This document shows positions 1 through 64,000 of a DNA stretch of 64,000 nt, piece by piece (positions within the stretch are counted from its first letter, which is position 1; the number at the start of each line of letters is the position of its first letter). Below the pieces are notes generated by a model. The model made no database searches. It saw nothing but the letters and a program-made list of their open reading frames with translations, and was not told where the DNA came from. The stretch spans positions 3,560,001 through 3,624,000 of the forward strand of contig NZ_CP119968.1 of the NCBI RefSeq assembly GCF_032163395.1. Reading direction: 5' to 3'. This DNA comes from Gloeocapsopsis dulcis. Its GTDB lineage: Bacteria > Cyanobacteriota > Cyanobacteriia > Cyanobacteriales > Chroococcidiopsidaceae. The position numbers and the translations under genes are program-made.

Positions 1-2
1 AG

Positions 3-179
3 AACCACAGGCTTAAAGCCGTAGAGGGGCTGCTAACCGGATTGCATGAGCCAGAAGCAAGCCATCTCGATTTGCTCACTGCTTTCTTACCGCCAGCAAT
101 GATTCGAGAAGCGTACCAAGAAGCGGTTCGCGATCGCTATCTTTGGCATGAGTTTGGCGATTTGAATTTGATTATTTAA
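3..179 (+). CDS. C-terminal part of an unrecognised protein
   Basis: An open frame enters from the left edge and ends at TAA 177-179, giving 58 residues that finish in DRYLWHEFGDLNLII. No start lies inside the window, so this is the 3' end of a longer gene. Composition is ordinary for a soluble protein: mixed helix, no membrane segment, with acidic and aromatic residues near the end. Codon use and a HIP1 site at 130-137 match the neighbours, so I read it as native and coding. I do not recognise the family, and the N-terminal part would be needed to name it. The next gene starts 50 bases downstream on the same strand. Confidence 0.6.
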   Translation, partial: NHRLKAVEGLLTGLHEPEASHLDLLTAFLPPAMIREAYQEAVRDRYLWHEFGDLNLII

Positions 180-229
180 CGATGCTCTCAGAAAGGTAGC
201 ATAGCTAGAAGTAGACCAGGAGAGATGGT

Positions 230-652
230 ATGGCTGCTCAAGCAATCTACGTAACAGATCTCCAGCATATCGATTGGCAAGAAATGAAATCGACATTAGC
301 AGCTGATGCCTTTGATAATGGACGAACTCCTGAACAACTGCAAGCATCGTTTGAGAATAGTTACGCTACGGTCATTGCCTATATTAATGCTCAAATTGTC
401 GGGACTGCTCGCGTGCTTTCTGACGGGGTCTGCAATGCTTACATTGTCGATGTTTGGACGCTCACTCAGTATCGTAGACGGGGAATTGCAACCGCAATGA
501 TGCAGCTGCTCTTAGCCAAACTTGAAGGACAGCACGTTTATCTGTTTACAGATGACGCAATTGAGTTTTATGAAAAGCTTGGCTTTGAAGCTCAACCGAC
601 TGGACTTGGAACAGTAGTCGGGCAATGGTTAGGCAACAACAGTGACAGATAG
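230..652 (+). CDS. GNAT family N-acetyltransferase
   Basis: This 140-residue protein has the length and layout of a single-domain GNAT acetyltransferase, which transfers acetyl from acetyl-CoA to an amine. The acetyl-CoA pyrophosphate loop is visible as RRRGIATAMM around residues 83-92, after the beta strand AYIVDVWTL. The C-terminal FTDDAIEFYEKLGFE is the usual alpha4-beta6 segment, with the Tyr that often acts as general acid. A GGAGA-like ribosome site (218-224) precedes ATG 230 at good spacing. The acceptor substrate cannot be told from sequence; closest in style are small GNATs of unknown target. It appears to be a stand-alone gene, and a leader of about 190 bases separates it from the next operon. 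Confidence 0.88.
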   Translation: MAAQAIYVTDLQHIDWQEMKSTLAADAFDNGRTPEQLQASFENSYATVIAYINAQIVGTARVLSDGVCNAYIVDVWTLTQYRRRGIATAMMQLLLAKLEGQHVYLFTDDAIEFYEKLGFEAQPTGLGTVVGQWLGNNSDR

Positions 653-841
653 GTTTTGATCAAATCTCGCATCACCTGATCAACAAAATATGAAATTATC
701 TTTGACAATGCCTAATTCCTTTTGTATAGAAATGGTAGTAAGTATCCATATTAGTTGATCGAGGTTTTCCCGTTCAGTTCCAATTTCTAGCTTCACAAGC
801 CTGACTGATCGCAGCTTTAGGATAGGAAATTTCTATTTTTT

Positions 842-2506
842 ATGGCAAAACCTATTATTCTTACCGTGGACGACGATCCGGAAGTTTTACAAGCAGTGGC
901 GCGAGACTTACGGCAACAATATGGTTCTCGCTTTCGCATTGTTCGGGCAGATTCTGGACAAAGCGCGATCGAGGCAACTCAACAACTGAAACTCCGCAAT
1001 GAAGCTGTTGCGTTATTTCTAGTCGATCAACGAATGCCACGTATGAGTGGAGTCGAGTTTCTAGAGCAAGCGTTACCAATTTTTCCGACAGCCAAGCGCG
1101 CCTTGCTCACGGCTTATGCAGATACGGATGCAGCAATTCGTGCCATTAACAGTACGCAAATTGATTATTACTTACTCAAACCGTGGGACCCGCCTGAAGA
1201 GCGCTTGTATCCAGTTCTCGATGATTTACTTGAAGATTGGCTAGCATCGTTTCGCCCGCCGTTTGAGGGAATTCGGGTTGTGGGTAATCGTTGGTCGCCG
1301 CAGTCTCATCAGGTAAAAGACTTTTTAGCACGCAATCAAATTCCGTATCAGTGGCTAGATATTGAATTAGAACCCGAAGCCAGTAAGCTGGTTGAATATG
1401 CTGAGACGAATGATCAACAACAATTACCACTCGTCCTGTTTCCTGATGGCTCGCGCTTGATTCGACCGTCTAAGCTTGAAATCGCAGAACGGATTGGGTT
1501 GAAAACTCAGGCAGAACGTCCGTTTTATGATTTGGTAATCGTGGGCGGAGGTCCGGCGGGGCTGGCAGCTGCCGTGTATGGTGCGTCAGAAGGACTAACT
1601 ACAGTAATGATCGAGCGTGAAGCACCAGGCGGACAAGCGGGATCGAGTTCGCGGATTGAGAACTATCTCGGTTTTCCCGTCGGCTTAAGTGGGGGAGATC
1701 TAGCCCGCCGTGCCGTGACCCAAGCGCGGCGATTTGGGGTCGAGATTCTCAGCCCGCAAGAAGTGACCCGCGTGCGCGTTGAAGATCCGTATCGGATTGT
1801 CACTTTGACGGATGGTAGTGATATTAGCTGTCATGTATTGCTGGTAGCAACGGGAGTCTCTTACCGTCGGTTGATGGTGCCAGGGATGGAGCAGCTTTCT
1901 GGGGCAGGAGTATATTATGGCGCAGCGCAGACAGAAGCGATCGCATGTGCTGGTGAAGATATTTACGTCATCGGTGGAGCTAATTCTGCTGGACAAGCGG
2001 CAATGTATTTCTCGAAATATGCTCGGCGTGTCGTGATGTTAGTACGCGGCGAATCACTAATCACAAGTATGTCGCAGTATTTGATCGATCAAATCAAGCT
2101 CACGGACAATATTGAAGTCCGAACTAGCTCACAGGTAGTTGAAGTCAAAGGCGACACGCAACTTAAAGCGTTGACGATCGAGGATGTCAAAACGGGAATG
2201 CGTGAAACCGTTGATGCGACTTCACTGTTTATTTTTATTGGTGCGAGTCCGCGAACGGATTGGTTAGATGGCGTGGTGGAACGCGATCGCAATGGTTTTA
2301 TTCTCACCGGACCAGACGTGATGCATAACAACAAACGACCGCGTGGCTGGATACTCGACCGCGATCCGTTTTTACTCGAAACGAATGTGCCTGGAATTTT
2401 TGCCGCTGGAGATGTGCGGTATGGATCGGTGAAGCGTGTGGCATCTGGCGTAGGCGAAGGCGCGATCGCGGTTCAGTTTATTCATCGCTATCTCAGTAAG
2501 GTGTGA
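842..2506 (+). CDS. Response regulator fused to thioredoxin-reductase-like flavoprotein
   Basis: This is a 554-residue three-part protein. Residues 1-130 form a receiver domain with acidic pocket D10-D12, phospho-acceptor D62 (VDQRMPRMSG), T90 and K113. Residues 140-225 resemble a glutaredoxin fold, but WSPQ replaces the CxxC. Residues 228-554 form an FAD/NAD(P)H oxidoreductase of the thioredoxin reductase family, with the FAD loop VGGGPAG (234-240), the NAD(P) loop GGANSAG (378-384) and the FAD motif GIFAAGDVR near the end. The CATC redox pair expected just before the NAD(P) loop is absent: the stretch reads YYGAAQTEAIACAG. It therefore probably oxidises NAD(P)H without a disulfide relay. 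It heads a likely operon with two histidine kinases, the probable phosphodonors. The start follows a weak AGGA at 822-825. Confidence 0.9.
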   Translation: MAKPIILTVDDDPEVLQAVARDLRQQYGSRFRIVRADSGQSAIEATQQLKLRNEAVALFLVDQRMPRMSGVEFLEQALPIFPTAKRALLTAYADTDAAIRAINSTQIDYYLLKPWDPPEERLYPVLDDLLEDWLASFRPPFEGIRVVGNRWSPQSHQVKDFLARNQIPYQWLDIELEPEASKLVEYAETNDQQQLPLVLFPDGSRLIRPSKLEIAERIGLKTQAERPFYDLVIVGGGPAGLAAAVYGASEGLTTVMIEREAPGGQAGSSSRIENYLGFPVGLSGGDLARRAVTQARRFGVEILSPQEVTRVRVEDPYRIVTLTDGSDISCHVLLVATGVSYRRLMVPGMEQLSGAGVYYGAAQTEAIACAGEDIYVIGGANSAGQAAMYFSKYARRVVMLVRGESLITSMSQYLIDQIKLTDNIEVRTSSQVVEVKGDTQLKALTIEDVKTGMRETVDATSLFIFIGASPRTDWLDGVVERDRNGFILTGPDVMHNNKRPRGWILDRDPFLLETNVPGIFAAGDVRYGSVKRVASGVGEGAIAVQFIHRYLSKV

Positions 2507-2552
2507 TCGCATTCGAGCATTGTTCGCGTTTCATTTTTTATGCAGGATCAGG

Positions 2553-3956
2553 ATGGCTAACCTCAAACAAACCTTGCAGCAGATTCCCCTATTTTCAGCC
2601 TTGGACGACGAGCAGATTCAGTGGTTAGTAAAACAAGGCAGCGAAATCACTTTGCCAGCAGGAACGCAAATTGCTAAACAAGGCGATCCAGCAGATGGAT
2701 TTTACATCATTCTCGATGGCACAACGAAATGGACGCGCACCGTGAATGGGCAATCAGTTCATGCAGTGACGCTAGGTGCAGGTGAAGTCTTTGCCGAATT
2801 AATTCTATTACTCGATGAACCGTATCCAACGACTGGATATACCTTGACTGAGGTACGCGTCTATAAGCTGTCACCAGAAACATTCTGGGAACTGATGCAG
2901 CGTGCACCAACAACCGAGCGGCAAATTCTCAAAATCGCCGCGCAACGGTCTCAGATTCATCAATCGGTAACGCAACAACAGGCAAAGCTCATTTCACTTG
3001 GAACTTTAGCCGCAGGACTCGCCCACGAACTGAATAATCCAGCTGCAGCAGGTAGCCGCGCCGCGCAGCAATTGCGCGATACATTCTCAGATATTCAAGC
3101 TCGGTTACTGACGATGTGCCAAGATTTGCCTGATGCCCAACGGCAATTACTCATCAGTTTGTACAAATCTGCTGTCACAGATCTAGTCAATACTCGTCCT
3201 CTCGATCCATTAGTACAGAGCGATCGCGAAGATGAACTCACAGATTGGCTGGATGACCATGCTATTCAAAACGGCTGGAAATTATCACCTACACTCGTCT
3301 CGGCGGGAATTGACACTGAGAAATTAGATGCGATCGCAGACCAGTTGACGCCAACCGCATTGCAGAGTGCAATTCATTGGTTGACGGAATCGTTAACACT
3401 AGCAGGATTAGTTCACACCGTAGAGCAAAGCACAACCAGAATTTCGCATCTCGTGAAAGCGATTAAATCATATTCTTATATGGATCAAGCACCATTACAA
3501 GAAATTGATTTGCACGAAGGGTTAGAAGATACGCTGACGATTTTGAATCACAAGTTGAAATATGGCATCACAATCGAGCGACAATACGATGCAAACCTAC
3601 CAAAAATTTGTGCTTATGGCAGCGAACTCAATCAAGTTTGGACAAACCTAATTGATAATGCTGCGGATGCCATGAATGGCAATGGAAAACTCATGATTCG
3701 GACAACACAAATGAATCAGCACGTGCAAGTTGAAATCACCGATACTGGCACTGGAATTCCAAAAACAGTACGATCGCGCATTTTTGAACCGTTTTTTACT
3801 ACGAAAGGGGTGGGACAAGGAACCGGACTCGGCTTAGATATTGCCCGTCGCATCGTTGTCGATCGCCACCATGGCGAAATTTGGGTAACTTCTGAACCTG
3901 GAAACACCTGCTTTCACGTTTGTTTACCCATTTCCCAACTAAAATCACAATGCTGA
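2553..3956 (+). CDS. Cyclic-nucleotide-domain histidine kinase (first copy)
   Basis: The protein has 467 residues from ATG 2553, which has CAGGA six bases upstream. An in-frame TTG at 2520 would add 11 residues but lacks a ribosome site. Residues 1-125 form a CAP_ED (cNMP-binding-like) domain containing GDPADGFYIILDG. A helical stretch follows, then the H-box LAHELNNPAAAG with presumed phospho-acceptor His158. The C-terminal HATPase domain has N-box ELNQVWTNLIDNAADAM, G1 DTGTGIP, F-box FEPFFTTK and G2 GQGTGLGL. There is no membrane segment, so it is a soluble sensor. It lies 46 bases after the fused response regulator and overlaps the next kinase by 7 bases, which suggests one operon and one signalling module. 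The ligand of the CAP_ED domain is unknown. Confidence 0.92.
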   Translation: MANLKQTLQQIPLFSALDDEQIQWLVKQGSEITLPAGTQIAKQGDPADGFYIILDGTTKWTRTVNGQSVHAVTLGAGEVFAELILLLDEPYPTTGYTLTEVRVYKLSPETFWELMQRAPTTERQILKIAAQRSQIHQSVTQQQAKLISLGTLAAGLAHELNNPAAAGSRAAQQLRDTFSDIQARLLTMCQDLPDAQRQLLISLYKSAVTDLVNTRPLDPLVQSDREDELTDWLDDHAIQNGWKLSPTLVSAGIDTEKLDAIADQLTPTALQSAIHWLTESLTLAGLVHTVEQSTTRISHLVKAIKSYSYMDQAPLQEIDLHEGLEDTLTILNHKLKYGITIERQYDANLPKICAYGSELNQVWTNLIDNAADAMNGNGKLMIRTTQMNQHVQVEITDTGTGIPKTVRSRIFEPFFTTKGVGQGTGLGLDIARRIVVDRHHGEIWVTSEPGNTCFHVCLPISQLKSQC

Positions 3957-5368
3957 CGATTGATATTCTCCGCCAAGTTCCCCTATTTGTCGATCTGCCA
4001 GAAACTCGTTTGCAGTGGTTGATCGATCAAGGCATTGAAGTTCATCTGCAACCAGGCGAGATTCACCGCCATGAAGGCGATCCGGCCGATCGCGTGTTTG
4101 TTCTAATTGAAGGCGAGGTGCGTGTTACCCAAACCGTAGGCAACCAAGAAATTGTGCTAGTCACATATCTGCCCAAAACGCTGTTTGGTGAATTGCCCGT
4201 GTTGTTGGGTCAAGAATCGCTCTGGGCATCTGGTCGAGCCATCACGAAGTGTCGAATTCTCGAACTCCCAAATCAAGCATTTTGGGAATTGTTATCGAGT
4301 TGTCCGTGTGTGATGAAAATGATTCTTCACACAATGGCAGAGCGCGTTCAAGAAGTACAAGTGATTTCGCAACAGCGAGAAAAACTAGTAGCATTAGGAA
4401 CGCTCGCCGCTGGACTCGCCCATGAATTAAATAACCCCGCTTCTGCTTGTCGTCGGGCTGTGGGACAGTTACGCTCAAACCTGCAAACCACTCAATTACT
4501 TGCCCAAACGCTACATCAGCAATCCTTCACACCAACACAATACGACTTTCTCACAAAATTGCAGCAAAGCGCGATCAAACAGGCAAAAACGAGTCAAAAT
4601 CTGACTCCGTTAGAACAGAGCGATCGCGAAGAGGAAGTCACAGACTGGCTAGAAAATCACAACGTTTCCCATAGCTGGCATCTTGCACCTACGATTGTGG
4701 CTGCTGGTTTTGATATCGCTTGGCTCGAATCAATCGCAGCAAATTTGAGTACTAAAATGCTCGATGATGTTCTGACGTGGATTACGGCAACGCTGAGTGA
4801 AGCTCGACTGTTAGATGATATTGATCGCAGTACGAGCCGCATTTCAACCCTAGTCGAAGCCGTCAAAGATTATTCCTACTTAGATCAAGCCCCGATTCAA
4901 GAAGTTGATGTTCATGATGCCTTAAACAGTACGCTGACCATGTTAAGTCCTAAACTGCATGATATTCAGGTGGTGCGCGACTTTGATTGTGATTTACCAC
5001 GAATTAGTGCCTATGGCAGCGAACTAAACCAAGTCTGGACGAACCTGATCGATAACGCGATCGACAGCCTCATCGAACGTCGGGAATATGAGCCAAATTT
5101 TACTCCGACGCTGTTGATTCAGACACGATGTGAAGGTGATGCGATCGCTGTTGAAATTGTCGATAACGGCATGGGCATTCCCGAGGAGGTGCGATCGCAT
5201 CTTTTTGAGCCATTCTTTACCACCAAAGGCGTGAGTCAAGGAACGGGGCTTGGATTACATATTGCTTATCGTGTACTGACTAGCCATCAAGGAGATATTC
5301 AAGTGTATTCTCGACCCGATGAAACGCGATTTCAAGTGCGCTTGCCACTCACTCAGTTAGCACAATAA
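3950..5368 (+). CDS. Cyclic-nucleotide-domain histidine kinase (second copy)
   Basis: This 472-residue paralogue of the preceding gene has the same layout: CAP_ED domain (with GDPADRVFVLIEGEVRV), H-box LAHELNNPASAC, N-box ELNQVWTNLIDNAIDSL, G1 DNGMGIP, F-box FEPFFTTK and G2 SQGTGLGL. ATG 3950 overlaps the upstream stop (ATGCTGA), there is no Shine-Dalgarno, and translational coupling is likely. A further GTG/TTG start upstream would run deeper into the previous gene and was not chosen. Shared middle-region phrases such as QSDREEEVTDWLE show that the pair arose by tandem duplication. Two similar but diverged input domains feeding one regulator suggest detection of two signals. It is the last gene of the operon. 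Confidence 0.92.
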   Translation: MLTIDILRQVPLFVDLPETRLQWLIDQGIEVHLQPGEIHRHEGDPADRVFVLIEGEVRVTQTVGNQEIVLVTYLPKTLFGELPVLLGQESLWASGRAITKCRILELPNQAFWELLSSCPCVMKMILHTMAERVQEVQVISQQREKLVALGTLAAGLAHELNNPASACRRAVGQLRSNLQTTQLLAQTLHQQSFTPTQYDFLTKLQQSAIKQAKTSQNLTPLEQSDREEEVTDWLENHNVSHSWHLAPTIVAAGFDIAWLESIAANLSTKMLDDVLTWITATLSEARLLDDIDRSTSRISTLVEAVKDYSYLDQAPIQEVDVHDALNSTLTMLSPKLHDIQVVRDFDCDLPRISAYGSELNQVWTNLIDNAIDSLIERREYEPNFTPTLLIQTRCEGDAIAVEIVDNGMGIPEEVRSHLFEPFFTTKGVSQGTGLGLHIAYRVLTSHQGDIQVYSRPDETRFQVRLPLTQLAQ

Positions 5369-5376
5369 GGGCTGTT

Positions 5377-5580
5377 TTGCAATCGGTACTAATAGGAACC
5401 TCCAAAGGAAACATTTTAGGTCAAGTGAAACCCAATCAGATCGCCTTAGCTTGGTTGTTGCACCGTGCGCCTAACATTGTGCTGATTCCAGGAACAACGA
5501 CGATTGCTCATCTAGAAGAAAACGTTGCAGCCACCTCAATTAAATTTACAACTGACGAACTTGAGTTGCTTAATATTTGA
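5377..5580 (+). pseudogene. Aldo/keto reductase C-terminal remnant
   Basis: This open stretch contains QIALAWLLHRAPNIVLIPGT and later HLEENVAA, which is the end of the TIM barrel of aldo/keto reductases, where the PGT segment binds NADPH phosphate. Intact members have about 280-330 residues; here only about 60 remain, starting right after the kinase stop. The Asp-Tyr-Lys-His catalytic part is gone. I read it as the 3' relic of a deleted gene, not a functional small protein. Confidence 0.8.
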
Positions 5581-5630
5581 CTAATCGTTCCAAAATTGTT
5601 ATAACAGTTCTAGGAGGGTAATTAAAGTCG

Positions 5631-6206
5631 ATGGCGCGCAAGAAAGAGTTTGACCGAGATGAGGTGCTAGAAAAGGCAATGGAAACTTTCTGGTGCCAAG
5701 GATATGAAGCAACATCAGTCCAAGACTTGGTTGAACAAATGGGAATTAATCGAGGGAGTCTTTACGATACCTTTGGTGATAAACGCGCCCTATTTCTCGC
5801 GGCGATCGCGCATTACAATGAAACAGCTTTTGCGGAGGCGATCGCTCAACTAGAAGCGCCAGGTGCATCCAAGCAAGCAATTGTGGATTACTTTCAAAAC
5901 TTCATTGAGTGTGCCACAAGTGACAAACAACGGCGTGGTTGCTTGATGACTAATTCAGCAGTAGAGTTAGCACCACATGACCAAAATACTGCAAGTTGCA
6001 TTACTACCCATCTTCAGCGGCTAGAAAATGCTTTCTATCATGTCTTAGTTAACGCAAGTGAGAAAGGTGAAATTAGTTCTAGACAAGATCTTCGAGCTTT
6101 AGCGCGTTTCCTCACCTGTGTTCTACAAGGCTTACACGTCATGTGTAAAGTCAAGCCTTCTGCCTTGCAAGACATCACAGATGTAGTCATTGCTGTTTTA
6201 GAGTAA
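5631..6206 (+). CDS. TetR/AcrR family transcriptional regulator
   Basis: This 191-residue protein has an N-terminal TetR helix-turn-helix: residues about 9-55 include ATSVQDLVEQMGINRGSLYD followed by FGDKRALF. The C-terminal helical ligand/dimer domain contains QRRGCLMTNSAVELAP, typical of the AcrR-like group that often controls a neighbouring oxidoreductase or efflux gene. A strong TAGGAGGG lies at 5611-5618, though 13 bases from ATG. The gene it once controlled may be the lost aldo/keto reductase upstream, or the thioredoxin 63 bases downstream on the same strand. Such regulators usually repress. The inducer is unknown. Confidence 0.9.
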   Translation: MARKKEFDRDEVLEKAMETFWCQGYEATSVQDLVEQMGINRGSLYDTFGDKRALFLAAIAHYNETAFAEAIAQLEAPGASKQAIVDYFQNFIECATSDKQRRGCLMTNSAVELAPHDQNTASCITTHLQRLENAFYHVLVNASEKGEISSRQDLRALARFLTCVLQGLHVMCKVKPSALQDITDVVIAVLE

Positions 6207-6269
6207 AGTAGCTGTTTTTTTCAGCAAAACTGGAACGTTCATTCAAAAAAACAAGGAGATATCAACCTT

Positions 6270-6617
6270 ATGGCAGATAATACCAAATACATCACACTTA
6301 CAAACGACAACTTTCAGCACGAAGTGCTAGAGAGTACAATGCCAGTTCTAGTAGACTTTTGGGCACCTTGGTGTGGACCTTGCCGTATGATAGACCCGAT
6401 TATTAGAGAAGCTGCAACTGATTTTGCGGGTATAGCCAAAGTCGGTAAATTAAACATCGACGATTATCCAGAGCTTGCTACAGAGTACAACATCAATGCA
6501 ATTCCTACACTAGTATTTTTCCAGAAAGGGCAAGTTGTAGACCAGATTGCGGGTGCCGTGCCAAAACAAGCGATCGCCCAGCGACTCAATACTTTATCTG
6601 CGCTAGAAGCTGTCTAA
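6270..6617 (+). CDS. trxA: Thioredoxin
   Basis: This 115-residue single-domain thioredoxin has the classic active site WCGPC, with Cys35 and Cys38, the buried Asp in VDFWAPW, and the cis-Pro in NAIPTLVFF. It reduces protein disulfides in the cytosol using electrons from ferredoxin- or NADPH-thioredoxin reductase. Start ATG 6270 has AAGGAGAT nine bases upstream. It is shortly preceded by a TetR regulator, so it may be regulated or induced rather than the essential housekeeping thioredoxin. A stem-loop follows the stop. The assignment is clear; the subtype (m-type or other) is not decided from sequence. Confidence 0.95.
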   Translation: MADNTKYITLTNDNFQHEVLESTMPVLVDFWAPWCGPCRMIDPIIREAATDFAGIAKVGKLNIDDYPELATEYNINAIPTLVFFQKGQVVDQIAGAVPKQAIAQRLNTLSALEAV

Positions 6618-6629
6618 ATGAATTATTTA

Positions 6630-6663
6630 AAGGGATGGGAAATTATTCTCATCCCTTACTTTA
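6630..6663 (+). terminator. Stem-loop after thioredoxin gene
   Basis: AAGGGATG (6630-6637) pairs with CATCCCTT (6650-6657) and is followed by the T-rich ACTTTAAT. The stem is perfect over eight pairs but the U tract is weak, so termination may be partial. Confidence 0.55.
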
Positions 6664-6755
6664 ATAGACATCTTGCATGGATGCTTGGCGAATGAATCAA
6701 AACTTAAAACTTTGCTTGGGTAGCCTCGACTTTAGTCGAAGGGCATCTGCAATTT

Positions 6756-6884
6756 ATGGGTGACTCTAACATCATTGAAGTTTACATCCGCTATTTGCGT
6801 CTCAAGCTAGAAGCCAACAAAGAACCGCACCTGATTCAAACTGTGCGTAGTGTTGGTTATGTGTTGCGAGAGAGGAGTGATTAG
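6756..6884 (+). pseudogene. OmpR/PhoB-type response regulator, C-terminal remnant
   Basis: From ATG 6756 the frame reads [19 protein letters not shown], continues with [15 protein letters not shown], and stops at TAG 6882. This is the recognition helix and terminal beta hairpin (the wing, RSVGYVLR) of an OmpR/PhoB winged helix. The receiver domain and first half of the DNA-binding domain are missing, so only about 42 of some 230 residues survive. It has no ribosome site and is best called a relic. The DNA upstream (6664-6755) shows nothing I can assign. Confidence 0.8.
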
Positions 6885-6953
6885 TGACTAATTTATATTT
6901 CCTACAGCGGTAGAGCGTGCAATAATAATCCAGCTGTTGTGCGATCGCCATTC

Positions 6954-7976
6954 ATGGTTTCATCTTCTGATATTGATCTTGTTGCTGCCCTAGAGGAACA
7001 GACAAACCTTAACTTTCAACTCCCCGATCCTGAAGATGAACAAATTCCTGAGATGGAATTTCAACGCCAGGTAGATACCGCATGGCAAGTATGCGATCGC
7101 TTTGATTTGCAGACAGAAATTTGGCGGGGACGTATTTTACGTGCAGTCCGCGATCGCGAGAAGAAATACGGTGATGCGCGCGGAAGTGGCTTTCTCAAGT
7201 GGTTACAAGAACGCGAGATCAGCAAAAGCCAAGCTTATTCAATGATTCAGCTAGCGAATAGTGCAGATACACTTATGGAGCAAGGACAACTCGATCCTGA
7301 TACCGTACGCTGCTTTAGTAAACGGGCGTTTATTGAAACTGCCAAAGCCGAACCCGAAATTCAGCAATTGATTACTGATGCAGCGAGAAAAGGCGATCGC
7401 ATTACGCGGCGAGAAGTCCGTCAGCTATCGGATGAATTTACAGCAATGTCGTCCGATTTACTCCCCGATACCGTTAAAGCCAAAGCCGCAGATAATTCGC
7501 TTCCTAGCCGCTATCTTGCCCCACTGGTGCGAGAAATGGAGAAATTACCAGAGTCGCATCAAACTGTGTTTCGCGAGGAGGTTGCGGCAAATCCTGACGT
7601 CGATACACTCAAGCAAGTCACATCTGAAGCGCGTTATCTCGCAAAGTATCTCGATGCAGCGACTAATGTCCAAGCACTTGATGAGGAATCAGTAGACTTA
7701 GAAAGAGCGCTAGAAGAAGCGTTAAGGCTAGGCTGCATCAACGTTGCTGCGGATCTTGTCAATCAAGCATCACAGTTAGAGCAAACAATTGCTAAACTTT
7801 ACAACACTTGGAAAAAGATCGGTAGCTTAGCCGATCGCTTGTATGTTGATACCGGAGCAAGTACGCCAAATTTGCGATCGCTCTTAAGTTGCTTAGAACA
7901 ACTTGGTGGTGAAGTCGTTGAAGTGCAACTTGGTAGTGGAGAACGTACCATTCGCCTGCAAATTCAAGAAGAATAA
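6954..7976 (+). CDS. Conserved hypothetical protein with DUF3102-like helical region
   Basis: The protein has 340 residues from ATG 6954; a GTG at 6939 would add five, and neither has a good ribosome site. It is soluble, strongly acidic and mostly helical. The middle reads SGFLKWLQEREISKSQAYSM followed by IQLANSAD, similar to the helix-turn-helix-like part of phage/plasmid DUF3102 or ParB-type proteins. The C-terminal third (LNV-type helices, then GSGERTIRLQIQEE) could form a small beta tail. Three HIP1 sites inside and normal codon use argue for a native gene. No enzymatic motif is visible. A DNA-binding or scaffold role is only a guess. It stands alone, flanked by gene relics. Confidence 0.7.
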   Translation: MVSSSDIDLVAALEEQTNLNFQLPDPEDEQIPEMEFQRQVDTAWQVCDRFDLQTEIWRGRILRAVRDREKKYGDARGSGFLKWLQEREISKSQAYSMIQLANSADTLMEQGQLDPDTVRCFSKRAFIETAKAEPEIQQLITDAARKGDRITRREVRQLSDEFTAMSSDLLPDTVKAKAADNSLPSRYLAPLVREMEKLPESHQTVFREEVAANPDVDTLKQVTSEARYLAKYLDAATNVQALDEESVDLERALEEALRLGCINVAADLVNQASQLEQTIAKLYNTWKKIGSLADRLYVDTGASTPNLRSLLSCLEQLGGEVVEVQLGSGERTIRLQIQEE

Positions 7977-8011
7977 TATTCTCTCCCTTACCCCGTTCCA
8001 CCGCTGCATCT

Positions 8012-8134
8012 TCAATATGAATCCAGGACCACACACCCTGTCCATCTCCTCCAAGAGAGAATCAGTCGTTTAACTCGATCGCGAATTTGCAGGTAAATCG
8101 GTTGTGTGATTTGGCGGTCTAGCGGAATTTTCAT
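8012..8134 (-). pseudogene. GntR/MocR-type regulator, N-terminal remnant
   Basis: On the minus strand ATG 8134 begins MKIPLDRQITQPIYLQIRDR then VKRLIL, the exact style of the first helix of GntR-family HTH domains, especially MocR-type regulators. After about 26 residues the similarity stops and the frame ends at TGA 8012. The rest of the HTH and any aminotransferase-like domain are lost. It is a relic of a gene once transcribed leftwards. Confidence 0.7.
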
Positions 8135-8433
8135 ACCGTTTTTTGAAGACATTTGATGAAAAGCTCAGTCAAAGCTATTCATTGCAGGTGTACTGCTCAT
8201 TCATAGTGTGCTAGTACTATACGCAATTCTTGCGAGCATGTCTCGGTACAGTTGCGGGAAATTCGACTAGACCAGTTGAGGAATTTGATTGCTGTACTAG
8301 CTAAAGTGAGCAAATGTGTACCTCCTCAAACAACCATTGAAGTGGCAAGGTAAAGGAATTCTATTCATTAAATTTGTTGACCATTGCGTTGATCGCCAAG
8401 GATGAAGCCAATCTACTAATTTTGAATAATCCT
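8135..8433. other. Gap between relics, no gene seen
   Basis: These 299 bases between the MocR relic and the aminotransferase relic hold no open frame with a recognisable start or family. A plus-strand frame at about 8256-8356 (QLREIRLDQLRNLIAVL) looks protein-like but has no start and no family I know; it may be another gene scrap. Confidence 0.4.
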
Positions 8434-8769
8434 ATGGAAACGTTTCTTCCTATTGCCTACTTGCAAAATCAATTTATCCCATTCGCGAATGCCAAACTGT
8501 CGATTGCAACCCATGCTCTCCAGTATGGAACGGGGGCTGTGGGTGGCTTACGTGGCATTCCTAACCCACAAAATGCCGATGAAATTTTGCTGTTTCGCTT
8601 GGAGAAGCACTGCCAACGGTTAAGCAACAGCGCGCGGGTGCTACACATGAGTCTGTCTGTTCCTCAAATTAAATCTGTCATCATTGAGTTCTTGCAACAC
8701 AATCGACCGACTGTGCCCTTTTATATTCGTCCCCGTTTTGCGAGTAACGCTCGAAAGCAGCCAAAATGA
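8434..8769 (+). pseudogene. ilvE: Branched-chain amino acid aminotransferase, truncated
   Basis: From ATG 8434 the product begins METFLPIAYLQNQFIPFANA and continues SIATHALQYGTGAVGGLRGI, the N-terminal domain of class IV (IlvE-type) aminotransferases as found in cyanobacteria. It ends at residue 111 after FYIRPRF, whereas intact enzymes have about 300. The catalytic Lys that binds PLP and the large domain are missing, so it cannot be active. The tail SNARKQPK is foreign sequence. It lies just upstream of ilvD on the same strand, suggesting a former branched-chain amino acid cluster. Confidence 0.85.
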
Positions 8770-8883
8770 TTGTCGCGCTTCCAAGATAGTTGACATTTCA
8801 TAATTTATGGTTGATGAGTCAGTTCATCCAACGTTAAAAGTTCATAACAAGCTCTAGGTTAATTATTTAAAAAGGATTTGCAA

Positions 8884-10665
8884 ATGACTGCTACTCAACC
8901 TCAAACGAGTATGCGCTCTGACATAATTAAGCAAGGCTACGAGCGTGCTCCTCATCGTTCGCTTCTGAGAGCAACAGGTGTTATCCGCGATGAGGCTGAT
9001 TTTCAAAAGCCATTTATTGGAGTATGCAACTCCTTTGTTGAGATTATTCCAGGTCATGCTCACCTTAACAAAGTAGGTGAGTTTGTTAAACAGTGCATTC
9101 GTGAAGCAGGTGGAATTCCCTTTGAATTTAATACCATTGGTGTAGACGATGGCATTGCCATGGGTCATGAGGGAATGAAATATTCGCTACCGTCTCGTGA
9201 GATCATTGCTGATTCTCTAGAGACTATGGCGCGAGCTCACTGTTTTGATGGTTTGATTTGCATACCTAATTGCGACAAAATCGTACCAGGTATGATGATG
9301 GGAGCTATGCGGGTTAACATTCCCACCATCTTTGTTTCTGGTGGACCAATGGCAGCAGGTCGCACGGCTCAAGGAAAAGCTATTGATTTGGTTAGCGTCT
9401 TTGAAGGAGTTGCTCAGCATGCTCGCGGTCAGATCGATGCAGCAGAACTTCAGGAGCTAGAACAAGAGGGTTGCCCGACTTGCGGTTCTTGTTCTGGCAT
9501 GTTTACTGCTAACTCTATGAATTGTCTGGCAGAAGCACTTGGTATTGCCCTACCAAATAATGGCACTCTCCTAGCGGTTTCAGAAAAACGTAAGGAACTT
9601 TATGCCGCCGCTGCAAGTCGATTGCTAGATTTAATCAAGCAAAATATCAAACCTCAAGATATTGTCACCCAAAGAGCCATTGATAATGCCCTAATTCTCG
9701 ACATGGCTATGGGTGGCTCTACTAATACCATATTGCACACCTTGGCAGTTGCTCACGAGGCAGGTGTCAACTATTCCATGCAACGCATTAACGAACTAGC
9801 CCAAAAAACGCCCAACATCTGTAAAGTAGCTCCTTCAAGCAGCTATCACATGGAGGATATTCATAAAGCAGGTGGCGTTCATACCATTCTATGGGAGATT
9901 GCTCAGATGCAGCCTTCTATTTTGGATTTGGATTGTCTAACAGTGACGGGTAAGACTTTAGGCGAAAACATTAAAGAATGGTCTGTCAGAGAGCCTCATA
10001 GTCCAGCAGCACGAGCTTATGAAGCAGACTTGGCAGCAAATCCGTTTCGAGAGCGCCAACGCGACTTTGATTGCATTAGACCATTAGAGCGAGCTTACTC
10101 TCCTACGGGAGGGCTAGCGATTCTATACGGTAACTTAGCTCCCGAGGGAAGCGTTGTCAAAGTAGCCGGTGTGGCGGAGGCAATGAAGCAGTTTGAAGGT
10201 AAAGCTGTCATTTTTGAATCTCAAGAAGAAGCTTGCAAGGGAATTTTAGCTGAGGAAGTGCAACCAGGTGATGTCGTAGTTATTCGCTACGAAGGACCTA
10301 AAGGTGGACCCGGAATGCAGGAAATGCTTGCCCCCACTTCCTACATCATGGGACAAGGATTAGGAGAATCTGTGGCGCTGATTACGGATGGTCGTTTTTC
10401 TGGTGGAACTCGGGGAGCTTGTATCGGTCACATTTCACCCGAAGCAGCTGAGGGGGGTCCAATTGCTTTGGTTAAATCTGGAGATCTCATTCGCATCGAT
10501 CTTCTCAAATGCTCCTTAGAATTGTTAGTTTCTGAAGCAGAATTAGCACAACGTCGCCAACTGTGGCAATTGTCTGCTCGCAAACGCCAACGATTTTCTG
10601 GATACCTCGGTAAGTACGCCGCACTTGCTACTTCAGCAGCTACAGGAGCCATTCTTAAATGGTAG
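8884..10665 (+). CDS. ilvD: Dihydroxy-acid dehydratase
   Basis: The protein has 593 residues from ATG 8884 (AAAGGA at 8870-8875; a TTG at 8878 is less likely). IlvD dehydrates 2,3-dihydroxy-isovalerate and -methylvalerate to the 2-oxo acids in valine, isoleucine and leucine synthesis, using an Fe-S cluster and Mg2+. Cluster Cys residues are seen in [17 protein letters not shown] and [22 protein letters not shown]. The C-terminal [20 protein letters not shown] holds the active-site Ser/Thr region. It is slightly longer than usual (about 560). GC content is lower and HIP1 sites are nearly absent compared with neighbours, and it sits beside a broken ilvE. It could therefore be an acquired or second copy. 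Confidence 0.95.
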
Positions 10666-11001
10666 AGTAAGGGATTTGCTGAACGGAAAACTTTTTGAAA
10701 AAACGTTTTCTTAATCATTAACGCTCAATTCTTATCGCGCATCTGAAGTCAAAGAAAGAGAAACGGTGCATCTTAAATTACAGGTTCATGCCAAAGCCAA
10801 TTGGTGACACTATATAAATTGAAAGGAAACTGAACTGGTAAGGCAGCTTCTGGCGATCGCTGTATAACACTTGATGCCGCTAGTTGGATGGTGGTTCCTG
10901 ATAGCCCAGCGATCATCAATATTGGCACTATCCTAACGAGTTTTTTGCCAGTTGGCACGAAAGGTTAAAGCTGACCAACGCAAATGAGCAGTAGCACAAG
11001 C
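10666..11001. other. Intergenic region after ilvD
   Basis: No convincing gene. A short minus-strand frame (10773-10958, 61 codons, hydrophobic MIAGLSGTTIQLAASSV) has no ribosome site and no family I recognise. An A/T-rich stretch GAAAACTTTTTGAAAAAACGTTTTC at 10685-10709 could form a weak ilvD terminator (GAAAAC/GTTTTC). Confidence 0.35.
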
Positions 11002-11160
11002 TTATATTTCTTGTACAATTCTTGCCAAACCAGCACTAAAACCAAATACACGCTGAAAGCCCAAAGAATCGCCAGTCTTGCAATTGAAAAAGATATTTTT
11101 GCCACTGTCGATTAACTGTTGGGTAATTTTTAGCGCCCCCTTGATTAATTTAAATAAGGG
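11002..11160 (-). pseudogene. Unrecognised gene relic
   Basis: On the minus strand an open frame without any start codon reads PLFKLIKGALKITQQLIDSG, continues FFNCKTGDSLGFQRVFGFSA and GLARIVQEI, and stops at TAA 11002. The amino acid pattern looks like true protein (mixed strand/helix, no frameshift), but it is bounded upstream by an in-frame TAA. I read it as the 3' scrap of a deleted gene; the family is not known to me. Confidence 0.4.
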
Positions 11161-11275
11161 TTAAAAATTTTTGTTGTAGGAAATTTTGGTAAGCCTAATA
11201 TAACTAACTGTTATCTGAGATACAACTATTTCCAATGAATCTTTAGCGATCGCTTTCAAATTAATAGATACATAA

Positions 11276-12118
11276 TTAATTTTTAATCCCTGTTGTAGCG
11301 ATGCCTCGAATAAATTGCCGTTGACCGAAAAGGAACAGGACGACTATGGGAATTGTAGCGATCGCGACTGCTGCCATCAGTAAAGGCCAATTATTTGTAA
11401 ACTGTTCCTGAAACTCTGCTAAGGCAAGTTGTACTGTCCTTAACTCCGGTCTTGTTGTAAAAACTAACGGTTTAAACAAATCATTCCATTCTCCGATAAA
11501 AGTAAACAAAAACAGCGTTACCAATGCCGGACGTGATAAAGGCAACATCACCCGCCATAGAATCTGCCAGCGGTTCGCACCATCCAACGCCGCAGCTTCC
11601 TCTAACTCGATCGGGATTGTCAAGAAGTATTGCCGCAGTAAAAAAATTCCAAAGCCATTTACCGCTGTCGGGAGAATCAATGCTCCATAAGTATTGATCA
11701 GATATCCCCACTTGAGAACCAAGAAAATTGGGATAACTAATAACTGAAAAGGAATTACCAATGTAGCTAAAACAATCAGTAGTAGTGCTTGTCGCCCTCG
11801 GAATTTTAATCGCGCTAACGCATAGCCCGCCAATGCTGCAGACGCAATCTGCAAAGCAGTGACAGCAAGTGCCACCAGCGTAGAGTTAGCAAATGCAAGC
11901 AGGAACTTGCCCCGCTGCCAGGCGTCTTGGTAATTAGTTAAAGACCAGCCTTTTTGTGGTATCAGTGCTGGTGTTGCTCTTGGAGGAGCAAAGGAGGTGA
12001 GAAAAACTATTCCTAGTGGTAGTAGTACAAGAACCGCACCTAGTAGTAAAACAACTAAGTTAACTACTTCTAATGTGGATTCACTAGTGGTGCCATTGTT
12101 GAAAATTTTTTTAGGCAT
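11276..12118 (-). CDS. Carbohydrate ABC transporter permease (MalG-type)
   Basis: This 280-residue inner-membrane protein has six hydrophobic segments and the binding-protein-dependent permease signature, the EAA loop EEAAALDGANRWQILWRVML, which docks to the ATPase. N-terminal VVLLLGAVLVLLPLGIVFLT and periplasmic FAPPRATPALIPQKGWSLTNY are typical of the MalG/UgpE group that imports sugars or polyols. No partner permease, ATPase or binding protein lies in this window, so it is an orphan or works with proteins encoded elsewhere, as is common in cyanobacteria. It is transcribed leftwards, divergent from ado, with about 190 bases shared upstream. The substrate cannot be told. Confidence 0.9.
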   Translation of the reverse strand: MPKKIFNNGTTSESTLEVVNLVVLLLGAVLVLLPLGIVFLTSFAPPRATPALIPQKGWSLTNYQDAWQRGKFLLAFANSTLVALAVTALQIASAALAGYALARLKFRGRQALLLIVLATLVIPFQLLVIPIFLVLKWGYLINTYGALILPTAVNGFGIFLLRQYFLTIPIELEEAAALDGANRWQILWRVMLPLSRPALVTLFLFTFIGEWNDLFKPLVFTTRPELRTVQLALAEFQEQFTNNWPLLMAAVAIATIPIVVLFLFGQRQFIRGIATTGIKN

Positions 12119-12307
12119 TGATACTGATTTCGCCTTATGCTTTTATAAGCATTGATATTTTTTTAAATTAAAAAATATTTCATGACCAAATGTAACGTAG
12201 CGCATCGAGATTTGTTAAGTTAAGTTTAACCATCAACTTTACACTTGAGTTGCCAGGTTAACCAAGCTCGTATCAGTTGATTTACGTAAATAGGAGATAA
12301 AAGACCT

Positions 12308-13006
12308 ATGCAGCAGCTGGCTGCCACCGCCGCAGAACTTGATTTCCATAGCGAAACCTACAAGGACGCTTATAGTCGCATCAACGCGATCGTGATTGAA
12401 GGGGAAAAAGAAGCCCATGAAAATTACATCCGATTAGCGGAACTGCTGCCAGAACACCAAGAGGAACTGATTCGCTTATCGAAAATGGAGAACCGCCACA
12501 AAAAGGGCTTTGAAGCTTGTGGGCGCAATCTTCAAGTCACCCCAGATATGCAGTTTGCGCAAGAGTTCTTTGCGCAATTGCACCAAAACTTCCAAAAAGC
12601 AGCCGAGTCAGGAAATGTAGTTACTTGCTTACTCATTCAATCTCTGATTATCGAATGCTTTGCGATCGCTGCTTACAATATCTACATTCCTGTCGCTGAT
12701 GACTTTGCCCGCAAAATTACTGAAGGTGTAGTAAAAGATGAGTACAGTCACCTCAACTTTGGTGAAGTCTGGTTGAAAAAACACTTTGAAGAATCCAAAA
12801 CTGAACTCGAACAAGCAAACCGCCAAAATCTTCCCATCGTTTGGAAAATGCTTAATGCAGTCGAAAACGACGCCCATACCTTAGCAATGGAAAAAGAAGC
12901 TTTGGTCGAAGATTTTATGATTCAATACGGTGAAGCATTGAGTAATATTGGCTTCACTACCCGCGATATTATGCGAATGTCGGCATACGGACTTACAGCT
13001 GCATAA
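12308..13006 (+). CDS. ado: Aldehyde deformylating oxygenase
   Basis: This 232-residue ferritin-like diiron enzyme converts C16/C18 fatty aldehydes to C15/C17 alkanes plus formate with O2 and reduced ferredoxin. All six metal ligands are in place: E33, E61 with H64 (MENRH), E116 ([20 protein letters not shown]), and E145 with H148 (KDEYSH). The end, [14 protein letters not shown], is the conserved cyanobacterial tail. AGGAG at 12292-12296 precedes ATG 12308. The acyl-ACP reductase that makes its substrate is next downstream after 186 bases, the standard cyanobacterial pairing. Products are membrane hydrocarbons, mainly heptadecane in such organisms. Length and motifs leave no real alternative. 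Confidence 0.97.
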
Positions 13007-13192
13007 AACTTACTAAGATGCAGGGCTGGTAAAACTGCTCCTGCATCAGTTTCACTGCATTGCTTGAACGTATCATCGCGCAAGTAAACCGAGTACCAAC
13101 TCGGAGTTGTGTGATATTTGGCGGAATTCTTCCCTAAATCTCACACTATCAAATTTTCTAATAGCAGCCATAGGTCTAATACAGTACAATAA

Positions 13193-14212
13193 ATGTTTGG
13201 TCTAATCGGTCATCTTACTAGTTTGGAACACGCCCAAGCAGTAGCTAAAGAGTTAGGCTACCCTGAATACGCAGATCAAGGGCTTGATTTTTGGTGCAGT
13301 GCTCCGCCCCAAATCGTAGATACTATCAAAGTTACAAGCATTACTGGTCAAATAATTGAAGGTCGGTATGTAGAATCTTGCTTTCTCCCAGAAATGCTAG
13401 CTTCACGCCGAATTAAAGCCGCAACGCGGAAAATTCTCAACGCTATGGCTCATGCACAAAAGCATGGCATTAATATTACGGCTTTGGGCGGTTTCTCATC
13501 GATAATTTTTGAAAATTTTAACTTGTACCAAAATCGACAAGTGCGCAATGTGCGGCTAGAGTTTGAGCGGTTTACGACCGGTAACACACACACAGCTTAT
13601 ATTATTTGCCGTCAAGTCGAACAAGCCTCTAGAAAGCTAGGTATTGAACTCTCAAAAGCAACGGTTGCAGTGTGTGGTGCTACAGGTGACATTGGCAGTG
13701 CAATCTGCCGTTGGTTAGATGCCAGAACAGATGTAGCAGAGCTGCTCTTAATTGCTCGTAATCAAGAACGGCTGCAGCACTTGCAATCAGAACTCGGTCG
13801 TGGGAAAATTTTGAGTTTGGAAGAAGCTCTACCTCAAGCAGATATTATCGTTTGGGTAGCCAGTATGCCCAAGGGCATGGAAATTGATCCCACAACCCTG
13901 AAACAACCTTGTTTACTGATTGATGGTGGTTATCCCAAAAATTTAGTAACCAAAGTGCAGCATCCAGATGTGCATGTCCTCAATGGTGGCATTGTAGAGC
14001 ATTCGCTTGACATTGACTGGCGAATTATGAGCATAGTTAATATGGACGTTCCTGCCCGTCAGTTATTCGCTTGTTTTGCTGAGTCAATGCTACTGGAATT
14101 TGAGAAGTTACACACTAACTTTTCTTGGGGACGCAACCAAATTACAGTAGAAAAGATGGAACAAATTGGACAAGTATCCATAAAACATGGCTTTCGTCCT
14201 TTGCTGGTATAG
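13193..14212 (+). CDS. aar: Long-chain acyl-ACP reductase (fatty aldehyde-forming)
   Basis: This 339-residue protein reduces acyl-ACP to fatty aldehyde with NADPH, feeding ADO. It opens with [20 protein letters not shown], typical of the family. The Rossmann loop [11 protein letters not shown] spans residues 160-170. The catalytic Cys that forms the acyl-thioester is Cys294 in [11 protein letters not shown]. Length equals the usual 339-341. Start ATG 13193 lacks a strong Shine-Dalgarno. The stop is followed by a long palindromic repeat (14232-14272) before accA, so fatty acid carboxylation and alkane synthesis are neighbours but perhaps not one transcript. Confidence 0.97.
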
Positions 14213-14231
14213 GGACTAGGAGCGAGGAGGA

Positions 14232-14272
14232 GCCACTGCGTTGCGGGGGTTTCCCCCGTTGTAGCAAGTGGC
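14232..14272 (+). repeat. Long interspersed palindrome after aar
   Basis: GCCACTGCGTTGCGGGGG (14232-14249), TTT, then CCCCCGTTGTAGCAAGTGGC (14253-14272) forms a long hairpin with a GGGGG/CCCCC core and few mismatches. There is no U tract, so it is an interspersed palindromic repeat rather than a standard terminator, though it may protect or end the aar message. I know this kind of GC-rich palindrome from other cyanobacterial genomes; the copy number here cannot be checked. Confidence 0.75.
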
Positions 14273-14407
14273 GTTGAGGGGCGAGGGGGGAGTGGCAAGC
14301 GATTAGTGGCTAGTTTTGAGTTGTGAATTTTGAATAAAGTAGAGGAAAAGAGTGATTGGTGGTTAGTAAAAGAGAATTTTATATACAGTGTTGTTTCTCC
14401 CCTGCTT

Positions 14408-14453
14408 TTGAAGTTCCTCTACTCCCCTGAACCCTGAACCCTAACCCCTCAAT
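14408..14453 (+). repeat. C-rich CCCTGAA tandem tract before accA
   Basis: CCCCTGAACCCTGAACCCTAACCCCTC directly precedes ATG 14454 of accA. The near-tandem CCCTGAA units are of the short tandem repeat type common between cyanobacterial genes. It occupies the place of a ribosome site, so accA appears to have no Shine-Dalgarno. Confidence 0.55.
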
Positions 14454-15440
14454 ATGGCAACTACTGAGCGTAAACCGCTACTTTTAGACTTCGAGAAGCC
14501 GCTAATTGAACTTGAATCACGAATTGAGCAAATTCGCGAACTTGCGGCAGAAAATGGCGTCGATGTTTCCGAGGATATTCGCCAATTGGAAGCCCGCGCC
14601 ATGCAACTACGACAAGAAATTTTTAGTAGTCTTTCGCCTTCGCAGAAACTGCAATTGGCACGTCACCCGCGCCGCCCAAGTACTTTAGATTACATTCAAG
14701 CAATTAGTGATGAATGGATGGAATTGCATGGCGATCGCCGAGGCACTGACGATCCGGCTTTAGTTGGCGGAGTGGCAAAGTTGGCTGGACGTGCTGTTGT
14801 GATGCTGGGACATCAAAAAGGTCGCGATACTAAAGATAATATTGCGCGTAACTTTGGCATGGCATCTCCTGGAGGCTATCGTAAGGCAATTCGGCTGATG
14901 GAACACGCTAATCGATTCGGAATGCCGATCTTGACGTTTATTGACACGCCTGGCGCTCTACCAACAGCAGAAGCGGAATACAAAGGTGCAGGCGAGGCAA
15001 TCGCTTATAATCTGCGCGAGATGTTTCGTTTTGAAGTACCAATTATTTGTACTGTCATCGGCGAGGGCGGTTCTGGAGGAGCTTTAGGTATTGGTGTGGG
15101 CGAGCGATTGCTGATGTTTGAACACTCGGTTTACACTGTTGCTACCCCTGAAGCTTGCGCGGCAATTCTCTGGAAAGATGCTGCGAAGTCATCTCAAGCT
15201 GCGGTTGCTTTAAAAATTACGGCTCCAGATTTAAAAAATCTTGGTATTCTTGACCAACTCTTGCCTGAACCAAGTGGTGGCGCGCATTCTGATCCGCTTG
15301 GGGCAGCAACAATCCTCAAGCAAGCATTAATTGAAAACTTAGAAACTCTTTGGCAAATGAGTGGTCAAGAGCGCCGTAAAATGCGCTACCAAAAGTTCCG
15401 CAAATTAGGTATTGTTACTGAATTATCTGAGAAAATTTGA
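14454..15440 (+). CDS. accA: Acetyl-CoA carboxylase carboxyltransferase subunit alpha
   Basis: This 328-residue alpha subunit of the carboxyltransferase moves the carboxyl group from carboxybiotin to acetyl-CoA, the first step of fatty acid synthesis; it works with AccD. Seen are [11 protein letters not shown], the crotonase-fold oxyanion segment [39 protein letters not shown] and the Gly-rich [15 protein letters not shown]. Length matches the bacterial enzyme. It follows the ado-aar pair, so malonyl-CoA supply and alkane output are encoded side by side. No Shine-Dalgarno is visible; the leader is a C-rich repeat. Confidence 0.97.
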
Positions 15441-15527
15441 TTAATTGTGATCGAGAAAGCAAGTGATATAATTACCTTGAGCGTGTAAAGAAACTTTACA
15501 AATAGCGCACCTGCAAAACGAATCATC

Positions 15528-15586
15528 CTGCTACAGGCATGTAGCAGCAATTGCTCATGGCAACTTGCTTTTGAGCAATTTATTTA
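15528..15586 (+). terminator. Tandem stem-loops after accA
   Basis: Two hairpins: CTGCTACA (15528-15535)/TGTAGCAG (15540-15547), then AATTGCTCA (15549-15557)/TGAGCAATT (15572-15580), followed by TATTTA. The second, with its T-rich tail, is a likely terminator for accA. Confidence 0.6.
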
Positions 15587-15718
15587 GTCAAGCAATTACT
15601 TTGGGTTTTCTATGCCAGAACAAACGCTAATCTAAGTCTCAGAACCAATTAATCTATCAGAGGTAAGAAGTTGAGATAATGAGGAAGCAATGCCACTTCT
15701 TCAAGGAAACAGGAATTC

Positions 15719-16441
15719 ATGAATTTGGCGAAAAATAAAAGCGCCTTGATTACTGGTGCAAGTAGTGGGATTGGGAAAGCAACAGCCCTAGCATTTGCTA
15801 AGGCAGGAATTGATGTTGCCTTAGTGAGTCGCTCTCAAGAAAAACTAGCGGCTGTGGCTAGTGCAGTAGAGCAAACTGGGGTAAAAGCAATAGCTTATCC
15901 ACTCGATTTAGCTGATGTTGAACAAGTGCGAGAGAAAATCAGCGCGATCGCAGCGGACACCAAAGTAGATATTTTAGTTAATAGCGCTGGAATGGGATAC
16001 ACCGGAAACTTAAGTGAAACACCATTAGGCGACTGGCAAGCAGTGATGAACCTGAATCTGACAAGTGTATTTCAATGCATCTTAGGGGCTTTGCCAACAA
16101 TGCGCGATCGCGGCACAGGAACGATTATCAACATTGCTTCTATAGCTGGTTTGCAGCCCTTTCCCAGTTGGGGGGCTTACTCTGTCAGCAAGGCTGGATT
16201 AATTGCCCTTTCCAAAACCTTAGCTGCAGAAGAACGAACAAATGGTATTCGTGTCACAACTATTTGTCCAGGTGCAGTCGATACTGAACTATGGAACAGC
16301 GATACTGTAGGAATTAAACTTGAGCGTTCAGCAATGTTGACGCCAGAAAGTGTTGCCCAGTCAATTCTCCACACAGTACTACTGCCAAAACAAGCAGTGA
16401 TTGAGGAATTAACCTTAATGCCTAATGCTGGCGTTTTGTGA
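15719..16441 (+). CDS. Short-chain dehydrogenase/reductase
   Basis: This 240-residue classical SDR has the NAD(P) loop TGASSGIGKA (residues 13-22), NSAG near residue 90, catalytic Ser in INIASIAG and the YxxxK pair YSVSK, with LNLTS Asn in helix 4. It oxidises or reduces an alcohol/ketone with NAD(P)H in the cytosol. Its place after ado-aar-accA is common in cyanobacteria, but its substrate is not established. It resembles FabG-like and 3-ketoacyl reductase-like SDRs without being clearly FabG. AAGGAAACAGGA precedes ATG 15719. It lies 278 bases from accA with hairpins between, so it probably has its own promoter. Confidence 0.9.
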   Translation: MNLAKNKSALITGASSGIGKATALAFAKAGIDVALVSRSQEKLAAVASAVEQTGVKAIAYPLDLADVEQVREKISAIAADTKVDILVNSAGMGYTGNLSETPLGDWQAVMNLNLTSVFQCILGALPTMRDRGTGTIINIASIAGLQPFPSWGAYSVSKAGLIALSKTLAAEERTNGIRVTTICPGAVDTELWNSDTVGIKLERSAMLTPESVAQSILHTVLLPKQAVIEELTLMPNAGVL

Positions 16442-16569
16442 AGCTATCAGCAATAAACACGTGCTAGTAACCTGCAGATAATCATTAAGGATTGACAATC
16501 GCGGCTGAATGTGTTAACGACTACAACACCAAACACTAATTACACAAACCTTAACTGAAACTTGAGATC

Positions 16570-17289
16570 ATGACTATTGGATTCTCCGGCGGTTCTTCTC
16601 GCTCTAACTCGCCTCTCATGCCAGACAGCTTAGAAGATAAGATCAATCGTATTGCAACAAGACCAGACCGCAATACTCAAAATGGCAAAGAAGCTAAATT
16701 GCAGCCACCTTCTGAAGATCTGGATGAAAAAATGGTGGACGCAGTGCGTACGCTGTTATTAGGTGTAGGAGAAGATCCAGAGCGAGAGGGACTTTTAAAA
16801 ACTCCCAAGCGTGTTGTTGAAGCAATGCATTTTCTGACTAGTGGTTACAATCAATCGCTAGAAGATCTCGTTAACAACGCCATCTTTGACGAAGGTCACA
16901 ACGAGATGGTACTTGTGAGGGATATCAATTTCTTCAGCTTGTGCGAACACCATATGCTGCCATTTATGGGCAGAGCGCACGTTGCGTATATCCCTAATGA
17001 AAAAGTTGTGGGATTAAGTAAGCTAGCTCGGATTGTCGAGATGTACTCGCGTCGCTTGCAAGTGCAAGAACGTCTTACACGTCAAATTGCCGAAGCTGTG
17101 CAGACAATTTTAGAACCACAAGGTGTTGCCGTTGTCATGGAAGCAACGCATATGTGTATGGTGATGCGCGGTGTCCAAAAACCAGGCTCTTGGACAGTTA
17201 CGAGTGCGATGGTAGGTGTATTTCGCGACGATCAAAAAACTCGTGAGGAATTTTTGAATTTAATTCGGCATCAGCCAGCATTTTTCTAG
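16570..17289 (+). CDS. folE: GTP cyclohydrolase I
   Basis: This 239-residue enzyme converts GTP to 7,8-dihydroneopterin triphosphate, the entry to folate and pterin synthesis. The first 55 residues are a low-complexity extension; the catalytic domain starts near [13 protein letters not shown]. Zinc ligands are Cys and His in LCEHHMLPF plus the Cys in [29 protein letters not shown] and [12 protein letters not shown] are further signatures. Together with the pterin carbinolamine dehydratase at 53.6-54.0 kb it shows pterin cofactor use. Its 3' end overlaps the convergent trpF reading frame by 92 bases. Confidence 0.97.
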
Positions 17290-17914
17290 CCTCTAGTTGT
17301 TGAAATAGGTGGGCTACTTTTGTTAAATCTTTGTCACCAGGGGCGCGTTCTACACCACTTGATAAATCAATACCATTGGGTTTTAACTGATTAAGGGCAT
17401 CATTGACATTTTCTGGAGTTAATCCGCCAGCGAGTAGCCACGGGCAACTTGGGCAGAATTGCTGTAAATTTTCCCAGTCAAGGGTTTTTCCAGTGCCACC
17501 TAACATTTGAGGATGGTAGGCATCGAGTAAAAGTGTATCTACACAGCCTATATAGAGATTAGCTTGCACTAAAGCTTGTGAATTACGCACTCGTAAGGCT
17601 TTGATGATCTCTACACTCGTAGGTAACAATTGGCGGAGTTGAGTGCAAAACTCTGGAGATTCATCGCCGTGCAATTGGACACCAGTAAGATCTCCTGCTA
17701 CTGCAACCTGACAGATTTCTAGACAACTCGTATTCGCGAAAACACCAATGCGCTCAATGTGTCGTGGTATTTGTGACACGACATCCCGAATTTGTTTAGC
17801 ACTGATGTAGCGTGGCGATGCTGGTACGCAAATAAATCCTAAAGCCGTTGCGCCTAACTGGGCGATCGCTTGTCCTTGTTCTGGTTTTGTAATTCCGCAA
17901 ATTTTAACTCGCAT
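17198..17914 (-). CDS. trpF: Phosphoribosylanthranilate isomerase
   Basis: This (beta-alpha)8 barrel performs the third step of tryptophan synthesis, turning phosphoribosyl-anthranilate into CdRP. ATG 17914 opens with MRVKICGIT, whose Cys is the catalytic base; Asp of the pair lies in LLDAYHP, and the phosphate site is [16 protein letters not shown]. An in-frame TTG at 17929 was not chosen. The usual C-terminus is around VAHLFQQL; here about 30 extra residues (ending LPSHS) run antisense into folE. So the stop has been lost and the gene uses one inside its neighbour. Function should be intact because the extension follows the last helix. Confidence 0.93.
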
Positions 17915-18032
17915 TAAGTTTTGTAACAAAAATAGGTGGAAACTGTTAACTCTTAAAACAGAGGCTTTGTTTGTCCTAACGAAATTTGATAATCCTTAAT
18001 TATTAATATCTTTTTGTTTAGGAGAGAGAAAC

Positions 18033-18314
18033 TTGACTGACTCAATTTTACTAGCAGCCGTGCAATCAACAGTCCCTGACACTGTAAAGTGGAGTTGGAC
18101 AGGATCGGCAATTATTATTGGTACCTCTCTGTTGATTCTGTTCATTGCTAGCCGGACAATTCGCTTTCCTCAAGTTGGTCCTAAAATGCCACTACCGTTT
18201 CCTTCACTGTTTAACAATCCTAGTGTGGGTACAGTCCTCGGTTCTGTGGCCTTGGGTCATATTGTCGGTATAGGTATTGTCTTAGGATTGAATAATCTTG
18301 GCATTCTCAAGTAG
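18033..18314 (+). CDS. psaK: Photosystem I reaction centre subunit PsaK
   Basis: This 93-residue thylakoid membrane protein sits at the edge of photosystem I. There are two hydrophobic helices, [19 protein letters not shown] and [20 protein letters not shown], joined by the loop [19 protein letters not shown], and a short removable N-terminus. The start is TTG 18033, supported by TAGGAGAGA at 18019-18027; no in-frame ATG fits upstream. PsaK binds chlorophyll/carotenoid and is the docking side for IsiA or phycobilisomes during state changes. Cyanobacteria often have two psaK genes (constitutive and high-light type); I cannot tell which this is. Confidence 0.95.
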
Positions 18315-18362
18315 ACTACACTGGCGTCATCATTTCCTATTTATTTGCGATTAACAAGCAGT

Positions 18363-18392
18363 AGCGGTGAGGATTTCCTCCCGCTTTATTTA
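18363..18392 (+). terminator. Rho-independent terminator after psaK
   Basis: AGCGGTGAGGA pairs with TCCTCCCGCT around a short loop, followed by TTTATTTATA. This suits a factor-independent terminator of psaK. Confidence 0.65.
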
Positions 18393-18643
18393 TACGGATA
18401 CAACTTTAGAGTGCTTGCGCGAATATCCCCTCCCGCCCCTCTGCAACCCTGCACCTCTGCCTCCTTAAGGTACGGATTCCTCGTATGAGTTTGAGTCGTA
18501 TCAAGTTGGAGCATTGTCTATTCTAGAGATAAGAGGCATGCTAACAATAGCGTTTTCTTCTATCAGCAGCAAAAAAAATTGACAAATTATTCTAATTGTG
18601 TACTTAGCAATAAGGTTAGAGTGCTGAGTTTTAGGAAAATTTC
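18393..18643. other. Leader of the site-2 protease gene
   Basis: No gene. A C-rich tract (CCCCTCCCGCCCCTCTGC, 18427-18444) resembles other short repeats of the window. TTGACA at 18580-18585 is a possible -35 box but no convincing -10 box sits at the right distance. Confidence 0.35.
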
Positions 18644-19840
18644 ATGCAAACAAGTTGGCGAATTGGATCTTTATTTGGTATTCCGCTATTATTAGACCCT
18701 TTGTGGTTCGTAATTTTAGCAGTAGTGACACTCAACTTTGGTTTATCTTACCAACAGTGGGGAGCCGCATTAGGCTGGAGTGCGGGAATTATTACCGCGT
18801 TGCTGTTATTCGGTTCAGTCCTGTTACACGAACTTGGTCATAGTTTAGCAGCGCGATCGCAAGGCATCAAAGTCAAGTCAATTACATTATTTCTCTTTGG
18901 TGGTATTGCCGCTATTGAGGAAGAATCAAAAACACCAGGACAAGCGTTTCAAGTGGCGATCGCAGGTCCTACGGTGAGTGTTATTTTGTTTGTGCTACTG
19001 ACGACAATCGCCTATTTCTTACCTACAGGTAGCTTGTCAAGTACCCTGATCGGTGACTTGGCAAAAATCAACTTGGTATTGGCAATTTTTAATTTAATTC
19101 CTGGCTTACCTTTAGACGGCGGACAAGTGTTAAAAGCCGCTGTGTGGAAAGTTACGGGTAATCGCTTTCAAGCGGTACGTACTGCTGCTAGTGCTGGACA
19201 AATTTTAGGTTGGAGTGCGATCGCATTAGGTTTTGCGATTGATTTCATGACTGGTGAATTGGTTTCTGGCTTGTGGATTGTACTGCTAGGGTGGTTTGGT
19301 ATCCGTAACGCGACAGCTTATAAAAATATCACTTCCTTACAAGAAGCATTACTCACACTAAAAGTAAGTGATGCCATGAACAAAGACTTTCGAGTTGTCG
19401 ATGCAGACTCAACACTGCGCCAGTTTGCGGACATGTTTCTTCTCGAACCCAAGGCAACACAAGTCTACTTTGCAGCTTCGGATGGACGCTATCGCGGGAT
19501 GGTTTCAGTAGACGATCTGCGCCTAATTGAACGCAGTCAGTGGGAAACCCAAACCCTACACAGTATTGCGCGTCCTTTAACAGAAATCCCCACTGTAACA
19601 GAAGCAACTTCATTCGCAGACGTCATCAATCAACTTGAAAATCAACAACTGCAACAAATTACCGTACTTTCTCCTGCTGGGGCGGTTGCGGGTTTAGTTG
19701 ACAAAGGTGATATTATGCGGACGTTAGCAGAAAAGTTAAAGTTACGCATTACAGATGCCGAAATCAAACGCGTTAAAGAAGAAGGCACTTATCCTCCAGG
19801 ATTACCACTAAGTGCGATCGCTAAATCAGCCAGTAAATGA
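18644..19840 (+). CDS. Site-2 protease family zinc metallopeptidase with CBS domains
   Basis: This 398-residue intramembrane protease is of M50B/SpoIVFB type. The zinc site is LLHELGHSLAA (H62, E63, H66) in the second membrane helix, with the third ligand in NLIPGLPLDGGQ. About six hydrophobic segments span residues 10-225. The C-terminal part (about 240-375) has two CBS modules (KVSDAMNKDFRVVDADSTL and LTEIPTVTEATS), which in such proteases bind adenosyl ligands. It would cleave membrane-bound substrates such as anti-sigma factors; the target is not visible in the neighbourhood. HIP1 sites and codon use are native. The downstream end abuts the TnpB element. Confidence 0.92.
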   Translation: MQTSWRIGSLFGIPLLLDPLWFVILAVVTLNFGLSYQQWGAALGWSAGIITALLLFGSVLLHELGHSLAARSQGIKVKSITLFLFGGIAAIEEESKTPGQAFQVAIAGPTVSVILFVLLTTIAYFLPTGSLSSTLIGDLAKINLVLAIFNLIPGLPLDGGQVLKAAVWKVTGNRFQAVRTAASAGQILGWSAIALGFAIDFMTGELVSGLWIVLLGWFGIRNATAYKNITSLQEALLTLKVSDAMNKDFRVVDADSTLRQFADMFLLEPKATQVYFAASDGRYRGMVSVDDLRLIERSQWETQTLHSIARPLTEIPTVTEATSFADVINQLENQQLQQITVLSPAGAVAGLVDKGDIMRTLAEKLKLRITDAEIKRVKEEGTYPPGLPLSAIAKSASK

Positions 19841-19841
19841 A

Positions 19842-19990
19842 TTTGTATCAGAGGTTAGAGGTTGACACTCCCCCCTTTAGAAAAAGGGGGATTCTTGGGT
19901 CACTGGGGAGCTAGTGCTTAACCCCTCGCCAAGCATCTTGACCGTATGCCCTACGGCTGCAAGTCCACGCTGCATTACTACCATTGCGGC
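19842..19990 (-). ncRNA. Predicted omega-RNA of the TnpB element
   Basis: By analogy with IS200/IS605 elements, the guide RNA would run on the minus strand from the 3' end of tnpB through the right-end hairpin and past TCAA at 19862. The first 20 flanking bases, CCTCTAACCTCTGATACAAA (19861 down to 19842), would be its guide. The position is deduced from the element borders only; no promoter or processing site is claimed. Confidence 0.4.
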
Positions 19991-21199
19991 AGCGGTATCG
20001 CGGTCAGTCTCGAGTCCACATTCACCACACCGATGAACCCGCTCACTTAATTCTTTCTTGCCTGTGTGATGGTTGCAATTCGGGCAAGTTTGACTTGTGC
20101 CATCTGGGTTTACCTTGGCGAAATAGACTCCACGCTTCCAACAGATCCATTCCAGAACTGACAAGAAATTCCCAAAGCCAGCATCTAACGTATGTTTTGA
20201 GAAAAGTCCCTTAGCCCAGGCTTTGAGGTTCAAGTCTTCTGCGAATATCATCCCAGCTTGGTCACACAGTTGGTGCGCCAGCTTGAAATGGAAATCCTTG
20301 CGAGTGTTGTAAATGTGTTCGTGTAATCGGGCTATTTTAGCTTGAGCTTTTCGCCAGTTGTTTGACCCTAGTTTTTTGTGACTTGCTCGTTGTTGTAGCA
20401 ATTTCAGCTTACGTTGGAGATCCACAAAAAACCGAGGTCTAGCGACTTGCTCTCCAGTAGAGGTAGCTAAGAAACTAATTAAACCCAAATCAATGCCGAC
20501 AGCTTGACCGTGCGGTATTGTATTAGGAACATCAACATCAGCTTGCAGTGTGAGCATGACGTACCATCCTGATGCTCTTTTCACCACTTGAGCCTGTTTA
20601 GCAACAAACCCGCATGGAATAGGGCGAGATAGGCGCATCTTGACCCAGCCAACACCAGGAAGCTTAACTTGATTCTCCTGGATGGGATTAACCCCTAACT
20701 GAGGGAATAACAGTGAGCGCATTCTCCCCAGTTTCTTAAACCGAGGAAAACCCCGTCCCGATTCCCACATCCCGATAAAAGCCTTCTCCAGCCTTCTCAA
20801 TACCTGTTGCAGCATTTGGGAATGTGCAGCATTGAGATTGGGATTGGTCTTACGGGCTTGAGTTAAAGCTTTGCACTGGGATGCAAACGTCGGTCTTGGT
20901 GTGTCAGCAGGGATGATGTATTCGTGCTTGAGACTGCAAGCGTCTATTCTGCATGACCTGGAGTTATACCAATCTTTCCGTTCTGCCAAGGCAAAATTCC
21001 AAACTCTACGAGAGGTTTCTAGCCACGCCTCGTAGGTCTGGGATTGTTGTGTCGTCAGTTTTAGGGCGTAGGTATACGTTAGGTTTAGCATTCCTTTAGC
21101 CTACCTTAAAAAGAGGATACTGCTTTTTAAGTCTGAATAAATTCAGTCATTCGCTGGTATCCCCCTTTTAGAAAAGGGGGGCTTTACGCATCACGACTC
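19862..21199 (-). mobile_element. IS200/IS605-family element carrying tnpB only
   Basis: A single gene, tnpB, is flanked by subterminal hairpins of the same kind: CCCCCCTTTAGAAAAAGGGGG near 19870-19890 and CCCCCTTTTAGAAAAGGGGGG near 21160-21182. On the minus strand the predicted left end follows TTTTTAC (TTAC at 21203-21200) and the right end finishes in TCAA (19865-19862), as in IS608-type elements. No tnpA is present, so the element cannot move by itself. No inverted terminal repeats or target duplications are seen, as expected for this family. The borders are inferred, not proven. It separates the protease gene from a lipid kinase. Confidence 0.75.
19877..21091 (-). CDS. tnpB: RNA-guided endonuclease TnpB family protein
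   Basis: This 404-residue protein has the N-terminal OrfB HTH (YTYALKLTTQQSQTYEAWLE), a RuvC fold with Asp in VGIDLGLISFLATS, Glu in IFAEDLNLKAW and Asp in GLETDRDTAAAMV, and a zinc ribbon CPNC...CGEC near residues 340-365. All RuvC acids are kept and there is no frameshift, so it looks capable of cleaving DNA. Family members use an RNA made from the element's 3' end and cut targets beside a short motif equal to the insertion site. The start is ATG 21091. The last codons overlap the region expected to make that RNA. Confidence 0.92.
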   Translation of the reverse strand: MLNLTYTYALKLTTQQSQTYEAWLETSRRVWNFALAERKDWYNSRSCRIDACSLKHEYIIPADTPRPTFASQCKALTQARKTNPNLNAAHSQMLQQVLRRLEKAFIGMWESGRGFPRFKKLGRMRSLLFPQLGVNPIQENQVKLPGVGWVKMRLSRPIPCGFVAKQAQVVKRASGWYVMLTLQADVDVPNTIPHGQAVGIDLGLISFLATSTGEQVARPRFFVDLQRKLKLLQQRASHKKLGSNNWRKAQAKIARLHEHIYNTRKDFHFKLAHQLCDQAGMIFAEDLNLKAWAKGLFSKHTLDAGFGNFLSVLEWICWKRGVYFAKVNPDGTSQTCPNCNHHTGKKELSERVHRCGECGLETDRDTAAAMVVMQRGLAAVGHTVKMLGEGLSTSSPVTQESPFF

Positions 21200-21223
21200 G
21201 TAAAAATAGGCAATCCTTTAACC

Positions 21224-22135
21224 TCAAGTTTCTGCTGTACTTGGTACAAACACATTCAAGCTATTAGGAATACACTCAATTTCTATCGGTGTCGTTCCCA
21301 TCAAATTACCATCTAAAACAACGGGTTGCGGAGGTTCTGTCTTAATTTTGATGTGCCTAGCGCGGAGATGATGTACATTATCAAGGTCTACGGCATTGTT
21401 GTTAAAGCCTGATTTGAGGAGATGGTAAAGTGCGATCGCTCCTTCAAGACGAGATTGCGGAGAAGTTATTGTAATATCTAAAAGACCATCATCGACAAAT
21501 ACTCCCGTTGTGCCATGTGCTAGCACAGAAGTTGGTGGTGCTGAATTTGCGACTGTAACAGCTGTTGCTTGTTGGATTACGGCTGTTTGTGATTCAGTTT
21601 CAACACTAGTTTCAAAAGGTTTTACCCCCTGCCAAAATTGCTTAATTCCAGCCAAGATATACGCCAAAGCCCCAAAACGTTTTTTTGCTTCATTGTCAGC
21701 TTGTTCAATAGTTTTCGCTTCAAAACCAATACCAGCAAGTAGTACCATTGGTTTTCCATTACACAAAGCAGTATCTACCAAGCGAGTGTGACCTGATAAG
21801 ATAACTAGACACGCGGCTTTGAGATCATTGGGAATACCAAGATAGGTTGCAAAAGCGTTAGCTGTTCCTCGTGGAATAACGCCAAAAGGAATTTCTGTAC
21901 CAATTAAAGCTTCAGCCGCCGCTGAAACTGTACCGTCACCTCCAGAAGCAATAATGACTTCAGCACCATTTTCCACAGCTTGATGTGCTAATTGACCAGC
22001 ACTGTCTTCTGGAGTTGTAAAATAAACACTTAAGTTAAATTCCGGCTCTAAGATTGCACGGATTTCTATCAACTCTTGTTCAGTCTCATGTTGCTCTGAA
22101 GTAGGTTTAAAAATAAGATAGGCTAAGGGAGACAT
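21224..22135 (-). CDS. YegS/BmrU-type lipid kinase
   Basis: The protein has 303 residues from ATG 22135; a TTG at 22144 would add three. The diacylglycerol-kinase catalytic motif is seen as IIASGGDGTVSAAAEALIG, followed by the P-rich loop FGVIPRGTANAFATYLGIP. The C-terminal domain contains VFVDDGLLDITI and the late LDGNLMG segment typical of the family. It likely phosphorylates a membrane lipid (diacylglycerol or similar) at the membrane face. The first strand AYLIFKPTSEQ replaces the usual NPxSG, a modest change. It follows the TnpB element on the same strand, without a shared operon. Confidence 0.9.
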   Translation of the reverse strand: MSPLAYLIFKPTSEQHETEQELIEIRAILEPEFNLSVYFTTPEDSAGQLAHQAVENGAEVIIASGGDGTVSAAAEALIGTEIPFGVIPRGTANAFATYLGIPNDLKAACLVILSGHTRLVDTALCNGKPMVLLAGIGFEAKTIEQADNEAKKRFGALAYILAGIKQFWQGVKPFETSVETESQTAVIQQATAVTVANSAPPTSVLAHGTTGVFVDDGLLDITITSPQSRLEGAIALYHLLKSGFNNNAVDLDNVHHLRARHIKIKTEPPQPVVLDGNLMGTTPIEIECIPNSLNVFVPSTAET

Positions 22136-22513
22136 AAGCAGCAAGTTTTAATAAAAGCTTTAGTTGTGGATTTGAAGCTTACTCATCCAAAAGACGAGAC
22201 ATCGTAATTCTTTACTGCAATCCTAGACATTTATGCGTTGGTTCCTACTTTCTTTGAACAAAGCAGTTGTCATAGAAGCTCAGTTTTGTTATTTAACTCA
22301 ATACTTAATCTAGAAGTACCCTCAACAAGAGGGAAGTCTTACTCCATAAGTTGGCAAAAAAGTGATTAAAAAAAATCTAGCTAAAGGCGGGTGAAGCTAG
22401 AAAAATCAGAAGTAGATGCTGGTAGGATCTAACCCTTTTTTAAGTATTTTGTTTCAAAGCTTCAGCTCAAAAAAATCTACAATGCCTGAGGAAGCATCAA
22501 CGCAGAAAGAACA
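22136..22513. other. Intergenic region, no gene seen
   Basis: These 378 bases lie between divergent genes (lipid kinase leftwards, Ap4A phosphorylase rightwards). I see no open frame, repeat or clear promoter box. It must hold both promoters. Confidence 0.35.
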
Positions 22514-23410
22514 GTGGTGTTAGAACCTGGTAGATTGTGGACAAGAGTAATTGAGCAAACTGAGTATGCTTTACGTACGGGTGCACTTCAGTCGATTCCT
22601 ACAGATTATGAGTTTATAGAGCAAAACGGTATAAGTTTCCTTGTCCGCACGTTATCAAACTTGGTACGTAAGGATGAAGCGCAACAGCAAGCTAAAAGTA
22701 CCACTATTGGTAAGGATTTTAACCCGTTTCTACCTTACGAAGAAGATTTGTTTGTTGCAGATATTTCGGACACGCATTTGTGTCTGTTGAATAAATTTAA
22801 TGTTGTCGATCATCACCTGCTAATTATTACCCGTGCGTTTGAGGATCAGGAAAACTGGCTTAACTGGCGCGATTTTCAGGCAATGTGGGTTACTTTAGCA
22901 GAGATTGATGGTTTAGCATTCTACAACGGCGGCAAGATTGCTGGTGCGAGTCAAAAACATAAGCATTTACAACTTGTACCCCTACCGCTTGCACCCCAAA
23001 AAGTCAAATTACCAATTGAAAATGCGATTGCTTCTGCTCAATTTACAGGTTTTATCGGTACATCACCAATGTTTCCGTTTGTTCATGCGATCGCTTTGTT
23101 AGATCCCAACTGGATCGCATCGCCCGATAGTGCTGCTACTGCAACGCTAGAATGCTATCAAAAGCTGCTTCATGCTGTCGGAATCGATACAAACGAATTT
23201 AAAAGCGACAAGCAATCAGGTGCTTATAATTTACTCGCAACACGACAATGGATGCTAATCGTACCGCGATCGCAAGAAAGTTTTGAGTCAATATCAGTCA
23301 ATTCATTAGGATTTGCTGGATCGCTGTTTGTCCGCAACGATGAGCAAATGCAGATTCTCAAACATTATGGTCCAATGACGGTTTTGCAACAAGTGAGTCT
23401 TGAGTGTTGA
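22514..23410 (+). CDS. ATP adenylyltransferase (Ap4A phosphorylase)
   Basis: This 298-residue member of the HIT-like superfamily splits diadenosine tetraphosphate with phosphate to ATP and ADP, keeping alarmone levels low. The catalytic region is GGKIAGASQKHKHLQLVPLP, the HxHxQ-like motif with the nucleophilic His. N-terminal FNPFLPYEEDLFVADISD and HHLLIITRAFEDQE are typical of the cyanobacterial and yeast Apa enzymes. GTG 22514 (or GTG 22517) is the start, with AGAAAG upstream. It stands alone. Length matches the family. Confidence 0.93.
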   Translation: MVLEPGRLWTRVIEQTEYALRTGALQSIPTDYEFIEQNGISFLVRTLSNLVRKDEAQQQAKSTTIGKDFNPFLPYEEDLFVADISDTHLCLLNKFNVVDHHLLIITRAFEDQENWLNWRDFQAMWVTLAEIDGLAFYNGGKIAGASQKHKHLQLVPLPLAPQKVKLPIENAIASAQFTGFIGTSPMFPFVHAIALLDPNWIASPDSAATATLECYQKLLHAVGIDTNEFKSDKQSGAYNLLATRQWMLIVPRSQESFESISVNSLGFAGSLFVRNDEQMQILKHYGPMTVLQQVSLEC

Positions 23411-23505
23411 GGGGCGAGAGGTTCATCCAAAATCAATCGTTTAACTAATAAAATTGATCTCTGCCTACTCTTCCTCTGTTTACTCTGCGTCTGGAGTGGT
23501 TCGTT

Positions 23506-25449
23506 TCAAGAACAACACTTATGCTTGGCAGTCGAAGGAGGAACATCAATTGCCGGACTTGCATCAAAAAAGCCTACAGGTTTCAACATAAAACCGATAT
23601 AAGATACAGGCATCACAGGCCAATCCTCTGGACGAGTCACATGATTGTGCCCAAACGTGTACCAAACCACAACATCCGTATTCTCGATCGCCCGATTTGC
23701 CTTTGTCCACGAAGGTAATCCCGCATCACCTGGATGCTGGTTAGGATAATCACCCGCAGCATAAAGTTCATTAGGATTGTACGGAGTCACCTATAAATGC
23801 TTCGTCATAAATCCCGCACGTTTAATCACGCTTGATTCAGGATGCGCAAATGGTAAGATATTCTCCCCTGGCATAAGTTTGTAACTCACTGGTTGACCAA
23901 GGCTATTGTGTACCGCAGGATTTACAATCTTCCAATAGCGTCCTGTGAAAGGATCGATGATGCGTTGTGCTTCTGACTCAGTTGCTAAAAGCGTAGACTC
24001 AGCATAAAAAGCATTACCATAAGGATTATCAGGTCCCATTGGTTCAGCTTGTGTATTGACTTCGTAAACCGAGTTATTTTCCCCGTCAACGCACATATCT
24101 AAACGCATATTAAAAAAGTGTTGGTGAATCGGGGCATTTAACTGCGGGGCGATCAGCGTACCGTACTTCAGTACTTCATCAGGCATTGCGGCGGCGGTGT
24201 TAACAATGCCAGTCAGTTTGACTTCGTACTGAATCGTACCGTCTTGGTAAAAATACCAGAAAAACCCATATTCATAATTACCAACTGTCGCAATAAACGA
24301 TACGACTAAACGACGCGATCGCCTAACTTCAGTATGTTCTGTTCGCCAATCGACATGTTTCCAGAGAATGCCATAATCTTCCTCGTGCATACATATTGCA
24401 TTCTCAATCTTCACAACTTGTCCGCGACTATTTGTCATATAGGCATCAAAGTAGCGAATTTCACCCAAACAGTCACACCCTAAAGTTAAGGAATTCGCCA
24501 AAGTCCCTACGCCATACTCCCCGACATCAAACGCATTTTTGCGATAATGCTGTGGTCGAGGATCGCCATACGGCACCACCATATCGGCTAACGAGGCACG
24601 ATATATGATTGGACGCACGCGCCCTTGATCTTCATAACCTACTGTGTATAAAACTAAACCTTCTCTTGGCGTAAACCCAAGACGAAACTGCCACTTTTGC
24701 CACTTAATAAAGTGACCTTGCACCTTAAAACTCGAACCTTCCGGCTGAGTAATTTCTAAAGGTTTAATATCACTCCGTAAATCTTTAACAAACTCTGTTG
24801 AGTAATTTCCTGGATGCGGTGGTAAAGGAACAACCCCGTAGTCCTCCACCCGAATCACTTCCATCTTGTTCAAGTCAACAACCGGAATGACACCTTCAAT
24901 CGGACGCGCATAGCCATTATCTGTCGAACTGGAACGCACCCAACACAACGCCCGTGACAGTCGCACTCCTTTCTCATCTTCAATTGCATAATAGCCCGCC
25001 GACCACGGGTCAACCATCACTAAACTTGGATCAGTAATTCCCCGTTTTTTAATCGCTTCCTGAAACTCAGGGCTTGCTTTTACCGCCGCTTCACACTCAA
25101 TAAATTCATCCAGCATAATCGACGGCTGGACATCAGGAATCTGCTGCCACGACTTTATAGTTTTAGTATCAAGCGAAACAACCGCCTCATACGTCAACCC
25201 ATCCTCATTATCCAGGATGCCAACAAAAGCTTCACGCTTAATACTGTCACCCTCTTTAAAATCAAGAACAACCCTCTTAGGAGGTTCCTTAAGCACAACC
25301 ATCGGAAACCTGACTTTTTCCCCCAAGTTGTACTCTGCTTTAACTGTTGCCACAGCATCTGTAATTTCTTCGGGCGTTAATGGGTCGAGAGGATGCCATA
25401 CCAAGACTGATTTGGTAGATGTATCAGGCAATTGATGTGCAGTAGTCAT
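23506..25449 (-). pseudogene. tynA: Copper amine oxidase interrupted by in-frame TAG
   Basis: Topaquinone amine oxidases turn primary amines plus O2 into aldehyde, NH3 and H2O2. From ATG 25449 the frame covers 552 residues with the TPQ tyrosine in VGNYEYGFF, the catalytic Asp in RYFDAYMT and the copper pair in HQHFFNMRLDM. It then meets TAG (23793-23791), normally Trp in KHL-W-VTPY. The same frame continues for 94 residues to 23506, holding TFGHNHVTRPEDWPVMP with the third copper His. Truncated protein would lack that ligand. No other defect is seen, so the lesion is recent, a sequencing error, or read through. Intact length would be about 647 residues. Confidence 0.9.
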
Positions 25450-25604
25450 AATCGCTGTTGTAGGTATAGACCTCTGGCTTAAAAGTAAAGCGATTCAGGG
25501 TGATGCGATCGCACACTTACACTACGTTGCTTGTCATGACAAGTTTGTAGCCAAATTTACCAATCTTCCCTCACAACTTGTTTTCTCCCAATCTCAACCT
25601 CTGT

Positions 25605-25640
25605 ACCCTCTGCGTTCTCTGTACCTCTGTGGTTCATTCC
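25605..25640 (+). repeat. Dispersed 'CTCTGTGGTTCRTT' repeat
   Basis: ACCCTCTGCGTTCTCTGTAC followed by CTCTGTGGTTCATTCC. Relatives lie at 23472-23507, 36710-36744 and, inverted, 35309-35345, always between genes and always ending in GGTTCGTT or GGTTCATT. This is a small family of intergenic repeats. Confidence 0.6.
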
Positions 25641-25659
25641 TCTTCAACCCTCCATTAAA

Positions 25660-25680
25660 ACCCGACTATTTTTGTCGGGT
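25660..25680 (+). promoter_or_regulatory. Stem-loop in the thrC leader
   Basis: ACCCGAC (25660-25666), TATTTTT, GTCGGGT (25674-25680) makes a seven-pair hairpin 72 bases before thrC. There is no U tract after it, so it could be an RNA leader element or a binding site between the divergent amine oxidase and thrC genes. Confidence 0.4.
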
Positions 25681-25751
25681 ATGTTTGACGCGAAAAAAGG
25701 CACCATGTTAATATCAGGCGACAGTTGACGGAAACAGATGAGAGACGATCC

Positions 25752-27050
25752 ATGACCCAGGCAAAAACCCTCACCCCAACAGCGGCAACCTTCAAAGCCC
25801 TCAAGTGTAAAGAGTGTGGTGCTGAGTACGAACTTGCAGCTAGCCATGTTTGCGAAGCTTGCTTTGGTCCATTGGAAGTCACCTACGATTACAACACCCT
25901 CCGCCGTACCGTAACGCGGGAAACTATTCAATCGGGTCCAAACTCAATTTGGCGCTATCGTTCTTTCTTACCCGTTGCAACTGAAAACGTCATTGATGTG
26001 GGCACAGGGATGACTCCCCTAGTGCAAGCAAATCGCTTAGCCCGTCGCCTGGGATTGAAAAAGCTCTACATCAAAAATGATGCCGTCAATATGCCCACCC
26101 TCAGTTTCAAAGATCGGGTGGTATCCGTAGCGTTATCCCGCGCACGGGAACTAGGCTTTTCAACAGTATCGTGTGCAAGTACCGGAAATTTAGCGAATTC
26201 AACCGCAGCGATCGCCGCCCATGCAGGATTAGATTGTTGCGTGTTCATTCCTGCTGATTTAGAAGCAGGGAAAGTTTTAGGTACGTTAATCTACAGTCCT
26301 ACCGTGATGGCAGTACAAGGTAACTACGACCAAGTAAACCGCCTGTGTTGCGAAGTTGCCAATACATATGGTTGGGGATTTGTCAATATTAATTTGCGTC
26401 CATATTACTCGGAAGGTTCTAAAACTCTCGGCTATGAAGTTGCCGAACAACTCGGCTGGCAATTACCTGACCACATCGTAGCGCCTTTAGCGTCGGGTTC
26501 CTTGTTCACCAAGATTTACAAAGGATTCCAAGAGTTCATTCAAGTCGGCTTAGTTGAAGATAAAAGTGTAAGGTTTAGTGGTGCACAAGCCGAAGGTTGT
26601 TCTCCGATCGCGCAAGCATACAAAGAAGGACGCGAGTTTGTCAAACCTGTCAAACCCAACACGATCGCTAAATCAATCGCGATTGGTAATCCCGCAGACG
26701 GTATTTATGCGCTAGAAATTGCCCGTAAAACTAACGGAAGTATTGCCTCCGTCACCGATGCTGAGATTATTGATGGTATCAAGCTACTTGCTGAAACCGA
26801 AGGAATCTTTACCGAAACTGCAGGTGGAACAACGATCGCAGTTCTCAAAAAATTAGTCGAAGCCGGTAAGATTGATCCCGACGAAACCACAGTTGCCTAC
26901 ATCACTGGTAATGGACTCAAAACCCAAGAAGCCGTGCAAGGTTACATTGGCGAACCGTTGACGATTGAAGCAAAGCTCGATAGTTTTGAGCGAGCATTAG
27001 AGCGATCGCGTACTTTAGAACGTCTTGACTGGCAACAAGTTTTGGTATAA
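25752..27050 (+). CDS. thrC: Threonine synthase
   Basis: The protein has 432 residues from ATG 25752; an earlier ATG-less extension from 25725 is unlikely. This PLP fold-type II enzyme converts O-phosphohomoserine to threonine. It starts with a zinc-ribbon-like CKEC...CEAC pair (residues about 17-41), typical of cyanobacterial and plant forms. The PLP Lys is in PTLSFKDRVVSVAL, the phosphate loop in ASGSL, and the late TGNGLKTQ segment is also conserved. Ninety bases downstream lies a ThiS/MoaD-like sulfur carrier gene on the same strand, a conserved-looking pair discussed in the findings. Confidence 0.95.
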   Translation: MTQAKTLTPTAATFKALKCKECGAEYELAASHVCEACFGPLEVTYDYNTLRRTVTRETIQSGPNSIWRYRSFLPVATENVIDVGTGMTPLVQANRLARRLGLKKLYIKNDAVNMPTLSFKDRVVSVALSRARELGFSTVSCASTGNLANSTAAIAAHAGLDCCVFIPADLEAGKVLGTLIYSPTVMAVQGNYDQVNRLCCEVANTYGWGFVNINLRPYYSEGSKTLGYEVAEQLGWQLPDHIVAPLASGSLFTKIYKGFQEFIQVGLVEDKSVRFSGAQAEGCSPIAQAYKEGREFVKPVKPNTIAKSIAIGNPADGIYALEIARKTNGSIASVTDAEIIDGIKLLAETEGIFTETAGGTTIAVLKKLVEAGKIDPDETTVAYITGNGLKTQEAVQGYIGEPLTIEAKLDSFERALERSRTLERLDWQQVLV

Positions 27051-27140
27051 GTTCCTCCATTCAAGTATTGTAGGAACTTCCTTGCTATCTGAGCACATGA
27101 CAATGTGCCTTCACTAACTCTCAATTTATTACTCTCAACT

Positions 27141-27416
27141 ATGGCTGTTAAAGTACTGATTCCCACTCCATTACAGAAATTTACGAACAATCAAGCTACG
27201 CTCGAATGCAGCGGTAGCAACATAGCCGAATTAATCGAATCGCTAGAACAAAATTGTCCTGGAATCAAGTCGCGGCTTTGTGATGAACAAGGACAACCAC
27301 GGCGCTTTTTAAATCTATACGTCAATAGCGAAGATATTCGCTTTTTGGATGGAACCGAAACACCCCTCAAAGAAGGTGATGAAGTTAGCATTGTTCCGGC
27401 TGTTGCTGGTGGATGA
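27141..27416 (+). CDS. ThiS/MoaD-like ubiquitin-fold sulfur carrier
   Basis: The protein has 91 residues from ATG 27141; a GTG-type start at 27105 would add 12. The beta-grasp layout is clear: [12 protein letters not shown], then the helix [28 protein letters not shown] and [16 protein letters not shown]. The C-terminal Gly-Gly is the thiocarboxylate site charged by an E1-like (MoeB/ThiF) enzyme. It is longer than ThiS (about 66) and lacks MoaD partner genes nearby. It resembles CysO-type carriers that donate sulfur to a PLP synthase. Its neighbour thrC is such a PLP enzyme. The exact role is inferred. Confidence 0.88.
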
Positions 27417-27574
27417 GACTGTTATTAACGTGCTTAGTAGTCAAAGCGAGCGATCAAACGAACTCGCTAGCAGCAATTCTATGTCAAGATTTAAAAAAGT
27501 AGTAAATTGGCAAGTGTGCGTGAAGCAAAGCGATCGCGTTTAAAGCTAGATATAACTAAGGATTAACTTAAGCA

Positions 27575-28315
27575 ATGGCAGATGAAAAAACTCCACACAA
27601 TAATGGAGAGGAAAAACCTAACGTTGCTGAACAAGCTCCTCAAGGAAAAACTGCTAAAGAGGAAGCTCCTCCCAGTACAGTAGAAGAACAAGCACCGAGC
27701 GTTGTCGCAGAAAATCTTCACAGTACGGACGAACCTGAAACTACAGATATTCCCTCCGCAAATGCTCCTGATCCGCAAGCAGCGAATCCTGAAGTAAATC
27801 CTAATGCTGCTAAAGCGAAATCAGCAGATACATCGAGTGCTGAAGAATCAGAAGAATCTACCCCAGCCAAGCCAGCGGCTAAAAAAGCTCCCGCTGCAGC
27901 TAAAGGTGATAAACCCGCGGCTGCCAAAGCCAAAAAAGAAAAGCCACCCGCTGTTGAAGACAAGCCTTTTGGTGAATTTATGCAACAAGATTACCTTCCG
28001 GCATTGCAAAAAGCACTTGCAAAAGAAGGCGTTCAAGACTTAGATCTCAAATTCGCTAAAGAAAAGATCAATGTTGCCGGTTTAACAGACGAATGCTGGC
28101 AAGTTAAAGGTTCTTGGCTAAACGGACAGCGACACTTTAATGTGTATTTTCCTGAAGAAAGTATTCAAGGACAACGCGCCCTTTCCTGCTACGAAGGTTC
28201 TAAGCCGAGTGCGATCGAGCCTTTCTTAATCGACGAGCGTCGAATAACGCTTGACTTAATGGTATTTGGCGTCATGCAGCGCTTAAATGGTCAAAAGTGG
28301 TTATCAAGAAATTAA
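27575..28315 (+). CDS. DUF2996 family protein
   Basis: This 246-residue protein has two parts. Residues 1-130 are disordered and rich in Ala, Pro, Glu and Lys (for example AKPAAKKAPAAAKGDKPAAA). Residues 130-246 form the cyanobacterial DUF2996 domain (KPFGEFMQQDYLPALQKALA, ECWQVKGSWLNGQRHFNVYF, then ITLDLMVFGVMQRLNGQ). The family occurs in cyanobacteria and chloroplasts; its function is not established. There is no signal peptide or membrane helix. ATG 27575 follows AAGGATTAACTTAAGCA. A strong terminator follows, so it is monocistronic. Confidence 0.88.
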   Translation: MADEKTPHNNGEEKPNVAEQAPQGKTAKEEAPPSTVEEQAPSVVAENLHSTDEPETTDIPSANAPDPQAANPEVNPNAAKAKSADTSSAEESEESTPAKPAAKKAPAAAKGDKPAAAKAKKEKPPAVEDKPFGEFMQQDYLPALQKALAKEGVQDLDLKFAKEKINVAGLTDECWQVKGSWLNGQRHFNVYFPEESIQGQRALSCYEGSKPSAIEPFLIDERRITLDLMVFGVMQRLNGQKWLSRN

Positions 28316-28329
28316 CCAAACTTAGAGCG

Positions 28330-28366
28330 GGGGTCAGAGAGAACTGCAAACCTCTGACCCCTTTTT
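28330..28366 (+). terminator. Rho-independent terminator after the DUF2996 gene
   Basis: GGGGTCAGAG (28330-28339) pairs perfectly with CTCTGACCCC (28352-28361), followed by TTTTT. Strong, directed for the plus strand. Confidence 0.85.
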
Positions 28367-28375
28367 ACTTGTCAA

Positions 28376-28882
28376 CTACATCTCTAAAAACGTGTAAATA
28401 ATAACACCCGTGTTGGGGTCATTATCAATTCCGACATAGCCTGTTTTTAGCATATCTTTAAGCGTTGATTCTACTTCGGTAAAGCTAGCTCCAGTATCCA
28501 TCACGCCTTGCGTTACCGATATCTTACCACCTCGTTTTGCAGCCGCACGTACAAGTTTTACCATCAACTGCTCGTGGGATGGTTTAATAACATTTGTGAC
28601 AAATGCGGGTTGAACTAACGGCACGCCATATGGAGATAAACCCATTTTTGTTCTTAGCTTCGTATTGTAGTCATCAACCATTCGAGGAAGCAAAAATAAA
28701 TCGATTAATTGTCCTACACCAAATAAACCAAAAGTCCCCAGCCATATTAATCCCGTGATAATTTTACCGTTGTAAATTCGGTGCAGTCCATTTAGCTGTA
28801 GCAGACAGCCTAGCCACAATATATAAGCACTACTTACTTTATTTGGGGGCTTTGCTGGTACTTGGGGATCTCCAATTTTCAT
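28376..28882 (-). CDS. TM2 domain-containing protein
   Basis: This 168-residue protein has two membrane helices, SSAYILWLGCLLQLNGLHRI and IITGLIWLGTFGLFGVGQLI, with the short GLHRIYNGK turn of the TM2 domain, followed by DLFLLPRMVDDYN. The C-terminal soluble part (residues 90-168) looks like a small winged helix: helix EQLMVKLVRAAAKRGGKIS, then ASFTEVESTLKDMLKTGYV and a final beta hairpin. This two-part form is common in cyanobacteria. Its function is unknown. It converges with the DUF2996 gene across a terminator. Confidence 0.88.
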   Translation of the reverse strand: MKIGDPQVPAKPPNKVSSAYILWLGCLLQLNGLHRIYNGKIITGLIWLGTFGLFGVGQLIDLFLLPRMVDDYNTKLRTKMGLSPYGVPLVQPAFVTNVIKPSHEQLMVKLVRAAAKRGGKISVTQGVMDTGASFTEVESTLKDMLKTGYVGIDNDPNTGVIIYTFLEM

Positions 28883-29084
28883 AGGTGTAAAAAGTCGTAT
28901 GAGTTAAATTAAACTGTGGACTTCCCTTTCTATTACCTTAGCTTTTACTTATAAATCCTGGGATGGCTACTGAATTTGCTCTGCCGTATACACACTACTT
29001 TACGCTTCCATCAGGTAGAATTGCGAATTTTGTTACCTGAATTGCCGAATGTTGTAGTAGGCGATCGCAATTTTGTAAAAAAAA

Positions 29085-29115
29085 TTGACAGCGTGTTGCA
29101 ACTCTTAACTAAATA
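29085..29115 (+). promoter_or_regulatory. Possible sigma-70-type promoter of acsF
   Basis: A perfect -35 box TTGACA (29085-29090) lies 107 bases upstream of the acsF start, with TAACTA (29106-29111) or TAAATA (29110-29115) as weak -10 candidates. Spacing is 15 or 19 bases, not ideal, so this is tentative. Confidence 0.35.
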
Positions 29116-29221
29116 AGTGTTTGCCATGCCCTCAAGCCTTGGTAGACTAAGCTTTATCAATATAAATTCAGTTATTAACTCAACCCCAGGCACAAAACAG
29201 CAGAAAAGGGCAAATAAAAAT

Positions 29222-30301
29222 ATGGTTGATTCTCTTAAAAAACCAGCAGAATTTGATGAAATGCGCCCAGGGGTGAAAGTACCAGCAAAGGAAACCCTAC
29301 TGACGCCGCGATTTTATACAACCGATTTCGATGAAATGGCGCGGATGGATCTCTCGGTTAACGAAGAGGAACTCACTGCGCTCTTAGAAGAGTTTCGTAC
29401 TGACTACAATCGCCATCACTTTGTTCGAGACGCCGAGTTTGAGCAATCTTGGGAACATATTGATGGAGAAACTCGCCAATTATTTGTAGAGTTTTTGGAG
29501 CGTTCTTGCACCGCAGAGTTTTCCGGCTTTCTGTTGTACAAAGAACTCAGCCGTCGTCTCAAAGACAAAAACCCTCTACTCGCAGAATCGTTTGCATTGA
29601 TGTCACGCGATGAAGCACGTCATGCAGGATTCTTAAATAAAGCACTGTCGGACTTTAATTTGTCCCTAGATTTGGGCTTTTTGACGAAGAGTCGTAAATA
29701 TACATTCTTCAAGCCGAAGTTTATCTTCTACGCAACTTATCTATCAGAGAAAATTGGTTACTGGCGGTACATCACAATCTATCGCCACTTAGCCGCGCAC
29801 CCAGAAAATCGCATCTATCCAATCTTCCGGTTCTTTGAAAACTGGTGTCAAGATGAAAACCGCCACGGAGATTTCTTCGATGCATTGATGCGATCGCAGC
29901 CGCAGTTCCTCAACGATTGGAAAGCGCGATTGTGGTGTCGTTTCTTTTTACTATCGGTGTTTGCGACGATGTATCTTAATGACATCCAGCGTGCAGGATT
30001 TTATCAATCAATTGGTTTAAACGCCCGAGATTACGATATCTACGTCATTGAGAAAACCAATGAGACTGCAGGGCGCGTGTTCCCCATTACCCTCAACGTC
30101 GAGCATCCCGATTTTTATCGCCGACTTGATGTTTGTATCAAGAATAATGAGAAATTGAGTGCGATCGCTAATTCCAATACACCAAAATTCTTACAATTTT
30201 TCCAAAAGCTACCGCTATACGTTGCTAATGGTTGGCAGTTCTTGTGTTTGTACCTGATCAAGCCACTCGATGCAGCAACACAACACGGCGCGGTACGTTA
30301 A
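29222..30301 (+). CDS. acsF: Mg-protoporphyrin IX monomethyl ester (oxidative) cyclase
   Basis: The protein has 359 residues from ATG 29222 ([20 protein letters not shown]); 29117 would add 35 residues not found in the family. AcsF is the diiron, O2-dependent cyclase that forms the fifth ring of chlorophyll at the membrane. Metal ligands appear in [26 protein letters not shown] and [30 protein letters not shown] is another signature. Cyanobacteria often have two copies, one used in air and one in low oxygen; which one this is cannot be told. It is closed by a strong terminator, so it is monocistronic. Confidence 0.96.
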
Positions 30302-30326
30302 GTTTTTCAAGTTTTGCTCCGCTGCG

Positions 30327-30358
30327 GTGGTTCTGCATAGCGCAGAGCCACTTTTTTT
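30327..30358 (+). terminator. Rho-independent terminator after acsF
   Basis: GTGGTTCTGC (30327-30336), ATAGC, GCAGAGCCAC (30342-30351), then seven T. A textbook terminator with one mismatch-like bulge at most. Confidence 0.9.
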
Positions 30359-30383
30359 ATGAACAGATATAGAACGCCAAGAG

Positions 30384-31076
30384 ATGCGCGATCGCTTACT
30401 AATTATTTTTAGCTTTCTTTTCTACCTGTACGTATCATCTACTCCCGCTATCAGCCAACCACAGCCATCTCCCATCCCTCGTGCATCTGATTTAGATTTA
30501 AGTCCAGACATTGAAGATAGCCCAGTTTTACAACGCTGGCGCGACCAAGTACCAAATATTTTAGAAGAAATCACGCGCGATCCTAGCTTTCGCACGCGTC
30601 TACGATTAGGCTATTCTTTGTTTCCCTCGACACAAGCCGCAGGAATCACTCTTGGAGTTGAAGATGTTTTTATTGGTAGCACTCGTTTCACAGTAAGTGG
30701 TGAATATTACACGGCTTTTAATGGCGATCGTACAAGTTATGGTGCAGAACTTCGTTACTATTTGCGTCCCTTAGGTAGCTACATCAATGTTGCACCAGTC
30801 GTGGGATATCGTCATCTAGAAACTGACACCCATTCAATTGATGGAGTTAATCTTGGTGCGCGCCTACTTTTAGTGCTTTCTCGCAACGGTGCAGCAGATG
30901 TTTCTGTAACTCAAAGCTGGGTACGTCCAAGTACAGATACAGAAGTAAGTTTAACAACGTTATCTATAGGTTATGCCATAACAAATAATCTACGTATTTC
31001 AACCGATATTCAAAAACAGAATTCCCGCGAAAGTAAGGATAGCCGAATTGGTGTGGTTTTTGAATGGATGCCCTAA
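30384..31076 (+). CDS. Predicted outer-membrane beta-barrel protein
   Basis: This 230-residue protein has a signal peptide (LLIIFSFLFYLYVSSTPAIS, cleavage near AIS-QPQ). A Pro-rich linker follows, then alternating amphipathic strands such as RLRLGYSLFPSTQAAGITLG, FTVSGEYYTAF, YGAELRYYLRPLG and LRISTDIQKQN. It ends in an aromatic/Pro tail (VVFEWMP). This suits a small eight- to ten-strand barrel in the outer membrane. I do not recognise a named family, and no enzyme motif is visible. ATG 30384 lies just after the acsF terminator, so it has its own promoter. Confidence 0.65.
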   Translation: MRDRLLIIFSFLFYLYVSSTPAISQPQPSPIPRASDLDLSPDIEDSPVLQRWRDQVPNILEEITRDPSFRTRLRLGYSLFPSTQAAGITLGVEDVFIGSTRFTVSGEYYTAFNGDRTSYGAELRYYLRPLGSYINVAPVVGYRHLETDTHSIDGVNLGARLLLVLSRNGAADVSVTQSWVRPSTDTEVSLTTLSIGYAITNNLRISTDIQKQNSRESKDSRIGVVFEWMP

Positions 31077-31161
31077 TATCGTTCGTGTTACTACAAACAT
31101 GTTGCTACAAATAAATAACTTCAGGTACTTAGGAGAATCGATAATTACGAATTTGCGATGA

Positions 31162-32658
31162 CTATCCAAAATGTGCCTGTGTCATTGCTAATAGTACTGC
31201 GGGGTCAAGCAAGGGATCTGCGGATTGCTGACGCCAATTCAGAAGCTGATCGCGCAACAATTGTAGACGTGCTTGATGCTCTGGTTTACCTGCTAAGTTA
31301 TTAAACTCGATTGGATCGGTTTGTAAGTCGTATAACTCCTCGGCTGGTGGTTTATGGCATCTGTCCATTGCAACTTTCGCCGGATGTCCCGCAGGTAAAT
31401 TCCGCGCTTCGGCAAAAGCTACGTCTTGATCGACAACCATATATGGGTTGTGTCGGTTTGGCAGTAAATTTAGGATATATTTGTAACGTGCCCCCCGAAT
31501 ACTACGACGCGGGTAGAAACACGGGCGTGTATGGCTGGTATATTCAGCACAAAGTACGCTACGCCAACCAGTTGTGTTTCGTTGGAATAATGGTATGAGC
31601 GATCGCCCTGCCAAGTTTCTCGGTACTACCAAACCCGCAGCCTGTAGTACTGTTGGTAAAATGTCAACATTAGAAATTAATGAATTAACATTAACTAGAT
31701 TCGGTGCGATCTTACTTGACCAGCGCACGATCAAAGGTACGCGTAAGCCAGCTTCATAACAACTGCCTTTTGCTCTTGTAAACCCAGGACCATGATCGCC
31801 CATAAAAATCACTATAGTATTCTGAGCTTTTCCCGACTGTGCCAGCTGATTCAATAGCAACCCAATTCCAGCATCGAGGCGAGCAACGCTATTATAATAA
31901 CCAGCCATTCGTTTGCGTACTGCTGGAGTGTCGATACCTTGCCAAGGAAACGGGGGGATCTCTGCTACACCGTACGGCTGTTTAGGATAGCCATTAACCT
32001 GAGTTGGGAAAGGATTATGTGGATCGCTATAGCTTATTTTCAAAAAGAAGGGTTGTTGGGATTGTGAGAAGAAGGTGCGTGCACGTTGTGCTACAACTTC
32101 AACATTGCGCATATTGATCCCTTGATCTGATGTATCGTAACCTTGAGCTGGGATGTTGTAATCAAATGGAAAAGAAGCTTCTGGGTATAGGTGCAGTTTG
32201 CCGATAATTCCAGTCCGATATCCAGCAGCTTTGAGTAGCTGTGGCATTGTAACGACTCTAGGATCCATTGCGTAGCCGCTATTTGGGTACGCTAAACCGA
32301 CTTGCCCTATCGGTTCTCGTTTTGGCAAGAAATACCCCGTTTGATGCGGATATAGACCCGTAAAGAGACTACTACGCGAGGAACTGCAAGAGGCATTCGT
32401 AACATATGCATTGAGAAAACGTATACCTTGACGAGCTAGATTATTGATATTTGGAGTACGTGCGTACCGATCTCCGTAACAACCAAGGGTCTGCCCTAAA
32501 TCATCAGCCGTAACTAGGAGAATGTTTGGTAGTGTCGCTGAGTTTCCTGTTCGAGAAAAAATAAATTCGCTAAAACTTGCGGCGGAAGCTAACCCAGCTG
32601 CACCAGAATAAGTAAGTAACTTTCGCCTTGTGATGTAGATTGATTCTAATTGCCTCAT
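31162..32658 (-). CDS. Sulfatase, Tat-exported
   Basis: The protein has 498 residues from ATG 32658; a GTG at 32712 gives an 18-residue extension without a good ribosome site. TRRKLLTYSGAAGLASAASF is a twin-arginine signal. Alkaline-phosphatase-fold metal site: LLVTADDLGQTLGCYG at the start and FMGDHGPGF later. The formylglycine site is ASCSSSRSSLFTG, that is C-S-S-S-R where most family members have CxPSR. It is close to heparan N-sulfatase-like and iduronate-type sulfatases, acting outside the cytoplasm on sulfated sugars. No sulfatase-maturing enzyme is in the window. The last residues MTQAHFG are normal. Confidence 0.9.
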   Translation of the reverse strand: MRQLESIYITRRKLLTYSGAAGLASAASFSEFIFSRTGNSATLPNILLVTADDLGQTLGCYGDRYARTPNINNLARQGIRFLNAYVTNASCSSSRSSLFTGLYPHQTGYFLPKREPIGQVGLAYPNSGYAMDPRVVTMPQLLKAAGYRTGIIGKLHLYPEASFPFDYNIPAQGYDTSDQGINMRNVEVVAQRARTFFSQSQQPFFLKISYSDPHNPFPTQVNGYPKQPYGVAEIPPFPWQGIDTPAVRKRMAGYYNSVARLDAGIGLLLNQLAQSGKAQNTIVIFMGDHGPGFTRAKGSCYEAGLRVPLIVRWSSKIAPNLVNVNSLISNVDILPTVLQAAGLVVPRNLAGRSLIPLFQRNTTGWRSVLCAEYTSHTRPCFYPRRSIRGARYKYILNLLPNRHNPYMVVDQDVAFAEARNLPAGHPAKVAMDRCHKPPAEELYDLQTDPIEFNNLAGKPEHQARLQLLRDQLLNWRQQSADPLLDPAVLLAMTQAHFG

Positions 32659-32712
32659 AAATTGGCTAATTCCTGTTGTCACCTTGATTGAGATTAAAAA
32701 CCCCGATTTCAC

Positions 32713-32886
32713 GACTTGACTTGTAGCTATGAGTTAAACCGCGATTGCTTGTGGTCTAGCTACCTCTGCCAAACTTCCTGAGAGCGATGTTTTACACATA
32801 ATGCTCAGCTAGCAAATCTACAGTAAACCGATCAATTTACCGTAGATAAAATAAATTGAGTATGAGTTTGTCATGCAAAAATTAAG
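32713..32886. other. Upstream region of the sulfatase gene
   Basis: No gene in these bases. Together with the transposase relic that follows they make up the long gap between the divergent sulfatase and groES genes. Confidence 0.4.
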
Positions 32887-33072
32887 ATGACAATGGGAAA
32901 AGTACAGGAGTTACACAATCGAGAACTGAAGCAGTGTTGCGGCGTAGAACGCGCTCAAGTACATGCTTCACGAGCGCAACGCAATCGTATTGGACTGGCA
33001 ATTTGGGCATTTTTACGATTAGAACTGCGCTGATCTGCGACAGATATTAGTTGACACGAAGCCAAACTCAGC
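32887..33072 (+). pseudogene. IS4/IS701-like transposase C-terminal relic
   Basis: The plus-strand frame from 32887 reads CCGVERAQVHASRAQRNRIG then LAIWAFLRLELR, the typical end of a DDE transposase of the cyanobacterial IS4/IS701 type. After TGA the adjacent frame continues TDIS-stop-HEAKLS, where intact copies have a Trp codon. No DDE residues, no inverted repeats and no upstream part remain. It lies about 110 bases before the CIRCE operator of groES. Confidence 0.65.
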
Positions 33073-33188
33073 AAACCGTAGTATGCAAAATTTGCCAATT
33101 CTTGAAAACTTGTAGCCTGTTTGCTCAAACCAATGTTCGGGAAACCGTACCAGTAATTTTGTTGCGATCGCACCCACTGTTCGCTAAA

Positions 33189-33215
33189 TTAGCACTCAGG
33201 AGTTGAGAGTGCTAA
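33189..33215 (+). promoter_or_regulatory. CIRCE operator (HrcA binding site)
   Basis: TTAGCACTC (33189-33197), nine bases, GAGTGCTAA (33207-33215): a perfect CIRCE inverted repeat 15 bases before the groES start. HrcA represses groESL through this site and releases it on heat shock. Confidence 0.97.
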
Positions 33216-33230
33216 AAGAGAAAAATTTAT

Positions 33231-33542
33231 ATGGCAGCAGTATCTTTAAGTGTTTCTACAGTAAAACCTTTAGCTGACCGCGTTTTTGTTAAAGTCAGCG
33301 CATCCGAAGAAAAAACAGCAGGTGGATTGTATTTACCTGATACCGCAAAAGAAAAGCCTCAAGTCGGAGAAATTGTCTCTATTGGTCCTGGTAGACGCAG
33401 CGACGATGGTTCGCGCCAGGAGATGGAAATTAAAGTCGGCGACAAAGTACTTTACTCGAAGTACGCAGGTACTGATATCAAACTAGGTACCGAAGAATAT
33501 GTGCTGTTGTCAGAAAAAGACATCCTTGCAGTAGTTAACTAA
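33231..33542 (+). CDS. groES: Co-chaperonin GroES
   Basis: This 103-residue Cpn10 forms the seven-membered lid of the GroEL chamber. The sequence has [20 protein letters not shown], the mobile loop [17 protein letters not shown] that grips GroEL, and [20 protein letters not shown]. Length and motifs are standard. It lies directly under a CIRCE operator and is followed after 48 bases by groEL, so both are one heat-shock operon. The stop TAA runs into a tandem repeat tract. Confidence 0.98.
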
Positions 33543-33577
33543 TACCAATTACCAGTCACCAATTACCAATTACCAAA
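33541..33577 (+). repeat. Short tandem repeat tract between groES and groEL
   Basis: Repeated ACCAATT / TACCAATT / ACCAGTC units (for example CACCAATTACCAATTACC) fill the gap. Such heptamer-like tracts are known between cyanobacterial genes; similar units occur at 49846-49876 and 50742-50793. Confidence 0.7.
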
Positions 33578-33584
33578 ATCATAG

Positions 33585-35231
<1,647 letters not shown>

Positions 35232-35274
35232 TTAGTCGATTGTGGGACGGGCATCTTGTCTGCCCTGTTTATAG

Positions 35275-35308
35275 CAGCTGCTTCTGAGTGGAAGTGGCTG
35301 TTTTTTTT
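35275..35308 (+). terminator. Terminator after groEL
   Basis: CAGCTGCTTC (35275-35284) pairs with GAAGTGGCTG (35291-35300) with two mismatches, followed by eight T. A weaker GGGCA/TGCCC hairpin lies just before (35250-35266). Confidence 0.75.
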
Positions 35309-35353
35309 ACGAACCACTAAGGACACTAAGGACACTAAGGAAGAGGCTAGACT

Positions 35354-35702
35354 CTATTTATTTATACTGGGCGTTCTTTGCTGTAATACAGATTGAATAA
35401 ATGGACTTTTGTACGAATTATATGCTGTTGCTTCTACGATACCGGAGGTAATAGCTGCTTTTTTTAGGCGATCGTATTCTTGCGCAAGTGTTGGGTTTTG
35501 GCGGAGTTGATCTCGAAAGAAGATGTTATTTAAGTGGACGTTAGAACCTTTTGGTGTCAAGTGTAGATGAACATTGTAAAAATTATGCTGGAAATTGATT
35601 CCTGCAACTAACATTGGGCGATCTTTAGGAATATTAGCAAAAGGTGTATCTTTAAAGCCAATAGCTTTTAACTTGTTGATAATATCAGTAAAGTCTTGGA
35701 TC
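35354..35702 (-). pseudogene. GrpB family protein, cut by an IS1-type element
   Basis: The minus-strand frame reads TIQDFTDIINKLKAIGFKDT, ANIPKDRPML, FQHNFYNVHLHLTPKGSN and FFRDQLRQNPTLAQEYDRLK, the C-terminal two thirds of the GrpB/UPF0157 nucleotidyltransferase-like family. At 35703 the sequence switches to the IS1 terminus. The N-terminal part with its HIGSTSVPG-type motif is not found on the far side of the element, so insertion came with deletion. It may still give an internal start at ATG 35614 but would lack the active site. Confidence 0.8.
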
Positions 35703-36605
35703 GTGCGTCAGGAAAACGTGGAATGATATTATACAGAGGTAGAAAATTACTCCTGTTCTAAGAAGCCATGCCTTGCCCACTAGGCACTCACGATAAAACC
35801 TCTAAACACGGTAAAACAAGTTCGGGTAGCCAACGCTACCGATGTCTAAACTGCAAACAAACTTATACCAGCACCTTTGACAGCATTGATTATCGACGGC
35901 AAGTAAGCTTTGAAGAAGTACGGATTGTATGACAATCTCATTGCGAGGGAACCAGTTTACGTGGCATTAGTCGGATTAGCGGATTGTCCTACAACACCGG
36001 GGTTAGCTTGATTCGAGCCGCAAGTCAAAAAGCACAGATGGTACACAACGCCGAAGTATCTTCTGTGGATACAGATGCGATCGCTGCTGACGAATTGTGG
36101 TCGTTTGTCCAAAAAAACAAAAGCACTGCTTGCTAAAAGAAGTCGAAACCGGAGATTGTTGGATAGCGTTAAGCTTGGCGCAGTTGAATGGTTTAGTTCT
36201 CACAGGTCGTCTGGGCAAGCATACTGACTCCTTAGCTATTGAGCTAGTCACCCGTACTGAAGGCAAGACCAACTGCAAAGAGTGGAACACCGATGGTTGG
36301 GGAGGATATGAGCGAGTACTGCGTAACGATGATGTTGACCATTACATCAGTAAAGCCTTGACACAACAGTTAGAGCGAACCAATGGCATCTTACGGCAAC
36401 AGACCGGACGTTGGCATCGACAACAGAACAAGTTTGGTAAGGTCTGGGAGCAGACGAAAATTACCTTGCGCTTAGTCATTACCTACTTCAACTGGATTTG
36501 GGTACATTCCCGTTTAGGCACTACGGCAGCTCAACGTGCAGACCTAACGGCAGAACCCTGGACTTGGCTGGATATTGCTGTTTATTCCACGCTTGCCTGA
36601 TGCAC
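35703..36605 (+). mobile_element. IS1-family insertion sequence
   Basis: The left end GTGCGTCAGGAAAACGTGGA and the right end (reverse complement of 36585-36605) GTGCATCAGGCAAGCGTGGA are imperfect inverted repeats. Between them are insA- and insB-like frames joined at A AAA AAC (36112-36118). Length about 0.9 kb fits IS1 types without passenger genes. No clear target duplication is visible, and GrpB does not resume on the right side. The exact outer bases are uncertain by a few positions. Confidence 0.75.
35768..36600 (+). pseudogene. IS1-family transposase (insA/insB frameshift gene with TGA)
   Basis: ATG 35768 opens MPCPLGTHDKTSKHGKTSSG then QRYRCLNCKQTYTSTF, the zinc-finger/HTH part of InsA. 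TGA at 35930-35932 (codon 55) interrupts it; the same frame goes on with QSHCEGTSLRGISRISGLSY up to the slippery A AAA AAC (36112-36118). After a -1 shift it reads the DDE part: KKQKHCLLKEVETGDCWIA, EWNTDGWGGYERVL and QQLERTNGILRQQTGRWHR, ending at 36600. The frameshift itself is normal for IS1; the TGA makes this copy probably inactive. Confidence 0.8.
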
Positions 36606-36875
36606 AACCTCCGTAACCATGCACTCAATTTCCTAGAACGCTATTTTTCTCAAGACGAGTAATACAGCAATCCTAAATAATTCATAAACATCCCTCTCTT
36701 TTCTCTTTTCTTTGTGTACTTTGAGCACTTTGTGGTTCGTTTCCAAAAAACTATACACACGCTATGACAAGTTGACACAACAACACATAAGCAGCTATAC
36801 CCTATTTAGAAGTAACTTGAATTTATTTTGATTTTCTGATACTTCTGTTGTAGTCAATTTACCTGAGACAATTTA
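36606..36875. other. Gap between IS1 and the permease gene
   Basis: A 20-codon scrap (ATG 36600 to TAA 36660, LRNHALNFLERYFSQDE) looks like the end of some gene but has no known family. A copy of the GGTTCGTT repeat lies at 36710-36744. Nothing else recognised. Confidence 0.4.
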
Positions 36876-38219
36876 ATGGCAAGCTGGCAAGCAATATTTA
36901 GCTCACTGATATTTATTAGTGTAATTGTCTTAATTATGACAGAGAGAATGCACCTAACTATTGCTGCATTTTTAGGTGCATTGCTGCTAGTTTTTGCCAA
37001 CATTATGACATTGACAGAAGCCGTTGGTTACATTGCAAGAAGCTACTCTACGCTAGCGCTCTTCTTTGGCGTAATGGTATTAGTAAGAGCATTTGAACCA
37101 ACAAAAGTATTTGATTACTTAGCAACTCAAATAGTCATTTTAGCTAAAGGACAAGGTAAACGACTTCTACTAGGAATTGTTGCAATTACAACTCCGATTT
37201 GTGCAGTACTACCTAATGCTACAACTGTAATGTTGTTAGCACCTCTAATTCCTCCCATAGCTGAAGATGTAGGAGTCAGTTTTGTTCCTTTATTAATTTT
37301 AATGGTGTTTGTTGCTAACAGTGCTGGTTTACTTACGTTAGTAGGTGACCCAGCAACATTTATTGTTGGAGATGCCATTAATATCAGTTTTATCAATTAC
37401 CTAAGTCGCTTAAGTTTAGGAGGAGTTATCGCAGTAGGAACAATTGTGGTTATGCTGCCATATTTGTTTCCTAAAATCTGGCGCAAAGAATTGGCAAGCT
37501 TAGAACAGTTACCACATCCTCAGATTAATCACCCCCGTGTTTTAACTTTAGGAATTATACTGATAGCTTTCATATTGCTGTTCTTTGCTATAGGAGAAAT
37601 GTTGCCAATTCCCATCTCACCGGCTGCAGTAGCCTTACTGGGAGCAGCACTTGCTTTACTACTTTCACATCACAGCAAAATTGAAACAGTTAACCATATT
37701 TTACGTGATGTAGATTGGAGCACTTTAATATTTTTTATGTGTATCTTTGTAATAATTGGAGGACTAGAAAAAACAGGTGTTGTCAGCAGTATCTCTGGAA
37801 TTTTAGCAATTGTTTTAGGTAGAAATATTGCTTTAGGTGCGCTGGTTCTCTTATTTTTAGTAGGATTTTTATCAAGTGTCGTACCAAATATTCCGCTGGT
37901 TGTCGCTATGGTGCCATTACTCAAAGAATATGTTGTTAATGTAGGATTGGCAGCACCAGAAATATTACAACCAGGGTTTCAAGGAGAGTTACCGCCTGTA
38001 GTTCTACCGTTGTTTTATGCAATGATGTTTGGTGCGACTCTAGGTGGAAATGGTACTTTAGTCGGGGCTTCTTCTAATATCGTTGCAGCGGGAATTGCTG
38101 AACTACATGGGCGACGAATTGCGTTTAAGACTTTTTTGCATTATGGTGTTCCAGTGATGGTTGTGCAGTTGATTGTTGCGGCAATATACATCACAATTCG
38201 CTTTTTGATCTTTAGGTAA
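36876..38219 (+). CDS. SLC13/ArsB-type permease
   Basis: This 447-residue inner-membrane protein has about 11 hydrophobic helices. It belongs to the ArsB/NhaD/SLC13 ion transporter superfamily: ITERMHLT-like start, AVLPNATTVMLLAPLIPPIA in the first half and the mirrored GNGTLVGASSNIVAAG in the second, the two hairpin/unwound sites that bind the transported anion and Na+. The central loop WRKELASLEQLPHPQIN divides the repeats. Members move dicarboxylates, sulfate, arsenite or exchange Na+/H+; the substrate is not clear. Lower GC and few HIP1 sites compared with neighbours. No operon partner. Confidence 0.88.
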   Translation: MASWQAIFSSLIFISVIVLIMTERMHLTIAAFLGALLLVFANIMTLTEAVGYIARSYSTLALFFGVMVLVRAFEPTKVFDYLATQIVILAKGQGKRLLLGIVAITTPICAVLPNATTVMLLAPLIPPIAEDVGVSFVPLLILMVFVANSAGLLTLVGDPATFIVGDAINISFINYLSRLSLGGVIAVGTIVVMLPYLFPKIWRKELASLEQLPHPQINHPRVLTLGIILIAFILLFFAIGEMLPIPISPAAVALLGAALALLLSHHSKIETVNHILRDVDWSTLIFFMCIFVIIGGLEKTGVVSSISGILAIVLGRNIALGALVLLFLVGFLSSVVPNIPLVVAMVPLLKEYVVNVGLAAPEILQPGFQGELPPVVLPLFYAMMFGATLGGNGTLVGASSNIVAAGIAELHGRRIAFKTFLHYGVPVMVVQLIVAAIYITIRFLIFR

Positions 38220-38275
38220 GCACAGGTAAGATACCTACGCCACATACAATAAGCTTGAAAAGTTAGAATAGTAGT

Positions 38276-41212
38276 ATGTCTCAAGCTTTTACCTCTACTG
38301 TGACTTCATCTCTTACACGCCCAACATTTATCCTTGTTGATGGGCATTCGCTAGCTTTTCGTTCGTATTTTGCGTTTGCCAAAGGGCGCGATGGGGGTTT
38401 GCGTACAACGACGGGAATTCCCACAAGTGTGTGTTTTGGGTTTCTGAAGGCACTACTGGAAGTGATGGCGGTGGAAAAGCCTGAAGCGCTGGCGATCGCC
38501 TTTGATCTCGGATTACCAACTTTCCGCCACGAAGCCGACGATACATATAAAGCCGATCGCCCAGGTACGCCCGAAGACTTTGTTCCCGATCTCAAGAATC
38601 TACATGAATTACTCGATGGCTTGAATTTACCGATTATTACCGCACCAGGTTATGAAGCGGATGATGTGTTAGGAACACTTGCACAACAAGCAAGTGCAGC
38701 GGGTTATCAAGTTAAGATTTTGACAGGCGATCGCGATTTATTTCAACTAGTCGATCCTCAAAAAGATATTAGTGTTCTGTACTTGAGTTCTGATGCATTG
38801 AAGCGTTCTGCTACAGGATTGACGGAATACAAAACAGAACAAGTTAAAGAAAAGATGGGAGTTTTGCCATCACAAATTGTTGATTTTAAAGCACTTTGTG
38901 GTGATAAATCAGATAATATTCCTGGTGTTAAAGGTATTGGTGAAAAAACAGCAGTACAGTTACTCACTCAATACACATCGCTGGAGCAAATTTATAACTC
39001 TTTGAGTAGCATCAAAGGTGCAACCCAACAAAAACTAGAAGTAGGGAAACAAGATGCCGAGAAATCTCGTTACTTAGCAACTATTGTCGTTGATGTACCA
39101 TTAGATATTGATTTAGAGACAGCCAAATTAACAGGGTTTGATACAACGACTCTCAAGCCAATTCTAGAAAAATTAGAATTTAAATCTTTTCTTGGTAAAG
39201 TCAACGAATTACAGCAACAGTTTGGTGGCAAGATAGCAGAAGACGAGCCAGAAGATATTTCTAATACAAACCCAATTGCAGTACCAACATTTGAAAGTGA
39301 GGATCTGTGGTTTTTTAGTGCGGAAGATACCGCAGCAATTCAAGAACAACCTCTTACCCAAATCACACCACAAATCATTGATACGCTTGAGAAATTAACG
39401 CAATTGGTACAGCAACTCCAAAAGTATACCAATGCTGTGACACCCGTTGCTTGGGATACGGAAACGACAGATCTTGAACCACGCGATGCGCAACTTGTTG
39501 GAATTGGTTGCTGTTGGGGAAGCGAACTCGATGCGATGGCGTATATTCCCCTCGGTCATACAATAGGAGATAATCTAGAGACTGCGACAGTATTAGCAGC
39601 ATTACGTCCAATTTTAGAAAGTGCGGAGCATCCTAAAGCATTGCAAAATGCTAAATTTGACAGGTTGGTGTTGCGGTGTCAGGGAATCAATCTCAGGGGC
39701 GTAGTATTCGATTCGATGCTAGCAAGCTACGTTTTAGATCCTGATACAAGTCATAATTTGAGCGATCTAGCCCAGCGCTATTTAGGTTTAACTTCAAAAA
39801 GCTATGCAGAGTTAGTACCGAAAGGTAAAACTATTGCTGATTTAGACATTCCTACTGTTGCAGAATATTGCGGTATGGATGTTTATGCAACGTACGGGTT
39901 AGTACCAAAGCTACGCGCAGAATTAGATAAAATTCCTGCTTTACACAAGTTGTTAATCGACGTTGAACAACCGTTAGAACCTGTTTTAGCAGAGATGGAG
40001 TACACAGGAATTCATATTAATACGGCGTATCTGCAAGAGTTTTCCAAACAATTAGAAAAAGACTTAACAGCAATTGAGGAACAAATATATGCGGTTGCTG
40101 AAGAGAAGTTCAATTTAGGTTCACCGAAAAAGCTAAGTGAACTATTATTTGATAGATTGAGTTTAGACCGCAGAAAGTCACGAAAAATTAAAACAGGTTA
40201 CTCAACAGATGCCGCAATACTAGAAAAATTACGTGACGATCATCCGATAGTAGAAGCGATTTTAGAGTATCGTACTTTATCTAAATTAAAATCTACATAT
40301 GTTGATGCCCTACCAGTATTAGTGCGCCCAGATACGCAGCGAGTACATACAAGTTTCAACCAAACTGCAACCTCGACAGGGCGATTATCTTCCTCTAACC
40401 CAAACTTACAAAATATTCCAATTCGTACAGCTTTTAGTCGGCAAATTCGTAAAGCATTTGTTCCGGAATCTGGCTGGATATTGGTAACTGCAGACTATTC
40501 GCAAATCGAGTTACGCATTCTCGCGCATTTGTGTCAAGAACCAATCTTAGTATCAGCTTACCAAAACAACGAAGATATTCACACCGTAACCGCACGATTA
40601 CTCTTTGAAAAAGATGTTGTAACTTCTGAAGAACGCCGCTTAGCTAAGACGATCAACTTCGGTGTCATTTATGGTATGGGCGCGCAGCGATTTGCACGAG
40701 AAACGAAGATGAAAGCTGCGGATGGTAAGGTATTTATCGAGCGATTTAATCAGCAATATCCTTTGGTATTTGAATACTTGCGGCGTATGGAACAAGAAGC
40801 CATAGCCTATGGGTATGTCCAGACAATTTTAGGACGACGGAGATACTTTAATTTTACAAGCGATCGCCTGCGCCAACTACGCAACCTCAAACCTGAAAAC
40901 ATCAACCTTGACGAAATTCGCGGTTTAACTGCAAATGACGCTGGATTACTCCGCGCTGCGGCAAATGCTCCGATTCAAGGATCGAGTGCGGATATTATTA
41001 AAATTGCGATGGCACAATTGCACGAACTATTGCAAAATTACCAAACACGTTTGCTGTTACAAGTCCATGATGAATTGGTGTTTGAAGTTCCAAAAGACGA
41101 GTGGGAAGAATTGCAGCCAAAAATTCGTTCAACGATGGAATCTGCGGTGTCGTTAAGTGTACCGTTACTTGTTGAAGTACGTGCAGGTGATAACTGGATG
41201 GAAGTTAAGTAA
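38276..41212 (+). CDS. polA: DNA polymerase I
   Basis: This 978-residue, three-domain enzyme serves Okazaki fragment processing and repair. Residues 15-300 are the 5'-3' exonuclease (ILVDGHSLAFRSYFAF, YEADDVLGTLA, DKSDNIPGVKGIGEKTA). Residues about 375-560 are the 3'-5' exonuclease, with exo I VAWDTETTDLEP and exo III YCGMDVYATY, so proofreading acids are kept. Residues 590-978 are the polymerase: motif A TADYSQIELRILAH, motif B RRLAKTINFGVIYGMGAQRF, motif C LLQVHDELVFEVP. No intein is present. It starts at ATG 38276. Well conserved, stand-alone gene. Confidence 0.98.
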   Translation: MSQAFTSTVTSSLTRPTFILVDGHSLAFRSYFAFAKGRDGGLRTTTGIPTSVCFGFLKALLEVMAVEKPEALAIAFDLGLPTFRHEADDTYKADRPGTPEDFVPDLKNLHELLDGLNLPIITAPGYEADDVLGTLAQQASAAGYQVKILTGDRDLFQLVDPQKDISVLYLSSDALKRSATGLTEYKTEQVKEKMGVLPSQIVDFKALCGDKSDNIPGVKGIGEKTAVQLLTQYTSLEQIYNSLSSIKGATQQKLEVGKQDAEKSRYLATIVVDVPLDIDLETAKLTGFDTTTLKPILEKLEFKSFLGKVNELQQQFGGKIAEDEPEDISNTNPIAVPTFESEDLWFFSAEDTAAIQEQPLTQITPQIIDTLEKLTQLVQQLQKYTNAVTPVAWDTETTDLEPRDAQLVGIGCCWGSELDAMAYIPLGHTIGDNLETATVLAALRPILESAEHPKALQNAKFDRLVLRCQGINLRGVVFDSMLASYVLDPDTSHNLSDLAQRYLGLTSKSYAELVPKGKTIADLDIPTVAEYCGMDVYATYGLVPKLRAELDKIPALHKLLIDVEQPLEPVLAEMEYTGIHINTAYLQEFSKQLEKDLTAIEEQIYAVAEEKFNLGSPKKLSELLFDRLSLDRRKSRKIKTGYSTDAAILEKLRDDHPIVEAILEYRTLSKLKSTYVDALPVLVRPDTQRVHTSFNQTATSTGRLSSSNPNLQNIPIRTAFSRQIRKAFVPESGWILVTADYSQIELRILAHLCQEPILVSAYQNNEDIHTVTARLLFEKDVVTSEERRLAKTINFGVIYGMGAQRFARETKMKAADGKVFIERFNQQYPLVFEYLRRMEQEAIAYGYVQTILGRRRYFNFTSDRLRQLRNLKPENINLDEIRGLTANDAGLLRAAANAPIQGSSADIIKIAMAQLHELLQNYQTRLLLQVHDELVFEVPKDEWEELQPKIRSTMESAVSLSVPLLVEVRAGDNWMEVK

Positions 41213-41258
41213 TAACGCATCACATTTTAAGTGTATTGCTTCTAGTCTTTTCGGGTAA

Positions 41259-41275
41259 GATATACAAAGTATATC
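41259..41275 (+). promoter_or_regulatory. Palindromic operator candidate before mazE
   Basis: GATATAC, AAA, GTATATC is a perfect 7-3-7 palindrome 13 bases before the mazE ATG. MazE/AbrB-type antitoxins repress their own promoter through such sites; it likely overlaps the -10 region. Confidence 0.6.
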
Positions 41276-41287
41276 AAAAACAAACTC

Positions 41288-41527
41288 ATGAAATCACAAA
41301 TCGGACGATGGGGAAATTCGCTTGCTTGGCGGATTCCTAAGCACATCGTAGAGGAATTGTCGTTAGAGTCAAACGATGAAGTTAATTGCCACGTTGAAGA
41401 TGGGAAGATCGTTATCGAGCCAGTCTCGAAACAAAAAGACTATACACTAGACGACTTGCTAGCTCAAATTATTGAGCCGAGTGAGGAAGTTTGTTGGGGT
41501 AAACCAGAAGGAAATGAAGTGTGGTAG
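41288..41527 (+). CDS. mazE: MazE-type antitoxin (AbrB/SpoVT fold)
   Basis: This 79-residue antitoxin has the AbrB-like swapped-hairpin DNA-binding domain at residues 1-48 (SQIGRWGNSLAWRIPKHIVE, DEVNCHVEDGKIVIEP). A flexible acidic tail (YTLDDLLAQIIEPSEEVCWG) would wrap the toxin. The pattern WGNS(L/A)xRIP is standard, with Trp in place of the usual Val. It overlaps the toxin gene by 7 bases, so the two are coupled. It likely autorepresses through the palindrome at 41259-41275. Confidence 0.92.
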   Translation: MKSQIGRWGNSLAWRIPKHIVEELSLESNDEVNCHVEDGKIVIEPVSKQKDYTLDDLLAQIIEPSEEVCWGKPEGNEVW

Positions 41528-41856
41528 ATTACATCCCACAGCGCGGTCATTTCATTCGACTAAGTTTTGATCCTCAAGCCGGTCATGAGCAAATGGGGAC
41601 TCGACCAGCATTAGTGGTAAGTCACAGCAATTTTAACCGTAAATTGGGATTTGTATTTGTCTGCCCGATTAGTAATACTCAACGGAAAAATCCTTTTTAT
41701 ATTGTTATTCCCAAAGAAGCCTCTGTAACAGGGGTGGTGATGGTTGATCAATTGCGCTCATTAAATTATTGCGCTAGACGTGCTGAGTTGATTGGTGAAT
41801 GTCCAGATAGCTTACTTCAAGAGGTGTTACGGCGCATCAAGCCCATATTGTTTTAG
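41521..41856 (+). CDS. mazF: MazF/PemK-type endoribonuclease toxin
   Basis: This 111-residue sequence-specific mRNase belongs to a type II toxin-antitoxin pair. The PemK fold signature is visible: YIPQRGHFIRLSFDPQAGHE, then GTRPALVVSHSNFNRKLGFV and VMVDQLRSLNYCARRAEL. Arg in RGH/GTRPALV and Ser/Thr in the S-N-x-x-N loop match the catalytic site. It starts with GTG 41521 inside the end of mazE. It cleaves free RNA when the antitoxin is degraded. Intact, so the pair is probably functional. Confidence 0.93.
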   Translation: MVDYIPQRGHFIRLSFDPQAGHEQMGTRPALVVSHSNFNRKLGFVFVCPISNTQRKNPFYIVIPKEASVTGVVMVDQLRSLNYCARRAELIGECPDSLLQEVLRRIKPILF

Positions 41857-41929
41857 CTGCTAACACCTAAAAGTTTAGTGGTTAAAACCGCAGCTACACT
41901 AGATTTGACCTAACTTCGTAGGTTTTACT

Positions 41930-41962
41930 TAGTCCACGGAGGTGGACTTCGTTTATCAAGCC
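41930..41962 (+). repeat. Small interspersed hairpin, AGTCCACGGAGGTGGACTT type
   Basis: AGTCCACGGAGGTGGACTTC forms GTCCAC/GTGGAC around GGAG. Hairpins of this sort lie between many cyanobacterial genes. Related ones here are CGACTTTAGTCG at 6727-6738 and ACTAAAGTCTGAGGCTTG near 52344-52361. Confidence 0.5.
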
Positions 41963-42078
41963 GCGACTTTGGTCACTAGACTAATTTAATAAATAAGAAA
42001 TTTAAATACAAAAATATAAATCTATAAGTTAATCTAAGCATAATCTCCCATCAACACCACACGCAGGAGGCACCTTAG

Positions 42079-42570
42079 ATGCAACAGCCGTTGAAGACTC
42101 CGTTAAATTTGTACGAAGCGTTGAATCGTAATCTGCTTGTGCGTAGCCTGGAAACAGTTCAAGACTTAATTGTGGTTTCGCTGTGCATTGGTTTATTCTG
42201 CGTAATGATGATTCAGCTTAGGGGCATATTTTACTTAATGTTGCCACCCCTCAACTTTCACGAAGTCACTGCAGATATTTTGTTTTTGCTGATTCTGGTG
42301 GAGTTGTTTCGGCTGCTGATTATTTATTTGCAAGAACAGCGCGTGTCAATTGGCGTTGCGGTAGAAGTATCGATTGTCTCAGTGTTGCGTGAAGTGATTG
42401 TGCGCGGAGTGTTAGAAGTTCCTTGGAATCAAATGCTAGCAGCGTGTGCCTTTTTACTCGTTTTAGCTGCGTTATTAATTGTACGAGTTTGGATTCCGCC
42501 GACTTTTGAAGGTATCGATCCCGAACAACGATACGTCAAACACTATCAAGTAGAAAAAGGGGAATCTTAG
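42079..42570 (+). CDS. PsiE-like phosphate-starvation-inducible membrane protein
   Basis: This 163-residue protein has four membrane helices (LIVVSLCIGLFCVMMIQLRG, DILFLLILVELFRLLIIYLQ, a shorter one after VEVSIVSVLREVIVRG, and MLAACAFLLVLAALLIVRVW). The conserved ELFRLLIIYLQEQRVSI-like and EVSIVSVLREVIVRG segments match the PsiE family, named from a phosphate-starvation gene of E. coli. The biochemical role is unknown. CAGGAGGCAC (42063-42072) is a strong ribosome site. No Pho box was recognised in the leader, so phosphate control is not shown here. Confidence 0.85.
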   Translation: MQQPLKTPLNLYEALNRNLLVRSLETVQDLIVVSLCIGLFCVMMIQLRGIFYLMLPPLNFHEVTADILFLLILVELFRLLIIYLQEQRVSIGVAVEVSIVSVLREVIVRGVLEVPWNQMLAACAFLLVLAALLIVRVWIPPTFEGIDPEQRYVKHYQVEKGES

Positions 42571-42583
42571 TCTTTCTCTAACC

Positions 42584-42847
42584 CTACTCATCCACAAAAA
42601 ACTCATCATCATCTGATTTAAAGTTACTTCTTCTCGAACCAGCAATCCATAAAGGTTGAGTCAGTGCCATAGCAAGCATACCCAAAGCAGCACTAAAAGC
42701 TAGTATCAACCCTACTGGAAGTTGAATTGATTGAAATGTCAAAAATCGCAAAGAAACTGGGGTGGCGTTTTGTACGGAAATAATTGCGATCGCCACTACC
42801 CAGCCAGCAAGAATTACAATCGTTAGCAAATTCGCAAGAGTTCTCAT
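42584..42847 (-). CDS. LapA-like (DUF1049) membrane protein
   Basis: The protein has 87 residues from ATG 42847. Two membrane helices, LLTIVILAGWVVAIAIISVQ and LPVGLILAFSAALGMLAMAL, are linked by NATPVSLRFLTFQSIQ, the usual LapA/DUF1049 form. The C-terminus is acidic (KSDDDEFFVDE). Family members assist lipopolysaccharide assembly regulation in enterobacteria; the role in cyanobacteria is unclear. It lies 51 bases downstream of the phosphohexomutase on the same strand, so perhaps co-transcribed. An in-frame start at 42862 is possible. Confidence 0.8.
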   Translation of the reverse strand: MRTLANLLTIVILAGWVVAIAIISVQNATPVSLRFLTFQSIQLPVGLILAFSAALGMLAMALTQPLWIAGSRRSNFKSDDDEFFVDE

Positions 42848-42897
42848 GAGAGCGATTAGCACTAGACCTCTCTAGTCTATCGTTCTTACTATGTCCC

Positions 42898-44337
42898 TCA
42901 AACTACGGCAGGTTCGAGTCGATTAATGGTTTGTTCCATTTGAGTGGCAATTTGATTGAGTTTATCCGCTGAAGTTGCTTCAATGTAAACGCGCATGAGT
43001 GGTTCAGTACCAGATGGACGCAATAAAATCCAGCTACCTTCTTCAAGGTAAAGCTTAACGCCGTCTTTGCGACCAACTTCTTTGACTTTAATTCCGGCAA
43101 CATCTGCTGGTGGATTATTTGTAAACGAATCGATCACAGCCGCTTTGTGTGCGTCGTTGAGATGTAAATCCAAGCGCTTATTCGATAATGGTCCATTAGC
43201 TTCAGAAATTGCTTCTTCGACTAACTGACTTAACGGTTTTCCTTCGTAGGCGATCGCTTCTGCAACCAACATATCGGCTAAAATTCCGTCTTTTTCAGGA
43301 ATATGCCCGATCACACTTAAACCGCCTGATTCTTCACCGCCAATCAACACCGTGGTTTCGCGCATTTTTTCCCCAATGTATTTGAAGCCTACGGGAGTTT
43401 CGTAGATTTCTAAGCCGTAACTTGCTGCTAAGTTATCGAGTAAATGCGTTGTCGCAACAGTCCGCACGATCGCGCCCGATTTACCACGATTTTTGACTAA
43501 GTGACGAGCAAGTAGTAATAAAACAGTATTTGGTGTTAGAACGTTACCTTGTTCATCAACAATTCCAAAGCGATCGCTATCACCATCTGTTGCTAAACCT
43601 AAATCGGCTTGATCTTTTTTGACAGCTTCGACTAACTCAATGAGTTGTTCGCCTTTAGGTTCAGGCATTCCGCCGCCAAATAGGACATCGCGCTTTGCAT
43701 GAAATGTTTCTAACTCACAACCACAGTGTTCTAACACAGTGTCTAAGTAACCCCGCGAGGTAGAATAGAGCGCGTCGTATTTGACTTTTAGCTTAGCGTT
43801 ACGAATCTTCTCAACATCGAGTAGTGTGTAAAGAAACTTAAGATATTCGGGTTTGGGATCGAAAGTAGAGATTTTATCTTTCCAATTACCACTGACAGGT
43901 GCATCGTCTGCGCCGGAGATATTTGCCACAATAGTATCAGTAATCTCAGGAGTGGCAGGACCAGCGTAATCAGGAATATACTTAATCCCACAATAGGGTG
44001 CCGGATTATGACTGGCAGTGAACATCAATGCACCAGCACTTTTTAAGTGACGGGCGTTGTAAGCAATTACTGGGGTGGGACAATCCCGATCAGTAATTTT
44101 CACACTCCAACCGTCTGCTGCTAAAACCTCGGCAGCAGTTTGGGCAAACTGATCAGCGAGAAAGCGAGTATCGTAGGCGATAAGAACTGGTTGGTTCTTG
44201 TTGTAAGCGGTTTCAAGGTAACTTGCGATCGCCCGCGTTACTTTCCGCACGTTGGGGAAGGTAAAGTCGTCAGCAATAATACCTCTCCATCCATCGGTAC
44301 CAAACTTGATCTTGCTGGAATTGTTACTAGCGCTCAT
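42898..44337 (-). CDS. Phosphoglucomutase/phosphomannomutase
   Basis: The protein has 479 residues from ATG 44337 (MSASNNSSKIKFGTDGWRGI). It is an alpha-D-phosphohexomutase: the catalytic phosphoserine loop is FTASHNPAPYCGIKY, the Mg loop ATDGDSDRFGIV, the sugar loop GGEESGGLSV and the phosphate loop LRPSGTEPLMRVY. It interconverts hexose 1- and 6-phosphates for sugar nucleotide, glycogen or polysaccharide synthesis. Glc versus Man preference is not evident, though GEESGG fits both. A longer start at 44394 overlaps the divergent gene's upstream region and is less likely. Confidence 0.93.
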   Translation of the reverse strand: MSASNNSSKIKFGTDGWRGIIADDFTFPNVRKVTRAIASYLETAYNKNQPVLIAYDTRFLADQFAQTAAEVLAADGWSVKITDRDCPTPVIAYNARHLKSAGALMFTASHNPAPYCGIKYIPDYAGPATPEITDTIVANISGADDAPVSGNWKDKISTFDPKPEYLKFLYTLLDVEKIRNAKLKVKYDALYSTSRGYLDTVLEHCGCELETFHAKRDVLFGGGMPEPKGEQLIELVEAVKKDQADLGLATDGDSDRFGIVDEQGNVLTPNTVLLLLARHLVKNRGKSGAIVRTVATTHLLDNLAASYGLEIYETPVGFKYIGEKMRETTVLIGGEESGGLSVIGHIPEKDGILADMLVAEAIAYEGKPLSQLVEEAISEANGPLSNKRLDLHLNDAHKAAVIDSFTNNPPADVAGIKVKEVGRKDGVKLYLEEGSWILLRPSGTEPLMRVYIEATSADKLNQIATQMEQTINRLEPAVV

Positions 44338-44442
44338 TTTTTGCCACTCCCTGTCGTTCATCATTAATAGTACAAGAAGCTTATTGTTTCTCACGTGTCA
44401 CAGTAACTTTTGTCCCTATTTCCCCTACTGAACCGCCAGACA

Positions 44443-45264
44443 ATGCTAAACTCTGGGCGACCCTTTGCCAGCTATCACCTTTGGTCTTTATTTGCCCCAG
44501 CTATAGGGCAAGAAAGATGGCATTGCCAAATGAAGCGGGGGTTTATCAAAGCGCGGCAAAAAGAACCGTTAATCAAATCACTATTGGCTAAAGTTAGTCC
44601 ACCACAACGAATTGGTTTACTTGCGCAAAAGGGCGTTTATGAATTTCATCATCGTCAATGGTTAACTCAGCCTGATGGTGTAGAACAAGTTGCCCAACTC
44701 CTAAAGTTAAGTAAATCAAGTCTTGAAATTCAGCAGCGCGTCATTCAAATTCTTAAAAATTACCATCATCGTCCAGTTTTACTCGGAAAACACATTATTC
44801 AACTGACTAGTGGTGATGAAGGATTTCCTCAGCCAATTGTCATTCATCAAAAAAACTATCAATTTCGGCTGTACGCCACGATGGATTGCGTGTTCGTAGA
44901 AGCTGATAAAATTTTGCACATTCTAGATTTCAAAACTGGAAGAGCAGCTTTTGACAAGCGACAGGCACTTGTATACTTACTTGCGGCTCGCTATTTGTAC
45001 CCTGACTACCAAGCCGTTGCTTCATTTTACAACTTAGAACGGTGTAAAAACTCTGAGTTAATTAGTGTGACTTCTAGTCAGCTTGACGCTGTAGAAGATC
45101 AATTAGCACAAATGGCGCTCAAGCATCAGCAAGATATGCACCACTATCAACAAAATCCTCGCAATTTTAGCAAGATTTTTCCTCCGAATCCTGGCAATCA
45201 CTGCCGCTATTGCCCATTTAATACAGTTTGCGAATTCTCTAGCGTTAAAAACCTTAAATTTTAA
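44443..45264 (+). CDS. PD-(D/E)XK nuclease family protein (Cas4/RecB-like)
   Basis: The protein has 273 residues from ATG 44443; TTG 44410 would add 11. The nuclease core shows LHILDFKTGRAAFDKRQALV, the (D)-xK motif followed by the Q-x-x-Y-like helix, as in Cas4 and the RecB C-terminal domain. The end CRYCPFNTVCEF plus an upstream Cys is the four-Cys iron-sulfur clasp of that group. It probably binds single-strand DNA. There is no CRISPR array or cas gene in the window, so this is a stand-alone cyanobacterial repair-type protein. The 3' end overlaps the convergent rsmI stop by 4 bases. Confidence 0.85.
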   Translation: MLNSGRPFASYHLWSLFAPAIGQERWHCQMKRGFIKARQKEPLIKSLLAKVSPPQRIGLLAQKGVYEFHHRQWLTQPDGVEQVAQLLKLSKSSLEIQQRVIQILKNYHHRPVLLGKHIIQLTSGDEGFPQPIVIHQKNYQFRLYATMDCVFVEADKILHILDFKTGRAAFDKRQALVYLLAARYLYPDYQAVASFYNLERCKNSELISVTSSQLDAVEDQLAQMALKHQQDMHHYQQNPRNFSKIFPPNPGNHCRYCPFNTVCEFSSVKNLKF

Positions 45265-46133
45265 TCACTGCCATCTGTCGAGAGAGATAAATTTGGTAGC
45301 GCTAAAGCTATTTGGTAAATTTTACTGCGCGAAAGCGAAATTTCTTTCGCTAACTGACGACTTGCTTGCGATCGCGAGATCCCCTGCGCCATGATTTTTT
45401 GTAACTCGGCTTTAATTTCTGCTTCAGTTAAATGCGGTTTACTTGGTGGCACTCCGGCAACAACAAGCGTGTATTCACCTTGCGGTTCGCGTTGGTTGTA
45501 GTGCGCGATCGCGTCTGCAATGCTGCCGCGCCAAAATTCTTCATGTAGTTTAGTTAACTCGCGGGCTAAGACGATTTGCCGATCTTGTCCAAAGAAGGTT
45601 GCGAAGTCTTGCAGAGTTTGTCGCAATCGATGCGGCGATTCATAAAAAATCATTGTTCGAGATTCTGTTTCTAAAGCTTCTTTGCGCTGTTGGCGTTCTT
45701 TTCCTTTCGTAGGTAAAAAACCTTCAAATACAAATCGATCTGTAGGTAATCCTGCTGCACACAATGCGGTAATAACTGCACTAGGACCAGGAATTGGTAC
45801 AACTGAGATATTTGCTGCAATACACGCTTTGACAAGTTCATAGCCAGGATCGGAAATTCCAGGCATTCCTGCATCTGTTACAAGAGCGATCGCTTTGCCT
45901 TCACTCAGCTTTTGCACTAATTCGGGAATGCGACTGTTACGATTGTGCTCGTGATAACTTAACTGCGGTGTTGCAACTTGAAAATGGTGTAGTAACTTTC
46001 CCGTGTGCCTTGTGTCTTCTGCTGCAATCAAATCTACTGACTGCAAAATCCGCACTGCACGGAAGGTGATGTCTTCCAAGTTACCAATAGGTGTTCCTAC
46101 CACATAAAGTATTCCGGTTTCTGCCGCCTGCAT
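45261..46133 (-). CDS. rsmI: 16S rRNA (cytidine1402-2'-O)-methyltransferase
   Basis: This 290-residue protein of the tetrapyrrole-methylase fold methylates the ribose of C1402 in 16S rRNA. Signature segments are LYVVGTPIGNLEDITFRAV, AAEDTRHTGKLLHHF, the SAM loop VTDAGMPGISDPGYELV and PIPGPSAVITALCAAGLPTD, then FYESPHRL. The C-terminal ISRSQASRQLAKEISLSR is a helix-turn-helix-like tail common in RsmI. Starts at ATG 46133. Well conserved. Confidence 0.97.
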   Translation of the reverse strand: MQAAETGILYVVGTPIGNLEDITFRAVRILQSVDLIAAEDTRHTGKLLHHFQVATPQLSYHEHNRNSRIPELVQKLSEGKAIALVTDAGMPGISDPGYELVKACIAANISVVPIPGPSAVITALCAAGLPTDRFVFEGFLPTKGKERQQRKEALETESRTMIFYESPHRLRQTLQDFATFFGQDRQIVLARELTKLHEEFWRGSIADAIAHYNQREPQGEYTLVVAGVPPSKPHLTEAEIKAELQKIMAQGISRSQASRQLAKEISLSRSKIYQIALALPNLSLSTDGSD

Positions 46134-46565
46134 TGTATTTCTGGAGTTAAGGATAATACCCAGTAGAGTAATCTGAGTCGTTTGGATACGATAGATTTAC
46201 TTGTTTTGTTGAACCATACATAGTAGCTCATGTATTTTTTTCAGTGAAATCTCGCTAGCAGAGACATAACTATTAATCATAAGCTCACGATCATTATATT
46301 GCTTTTACTTTAATTAACTAGCTTTGGTATAATTAACTCGTTTATATAAAAATTAGGTAAATTAACAAAAAATTTATCTAAAGTTGATTTTATTAAGTTG
46401 GTTATGCATGATAATATTTACACTTGTTAGATATTAATATATTTAAGTTTATATAATGTGCTGAATTACATCAACTACTGACAAAAAAATATTTATACAC
46501 GCCGAAGGAACTCTCTCATTTATATAGTAATCAACAATTATATATCTCAGGGGTAAAAGTATTCA
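46134..46565. other. AT-rich leader of the SLH protein gene
   Basis: These 432 bases are about 75 percent A+T, have no open frame, and separate rsmI from the divergent SLH gene. They may hold a long 5' untranslated region; no riboswitch or clear promoter was recognised. AGGGGTAAAAG (46550-46560) is the ribosome site of the next gene. Confidence 0.4.
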
Positions 46566-47303
46566 ATGTTTGGTTTCAAGCGTCGAGCCTTTCCTACCTT
46601 ATTGCTTGGGCTAGGAGTAATAACTAGCGTATTCACACTGTCATCGCAAAAGCCTGCTATAGCTCAATATACTAATCAGTATCCCTTGTTTTACGATCTC
46701 CAAGGAAATTGGGCAAATTCTTGTATCGTAAAGTTAGCCAATCAAGGAATTATTAATGGTTATCCAGATGGCAGCTTTCGCCCAATGATGTATATTAATC
46801 GTGCAGAATTTGCGGCAATAGTAGGCAAAGCCTTTCCTCAAATTCCTCGGACACGCAGGAGAGTGGAATTTAGAGATGTTCAGGTATATGACTGGGCACA
46901 TAATCATGTTGCAGAAGCGTATCAAAGAAACTTTTTATCAGGCTATCCAGGAAGAGTATTTAAACCAAGTCAAAGAATTACTCGCTCTCAAGTCTTAGTT
47001 GCTTTAGCAAGTGGATTAAATTATGTTCCTAGTAGAAATGTTACCTCTACATTGAAAACAAATTTTGCGGACGCTAATAAAATTCCTCAGTACGCCCAAA
47101 GCAAAATAGCAGCAGCAACAGAAAGAAGTATTGTTGTTAATTACCCTGATGTCAGGTTTCTACATCCTAATAAGCAAGCAACACGAGCAGAAGTAGCGGC
47201 GTTTTTGTGTCAAGCTTTAGCAAGTCCTAATGAGGCGTTCGTTGTTCCACAGCAATATATTGTAAACCAACCAATTCCACTAACAGCTCAGTCTCCGTAC
47301 TAA
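46566..47303 (+). CDS. S-layer homology (SLH) domain protein
   Basis: This 245-residue exported protein has signal peptide AFPTLLLGLGVITSVFTLSS with cleavage near AIA-QYT. Three SLH modules follow: FYDLQGNWANSCIVKLANQG with GYPDGSFRPMMYINRAEFAA; FRDVQVYDWAHNHVAEAYQR with FLSGYPGRVFKPSQRITRSQ; and FADANKIPQYAQSKIAAATE with NYPDVRFLHPNKQATRAEVA. In cyanobacteria such modules anchor proteins to peptidoglycan-linked polymers at the outer membrane base. There is no barrel domain, so this is the free SLH type. A sugar kinase follows after 22 bases, perhaps co-transcribed. Confidence 0.92.
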   Translation: MFGFKRRAFPTLLLGLGVITSVFTLSSQKPAIAQYTNQYPLFYDLQGNWANSCIVKLANQGIINGYPDGSFRPMMYINRAEFAAIVGKAFPQIPRTRRRVEFRDVQVYDWAHNHVAEAYQRNFLSGYPGRVFKPSQRITRSQVLVALASGLNYVPSRNVTSTLKTNFADANKIPQYAQSKIAAATERSIVVNYPDVRFLHPNKQATRAEVAAFLCQALASPNEAFVVPQQYIVNQPIPLTAQSPY

Positions 47304-47325
47304 CCTACAGACACAAAGCTTAAAA

Positions 47326-48225
47326 ATGAGTCAGCAATCCAACTTGGGACTATTTATTGGTTTAGTTACTATAGATTTCATCTATTTAGCAAAATCTGTT
47401 CCTCGTAGTAATCAAAAAATAGTAGCGACTGACTATACTGTAGCTGCTGGTGGTCCCGCGACAAATGCTGCGGTTACATTCAGTTATTGGAATCAAGCAA
47501 AATTACTCGGTGTAGTAGGTTCGCATCCACTGCGAAATTTGATTGTGGCAGATTTGGAGACTTACCAAGTCACAGTTCAAGACTTAGAACCCACACAGGT
47601 GGAACCGCCGCCAGTATCCTCAATTATTGTGACAGAAGCGACAGGAGAACGGGCAATTGTTTCAATCAACGCGGTAAAAACTCAGGTTACTGGCGATCGC
47701 CTCCCTGAGGATATTTTACAAGGAGTAAATATTGTTTTAATTGATGGACATCAAATGGCAGTCGGACACGCGATCGCACGCCAAGCAAGAAAAAATAATA
47801 TCCCTGTTGTTATTGATGGCGGGAGTTGGAAACCTGGATTTGAAAAAGTCTTGCCCTTTGTAGATTATGCTGTGTGTTCGACAAATTTTTATCCTCCAGG
47901 CTGCAACAACACGGCAGAAGTCTTTGCTTATCTTACCGATATTGGCATTCCATACATCGCGATCACTCAGGGAGAAAACCCAATTCAATACCAAGCAAAC
48001 GGTAAGCACAATCGTATTACAGTTCCCAAAGTCAAAGCTGTTGACACTCTAGGGGCTGGTGATATTTTTCACGGTACTTTTTGTCATTATATTCTGCAAG
48101 CTAGCTTTCCTGAAGCTTTAGCTGCTGCTGCCTGTGTTGCTGCAAACTCTTGCCAGTTCTTCGGTACACGACGCTGGATGCAACAATTAAGTCATAATCA
48201 TGGTAAGCAGTACCCCAATAGGTAG
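47326..48225 (+). CDS. PfkB-family sugar kinase
   Basis: This 299-residue ribokinase-like enzyme has the N-terminal sugar-binding GLVTIDFIYLAKSVPRSNQK with VAAGGPATNAAV. The C-terminal PfkB motif is VDTLGAGDIFHGTFCHYIL, with the catalytic Asp in GAGD. ATP is the donor. The substrate (ribose, adenosine, fructose derivative or inositol) cannot be told. It follows the SLH gene closely and overlaps a possible early ATG (48200) of the Uma2 gene. Length is normal. Confidence 0.9.
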   Translation: MSQQSNLGLFIGLVTIDFIYLAKSVPRSNQKIVATDYTVAAGGPATNAAVTFSYWNQAKLLGVVGSHPLRNLIVADLETYQVTVQDLEPTQVEPPPVSSIIVTEATGERAIVSINAVKTQVTGDRLPEDILQGVNIVLIDGHQMAVGHAIARQARKNNIPVVIDGGSWKPGFEKVLPFVDYAVCSTNFYPPGCNNTAEVFAYLTDIGIPYIAITQGENPIQYQANGKHNRITVPKVKAVDTLGAGDIFHGTFCHYILQASFPEALAAAACVAANSCQFFGTRRWMQQLSHNHGKQYPNR

Positions 48226-48232
48226 CTTAACG

Positions 48233-48814
48233 ATGACACTCGCTACACAACAATACTCTACTAGAGATATTACTGACACATCACTAGAAGTCAATGTTTC
48301 AATTAATTCATTAGAAAACTTCGTGACTCATCCTGTAGATGATGCAGAATGGGTAGATGGGCAGGTAGTAGAAAAAACAGGAATGACAGTTAAGCACGGC
48401 GTAATTCAAGGTAGACTATCTTACTACTGGAGAAGTTACATCATGTCAACTGGACAAGGTGGAGAGCCTTGTACAGAAGCTCCGTGTCGTACTATTAAGC
48501 AAGTACGTCGTCCCGATGTAGCTTATATTACTCCTGAATTACTTGCTCAATTTGGTCAACCTGCAACTTTTCCCCAAAGTTTTCCGTTAACTGCCGAGAT
48601 TGCTTCTCCGACAGATATGGCAGAAGAGTTATTTGCCAAAGCTAAAGAATATTTAGAATCAGGTTGTGCAGAAGTATGGTTAGTATTTCCTGAAGCACAA
48701 TGGATATTCATTCTGACTCAAAATCAGCATTTGTGGTTTACAGCAAATGAAGTAATAAGCACTCAAGTTGTGTTGACTGGTTTTAGTGTTGCTGTGCAGG
48801 AACTTTTAGCTTAG
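48233..48814 (+). CDS. Uma2 (DUF820) family putative restriction endonuclease
   Basis: The protein has 193 residues from ATG 48233; ATG 48200 would overlap the kinase gene. It has the Uma2 fold related to PD-(D/E)XK nucleases: GQVVEKTGMTVKHGVIQGRL, RRPDVAYITPELL with the conserved Pro-Asp, then LTAEIASPTDMAEEL where most members have VEVLSPSD. Val-Glu is replaced by Ala-Glu, but the Glu is kept. C-terminal GCAEVWLVFPEAQWIFI is typical. The family is hugely expanded in cyanobacteria and its role is unsettled. Confidence 0.85.
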   Translation: MTLATQQYSTRDITDTSLEVNVSINSLENFVTHPVDDAEWVDGQVVEKTGMTVKHGVIQGRLSYYWRSYIMSTGQGGEPCTEAPCRTIKQVRRPDVAYITPELLAQFGQPATFPQSFPLTAEIASPTDMAEELFAKAKEYLESGCAEVWLVFPEAQWIFILTQNQHLWFTANEVISTQVVLTGFSVAVQELLA

Positions 48815-48892
48815 CCAACTAATTGATTGAGATAGCCAACGAAACGAAGGCAATGGGATAGAATCTAGGGGTTCATCGACGCTGGTGGCATA

Positions 48893-49750
48893 ATGAAAGA
48901 TTTAGCGGAAATTTTAGCGATCGCTCGTTCAGTAGGTTGGGGAGCGTCGTATTTGTTACGCTCTTATTACCAAGGTGATATTAACGAAGGTAATCTGGAA
49001 ATTAAAGATAAAAAAGATGGTCCTGTAACCTCAGCAGATCTTGCAGTGAGCCACTATATCTTAGATAAACTCAAAAGCAATTTGGCAGATGAAGACTTTG
49101 CTTACATGAGCGAAGAAACTTATAAGTTGCAATCTCCTGAGTATTTTAATAAACCTTGGGTTTGGATTATTGATCCATTGGATGGAACGCGAGACTTTAT
49201 TGACAAAACTGGCGAATATGCAGTTCACATTGCTTTAGTTAAAGATAAGCGTCCCGTGCTTGCAATTGTAGCGTGCCCAGAGTTAGAAAAATTGTATTAT
49301 GCAACGCTTGGTGGTGGTACTTTTGCTGAAACTCGTGATGGTTCAGTCACGCCGATTAAAGTTTCAGAACGCAATCAAGCCGAAGACTTAACTCTAGTTG
49401 TTAGCCGCACGCACCGCGATCAGCGCTTCAATCAATTGTTAGAACATCTTCCTTGCAAGAAACAAAAATTTGTCGGTAGTGTCGGCTGCAAAATTGCCAC
49501 AATTATTGAACAAGAAGCAGATGTTTATATTTCGCTTTCTGGTAAATCTGCACCAAAAGACTGGGATATGGCTGCACCAGAGTTGATTCTTACCGAAGCT
49601 GGCGGACAGTTTACACACTTTAATGGCGATCCTTTACAATACAACACCGGAGATGTTAATCAATGGGGTGGTTTAATGGCGAGCAATGGTCATTGTCACA
49701 TGCAACTATGTCAAGAAGCTGATAGAATTCTGGCTCAGATAGACAGTTGA
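48893..49750 (+). CDS. cysQ: 3'(2'),5'-bisphosphate nucleotidase
   Basis: This 285-residue Li-sensitive inositol-phosphatase-fold enzyme removes 3'-phosphate from PAP, a by-product of sulfate assimilation. Metal sites: KKDGPVTSADLAVSHYI, EET, IIDPLDGTRDFIDKTGEYAV and WDMAAPELILTEAGG. It is near-identical in layout to cyanobacterial CysQ. Inositol monophosphatase activity is an alternative for the fold. Stand-alone gene, ATG 48893. Confidence 0.93.
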   Translation: MKDLAEILAIARSVGWGASYLLRSYYQGDINEGNLEIKDKKDGPVTSADLAVSHYILDKLKSNLADEDFAYMSEETYKLQSPEYFNKPWVWIIDPLDGTRDFIDKTGEYAVHIALVKDKRPVLAIVACPELEKLYYATLGGGTFAETRDGSVTPIKVSERNQAEDLTLVVSRTHRDQRFNQLLEHLPCKKQKFVGSVGCKIATIIEQEADVYISLSGKSAPKDWDMAAPELILTEAGGQFTHFNGDPLQYNTGDVNQWGGLMASNGHCHMQLCQEADRILAQIDS

Positions 49751-49845
49751 TAAGTCACGCGGATTATGAGCGTTTCGATTTGAGTTATGTACTTCCGGTT
49801 GGGGTTGCTAATTGTTCGTGACTAATAGAAGAATTGTTCTTTGCT

Positions 49846-49876
49846 CTTAGCCATTAGCGATTAGCGATTAGCCAAC
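49846..49876 (+). repeat. Heptamer tandem repeat tract (TTAGCGA)
   Basis: TAGCCATTAGCGATTAGCGATTAGCC style units repeat every seven bases upstream of the next Uma2 gene; a short tandem repeat of the cyanobacterial type. Confidence 0.6.
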
Positions 49877-49955
49877 AGGTTGTAACATTCACAAACCATT
49901 GAGAATCGCTGTAGTATATAAGTACCAGTAATGGGTATATACCTCTGAAACAGCC

Positions 49956-50708
49956 ATGTCAGAAATTACCCTTGAAGAATTAGGTGTGGCATTGCCCCCT
50001 ACTCAAGACGAATTGCCTTGCGATGATGGTATTCCGATAGAAACCCAACGGCATAAAGTTCAAATGAATTTGCTAATTCATAGCTTATTACCTTGGCTCG
50101 ACCAGCGATCGGATGGATACGCGAGTGGCAATATGTTTGTCTACTTTAGTCTGGCGCAAGTACGCAATCAAGACTTTAGAGGACCAGACTTTTTTGCGGT
50201 GTTAGGAGTACCAAAAAAAGAACGCAAAAGTTGGGTAGTGTGGGAAGAAGGAAAAGCACCAGATGTTGTTATTGAGTTACTTTCTGACAGCACTGCACAA
50301 GCAGATAAAAATGAAAAGAAGCTAATCTATCAAAACCAACTACGTGTACCAGAATATTTTTGGTTTGACCCATTTAATCCTAACGATTGGGCTGGATTTT
50401 TCTTAAAGCATGGAGTTTACCATCCTATAACGCCTAATGCTCAAAACCAATTAGTCAGCCAGTCTCTCGGTTTAGCATTACAGCATTGGCAAGGTACATA
50501 CGAAGGTGTGGAAGCTACTTGGTTACGCTGGGCAACTTTAGACGGAGAATTGTTGCCAACTTTTGAAGAACAAGAACGCCAACGCGCTGAACAAGCACAG
50601 TCTTTGTTGCAACAGACTATTCGGAATTTGTTACAAGAAGGAATGACTGTAGAACAAGTAGCCAGGTTAACAGGTTTATCGCAGGTGCAAATAGAACAAT
50701 TTAGATGA
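49956..50708 (+). CDS. Uma2 (DUF820) family protein, C-terminally extended
   Basis: This 250-residue protein carries the Uma2 core FRGPDFFAVLGVPKKERKSW followed by GKAPDVVIELLSDSTAQADK, keeping the Pro-Asp and Glu-x-Leu-Ser active-site residues. Residues 208-250 are an extra helical tail (EEQERQRAEQAQSLLQQTIR then AGL-like ARLTGLSQVQIEQF), common in long cyanobacterial Uma2 proteins and like a small coiled coil plus HTH. A heptamer repeat lies upstream. Function as nuclease is assumed from the fold only. Confidence 0.87.
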   Translation: MSEITLEELGVALPPTQDELPCDDGIPIETQRHKVQMNLLIHSLLPWLDQRSDGYASGNMFVYFSLAQVRNQDFRGPDFFAVLGVPKKERKSWVVWEEGKAPDVVIELLSDSTAQADKNEKKLIYQNQLRVPEYFWFDPFNPNDWAGFFLKHGVYHPITPNAQNQLVSQSLGLALQHWQGTYEGVEATWLRWATLDGELLPTFEEQERQRAEQAQSLLQQTIRNLLQEGMTVEQVARLTGLSQVQIEQFR

Positions 50709-50741
50709 AACTTGCGCTATTTAGCTTTCCCGAAGCCAGGT

Positions 50742-50793
50742 AATTGGTCATTGGCAAGAATATTCATTAACAATTACCCATTACTCATTACCC
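50742..50793 (+). repeat. TAATTGGTCATTGG / CATTACCCATTACTC repeat tract
   Basis: AATTGGTCATTGG followed by ACAATTACCCATTACTCATTACCC are short near-tandem units like those between groES and groEL. Confidence 0.55.
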
Positions 50794-50845
50794 ACCTCAA
50801 AAAATGTAATTTCTATCAAACTCACCTTATTTATGACTTGTGAGG

Positions 50846-51733
50846 TTAAATTTCAGCTACTGCGCGTTCAATTAAGCGACGTGCTAATGTTTGCGTACCA
50901 GTGTGTTCGTAGTAGTTTGTCGCCACATCGAGAAATGCCGCTAGATAGTCTAATTTATCGTCAGCAACTTCTATTGTTTGTTGGAGATTATTGACCACTT
51001 TTTGTGGTGTGAGATTCCGTGAAGAAACAAGCCCACTCATCCAACCTTTAACTGAGTCAAAGCTTTCACCAATAAACAGCAGTTTATTGAGAGAAGTCAC
51101 TCCTGGAATTACATCACTTATCCGTTGAAAAGTTGCGTTCTTTTCTAACTCTTTGGGATTTGTGTCATTGAGAACTGATTGCGCTTTAAGGATAAAATCT
51201 GGTCCTAACGGAATTAAACCATCTACACAAACTAAAGCAACCATCCGCATTAATGATTCGCTACTGTAGTCAGCTAAAGAGGCGACAAAATCACCAATAC
51301 TGTCTCCAGGGATGCCGTTAATGTAGCAAAATGCAACTAATTCCGCGACTAATTTGAGACTTAAATCTATTGTTTGTGCTTTGTCAGCTTTGGGAGTTAG
51401 GCGATTTAAGAATCCTAAAAGCGGAACACGTTCACCGATTTTATTGGCTAATGCTGCTGTACCCAAGGCAACATCAGTACTATCAACCGTTTGATACAAC
51501 CACATGGCACGTTGGTAGCCCTGTGAGCGATCATTGTAGAGATAAATTGCCCGTTCGCCAATTTGTTGAATTAACCCTTCGTCGGTTTCGCCTGTAACAA
51601 CACGAATTGTGTTTTCAAATCCTGTCACATTTTGCCACTGACCAGGGATCACAAAATCTAACGATCGCAGCATCGAGACAGTTAAGTTATTGGTTGGCAG
51701 ATTATCAACCAATTTTTGGATTGGTTTACTCAC
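50846..51733 (-). CDS. Conserved cyanobacterial protein of unknown function
   Basis: This 295-residue, soluble, mainly helical protein begins MSKPIQKLVDNLPTNNLTVS. No signal peptide. There are hydrophobic amphipathic helices such as LSLKLVAELVAFCYINGIPG and MRMVALVCVDGLIPLGPDFI, which suggest a repeat-like helical bundle. I do not recognise the family and see no catalytic motif. ATG 51733 has AGGAGG upstream on the minus strand (CAGGAGGCTTACGTG). It precedes nothing in the same direction closer than the repeat tract, so it seems monocistronic, though a lipoprotein gene lies 46 bases upstream. Confidence 0.75.
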   Translation of the reverse strand: MSKPIQKLVDNLPTNNLTVSMLRSLDFVIPGQWQNVTGFENTIRVVTGETDEGLIQQIGERAIYLYNDRSQGYQRAMWLYQTVDSTDVALGTAALANKIGERVPLLGFLNRLTPKADKAQTIDLSLKLVAELVAFCYINGIPGDSIGDFVASLADYSSESLMRMVALVCVDGLIPLGPDFILKAQSVLNDTNPKELEKNATFQRISDVIPGVTSLNKLLFIGESFDSVKGWMSGLVSSRNLTPQKVVNNLQQTIEVADDKLDYLAAFLDVATNYYEHTGTQTLARRLIERAVAEI

Positions 51734-51779
51734 GTAAGCCTCCTGTATTTAAGGTTATCTGTTTTAAACTGGGCTATAA

Positions 51780-52289
51780 TTACTGCAATTTTGCAAGACC
51801 TTGGTAATCGAATTGTTTTAATAAAGCTTCGCGATCGCTAGCGGTAAATGACGCATCGCGGGATAATACTTTCACTTGATAGCGATCTGCAACTAGCACT
51901 GCTGTTTGTGTATTACCAATTTCCACTGCAGGATAACCGACGATCTGTTTTGTCGTATTCTTAAATTTTGCCGCAGCTGTCGGAAGGCTGCGTGTATCTG
52001 AAATCGCCATCAACGCTAGATCCTTGCCGTCTTTTTTCAACTTAGCTTCAGCAAAACCTTTTTTCTCCTGAGTATAAACTCGTTCGTAACCGCGACTAGC
52101 AGCCGGAAAGAATGGATTGAAACTACTACCTTGAGTGGCATTAGCAACAGCTTGACCACTTTTTTGTTGGCTACTCGTCTCTTGTACCTGGTCAAAACGC
52201 GAGGAGGCTTGAGGCTGACAAGCTGTCACAAACAATAACATTGAGAGTAAAAAAGCCACCAAAATTCTACGTGCATTGGGAAAAATCAT
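51780..52289 (-). CDS. Predicted lipoprotein of unknown function
   Basis: The protein has 169 residues from ATG 52289, with AAGGA upstream. A lipoprotein signal peptide ends in the lipobox LLFVTAC-Q, so the mature Cys is at about residue 24. A Gln/Ser-rich linker follows, then a globular domain (YERVYTQEKKGFAEAKLKKD, KQIVGYPAVEIGNTQTAVLV, YQVKVLSRD). Such membrane-anchored small proteins are common in cyanobacteria; I cannot name a function. It is 46 bases from the next gene on the same strand (50846-51733), so the two may be one transcript. Confidence 0.8.
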   Translation of the reverse strand: MIFPNARRILVAFLLSMLLFVTACQPQASSRFDQVQETSSQQKSGQAVANATQGSSFNPFFPAASRGYERVYTQEKKGFAEAKLKKDGKDLALMAISDTRSLPTAAAKFKNTTKQIVGYPAVEIGNTQTAVLVADRYQVKVLSRDASFTASDREALLKQFDYQGLAKLQ

Positions 52290-52490
52290 CAAATTTCCTT
52301 AATACTTACTACGGCATTAGAAGTGAACCCCTTCTTCCTACAGACTAAAGTCTGAGGCTTGACAAACCAAGTGTACCTACGCACACTTCATAGCTCTTTC
52401 CATGATTAAACCAGGAATCGCGGTATGATTCTGATTAGCTGCGAGGCTTTAATAATTCCCTGAGCTTTGATCCCCGATCGCTAAACTCTC

Positions 52491-53132
52491 TTATTTGCGG
52501 TAAGCAATTACAGCATAAAAAGGATCGCCCCCACCAGCACCTAACCATTGCAAGATTGGTGCTTTGGATTGACGTGCAATGACTTCGGGAGGAGTAAATC
52601 CAGGTACTGATTCAAAGTAGTGTTTGACTAACTCAACTCGGCTAGCTTCCGAACCCTCACGCCATGCTTCGATTGCTTTTTGAAAAAACATTCGGTTGGA
52701 GAAGCTAACAATTGCAACTCCACCAGGCTTGAGAACGCGATGAATTTCAGAAAATACAGCTTCGGGATATTGTAGATACTGCACCGATACTGTGTTGAGT
52801 ACCGCATCAAAATCTTGGTCTTTGAGCGGAAACTTAGGGTTTTCGTTGAGATTCTGGACAAAATAATGATTTAATTGCGGATTACGTGCTAATTCTTCCT
52901 CATTCAGCCCGTGTCCTTCAATATGAGCAAATTCTATATCTTTGGGTAGATGTGATACCCAACTACTCATCATGTCAAAGATGCGCGTGTTTGGCTTGAG
53001 GCGATCGCGATACAAATCTGTTAACTGTTGAATGAATCCGTCATCAACGTGCGTCACGAACCTCGAATCAGCGTAAAACTGCTGATCGTCGGAACTATCT
53101 AATTTTTGTCTTTGGTTAGGTCGTAGCATCAT
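52491..53132 (-). CDS. Class I SAM-dependent methyltransferase
   Basis: This 213-residue Methyltransf_11-like enzyme has a motif I region RIFDMMSSWVSHLP, which lacks the usual GxGxG but is a form found repeatedly in cyanobacteria. Post-I is HIEGHGLNEEELARN, motif II FDAVLNTVSVQYLQYP and motif III HRVLKPGGVAIVSFSN. The substrate is unknown. ATG 53132 (MMLRPNQRQK). The gene is alone, next to a decayed Uma2 gene. Confidence 0.85.
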   Translation of the reverse strand: MMLRPNQRQKLDSSDDQQFYADSRFVTHVDDGFIQQLTDLYRDRLKPNTRIFDMMSSWVSHLPKDIEFAHIEGHGLNEEELARNPQLNHYFVQNLNENPKFPLKDQDFDAVLNTVSVQYLQYPEAVFSEIHRVLKPGGVAIVSFSNRMFFQKAIEAWREGSEASRVELVKHYFESVPGFTPPEVIARQSKAPILQWLGAGGGDPFYAVIAYRK

Positions 53133-53240
53133 AATATATGTGATGAAATTATAGCTCTCCCTTCTCAGTTTAGAAAAAATTACAAAGTGTAAAGCTAGCT
53201 TATGGGATATGTGATCGCTTTAGTAATTTTGTGGTGTAGT

Positions 53241-53526
53241 TTATAGCTGTGCTGCAGTAAAAATTTGTTGTGCCATTAGCTGTAAATCAGGAAACACTGA
53301 AAAAATTAGTAGATCGCAACTTCTGAATAATCGTTTTTGATATTCATCGGCACTTAAAGTACAAATAGTGATTATAGGTTGCTTAGGTTTACCGATATAC
53401 TGCTACTTGTTCATGAGGTCCAGTCGGCTCCATTTTGACTAGTTCCCCATCAATGAGTTCATAGCGGTCATTATCACAATACTGCGAAGTAAATTCATCA
53501 ACAGTGATTAGCGTTGATTGAACCAT
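53241..53526 (-). pseudogene. Uma2 (DUF820) gene with internal deletion
   Basis: ATG 53526 starts MVQSTLITVDEFTSQYCDND, RYELIDGELVKMEPTGPHEQ, a Uma2 N-terminus, but the frame ends at TAA 53389 after 45 codons. In another frame directly downstream, IGKPKQPIITICTLSADEYQ, KRLFRSCDLL and LQLMAQQIFTAAQL make a Uma2 C-terminus ending at TAA 53241. The catalytic middle (PD and ExL) is deleted. Dead relic. Confidence 0.8.
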
Positions 53527-53623
53527 TTTGAGCCTATACTATAGCGTTCTAACTTTCAACTTAATACATAATTGTGCGATCGCATCTACCAGCAATCAAG
53601 TATCAGCCATCCTGTAGATTTTA

Positions 53624-53971
53624 CTATGCTAAATCAGCTGCAATTTGATCTGTTTTTGCTGCCATAATGAAATCATTACGGTGGAGTCCAGAGATGGCAT
53701 GAGTCCACCAACTGACTTTAACCTTGCCCCACTCCGTAAGTAATGCAGGGTGATGTCCTTCGGCTTCTGCAGTTGCACCAACACGGTTGGTAAAATCAAG
53801 CCCCGATTGAAAATCGGAAAACTTATAAGTACGTTCTAAATGCTGTTCCCCGTCTACTTCTACAATATTCCAGTCAGGAATTTGTGGTTTGAGTTCGGCA
53901 ATTTCTGCATCTGTGACGCGGGGTGCATCTTTATGACACGCAGTACACTTTTGTTTTACTAAAGCTTCCAT
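53624..53971 (-). CDS. phhB: 4a-hydroxytetrahydrobiopterin dehydratase (PCD)
   Basis: This 115-residue pterin-4a-carbinolamine dehydratase has the active-site segment [20 protein letters not shown] then [17 protein letters not shown], with the His pair and the later His typical of the family. It dehydrates the carbinolamine formed by aromatic hydroxylases; in cyanobacteria it also fits the molybdopterin/pterin context and may support folate-type pterins. The N-terminal KCTACHK Cys pair is common in plant/cyanobacterial forms. With folE it shows an active pterin metabolism. ATG 53971. Confidence 0.93.
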
Positions 53972-54109
53972 AGTTCCCTCTTACTGTAAATAAACTGATG
54001 TGACTGCTTGTGGTGTTACTGGGCTACTTGCACTTTAGCAAATACGATAATGCAGATGCGAGAAGCTTTCATCTACTGTAGAAAAAGCAATATAAACAAG
54101 TAACTCACA

Positions 54110-56008
54110 ATGCAAACTCTAACAGAAGCTCAATCATCCAAGCTACCACCGCTGATTCCGCGTGAAATTCTCTTTGGGAATCCCGAACGCGCGCGTCCGC
54201 AGTTATCTCCTGATGGGAAATATTTAGCGTATATTGCACCCGATGAGAAGAATGTTTTACAAGTGTGGCTGCGTACAGTAGGACAAGAAGACGATCGCAA
54301 ACTCACCGACGATAAAAAACGCGGTATCCGCATTTATTTTTGGACATATGAAGGCGAACAGTTAATTTATCTCCAAGATACCGATGGTGATGAAAACTGG
54401 CATTTGTACTCGGTAAATATTAAAACTCAGATTGTCCGTGATTTAACGCCCTTTCAAGGAATTCAAGCACAACCAGTGGGACTTGATCCACACTTTCCCA
54501 ATGAGATTTTAGTAGGGTTGAATCTACAAGATCTGCGCAAGCATGATGTCTATCGGATTAACTTAAAAAATGGTGCAGTCGAGTTTGATACCGAAAATCC
54601 AGGAAATATTGTAGGTTGGTTAGCAGATGCACGGTTTCAGATCAAAGCGGCGATCGCAACGACCCCAGATGGTGGTTCAGATCTTTTATATCAGGAAACA
54701 TTAGATCAAGAATGGCAATTGTTACGCCATTGGGGACCAGATGATGAAGGTTATCCAGCACTTTTTTCTAATGATGGTCAAACGCTGTACCTGATTGCTA
54801 GTCACGAGGCAAACACGCAAAGGCTAATTGCTTTAAATTTAGCGACTCGTGAAGAAACTATTATTGCTGAAGATTCTCAGTATGATGTTGATGGTGTCCT
54901 TGTTCAACCACTGTCGCGTCGAATTCAAGCTGTTTCTTTCTACAAAGATAAAGAAGAGTGGCAAATTCTCGATCAAAGTATCACACCGGATTTTGCAGCA
55001 ATTTCGCAGGTACATCATGGGGAATTTGGTATTGGTAGCCGCGATTTAGCAGATAAAACTTGGTTAGTGTCTTACCTAACTGATGACGGTCCCGTTTATT
55101 ACTACACTTATGATCGCGAGTCGAAAAATAGCACTTTACTATTTAGCAACCAACCCAAACTTGAAGGCTTGCAACTAGCATCAATGCAACCTATTTCCTA
55201 TCCTGCGCGAGATGGATTAACAATCTACGGCTACTTAACAACACCTGTAGGAATCGAACCAAAGAATTTACCAACAGTACTGTTAGTTCACGGTGGACCT
55301 TGGGCACGGGATACTTGGGGTTACGATCCTGAAGTGCAATGGTTGGCAAATCGCGGCTATGCAGTATTGCAAGTCAATTTTCGAGGTTCTACAGGTTACG
55401 GTAAAAACTTCCTCAACGCAGGTAATCGCGAGTGGGGTGCAAAAATGCACGATGACTTGATTGATGCGGTGAACTGGCTAGTCGAACAGGGAATTTCTGA
55501 TCCGCAAAAAATTGCAATTATGGGGGGTTCGTATGGTGGTTATGCGACTTTAGTTGGATTAACGTTTACTCCTGAGGTGTTTGCTGCGGGTGTGGATATT
55601 GTTGGTCCTAGTAACTTAATTACGATGATGGAAAGTATTCCCCCGTACTGGGAACCGCTAAGAGCAATGGAAGCGCATCGTATTGGTAATCTAGAGACAG
55701 AACAGGAGTTTTTAAAGTCGCGATCGCCTTTATTCTACGCTGACCGCATCGAAAAACCACTACTGATTGCCCAAGGTGCTAACGATCCACGAGTTAAACA
55801 AGCCGAAAGCGATCAAATTGTTGCAGCAGTCAAAAACGCTGCTAAGCCTGTAGAATATGCGCTTTATACCGATGAAGGACACGGCTTTGCGCGTCCTGAA
55901 AACCGCTTGCACTTTTATGCTGTAGCTGAGGAGTTTTTAGCAAAGTACTTGGGTGGTAGATCTGAAGCGATGGGAGATATCCCTGGTCATTCTGGCGTGA
56001 TTCAATAA
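54110..56008 (+). CDS. S9 family prolyl oligopeptidase-type peptidase
   Basis: This 632-residue, two-domain serine peptidase starts with residues 20-360, a beta-propeller with repeats such as RPQLSPDGKYLAYIAPDEKN and YPALFSNDGQTLYLIAS. Residues 370-632 are an alpha/beta hydrolase: oxyanion VLLVHGGPWARD, nucleophile Ser in IMGGSYGGYATLV, Asp in GANDPRVK and His in DEGHGFARPENR. It resembles acylaminoacyl-peptidase and dipeptidyl-peptidase groups acting on short peptides in the cytosol; no signal peptide. AGTAACTCACA upstream of ATG 54110 gives no strong Shine-Dalgarno. Confidence 0.93.
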   Translation: MQTLTEAQSSKLPPLIPREILFGNPERARPQLSPDGKYLAYIAPDEKNVLQVWLRTVGQEDDRKLTDDKKRGIRIYFWTYEGEQLIYLQDTDGDENWHLYSVNIKTQIVRDLTPFQGIQAQPVGLDPHFPNEILVGLNLQDLRKHDVYRINLKNGAVEFDTENPGNIVGWLADARFQIKAAIATTPDGGSDLLYQETLDQEWQLLRHWGPDDEGYPALFSNDGQTLYLIASHEANTQRLIALNLATREETIIAEDSQYDVDGVLVQPLSRRIQAVSFYKDKEEWQILDQSITPDFAAISQVHHGEFGIGSRDLADKTWLVSYLTDDGPVYYYTYDRESKNSTLLFSNQPKLEGLQLASMQPISYPARDGLTIYGYLTTPVGIEPKNLPTVLLVHGGPWARDTWGYDPEVQWLANRGYAVLQVNFRGSTGYGKNFLNAGNREWGAKMHDDLIDAVNWLVEQGISDPQKIAIMGGSYGGYATLVGLTFTPEVFAAGVDIVGPSNLITMMESIPPYWEPLRAMEAHRIGNLETEQEFLKSRSPLFYADRIEKPLLIAQGANDPRVKQAESDQIVAAVKNAAKPVEYALYTDEGHGFARPENRLHFYAVAEEFLAKYLGGRSEAMGDIPGHSGVIQ

Positions 56009-56011
56009 CAC

Positions 56012-56034
56012 AAGGGTGGGCAATGCCCACCTTT
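56012..56034 (+). terminator. Stem-loop after the S9 peptidase gene
   Basis: AAGGGTGGGC (56012-56021), AAT, GCCCACCTTT (56025-56034): a ten-pair hairpin with weak T-rich tail. Confidence 0.5.
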
Positions 56035-56197
56035 ACTAAGTATTTGTGCGAGTATTTCTAGAGTTATATCAAGCTAATTTTATTCGTTAATTTTGCGGCA
56101 GCGATCGCTGCTCAATTCCGCATTTTTACTCAGCTATGTATCTAGAGTAGAAGCTAAGCTTGCAGATAGCTTTTATTAATTTTATTACATCAAATCT

Positions 56198-56887
56198 ATG
56201 TTGACAGTTGCACAAGCGCGACCTGATGAATGTGCTAAGTTTATTCAACGTACTTATACACATCTTGCTGGGGCAGTTGGTGCATTCATTGTAATTGAGT
56301 TCTTACTCTTTCAGACAGGTATTGCTGAAGCGGTCACTAATTTCGTTATCGCAAGTCGGTTTACTTGGCTTGGTATTCTAGGGGCATTTGCCCTGCTAGG
56401 CTGGATATCGCGGGAGTTAGCATCAAAAGCAGATTCAGTACAAACTCAATACATTGGATTAGGAATTTATGTCGTAGCAGAAGCTTTGATCTTCGCACCT
56501 TTGTTGTACATCGCGGCAATGTTTTCCGACCCTAGTGTGATTCCAACAGCTGCGATTTTGACGCTATTACTCTTTGGTGGATTGACAACAGTTGCATTTA
56601 CAACTCGTAAGGATTTCTCCTTTTTAGGTGGAATTCTTAAAATAGGTGGTTTCATTGCTTTGGGGCTAATTATTTGTAGTATTTTGTTTGGTTTTACATT
56701 AGGACTATTTTTCTCAGTAGCAATGGTCGTATTTGCTTCAGCAGCAATTCTCTATGACACATCAAATGTGATGCATCACTACTCGAAGAATCAATATGTA
56801 GCAGCTTCGTTAGAATTATTTGCTTCAGTTGCACTATTGTTCTGGTATGTATTGCGAATCGTAATGGCACTGTCTTCACGCCGCTAA
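56198..56887 (+). CDS. Bax inhibitor-1/YccA family membrane protein
   Basis: This 229-residue protein has seven membrane helices (for example AGAVGAFIVIEFLLF, LIFAPLLYIAAMFSD, GLIICSILFGFTLGLFFSVA and LELFASVALLFWYVLRIVMA). The conserved Asp pair of the TMBIM family is seen in AAILYDTSN (sixth helix) and is the pH-sensing calcium-leak gate in studied members. Function in cyanobacteria is unknown. Starts at ATG 56198; a terminator follows. Confidence 0.9.
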   Translation: MLTVAQARPDECAKFIQRTYTHLAGAVGAFIVIEFLLFQTGIAEAVTNFVIASRFTWLGILGAFALLGWISRELASKADSVQTQYIGLGIYVVAEALIFAPLLYIAAMFSDPSVIPTAAILTLLLFGGLTTVAFTTRKDFSFLGGILKIGGFIALGLIICSILFGFTLGLFFSVAMVVFASAAILYDTSNVMHHYSKNQYVAASLELFASVALLFWYVLRIVMALSSRR

Positions 56888-56905
56888 CTATATATTTTCT
56901 AGTTA

Positions 56906-57110
56906 CTATGAACTCCTAGGTATTAACCGTTGGGAGTTTTTTATTTTTTCCAACATTTCTGAATCAATACCTAAACCATTAAGTTGTTCAGGAGGAAGCG
57001 ATCGCAGCTTCGAGTAAAATACTTTGAGGATGCTTTTGTAAATTTTTCACAAACGTTCCGTCGGAGTTTGAAAGTTGAGTATGGTCAGTTAATGCAGACA
57101 CAGAAGTCAT
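56906..57110 (-). pseudogene. Possible frameshifted small gene
   Basis: ATG 57110 on the minus strand reads MTSVSALTDHTQLSNSDGTF then VKNLQKHPQSILLEAAIASS and stops near 56988. In the next frame the sequence continues PPEQLNGLGIDSEMLEKIKN, ending TAG 56906. Both parts look like protein, so a one-base indel in a small gene is possible. The family is unknown and the terminator of the upstream gene overlaps the end. Confidence 0.35.
56911..56948 (+). terminator. Terminator after the Bax-inhibitor gene
   Basis: AACTCCT (56911-56917) pairs with GGGAGTT (56932-56938), followed by TTTTTATTTTTT. Rho-independent type. Confidence 0.65.
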
Positions 57111-57183
57111 AATGTAACTCAAAGTAGCTCTGATACTAATTTTACAATTAGATTGAGATAGAGATTCATTTAATGAGGAACTT

Positions 57184-57756
57184 ATGCTCACTAGCCAGTA
57201 CGAATACTATCTTTCTCCTGAAGACTATCTAGAAGCGGAGAAAACAAGTCAAATTAAACATGAATACATTGATGGACAAGTGTATGCAATGGCAGGAGCC
57301 AGCGACGCTCATGTCACTATAACAGGAAACCTTTTTGTTCTGCTACGCAACCATCTTCGAGGTAGCGGATGTCGTGTCTACATGGCAGAGATGAAAGCAC
57401 GGATCGAAGCTATCAATCGTTATTACTATCCTGATGTTATGGTAACTTGCGATCTTCGAGATAAAGAATCTGATTATTTTAAGTCGTATCCTTGCTTAAT
57501 TGTAGAAGTCCTTTCTGAAAGTACGGAAGCTTTTGACCGAGGTAAAAAGTTTAGTGATTACCGCCACTTAGATTCATTTCAAGAATATATACTGATTTCA
57601 CAAGACACAATGAATGTAGAGTGTTTTCGTCGTAATGAAAAAGGGCGTTGGGAACTTTATCCTTATGAACAAGGGCAAGAAATACATTTAGCTAGCGTTA
57701 ATTTTCACTGTCCCATCACAGCAATCTATGAAGATGTAGCAATAATGCAATCTTAA
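57184..57756 (+). CDS. Uma2 (DUF820) family putative endonuclease
   Basis: This 190-residue, single-domain protein of the compact cyanobacterial type starts SPEDYLEAEKTSQIKHEYID then GQVYAMAGASDAHVTITGNL, with active-site YYPDVMVTCD and CLIVEVLSESTEAFDRGKKF (Asp and Glu plus Lys). Tail: YILISQDTMNVECFRR. All catalytic residues of the PD-(D/E)XK-like site are kept. ATG 57184 follows GAGGAAC. Role not established. Confidence 0.92.
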   Translation: MLTSQYEYYLSPEDYLEAEKTSQIKHEYIDGQVYAMAGASDAHVTITGNLFVLLRNHLRGSGCRVYMAEMKARIEAINRYYYPDVMVTCDLRDKESDYFKSYPCLIVEVLSESTEAFDRGKKFSDYRHLDSFQEYILISQDTMNVECFRRNEKGRWELYPYEQGQEIHLASVNFHCPITAIYEDVAIMQS

Positions 57757-57778
57757 ATTAGTAATCTTATATTATCTA

Positions 57779-59401
57779 CTAAACTATTTTCTGACGCGAA
57801 CCACCTATATAGGTATTAAGGAATTGAATAATTTTGTATGCTAACTGATTAAAAAAATGCTCAGTTAATGTATCTTCTCCGCCCCAAATAGGGATTTTTT
57901 CTCCAAGTTGGGTAAAAGTATCATAAACAATAAATTGCGCGATTTTACCACGCTTACCAGCCGTTGAGTAAACAAGTTGACACGGATAAGCAACAGTACC
58001 AACGAAGGGAATTAAGCCAACTAGGAAAGCAATCCACGGTATTTCTTGCCCTGTAGTAATGGCTTGAATACATTTATAACCTGTGTAAATCGATCTAAAA
58101 ATAGGTCCATCGACGACAAACAAAAGTCCAAAGCCTACTTCATCAATGATACCGATCGCATAAAGTAAGGGCAGCACAATAAACTCTAATGATTGAATGA
58201 TTATTTTGAGTGCTACATGAATACTAAAGTCAACCAAGTAACCACTCCCGTGTTCTTGATCTAAACGCAATCGCAAAAATTCAGCTTCTTCAGGAATTAA
58301 TTGGGTTCGATCTTCCCAGTCGTCAATGCGATCTCTAATCAAATCTCTTGTAAACTGCAATCGATAACGTTGCAAAATTAGTATCTTCCAAACCCGCACG
58401 AAGAAAGTTCGGTATTGAATTTTTTTTAATTTGTCGATGATTTTAAGAGGCAACTCAACTACAAACCGTAAGATTTTCTGCCAAGCTCTTACTAATTCTC
58501 GTAAGTACCATCGGAAAATATGACTAGAATACCATTCGGATTGTTGCTGATTAATTTTACCTTTTTTAAGTTGGTACTGAATACTCCGTTGAACTCGATT
58601 GAGAGATTTCCATTTACTTTGATGTTGTTCTAAATATTGAACATCTGTTGCGATCGCATCCCTTTTATCTTTACCTAACTTCTCTGTTATTTCTGTGTTA
58701 TATTTCTCTAGATATTTTTTTAAAGTCTCAACATCTACATCATCAAATAAAGGTTGCCCATGCTTAATCGACATGGGAATATAATATGAAAAAAGCTTTA
58801 AGATATTTAATGGCGCAAGTGCAGGAACACCTGATTCTAAATCAATCCAAGCATAGTAATAATTGAATTTACCGTTTGTATCATTATGTTCTACATTTGT
58901 TAGTAAAAAGTTATTTAACGCAACTGGATTTCCCTTTCCTGCTTGCCAAACCAAACCATCAAATCCTGCTTCAATTAATTTTTTTTGCAGGGGCAGCATT
59001 ATTTGATGAACTAAATCAGGCAATTCTCGTTTTCGTAGTCGAGTAAACGGCTGACATAGTGAAACACCTCTACCGTCAACGAATTCTGTATCAATTTGAT
59101 AAGCTTTTTGCTCTTGATTCCAATCAGTGGCGATCGCATCTGCGACTTTCAGTTGTGAATTGAACCAATACTCAACTAAAACACCTAAAATCTTTCTCCG
59201 GTAGTACGCACACTGAATAATATCTTCATCCCAAATATAAGGGTTGGGCGCTCCTAAAAAAATATAGTGAACTAACTTAGTTAGCTTGTCACCTGCAAAT
59301 ATCTTTCTAGCAATGCTTTCATCCTGATTCTCAATTAAAAAGACTTGTCCCGATCTTCCTGCACCAAGAAATTGGTTTTCTGTTGTTCCTACCTCTCTCA
59401 T
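57779..59401 (-). CDS. Kinase-like membrane protein of unknown function
   Basis: This 540-residue protein has an N-terminal kinase-like fold: Gly loop FLGAGRSGQVFLI (G13, G15, G18) and Lys33 in SIARKIFAG. It has no HRD loop, but GKGNPVALNNFLL (N158, N163, N164) is followed by YYYAWIDLESGVPA, where D187-E189 would replace DFG. Residues 240-380 are basic helices (KILRFVVELPLKIIDKLKKI). Residues about 395-480 hold three to four membrane segments (FSIHVALKIIIQSLEFIVLP, WIAFLVGLIPFVGTV), and the tail is soluble. The loop order resembles UbiB/RIO-like atypical kinases. It stands alone. Phosphotransfer is inferred only; a pseudokinase is possible. Confidence 0.6.
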   Translation of the reverse strand: MREVGTTENQFLGAGRSGQVFLIENQDESIARKIFAGDKLTKLVHYIFLGAPNPYIWDEDIIQCAYYRRKILGVLVEYWFNSQLKVADAIATDWNQEQKAYQIDTEFVDGRGVSLCQPFTRLRKRELPDLVHQIMLPLQKKLIEAGFDGLVWQAGKGNPVALNNFLLTNVEHNDTNGKFNYYYAWIDLESGVPALAPLNILKLFSYYIPMSIKHGQPLFDDVDVETLKKYLEKYNTEITEKLGKDKRDAIATDVQYLEQHQSKWKSLNRVQRSIQYQLKKGKINQQQSEWYSSHIFRWYLRELVRAWQKILRFVVELPLKIIDKLKKIQYRTFFVRVWKILILQRYRLQFTRDLIRDRIDDWEDRTQLIPEEAEFLRLRLDQEHGSGYLVDFSIHVALKIIIQSLEFIVLPLLYAIGIIDEVGFGLLFVVDGPIFRSIYTGYKCIQAITTGQEIPWIAFLVGLIPFVGTVAYPCQLVYSTAGKRGKIAQFIVYDTFTQLGEKIPIWGGEDTLTEHFFNQLAYKIIQFLNTYIGGSRQKIV

Positions 59402-59541
59402 CTAATGAATCTCTCTATAGGCGTATACCCTGTGAGCAATCTAAAATGGCGATCGCACAGGTTGTAGGTATAAATATGAACAGAATTATTGTTATTTTAG
59501 TGAATTCTTACAGGGTACACGTCTTCTGGACTTGCTAGCAT

Positions 59542-60267
59542 CTAACCTGAGAATAATCTGCGATCTGCTACTGAAGGATCGTCGTCTGATTTCAGTTCCC
59601 TTAACAATTGTTCCAGTCGATAAGCTTGATCGAGGCGATTTTGGGTTTTAAAGATACTCAAAGCTTTTTCTAAAGATGCCAAAGCCTCATCGCGTCTCCC
59701 TTGTTGCCAAAGTGCTTGTCCTAAATGTGTTAAAGCTTCACCATATTCAGGATTAATCTTTAGTGCTTTTTGATACTCAGTTATTGCTTCTTGCCATCTC
59801 CTTTGACGTGCCAGAACCATACCGATCGCATTATAAGCTAAGGCATAGCGCGAATTATGTTCAATTGCTTGTTGATAGGCAGCGATCGCTTCTTCAGCTT
59901 TTTCTTGACGAAACAGTACGTTTCCTAGCTTGTAGTGTGCTACAGCATACTTTGGATATCTTTTAATTAACTTACGTAAAATTTCCTCAGCTTCGGTAAA
60001 TTTTTCCTGGTCGTATAAAGCATCAGCTGCTTGAATGAACCGAGTTCGTTCCTCATCTCTGTTTTCCCCCATCTGCGCGAGTTGGAATTCTTGCTGACGA
60101 GGAAATGCTGGGTGGGGCGAGATTGTATTGCGATTGTGAGGATTATTACTTATAACGTGTGTTTTGGCTAGTACTATGGGAGATGTGCTAATCACTGTTA
60201 CACAGCCTAATGCCAAGTAACCCAAAGGTTTAATCAATCCGAATTTAAGTTTACTTTTCAGGTTCAT
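59542..60267 (-). CDS. Exported tetratricopeptide repeat protein
   Basis: This 241-residue protein has a basic N-terminus and signal segment (GYLALGCVTVISTSPIVLAK). After a Gln/Asn-rich linker come four TPR units with the usual W/L/G-Y/A-F-A-P pattern: ADALYDQEKFTEAEEILRKL, AVAHYKLGNVLFRQEKAEEA, ALAYNAIGMVLARQRRWQEA and GEALTHLGQALWQQGRRDEA. It probably acts as a protein-binding scaffold in the periplasm or thylakoid lumen. The partner is unknown. It is about 140 bases from the kinase-like gene on the same strand, possibly co-transcribed. Confidence 0.9.
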   Translation of the reverse strand: MNLKSKLKFGLIKPLGYLALGCVTVISTSPIVLAKTHVISNNPHNRNTISPHPAFPRQQEFQLAQMGENRDEERTRFIQAADALYDQEKFTEAEEILRKLIKRYPKYAVAHYKLGNVLFRQEKAEEAIAAYQQAIEHNSRYALAYNAIGMVLARQRRWQEAITEYQKALKINPEYGEALTHLGQALWQQGRRDEALASLEKALSIFKTQNRLDQAYRLEQLLRELKSDDDPSVADRRLFSG

Positions 60268-60456
60268 TGCATCAAATACCTGAATTACTCTTTATTTATC
60301 ATAGTTTTCTTCTGATTATTAGATATTTAGTGATGTATCTGCCTTAGGCGATCGCAATCTTAACTAACTTTTACAAAAACCTATTGGTTATGGTTCTCAC
60401 TCAGATATATGGCTAGACAGCAACTCCTTAACTACGGGCACAGTGAAGTTCTAATT
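60268..60456. other. Upstream region of the TPR gene
   Basis: No gene seen. This is the start of a decayed stretch that continues to about 61290. Confidence 0.4.
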
Positions 60457-60657
60457 TTATTGCGAACAATGTTCCAATAAACGCACTAAAAAACTCCCTA
60501 CTGCCCTATGCTGACTTATCCCCAAAGATTCAACTTTCTCAATCAAGTTCTCCCAGTCCAATTCCTCCGTATGTCTTGCCTTTAACTTATTCACAGTATC
60601 CTCAACCTAAAGAGCAAAATCTTTTTCATACATTGTTTTAGAGGTTTTTTGTGCCAT
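60457..60657 (-). pseudogene. DUF29 protein relic with in-frame TAG
   Basis: ATG 60657 reads MAQKTSKTMYEKDFAL, TAG (60609-60607), then VEDTVNKLKARHTEELDWEN, IEKVESLGISQHRAVGSFLV, RLLEHCSQ, stop 60457. This is the N-terminal half of DUF29, a cyanobacterial helical family in which the stopped position is normally Trp (FALW-VE). The C-terminal half is missing too. The protein is dead. Confidence 0.8.
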
Positions 60658-61297
60658 TAACCTTACCTCAAATAATTTTCCTTATCCTACCTAAACCGCC
60701 CCAAAACCTTTTTCAAAGCTTCATTAGTCGCTTCTGCTTCCTTCTGTGCTAAAGGGATGTAACGAACATCCTGTTTTGTGCTTTTCGGAAGTACCACCAA
60801 AGTTGTGCAGTCCACAAAACAGACTGATGATGCGACACGTAACATCAACTGATGTATGCTTGGTTAGCCAACGTTGTAGGTCATCCAAGGTGGTACAACC
60901 ATCTGCTATAGCTTTCGTTACGTGGCTGGGTAGTGTTCTACACCTGTTGAAAGACGATTAGAGCGTTAAGCCAAACTCGAAGCGATTGATGCAGGTCTAG
61001 CACACTACCCTTTCATTGTACTTTCTGACTTGACAGAGGGATCGTTTACACCATCCCCAATTCCATGTCTAAACACACGTTGTTCATCTGCATATCTTGC
61101 GCCGCCACAATTCACAGAGAAATTATCATGCATTCAAATTGAAGCCGTAAGCACTTTGTTAGGCGATCGCGTTCAGTAAAAAAGTGAAGGGATAAAGAGG
61201 CGATCGCTTCTCAAACTTGGGTATCTCTCAAGAAAAGCTACCACTGTACCTGAGCTTTTTGAGTTCATCTATTCGCTATGCCAAGGGATAGTGAATT
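60658..61297. other. Decayed stretch with unrecognised gene scraps
   Basis: Minus-strand open scraps appear in several frames: near 60687-60800 TLVVLPKSTKQDVRYIPLAQ with KEAEATNEALKKVLGRFR, and near 60850-60920 VTKAIADGCTTLDDLQRWLT. None has a start or a known family. This looks like remains of one or two small genes. HIP1 sites occur at 61160-61200. Confidence 0.4.
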
Positions 61298-61534
61298 TTA
61301 GGCAAGCGCGGGTTGAGACTCTAATTGACAGACTGGTACTTCTCGACGCGACACAATCTGTAACTCACTGGGGTAACGCGGACGCGGATCGTCTACTAAC
61401 CAAATCGGAGGCACCATCATGGCTTCATAGTAATCAATCCGATGCAAAATCCCTGGGTTGTTTTTAAGTTCTACAATCGTTCCTGGTAGATACTCAAACA
61501 TTTCATCCCAATCAATAGTTGACTCGATGTTCAT
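61298..61534 (-). CDS. Small hypothetical protein
   Basis: The protein has 78 residues from ATG 61534 (MNIESTIDWDEMFEYLPGTI). It is acidic, with many aromatics and prolines (PPIWLVDDPRPRYPSELQIV). No signal peptide or domain is recognised. It ends 22 bases after a second small gene on the same strand, so the two may be one transcript. Coding is supported by the even frame and protein-like composition; function unknown. Confidence 0.55.
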   Translation of the reverse strand: MNIESTIDWDEMFEYLPGTIVELKNNPGILHRIDYYEAMMVPPIWLVDDPRPRYPSELQIVSRREVPVCQLESQPALA

Positions 61535-61556
61535 AGCACTCAACCAATCTCATTAA

Positions 61557-61811
61557 TCAACAATAGAAGTGGCTTCTATGGAGAACAACCTCGCCATGAT
61601 CTGGCACCCAGGCACTCCAGGTATCTAGAGATTCTTGACAAAGCAACTTGGCTTCGTCAAATGCGTATTCACTAGGTAATTGCAGCAACTTAACCCAGGT
61701 ATCGCGAGTGTAAGTGATGTGGCAAACTGGTTTCCAACCTGAAGCGATCGCTCCCTCTAGCGCCGGTGCGGGGAGACAAACCAGATTAGTTGTTTGCAGG
61801 GACATGCTCAT
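61557..61811 (-). CDS. Small hypothetical protein
   Basis: The protein has 84 residues from ATG 61811 (MSMSLQTTNLVCLPAPALEG); a later ATG at 61805 is possible. The body, SEYAFDEAKLLCQESLDTWS, AWVPDHGEVVLHRSHFYC, is protein-like and resembles short cyanobacterial proteins of unknown role with a WxPDHGE motif. Paired with the following small gene 22 bases away. No function is claimed. Confidence 0.55.
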   Translation of the reverse strand: MSMSLQTTNLVCLPAPALEGAIASGWKPVCHITYTRDTWVKLLQLPSEYAFDEAKLLCQESLDTWSAWVPDHGEVVLHRSHFYC

Positions 61812-62213
61812 TCTCCGTCTCAAATCCATTACAACTGAGTGAAAACCACTTTCCTCTGTCAAACCAGGAGAAAGCAAATAAAATATTTTCTGTATTCATT
61901 TTTACAAAATAACAGTGCAATCGCTCAATTACTCATATAAATTAACAAATCCTGACATAACTGATTCTGATGCTGTGCAAAATTTCGGTTATTCTGCATT
62001 TCGTAGAAGCGATTATTTGGACGGACAGATATCATTCTGCCTCCTGCTCTCAAGGCTCCAGGCAGAATACTTCAAGGGATTTGGTGTTGTTTCAGGCGAT
62101 CAGGCTTGTTGTGGCGCATCGAGACTTATTTTTCTGGTTTACAGAATTTTATGGAAGTCTTTGTTATAGCGATCGTTCTTTAGAATAGGAGGCAGCGATT
62201 ATAAAGCAATAGT
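61812..62213. other. Intergenic region with a hairpin
   Basis: Gap of 402 bases. ATTCTGCCT (near 62033) and AGGCAGAAT (near 62063) form a nine-pair inverted repeat with a long loop. A plus-strand open frame (61915-62169) has no protein character and was not accepted. Confidence 0.4.
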
Positions 62214-63167
62214 TTAAGGTGTGTTGACAAGGTATTTAAATAAGTCATCAATAACTGCATTCATTGCCAAAATATCAAAAGCATACCAGTAGTCGGAATT
62301 GACGAGATAAACTCGATTTTGTTGAACTACTTTTAGTTGCTGCCATAAAGGAGATTGTTGTAACTTTTCTAAAGCTTCTTTACCCGCTTCTTCACCTCTA
62401 TATGAAAGAAACAAAACATCGCCATCAATATCAGATAAATTTTCATAAGAAATGTTGGCTTGCGTGAAGAAATCTCCGTTTTGTGCAGGTGGGCGTTGTA
62501 ATCCAATGTCATTCAACACTATACTAGTAGGATGTTGTTTTCCGTAGATGAATATTTCAAAAGTGGGATCTACAGTGGCAACGGATACCTGCATTTGCAG
62601 ACGGCGATCGCCTATTGCTTGTTTAAGTTGTTCGATTCGCTGCCAGTAGTCATTAATTAACTTTTTGCTTTCCTGTTCCTTGTCGAGGATCTTCGCAAGA
62701 TCTTCCAAAGTTTTTTGCCAAGAAGTTGGTGGAGTTGGATGATACAGTGCAACTGTGGGTGCAATATTGGATAGTTGCGTGTAGATATTCTGTAATCGAG
62801 TATTTGACAAAATTAAATCAGGTTTCAGTAACAGAAGCCTCTCTAGATTTGGCTCAAATCCCATATTTTCAACTCCATCTGCTTTACCTTGAAGGTGTTC
62901 TGGAAAAGGTTCTCCTGGAATCCATGTAGATGCAATAGGTTTTATACCTAATGCCAACGTACTACTAAAAGTCCCCCCCCACAAAGTTACAACTCGCTGA
63001 GGATTATTAGGAATGCACGTTTCACCCGCTGCGTGTTGTACAACTCGACAATTTGCTAAATCCTTAGTGCTTGTAGCACTCTGGTGGATAGGGCTACAAG
63101 CCGAGACAATTGTGCAGATTAATACTCCTAAGAGAAATAGATAGATAAAGCGAAAACAAATTCTCAT
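62214..63167 (-). CDS. Iron-siderophore ABC transporter substrate-binding lipoprotein
   Basis: This 317-residue protein has a signal peptide and lipobox (LICTIVSAC-S, mature Cys near residue 24). Mature protein: RVVTLWGGTFSSTLALGIKP, PNLERLLLLKPDLILSNTRL, and the end IDGDVLFLSYRGEEAG with VYLVNSDYWYAFDILAM. It is a class III (FecB/FhuD-type) binding protein that captures ferric siderophore in the periplasm. It follows the broken TonB receptor by 14 bases on the same strand, so they were an iron-uptake operon. No permease or ATPase is in the window. A Fur box was not recognised in the part visible. Confidence 0.9.
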   Translation of the reverse strand: MRICFRFIYLFLLGVLICTIVSACSPIHQSATSTKDLANCRVVQHAAGETCIPNNPQRVVTLWGGTFSSTLALGIKPIASTWIPGEPFPEHLQGKADGVENMGFEPNLERLLLLKPDLILSNTRLQNIYTQLSNIAPTVALYHPTPPTSWQKTLEDLAKILDKEQESKKLINDYWQRIEQLKQAIGDRRLQMQVSVATVDPTFEIFIYGKQHPTSIVLNDIGLQRPPAQNGDFFTQANISYENLSDIDGDVLFLSYRGEEAGKEALEKLQQSPLWQQLKVVQQNRVYLVNSDYWYAFDILAMNAVIDDLFKYLVNTP

Positions 63168-63181
63168 ACAGTTCTACTTAC

Positions 63182-64000
63182 TCAAAACTGCCACGAAATT
63201 GTTCCTTGAACCGTGAATGGTTCACCTCGAAAAACTCTTAGACTACTAAAAGAGCCTGAAAAATAATCCACGTCAAATATGTTCTTGAAGTTGATCTGCG
63301 CCTGAAATTGTCCCTGATTGTAAAAGATTGCAGCAGTAGTTTTAGATTCTCGGTTAGTGTGACCTGATCTTGGATTAAACCCCTAGTAAGTCTGATACAG
63401 AAGTGGAGTCAAACAATTGGACAGGTAGCGTAAGAGGTGACTGCCCATACACAGGATTGAACAGATCGAGAGGTGCGGCAGTTCCACGTGAACTTTCAGA
63501 TCTAATCAAATCTATCCTAGCTAGACTAGTTCCCAATAGCAACTGATGTTCAACCGAACCAGTTGAAAAGTTCCCAACAACATCGGTGACAAAACTATAT
63601 ACATCTTGCTCATTGAACCCATCCAAATAGTAGCAATTTAGGGTTCTATTGTCGGGAGACAAATTATCGGGAAAAACGACATTTCTCCTCGTCTCGCGAT
63701 ATGTTCTCAATCCGAAGGCACTTCGCAATGACTAGTTGTCACTGAATTGATGTTCCAATTCAGCCCTAACTCTAATTCCATTCTGATCAAAGTCACTATC
63801 GGGTTCGCCAACATAGAAGTTGCGTGCGATCTTGCCATTGGGGTTGGGGAGTATTGTGCCAACTGCTGGTTGACCAGCTGCAAATACACTATTTAAACTG
63901 ATGTATTCGCCTGAAAAAGTAAGTCTTGTGCTCTCACTAATTTTCCATCCAAGGACAGGCGCGACAGAAATGTTTTGGTTTTCTACAAAGTCAATGAAAC
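63182..64000 (-). pseudogene. TonB-dependent siderophore receptor, broken and partial
   Basis: The gene enters from the right edge: beta strands ESTRLTFSGEYISLNSVF, RAELEHQFSDN, then TAG (63734-63732) where receptors of this type have Trp (NW-SLRSAFG). The same frame runs on as SLRSAFGLRTYRETRRNVVF, ending near 63375. In another frame a C-terminus follows, GFNPRSGHTNRESKTTAAIF, INFKNIFDVDYFSG, FRGEPFTVQGTISWQF-stop 63182, so the middle is deleted. The terminal Phe is the normal BAM signal. The N-terminal plug domain is outside the window. Not functional as read. Confidence 0.85.

Follow-up and report, generated by a model that had tools for sequence, protein, structure and literature searches.

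A putative atypical kinase or pseudokinase family with a rewritten catalytic loop, found in scattered cyanobacteria

Does the reading frame at 57779-59401 on the minus strand of the Gloeocapsopsis dulcis DNA analysed here (a stretch of 64,000 nucleotides, the window) encode a kinase, and what might such a protein do without the catalytic aspartate of the HRD motif? The frame translates into 540 residues from an ATG with no inner stops. Omega was low across 13 pairs of close homologues (0.10-0.17 over the whole gene), so the frame is a real gene. Part by part, the same pairs gave omega values of 0.06-0.12 (residues 8-240), 0.14-0.30 (241-390) and 0.05-0.14 (391-530).

57779..59401, minus strand: whole gene, 540 amino acids plus stop (open frame from ATG to stop; omega)

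We searched for relatives of this 540-residue protein (P0001) in several genome samples, which overlap and include the window's own genome where it was sampled. Matches were obtained in 11 of 60 relatives, in 8 of 386 genomes of the phylum (7 of 386 by profile), in 23 of 388 of the order and, with a cut-off of E 0.1, in 19 of 388 of the class; two further orders gave 5 of 36 and 9 of 63 genomes. A single contig scan, with patterns taken from P0001 alone, was what reached other phyla, and it confirmed one relative, in Chlorogloeopsis fritschii PCC 6912. No relatives were found in viral contigs (four scans), plasmids or phages, where one plasmid search gave four chance matches at E 1-8. As far as we searched, the family occurs in scattered cyanobacteria only, and a restriction to cyanobacteria is not claimed. 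The first-pass annotation had spoken of a family "of cyanobacteria"; the relatives do fall within the window's phylum, and beyond it the wording was covered by the viral, phage and plasmid collections and the one contig scan. Loops akin to the rewritten one may perhaps exist in other phyla as well. Conservation was counted in a 29-row alignment, in which 28 rows cover the N-terminal columns and 27 reach the C-terminal motif.

P0001 had no credible match to a known family in Pfam, NCBIfam, PADLOC or PHROGs. When all 29 members were searched against Pfam (E 1) and against NCBIfam and PADLOC (E 0.1), only stray matches to one or two members each were returned, none of them to a kinase and none credible, in line with the first-pass proposal of a new family. 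The best of these, to NifE in NCBIfam (E 0.0015, 1 of 29 members), was held to be chance. No RIO model of Pfam matched any of the 29 members; RIO and Bud32/PRPK kinases keep a catalytic Asp. In sequence searches of the PDB, neither the protein nor any of three profiles had a match below E 0.08, and the full profile gave nothing at E 10. With hhalign there was no match to the UbiB proteins of the same genome, and in the alignment with its Ser/Thr kinases the Gly-rich loop was the sole stretch matched. No paper recognisable as describing the family was found in the literature, which is not searchable by sequence and was judged by titles and the first lines of abstracts. The protein appears to belong to a hitherto undescribed family, of atypical kinases or else pseudokinases, within the protein-kinase-like fold.

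The fold itself was examined in an AlphaFold2 model of residues 1-254 (pLDDT 82.0, pTM 0.82), which contains both kinase lobes. Kinase folds were found throughout among the 50 structural neighbours listed, and the model supports a bilobal protein-kinase-like fold for these residues. The following elements were placed in this part of the gene.

58682..59380, minus strand: kinase-like domain, residues 8-240 (AlphaFold2 model, kinase structural neighbours, omega)
59342..59371, minus strand: Gly-rich loop, residues 11-20, FLGAGRSGQV (conservation, model strands, hhalign)
59303..59305, minus strand: Lys33, the beta-3 lysine, in A-R-K (28 of 28 rows; model strand 29-35)
59231..59296, minus strand: helical insert between beta-3 and helix C, residues 36-57 (model helices 39-49 and 54-57)
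58829..58846, minus strand: DFG-equivalent, residues 186-191, IDLESG (D187 and E189 in 29 of 29 rows; directly after strand 178-185)

The glycines G13, G15 and G18 and Lys33, which had been read as a kinase-like N-terminus from the single sequence, lie where they had been placed and are invariant in all 28 rows that reach these columns. In the domain model, strands 9-15 and 18-24 lie in the region of the Gly-rich loop. R68 and R69 are likewise invariant (28 of 28 rows). A Glu of helix C that might pair with the beta-3 Lys, as in canonical active kinases, was looked for: position 59, where the helix begins, holds Glu in 23 of 28 rows (E59 in P0001), and no invariant Glu was seen within 59-80. 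The Asn pair N163/N164 and D187, all present in 29 of 29 rows, are separated in the model by strands 165-173 and 178-185. Judged by motif order, N163, N164 and D187 correspond to the metal-binding Asn before beta-7 and Asp after beta-8 of the kinase fold. The first-pass annotation had named N158, N163, D187 and E189 as residues whose invariance in homologues would matter; N163, D187 and E189 proved invariant, but the N158 column varies (N in 20, S in 4, T in 4 and V in 1 of the 29 rows). Both checks proposed at first pass, on kinase lobes in the fold and on conservation of Lys33, the Asn cluster and Asp187, favour that annotation's reading.

Could the likeness to a kinase be accidental, the protein being a helical membrane protein that happens to carry a Gly-rich-loop-like stretch? 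The lack of a credible sequence family match fits such an account, as does the first full-length model, for which Foldseek gave no match at E 0.001 or better. Against it stand the kinase lobes of the domain model, the kinase folds among its listed neighbours, and a motif order and invariance that fit a kinase domain. A loose GxGxxG..AxK pattern, defined post hoc with the sequence already seen, occurred in 14 of 200,000 shuffles of the protein for this N-terminal motif alone, and homologues that share 45-86% identity with P0001 keep every one of its residues. Judged from these sequence comparisons, the Gly-rich/Lys motif is more than chance, and we regard an absence of kinase kinship as very improbable and largely excluded.

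One more element of the domain lies between these motifs.

58907..58948, minus strand: rewritten catalytic loop, residues 152-165, WQAGKGNPVALNNF (column conservation, 29 rows)

The stretch GNPVALNNFLL (G157 to L167) followed by WIDLESG from W185, noted in the first-pass annotation in place of an HRD loop, is present at those residues in P0001. No HRD-type catalytic Asp was found: the pattern H[RG]Dx4N occurs in 0 of 29 rows, in line with the first-pass annotation, and Dx4N[FIL][LMI] also in 0 of 29. W152, Q153, G155, G157, P159, A161, N163, N164 and F165 are present in all 29 rows and K156 in 28. Residues 146-167 have the highest mean majority-residue share of 20 segments (0.92; the runner-up, 185-210, has 0.85). 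It is clear from this conservation that the region has not decayed and that another sequence is strictly kept in its place.

These data bear on two alternative explanations. HER3, the JAK JH2 domains and ILK are pseudokinases in which the bound nucleotide serves as a switch or scaffold, and the new family might similarly be a catalytically dead pseudokinase, its nucleotide being a structural switch or a scaffold for a membrane partner protein. We consider this possible, if on the unlikely side: nowhere is the protein more conserved than in the loop around the missing Asp, where drift would be expected if its role were purely structural, and no partner gene is common to the lineages. The second explanation is an active phosphotransferase or other nucleotide-dependent transferase, whose substrate might be a lipid or small molecule and whose HRD base would have been replaced by D148, D104, D220/D221, E189 or the loop as such. 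In favour of it, D104, D187, E189, D220 and D221 are present in 29 of 29 rows and D148 and K156 in 28. A precedent is SidJ, which lacks kinase activity despite its kinase-like fold and carries out polyglutamylation (PMC6858067). None of the candidate acids, however, sits five residues before an Asn, and D148 is His in one member, and such a transferase seems to us unlikely. A more specific idea, about which we are doubtful, is that the HRD base has been replaced, not merely lost, by the invariant W-Q-x-G-K-G-x-P-x-A-L-N-N-F loop; the loop would then support some other nucleotide-dependent chemistry, its substrate a membrane one, and the way to this chemistry would be opened by the membrane module together with the hydrophobic helix that follows DLE.

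That helix and the remainder of the protein comprise the following elements.

58766..58831, minus strand: residues 191-212, the hydrophobic helix that follows the DLE motif (hydropathy; model helix 200-214)
58244..58681, minus strand: basic helical middle, residues 241-386 (charge count, helices of the full-length model)
57842..58243, minus strand: residues 387-520, the hydrophobic C-terminal module, which contains segments 401-419, 424-442 and 454-472 (hydropathy, omega)
57848..57886, minus strand: conserved C-terminal motif W506-GGxDTxxEHxFN518 (alignment)

The middle was described at first pass as basic and helical, and we found the same: residues 241-360 contain 28 K+R and 11 D+E and are predicted to be helical, at pLDDT 55-88 per block in the full-length model (low-to-moderate confidence). 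In the C-terminal half the 29-row mean octanol hydropathy was 9.2 for residues 454-472, 5.9 for 401-419 and a weaker 4.1 for 424-442. Of the three to four membrane segments initially proposed, about three hydrophobic ones can thus be recognized, but a fourth is not assured. Over the family, 454-472 and 191-209 (7.98) ranked as the two most hydrophobic stretches and 40-58, in the N-lobe insert, came third (6.1). Since both 191-209 and 40-58 sit inside the kinase domain, the hydropathy scale alone is no proof of membrane spans. Near the C-terminus, G507, G508, D510, T511, E514, H515, F517 and N518 are invariant in the 27 rows reaching them, W506 not fully; the conservation of motif 506-518 equals that of the kinase motifs (D510, E514 and H515 in 27 of 27), and it is possibly a second functional site in the membrane module.

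What could a protein of this build do? In the accessible part of PMC4718504, the nucleotide of HER3 is held without an HRD Asp by the beta-3 Lys, an Asn and the DFG Asp. The corresponding positions are invariant in the new family, so Mg-nucleotide binding by the kinase-like domain is likely, by analogy. The UbiB protein Rv3197 is described in the available text of PMC6208485 as binding and hydrolysing ATP. Because of the retained HER3-type positions, the ATPase activity of Rv3197 and the hydrophobic stretches 454-472 and 191-209, we tentatively propose, with a confidence a little short of even, a membrane-anchored new kinase-fold family acting in a UbiB-like, nucleotide-driven manner on a membrane lipid or protein. 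The N-terminal domain, presumably cytosolic, would grip Mg-nucleotide through the Gly-rich loop, Lys33, Asn163/Asn164, Asp187 and perhaps Glu189, the HRD aspartate of ordinary kinases having no part in the mechanism. Binding, perhaps with slow hydrolysis or transfer via loop 152-165, would change the shape of the domain, most likely in the manner of UbiB; the hydrophobic helix that follows DLE, and the basic helices, would relay this change to the conserved membrane module, which would act on a membrane lipid or membrane protein. The computed parts of this proposal are the predicted fold, the conserved residues, the missing HRD Asp, the selection and the hydrophobicity, and we infer the nucleotide binding, conformational cycle, membrane location and substrate.

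We also looked for partners among the neighbouring genes. In the window the genes on one side encode a Uma2-family protein and a membrane protein of the Bax1-I family, and the gene on the other side encodes a tetratricopeptide repeat (TPR) protein; these flanking genes are ordinary. The TPR gene (59542-60267, minus strand) lies directly upstream on the same strand, and the start of its product is signal-peptide-like by eye. It is directly upstream also in all four intact close relatives (L031-L034), as it is in the window's genome. When loci were compared across lineages, no neighbour gene recurred beside the family homologues of several lineages. A VTT/DedA gene was seen downstream of the homologue at two loci (L036:7899-8501 and L039:6856-7470, the L039 copy being broken), a BrkB gene upstream at one (L105:4473-5375) and a PspA gene nearby at one (L035:3846-4580). 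The counts of these three are too small for meaning so far, and TPR, VTT/DedA, BrkB and PspA were rejected as functional partners because of the lack of recurrence. Elsewhere in the window, 63375-63998 (minus strand) is homologous to an 858-residue frame of a related genome (L031:10364-12940) that we read as TonB-receptor-like; it is interrupted by an in-frame stop with further stops after it, adjoins a binding-protein gene at 62214-63167 and looks like a gene in decay.

The kinase-like gene has itself decayed repeatedly. The 23 positive genomes of the order sample comprised 14 with one uninterrupted copy, one with a copy cut by a contig end, two in which the gene is broken into two frames (G003 and G006) and six with remnants; broken copies and remnants thus make up 8 of 23 and come from several families. 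G001, which belongs to the same genus as the window, has kept the TPR and Uma2 neighbours, and between them the kinase-like gene survives only in pieces. Decayed copies were recorded at loci L009, L010, L011, L016, L020, L053-L056, L059-L061, L098 and L099. Lineages that have lost the gene can dispense with it. In the gene tree of 29 rows, two of them odd in composition and one half filled, the families f1 (7 rows), f34 (4) and f42 (7) are each scattered. Grouping each of them together was rejected (p-AU 7e-78, 6e-7 and 7e-31, respectively) in two-tree AU tests of groups that were set by taxonomy and chosen after the tree had been seen. A second intact copy was seen in no genome, whether among the 60 relatives or in the order, class and two further order samples; in the order and class samples scoring covered the best three candidates of each genome. 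Frequent loss combined with horizontal transfer is the best account of these observations; ancient duplication (old paralogy) followed by loss is a less likely cause of the scattered tree.

If the proposed reading is right, a kinase-fold family joined to a membrane module has been missed by the domain libraries searched, and it offers a test case of how far a kinase active site can be rewritten with the nucleotide grip kept. UbiB-type proteins act in membrane lipid pathways. Given this role and the polyglutamylation by SidJ, a family with an invariant replacement loop is a good place to seek unknown chemistry.

Among known systems the nearest is UbiB/ABC1 (MSMEG_1954, Rv3197, COQ8A/ADCK3), and membership was considered seriously because the structural ranking puts UbiB among the nearest folds. 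It was rejected on four sequence features. The Pfam model PF03109 was found at 13 places in the same genome at E 0.01 or below, the kinase-like gene not being among them, and in none of the 29 members. An N-terminal KxGQ never occurs; K.GQ is found elsewhere in 6 of 29 rows (P0001 and four close relatives have KHGQ, at residues 213-216, and L050 has K.GQ at another place), whereas 4 of 4 UbiB proteins of the genome have the motif. The Ala-rich A[AS]AS is present in 0 of 29 rows versus 3 of 4 of these UbiB proteins, an invariant GAGxxG standing instead, and the DxHPGN catalytic loop in 0 of 29 versus 4 of 4. A helical insert between beta-3 and helix C, described for UbiB in the accessible text of PMC4718504, is shared, whereas the HRD-type Asp that ADCK3 retains according to the same text is absent from the new family, and the hydrophobic C-terminal module is the new family's own.

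HER3, the JH2 domains of JAK2/TYK2 and ILK also bind ATP without the HRD Asp, but they are eukaryotic and have a recognizable kinase sequence; the new family has a longer, rewritten loop that hardly varies. Kinase-fold proteins whose motifs are degraded are likewise known from bacteria, namely ActPs1-3, GLW, CP1 (present in cyanobacteria), DYD and DLHK, as described in the available part of PMC12599244. According to that part, these families are classified by sequence as Ser/Thr kinases, which none of the libraries searched does for the new family, and ActPs2 and GLW replace the beta-3 Lys, whereas the new family keeps K33 (28 of 28 rows). GLW in place of HRD occurs in 0 of 29 rows, the new family reading GLVWQ or close variants. 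CP1 is described there as having no membrane segments and being linked to COG3899, while the new family has its hydrophobic C-terminal module and, by the Pfam scan, no credible domain in any of 29 members. As far as the available part of PMC12599244 describes them, its pseudokinase families differ from the new family in the residues lost and in architecture.
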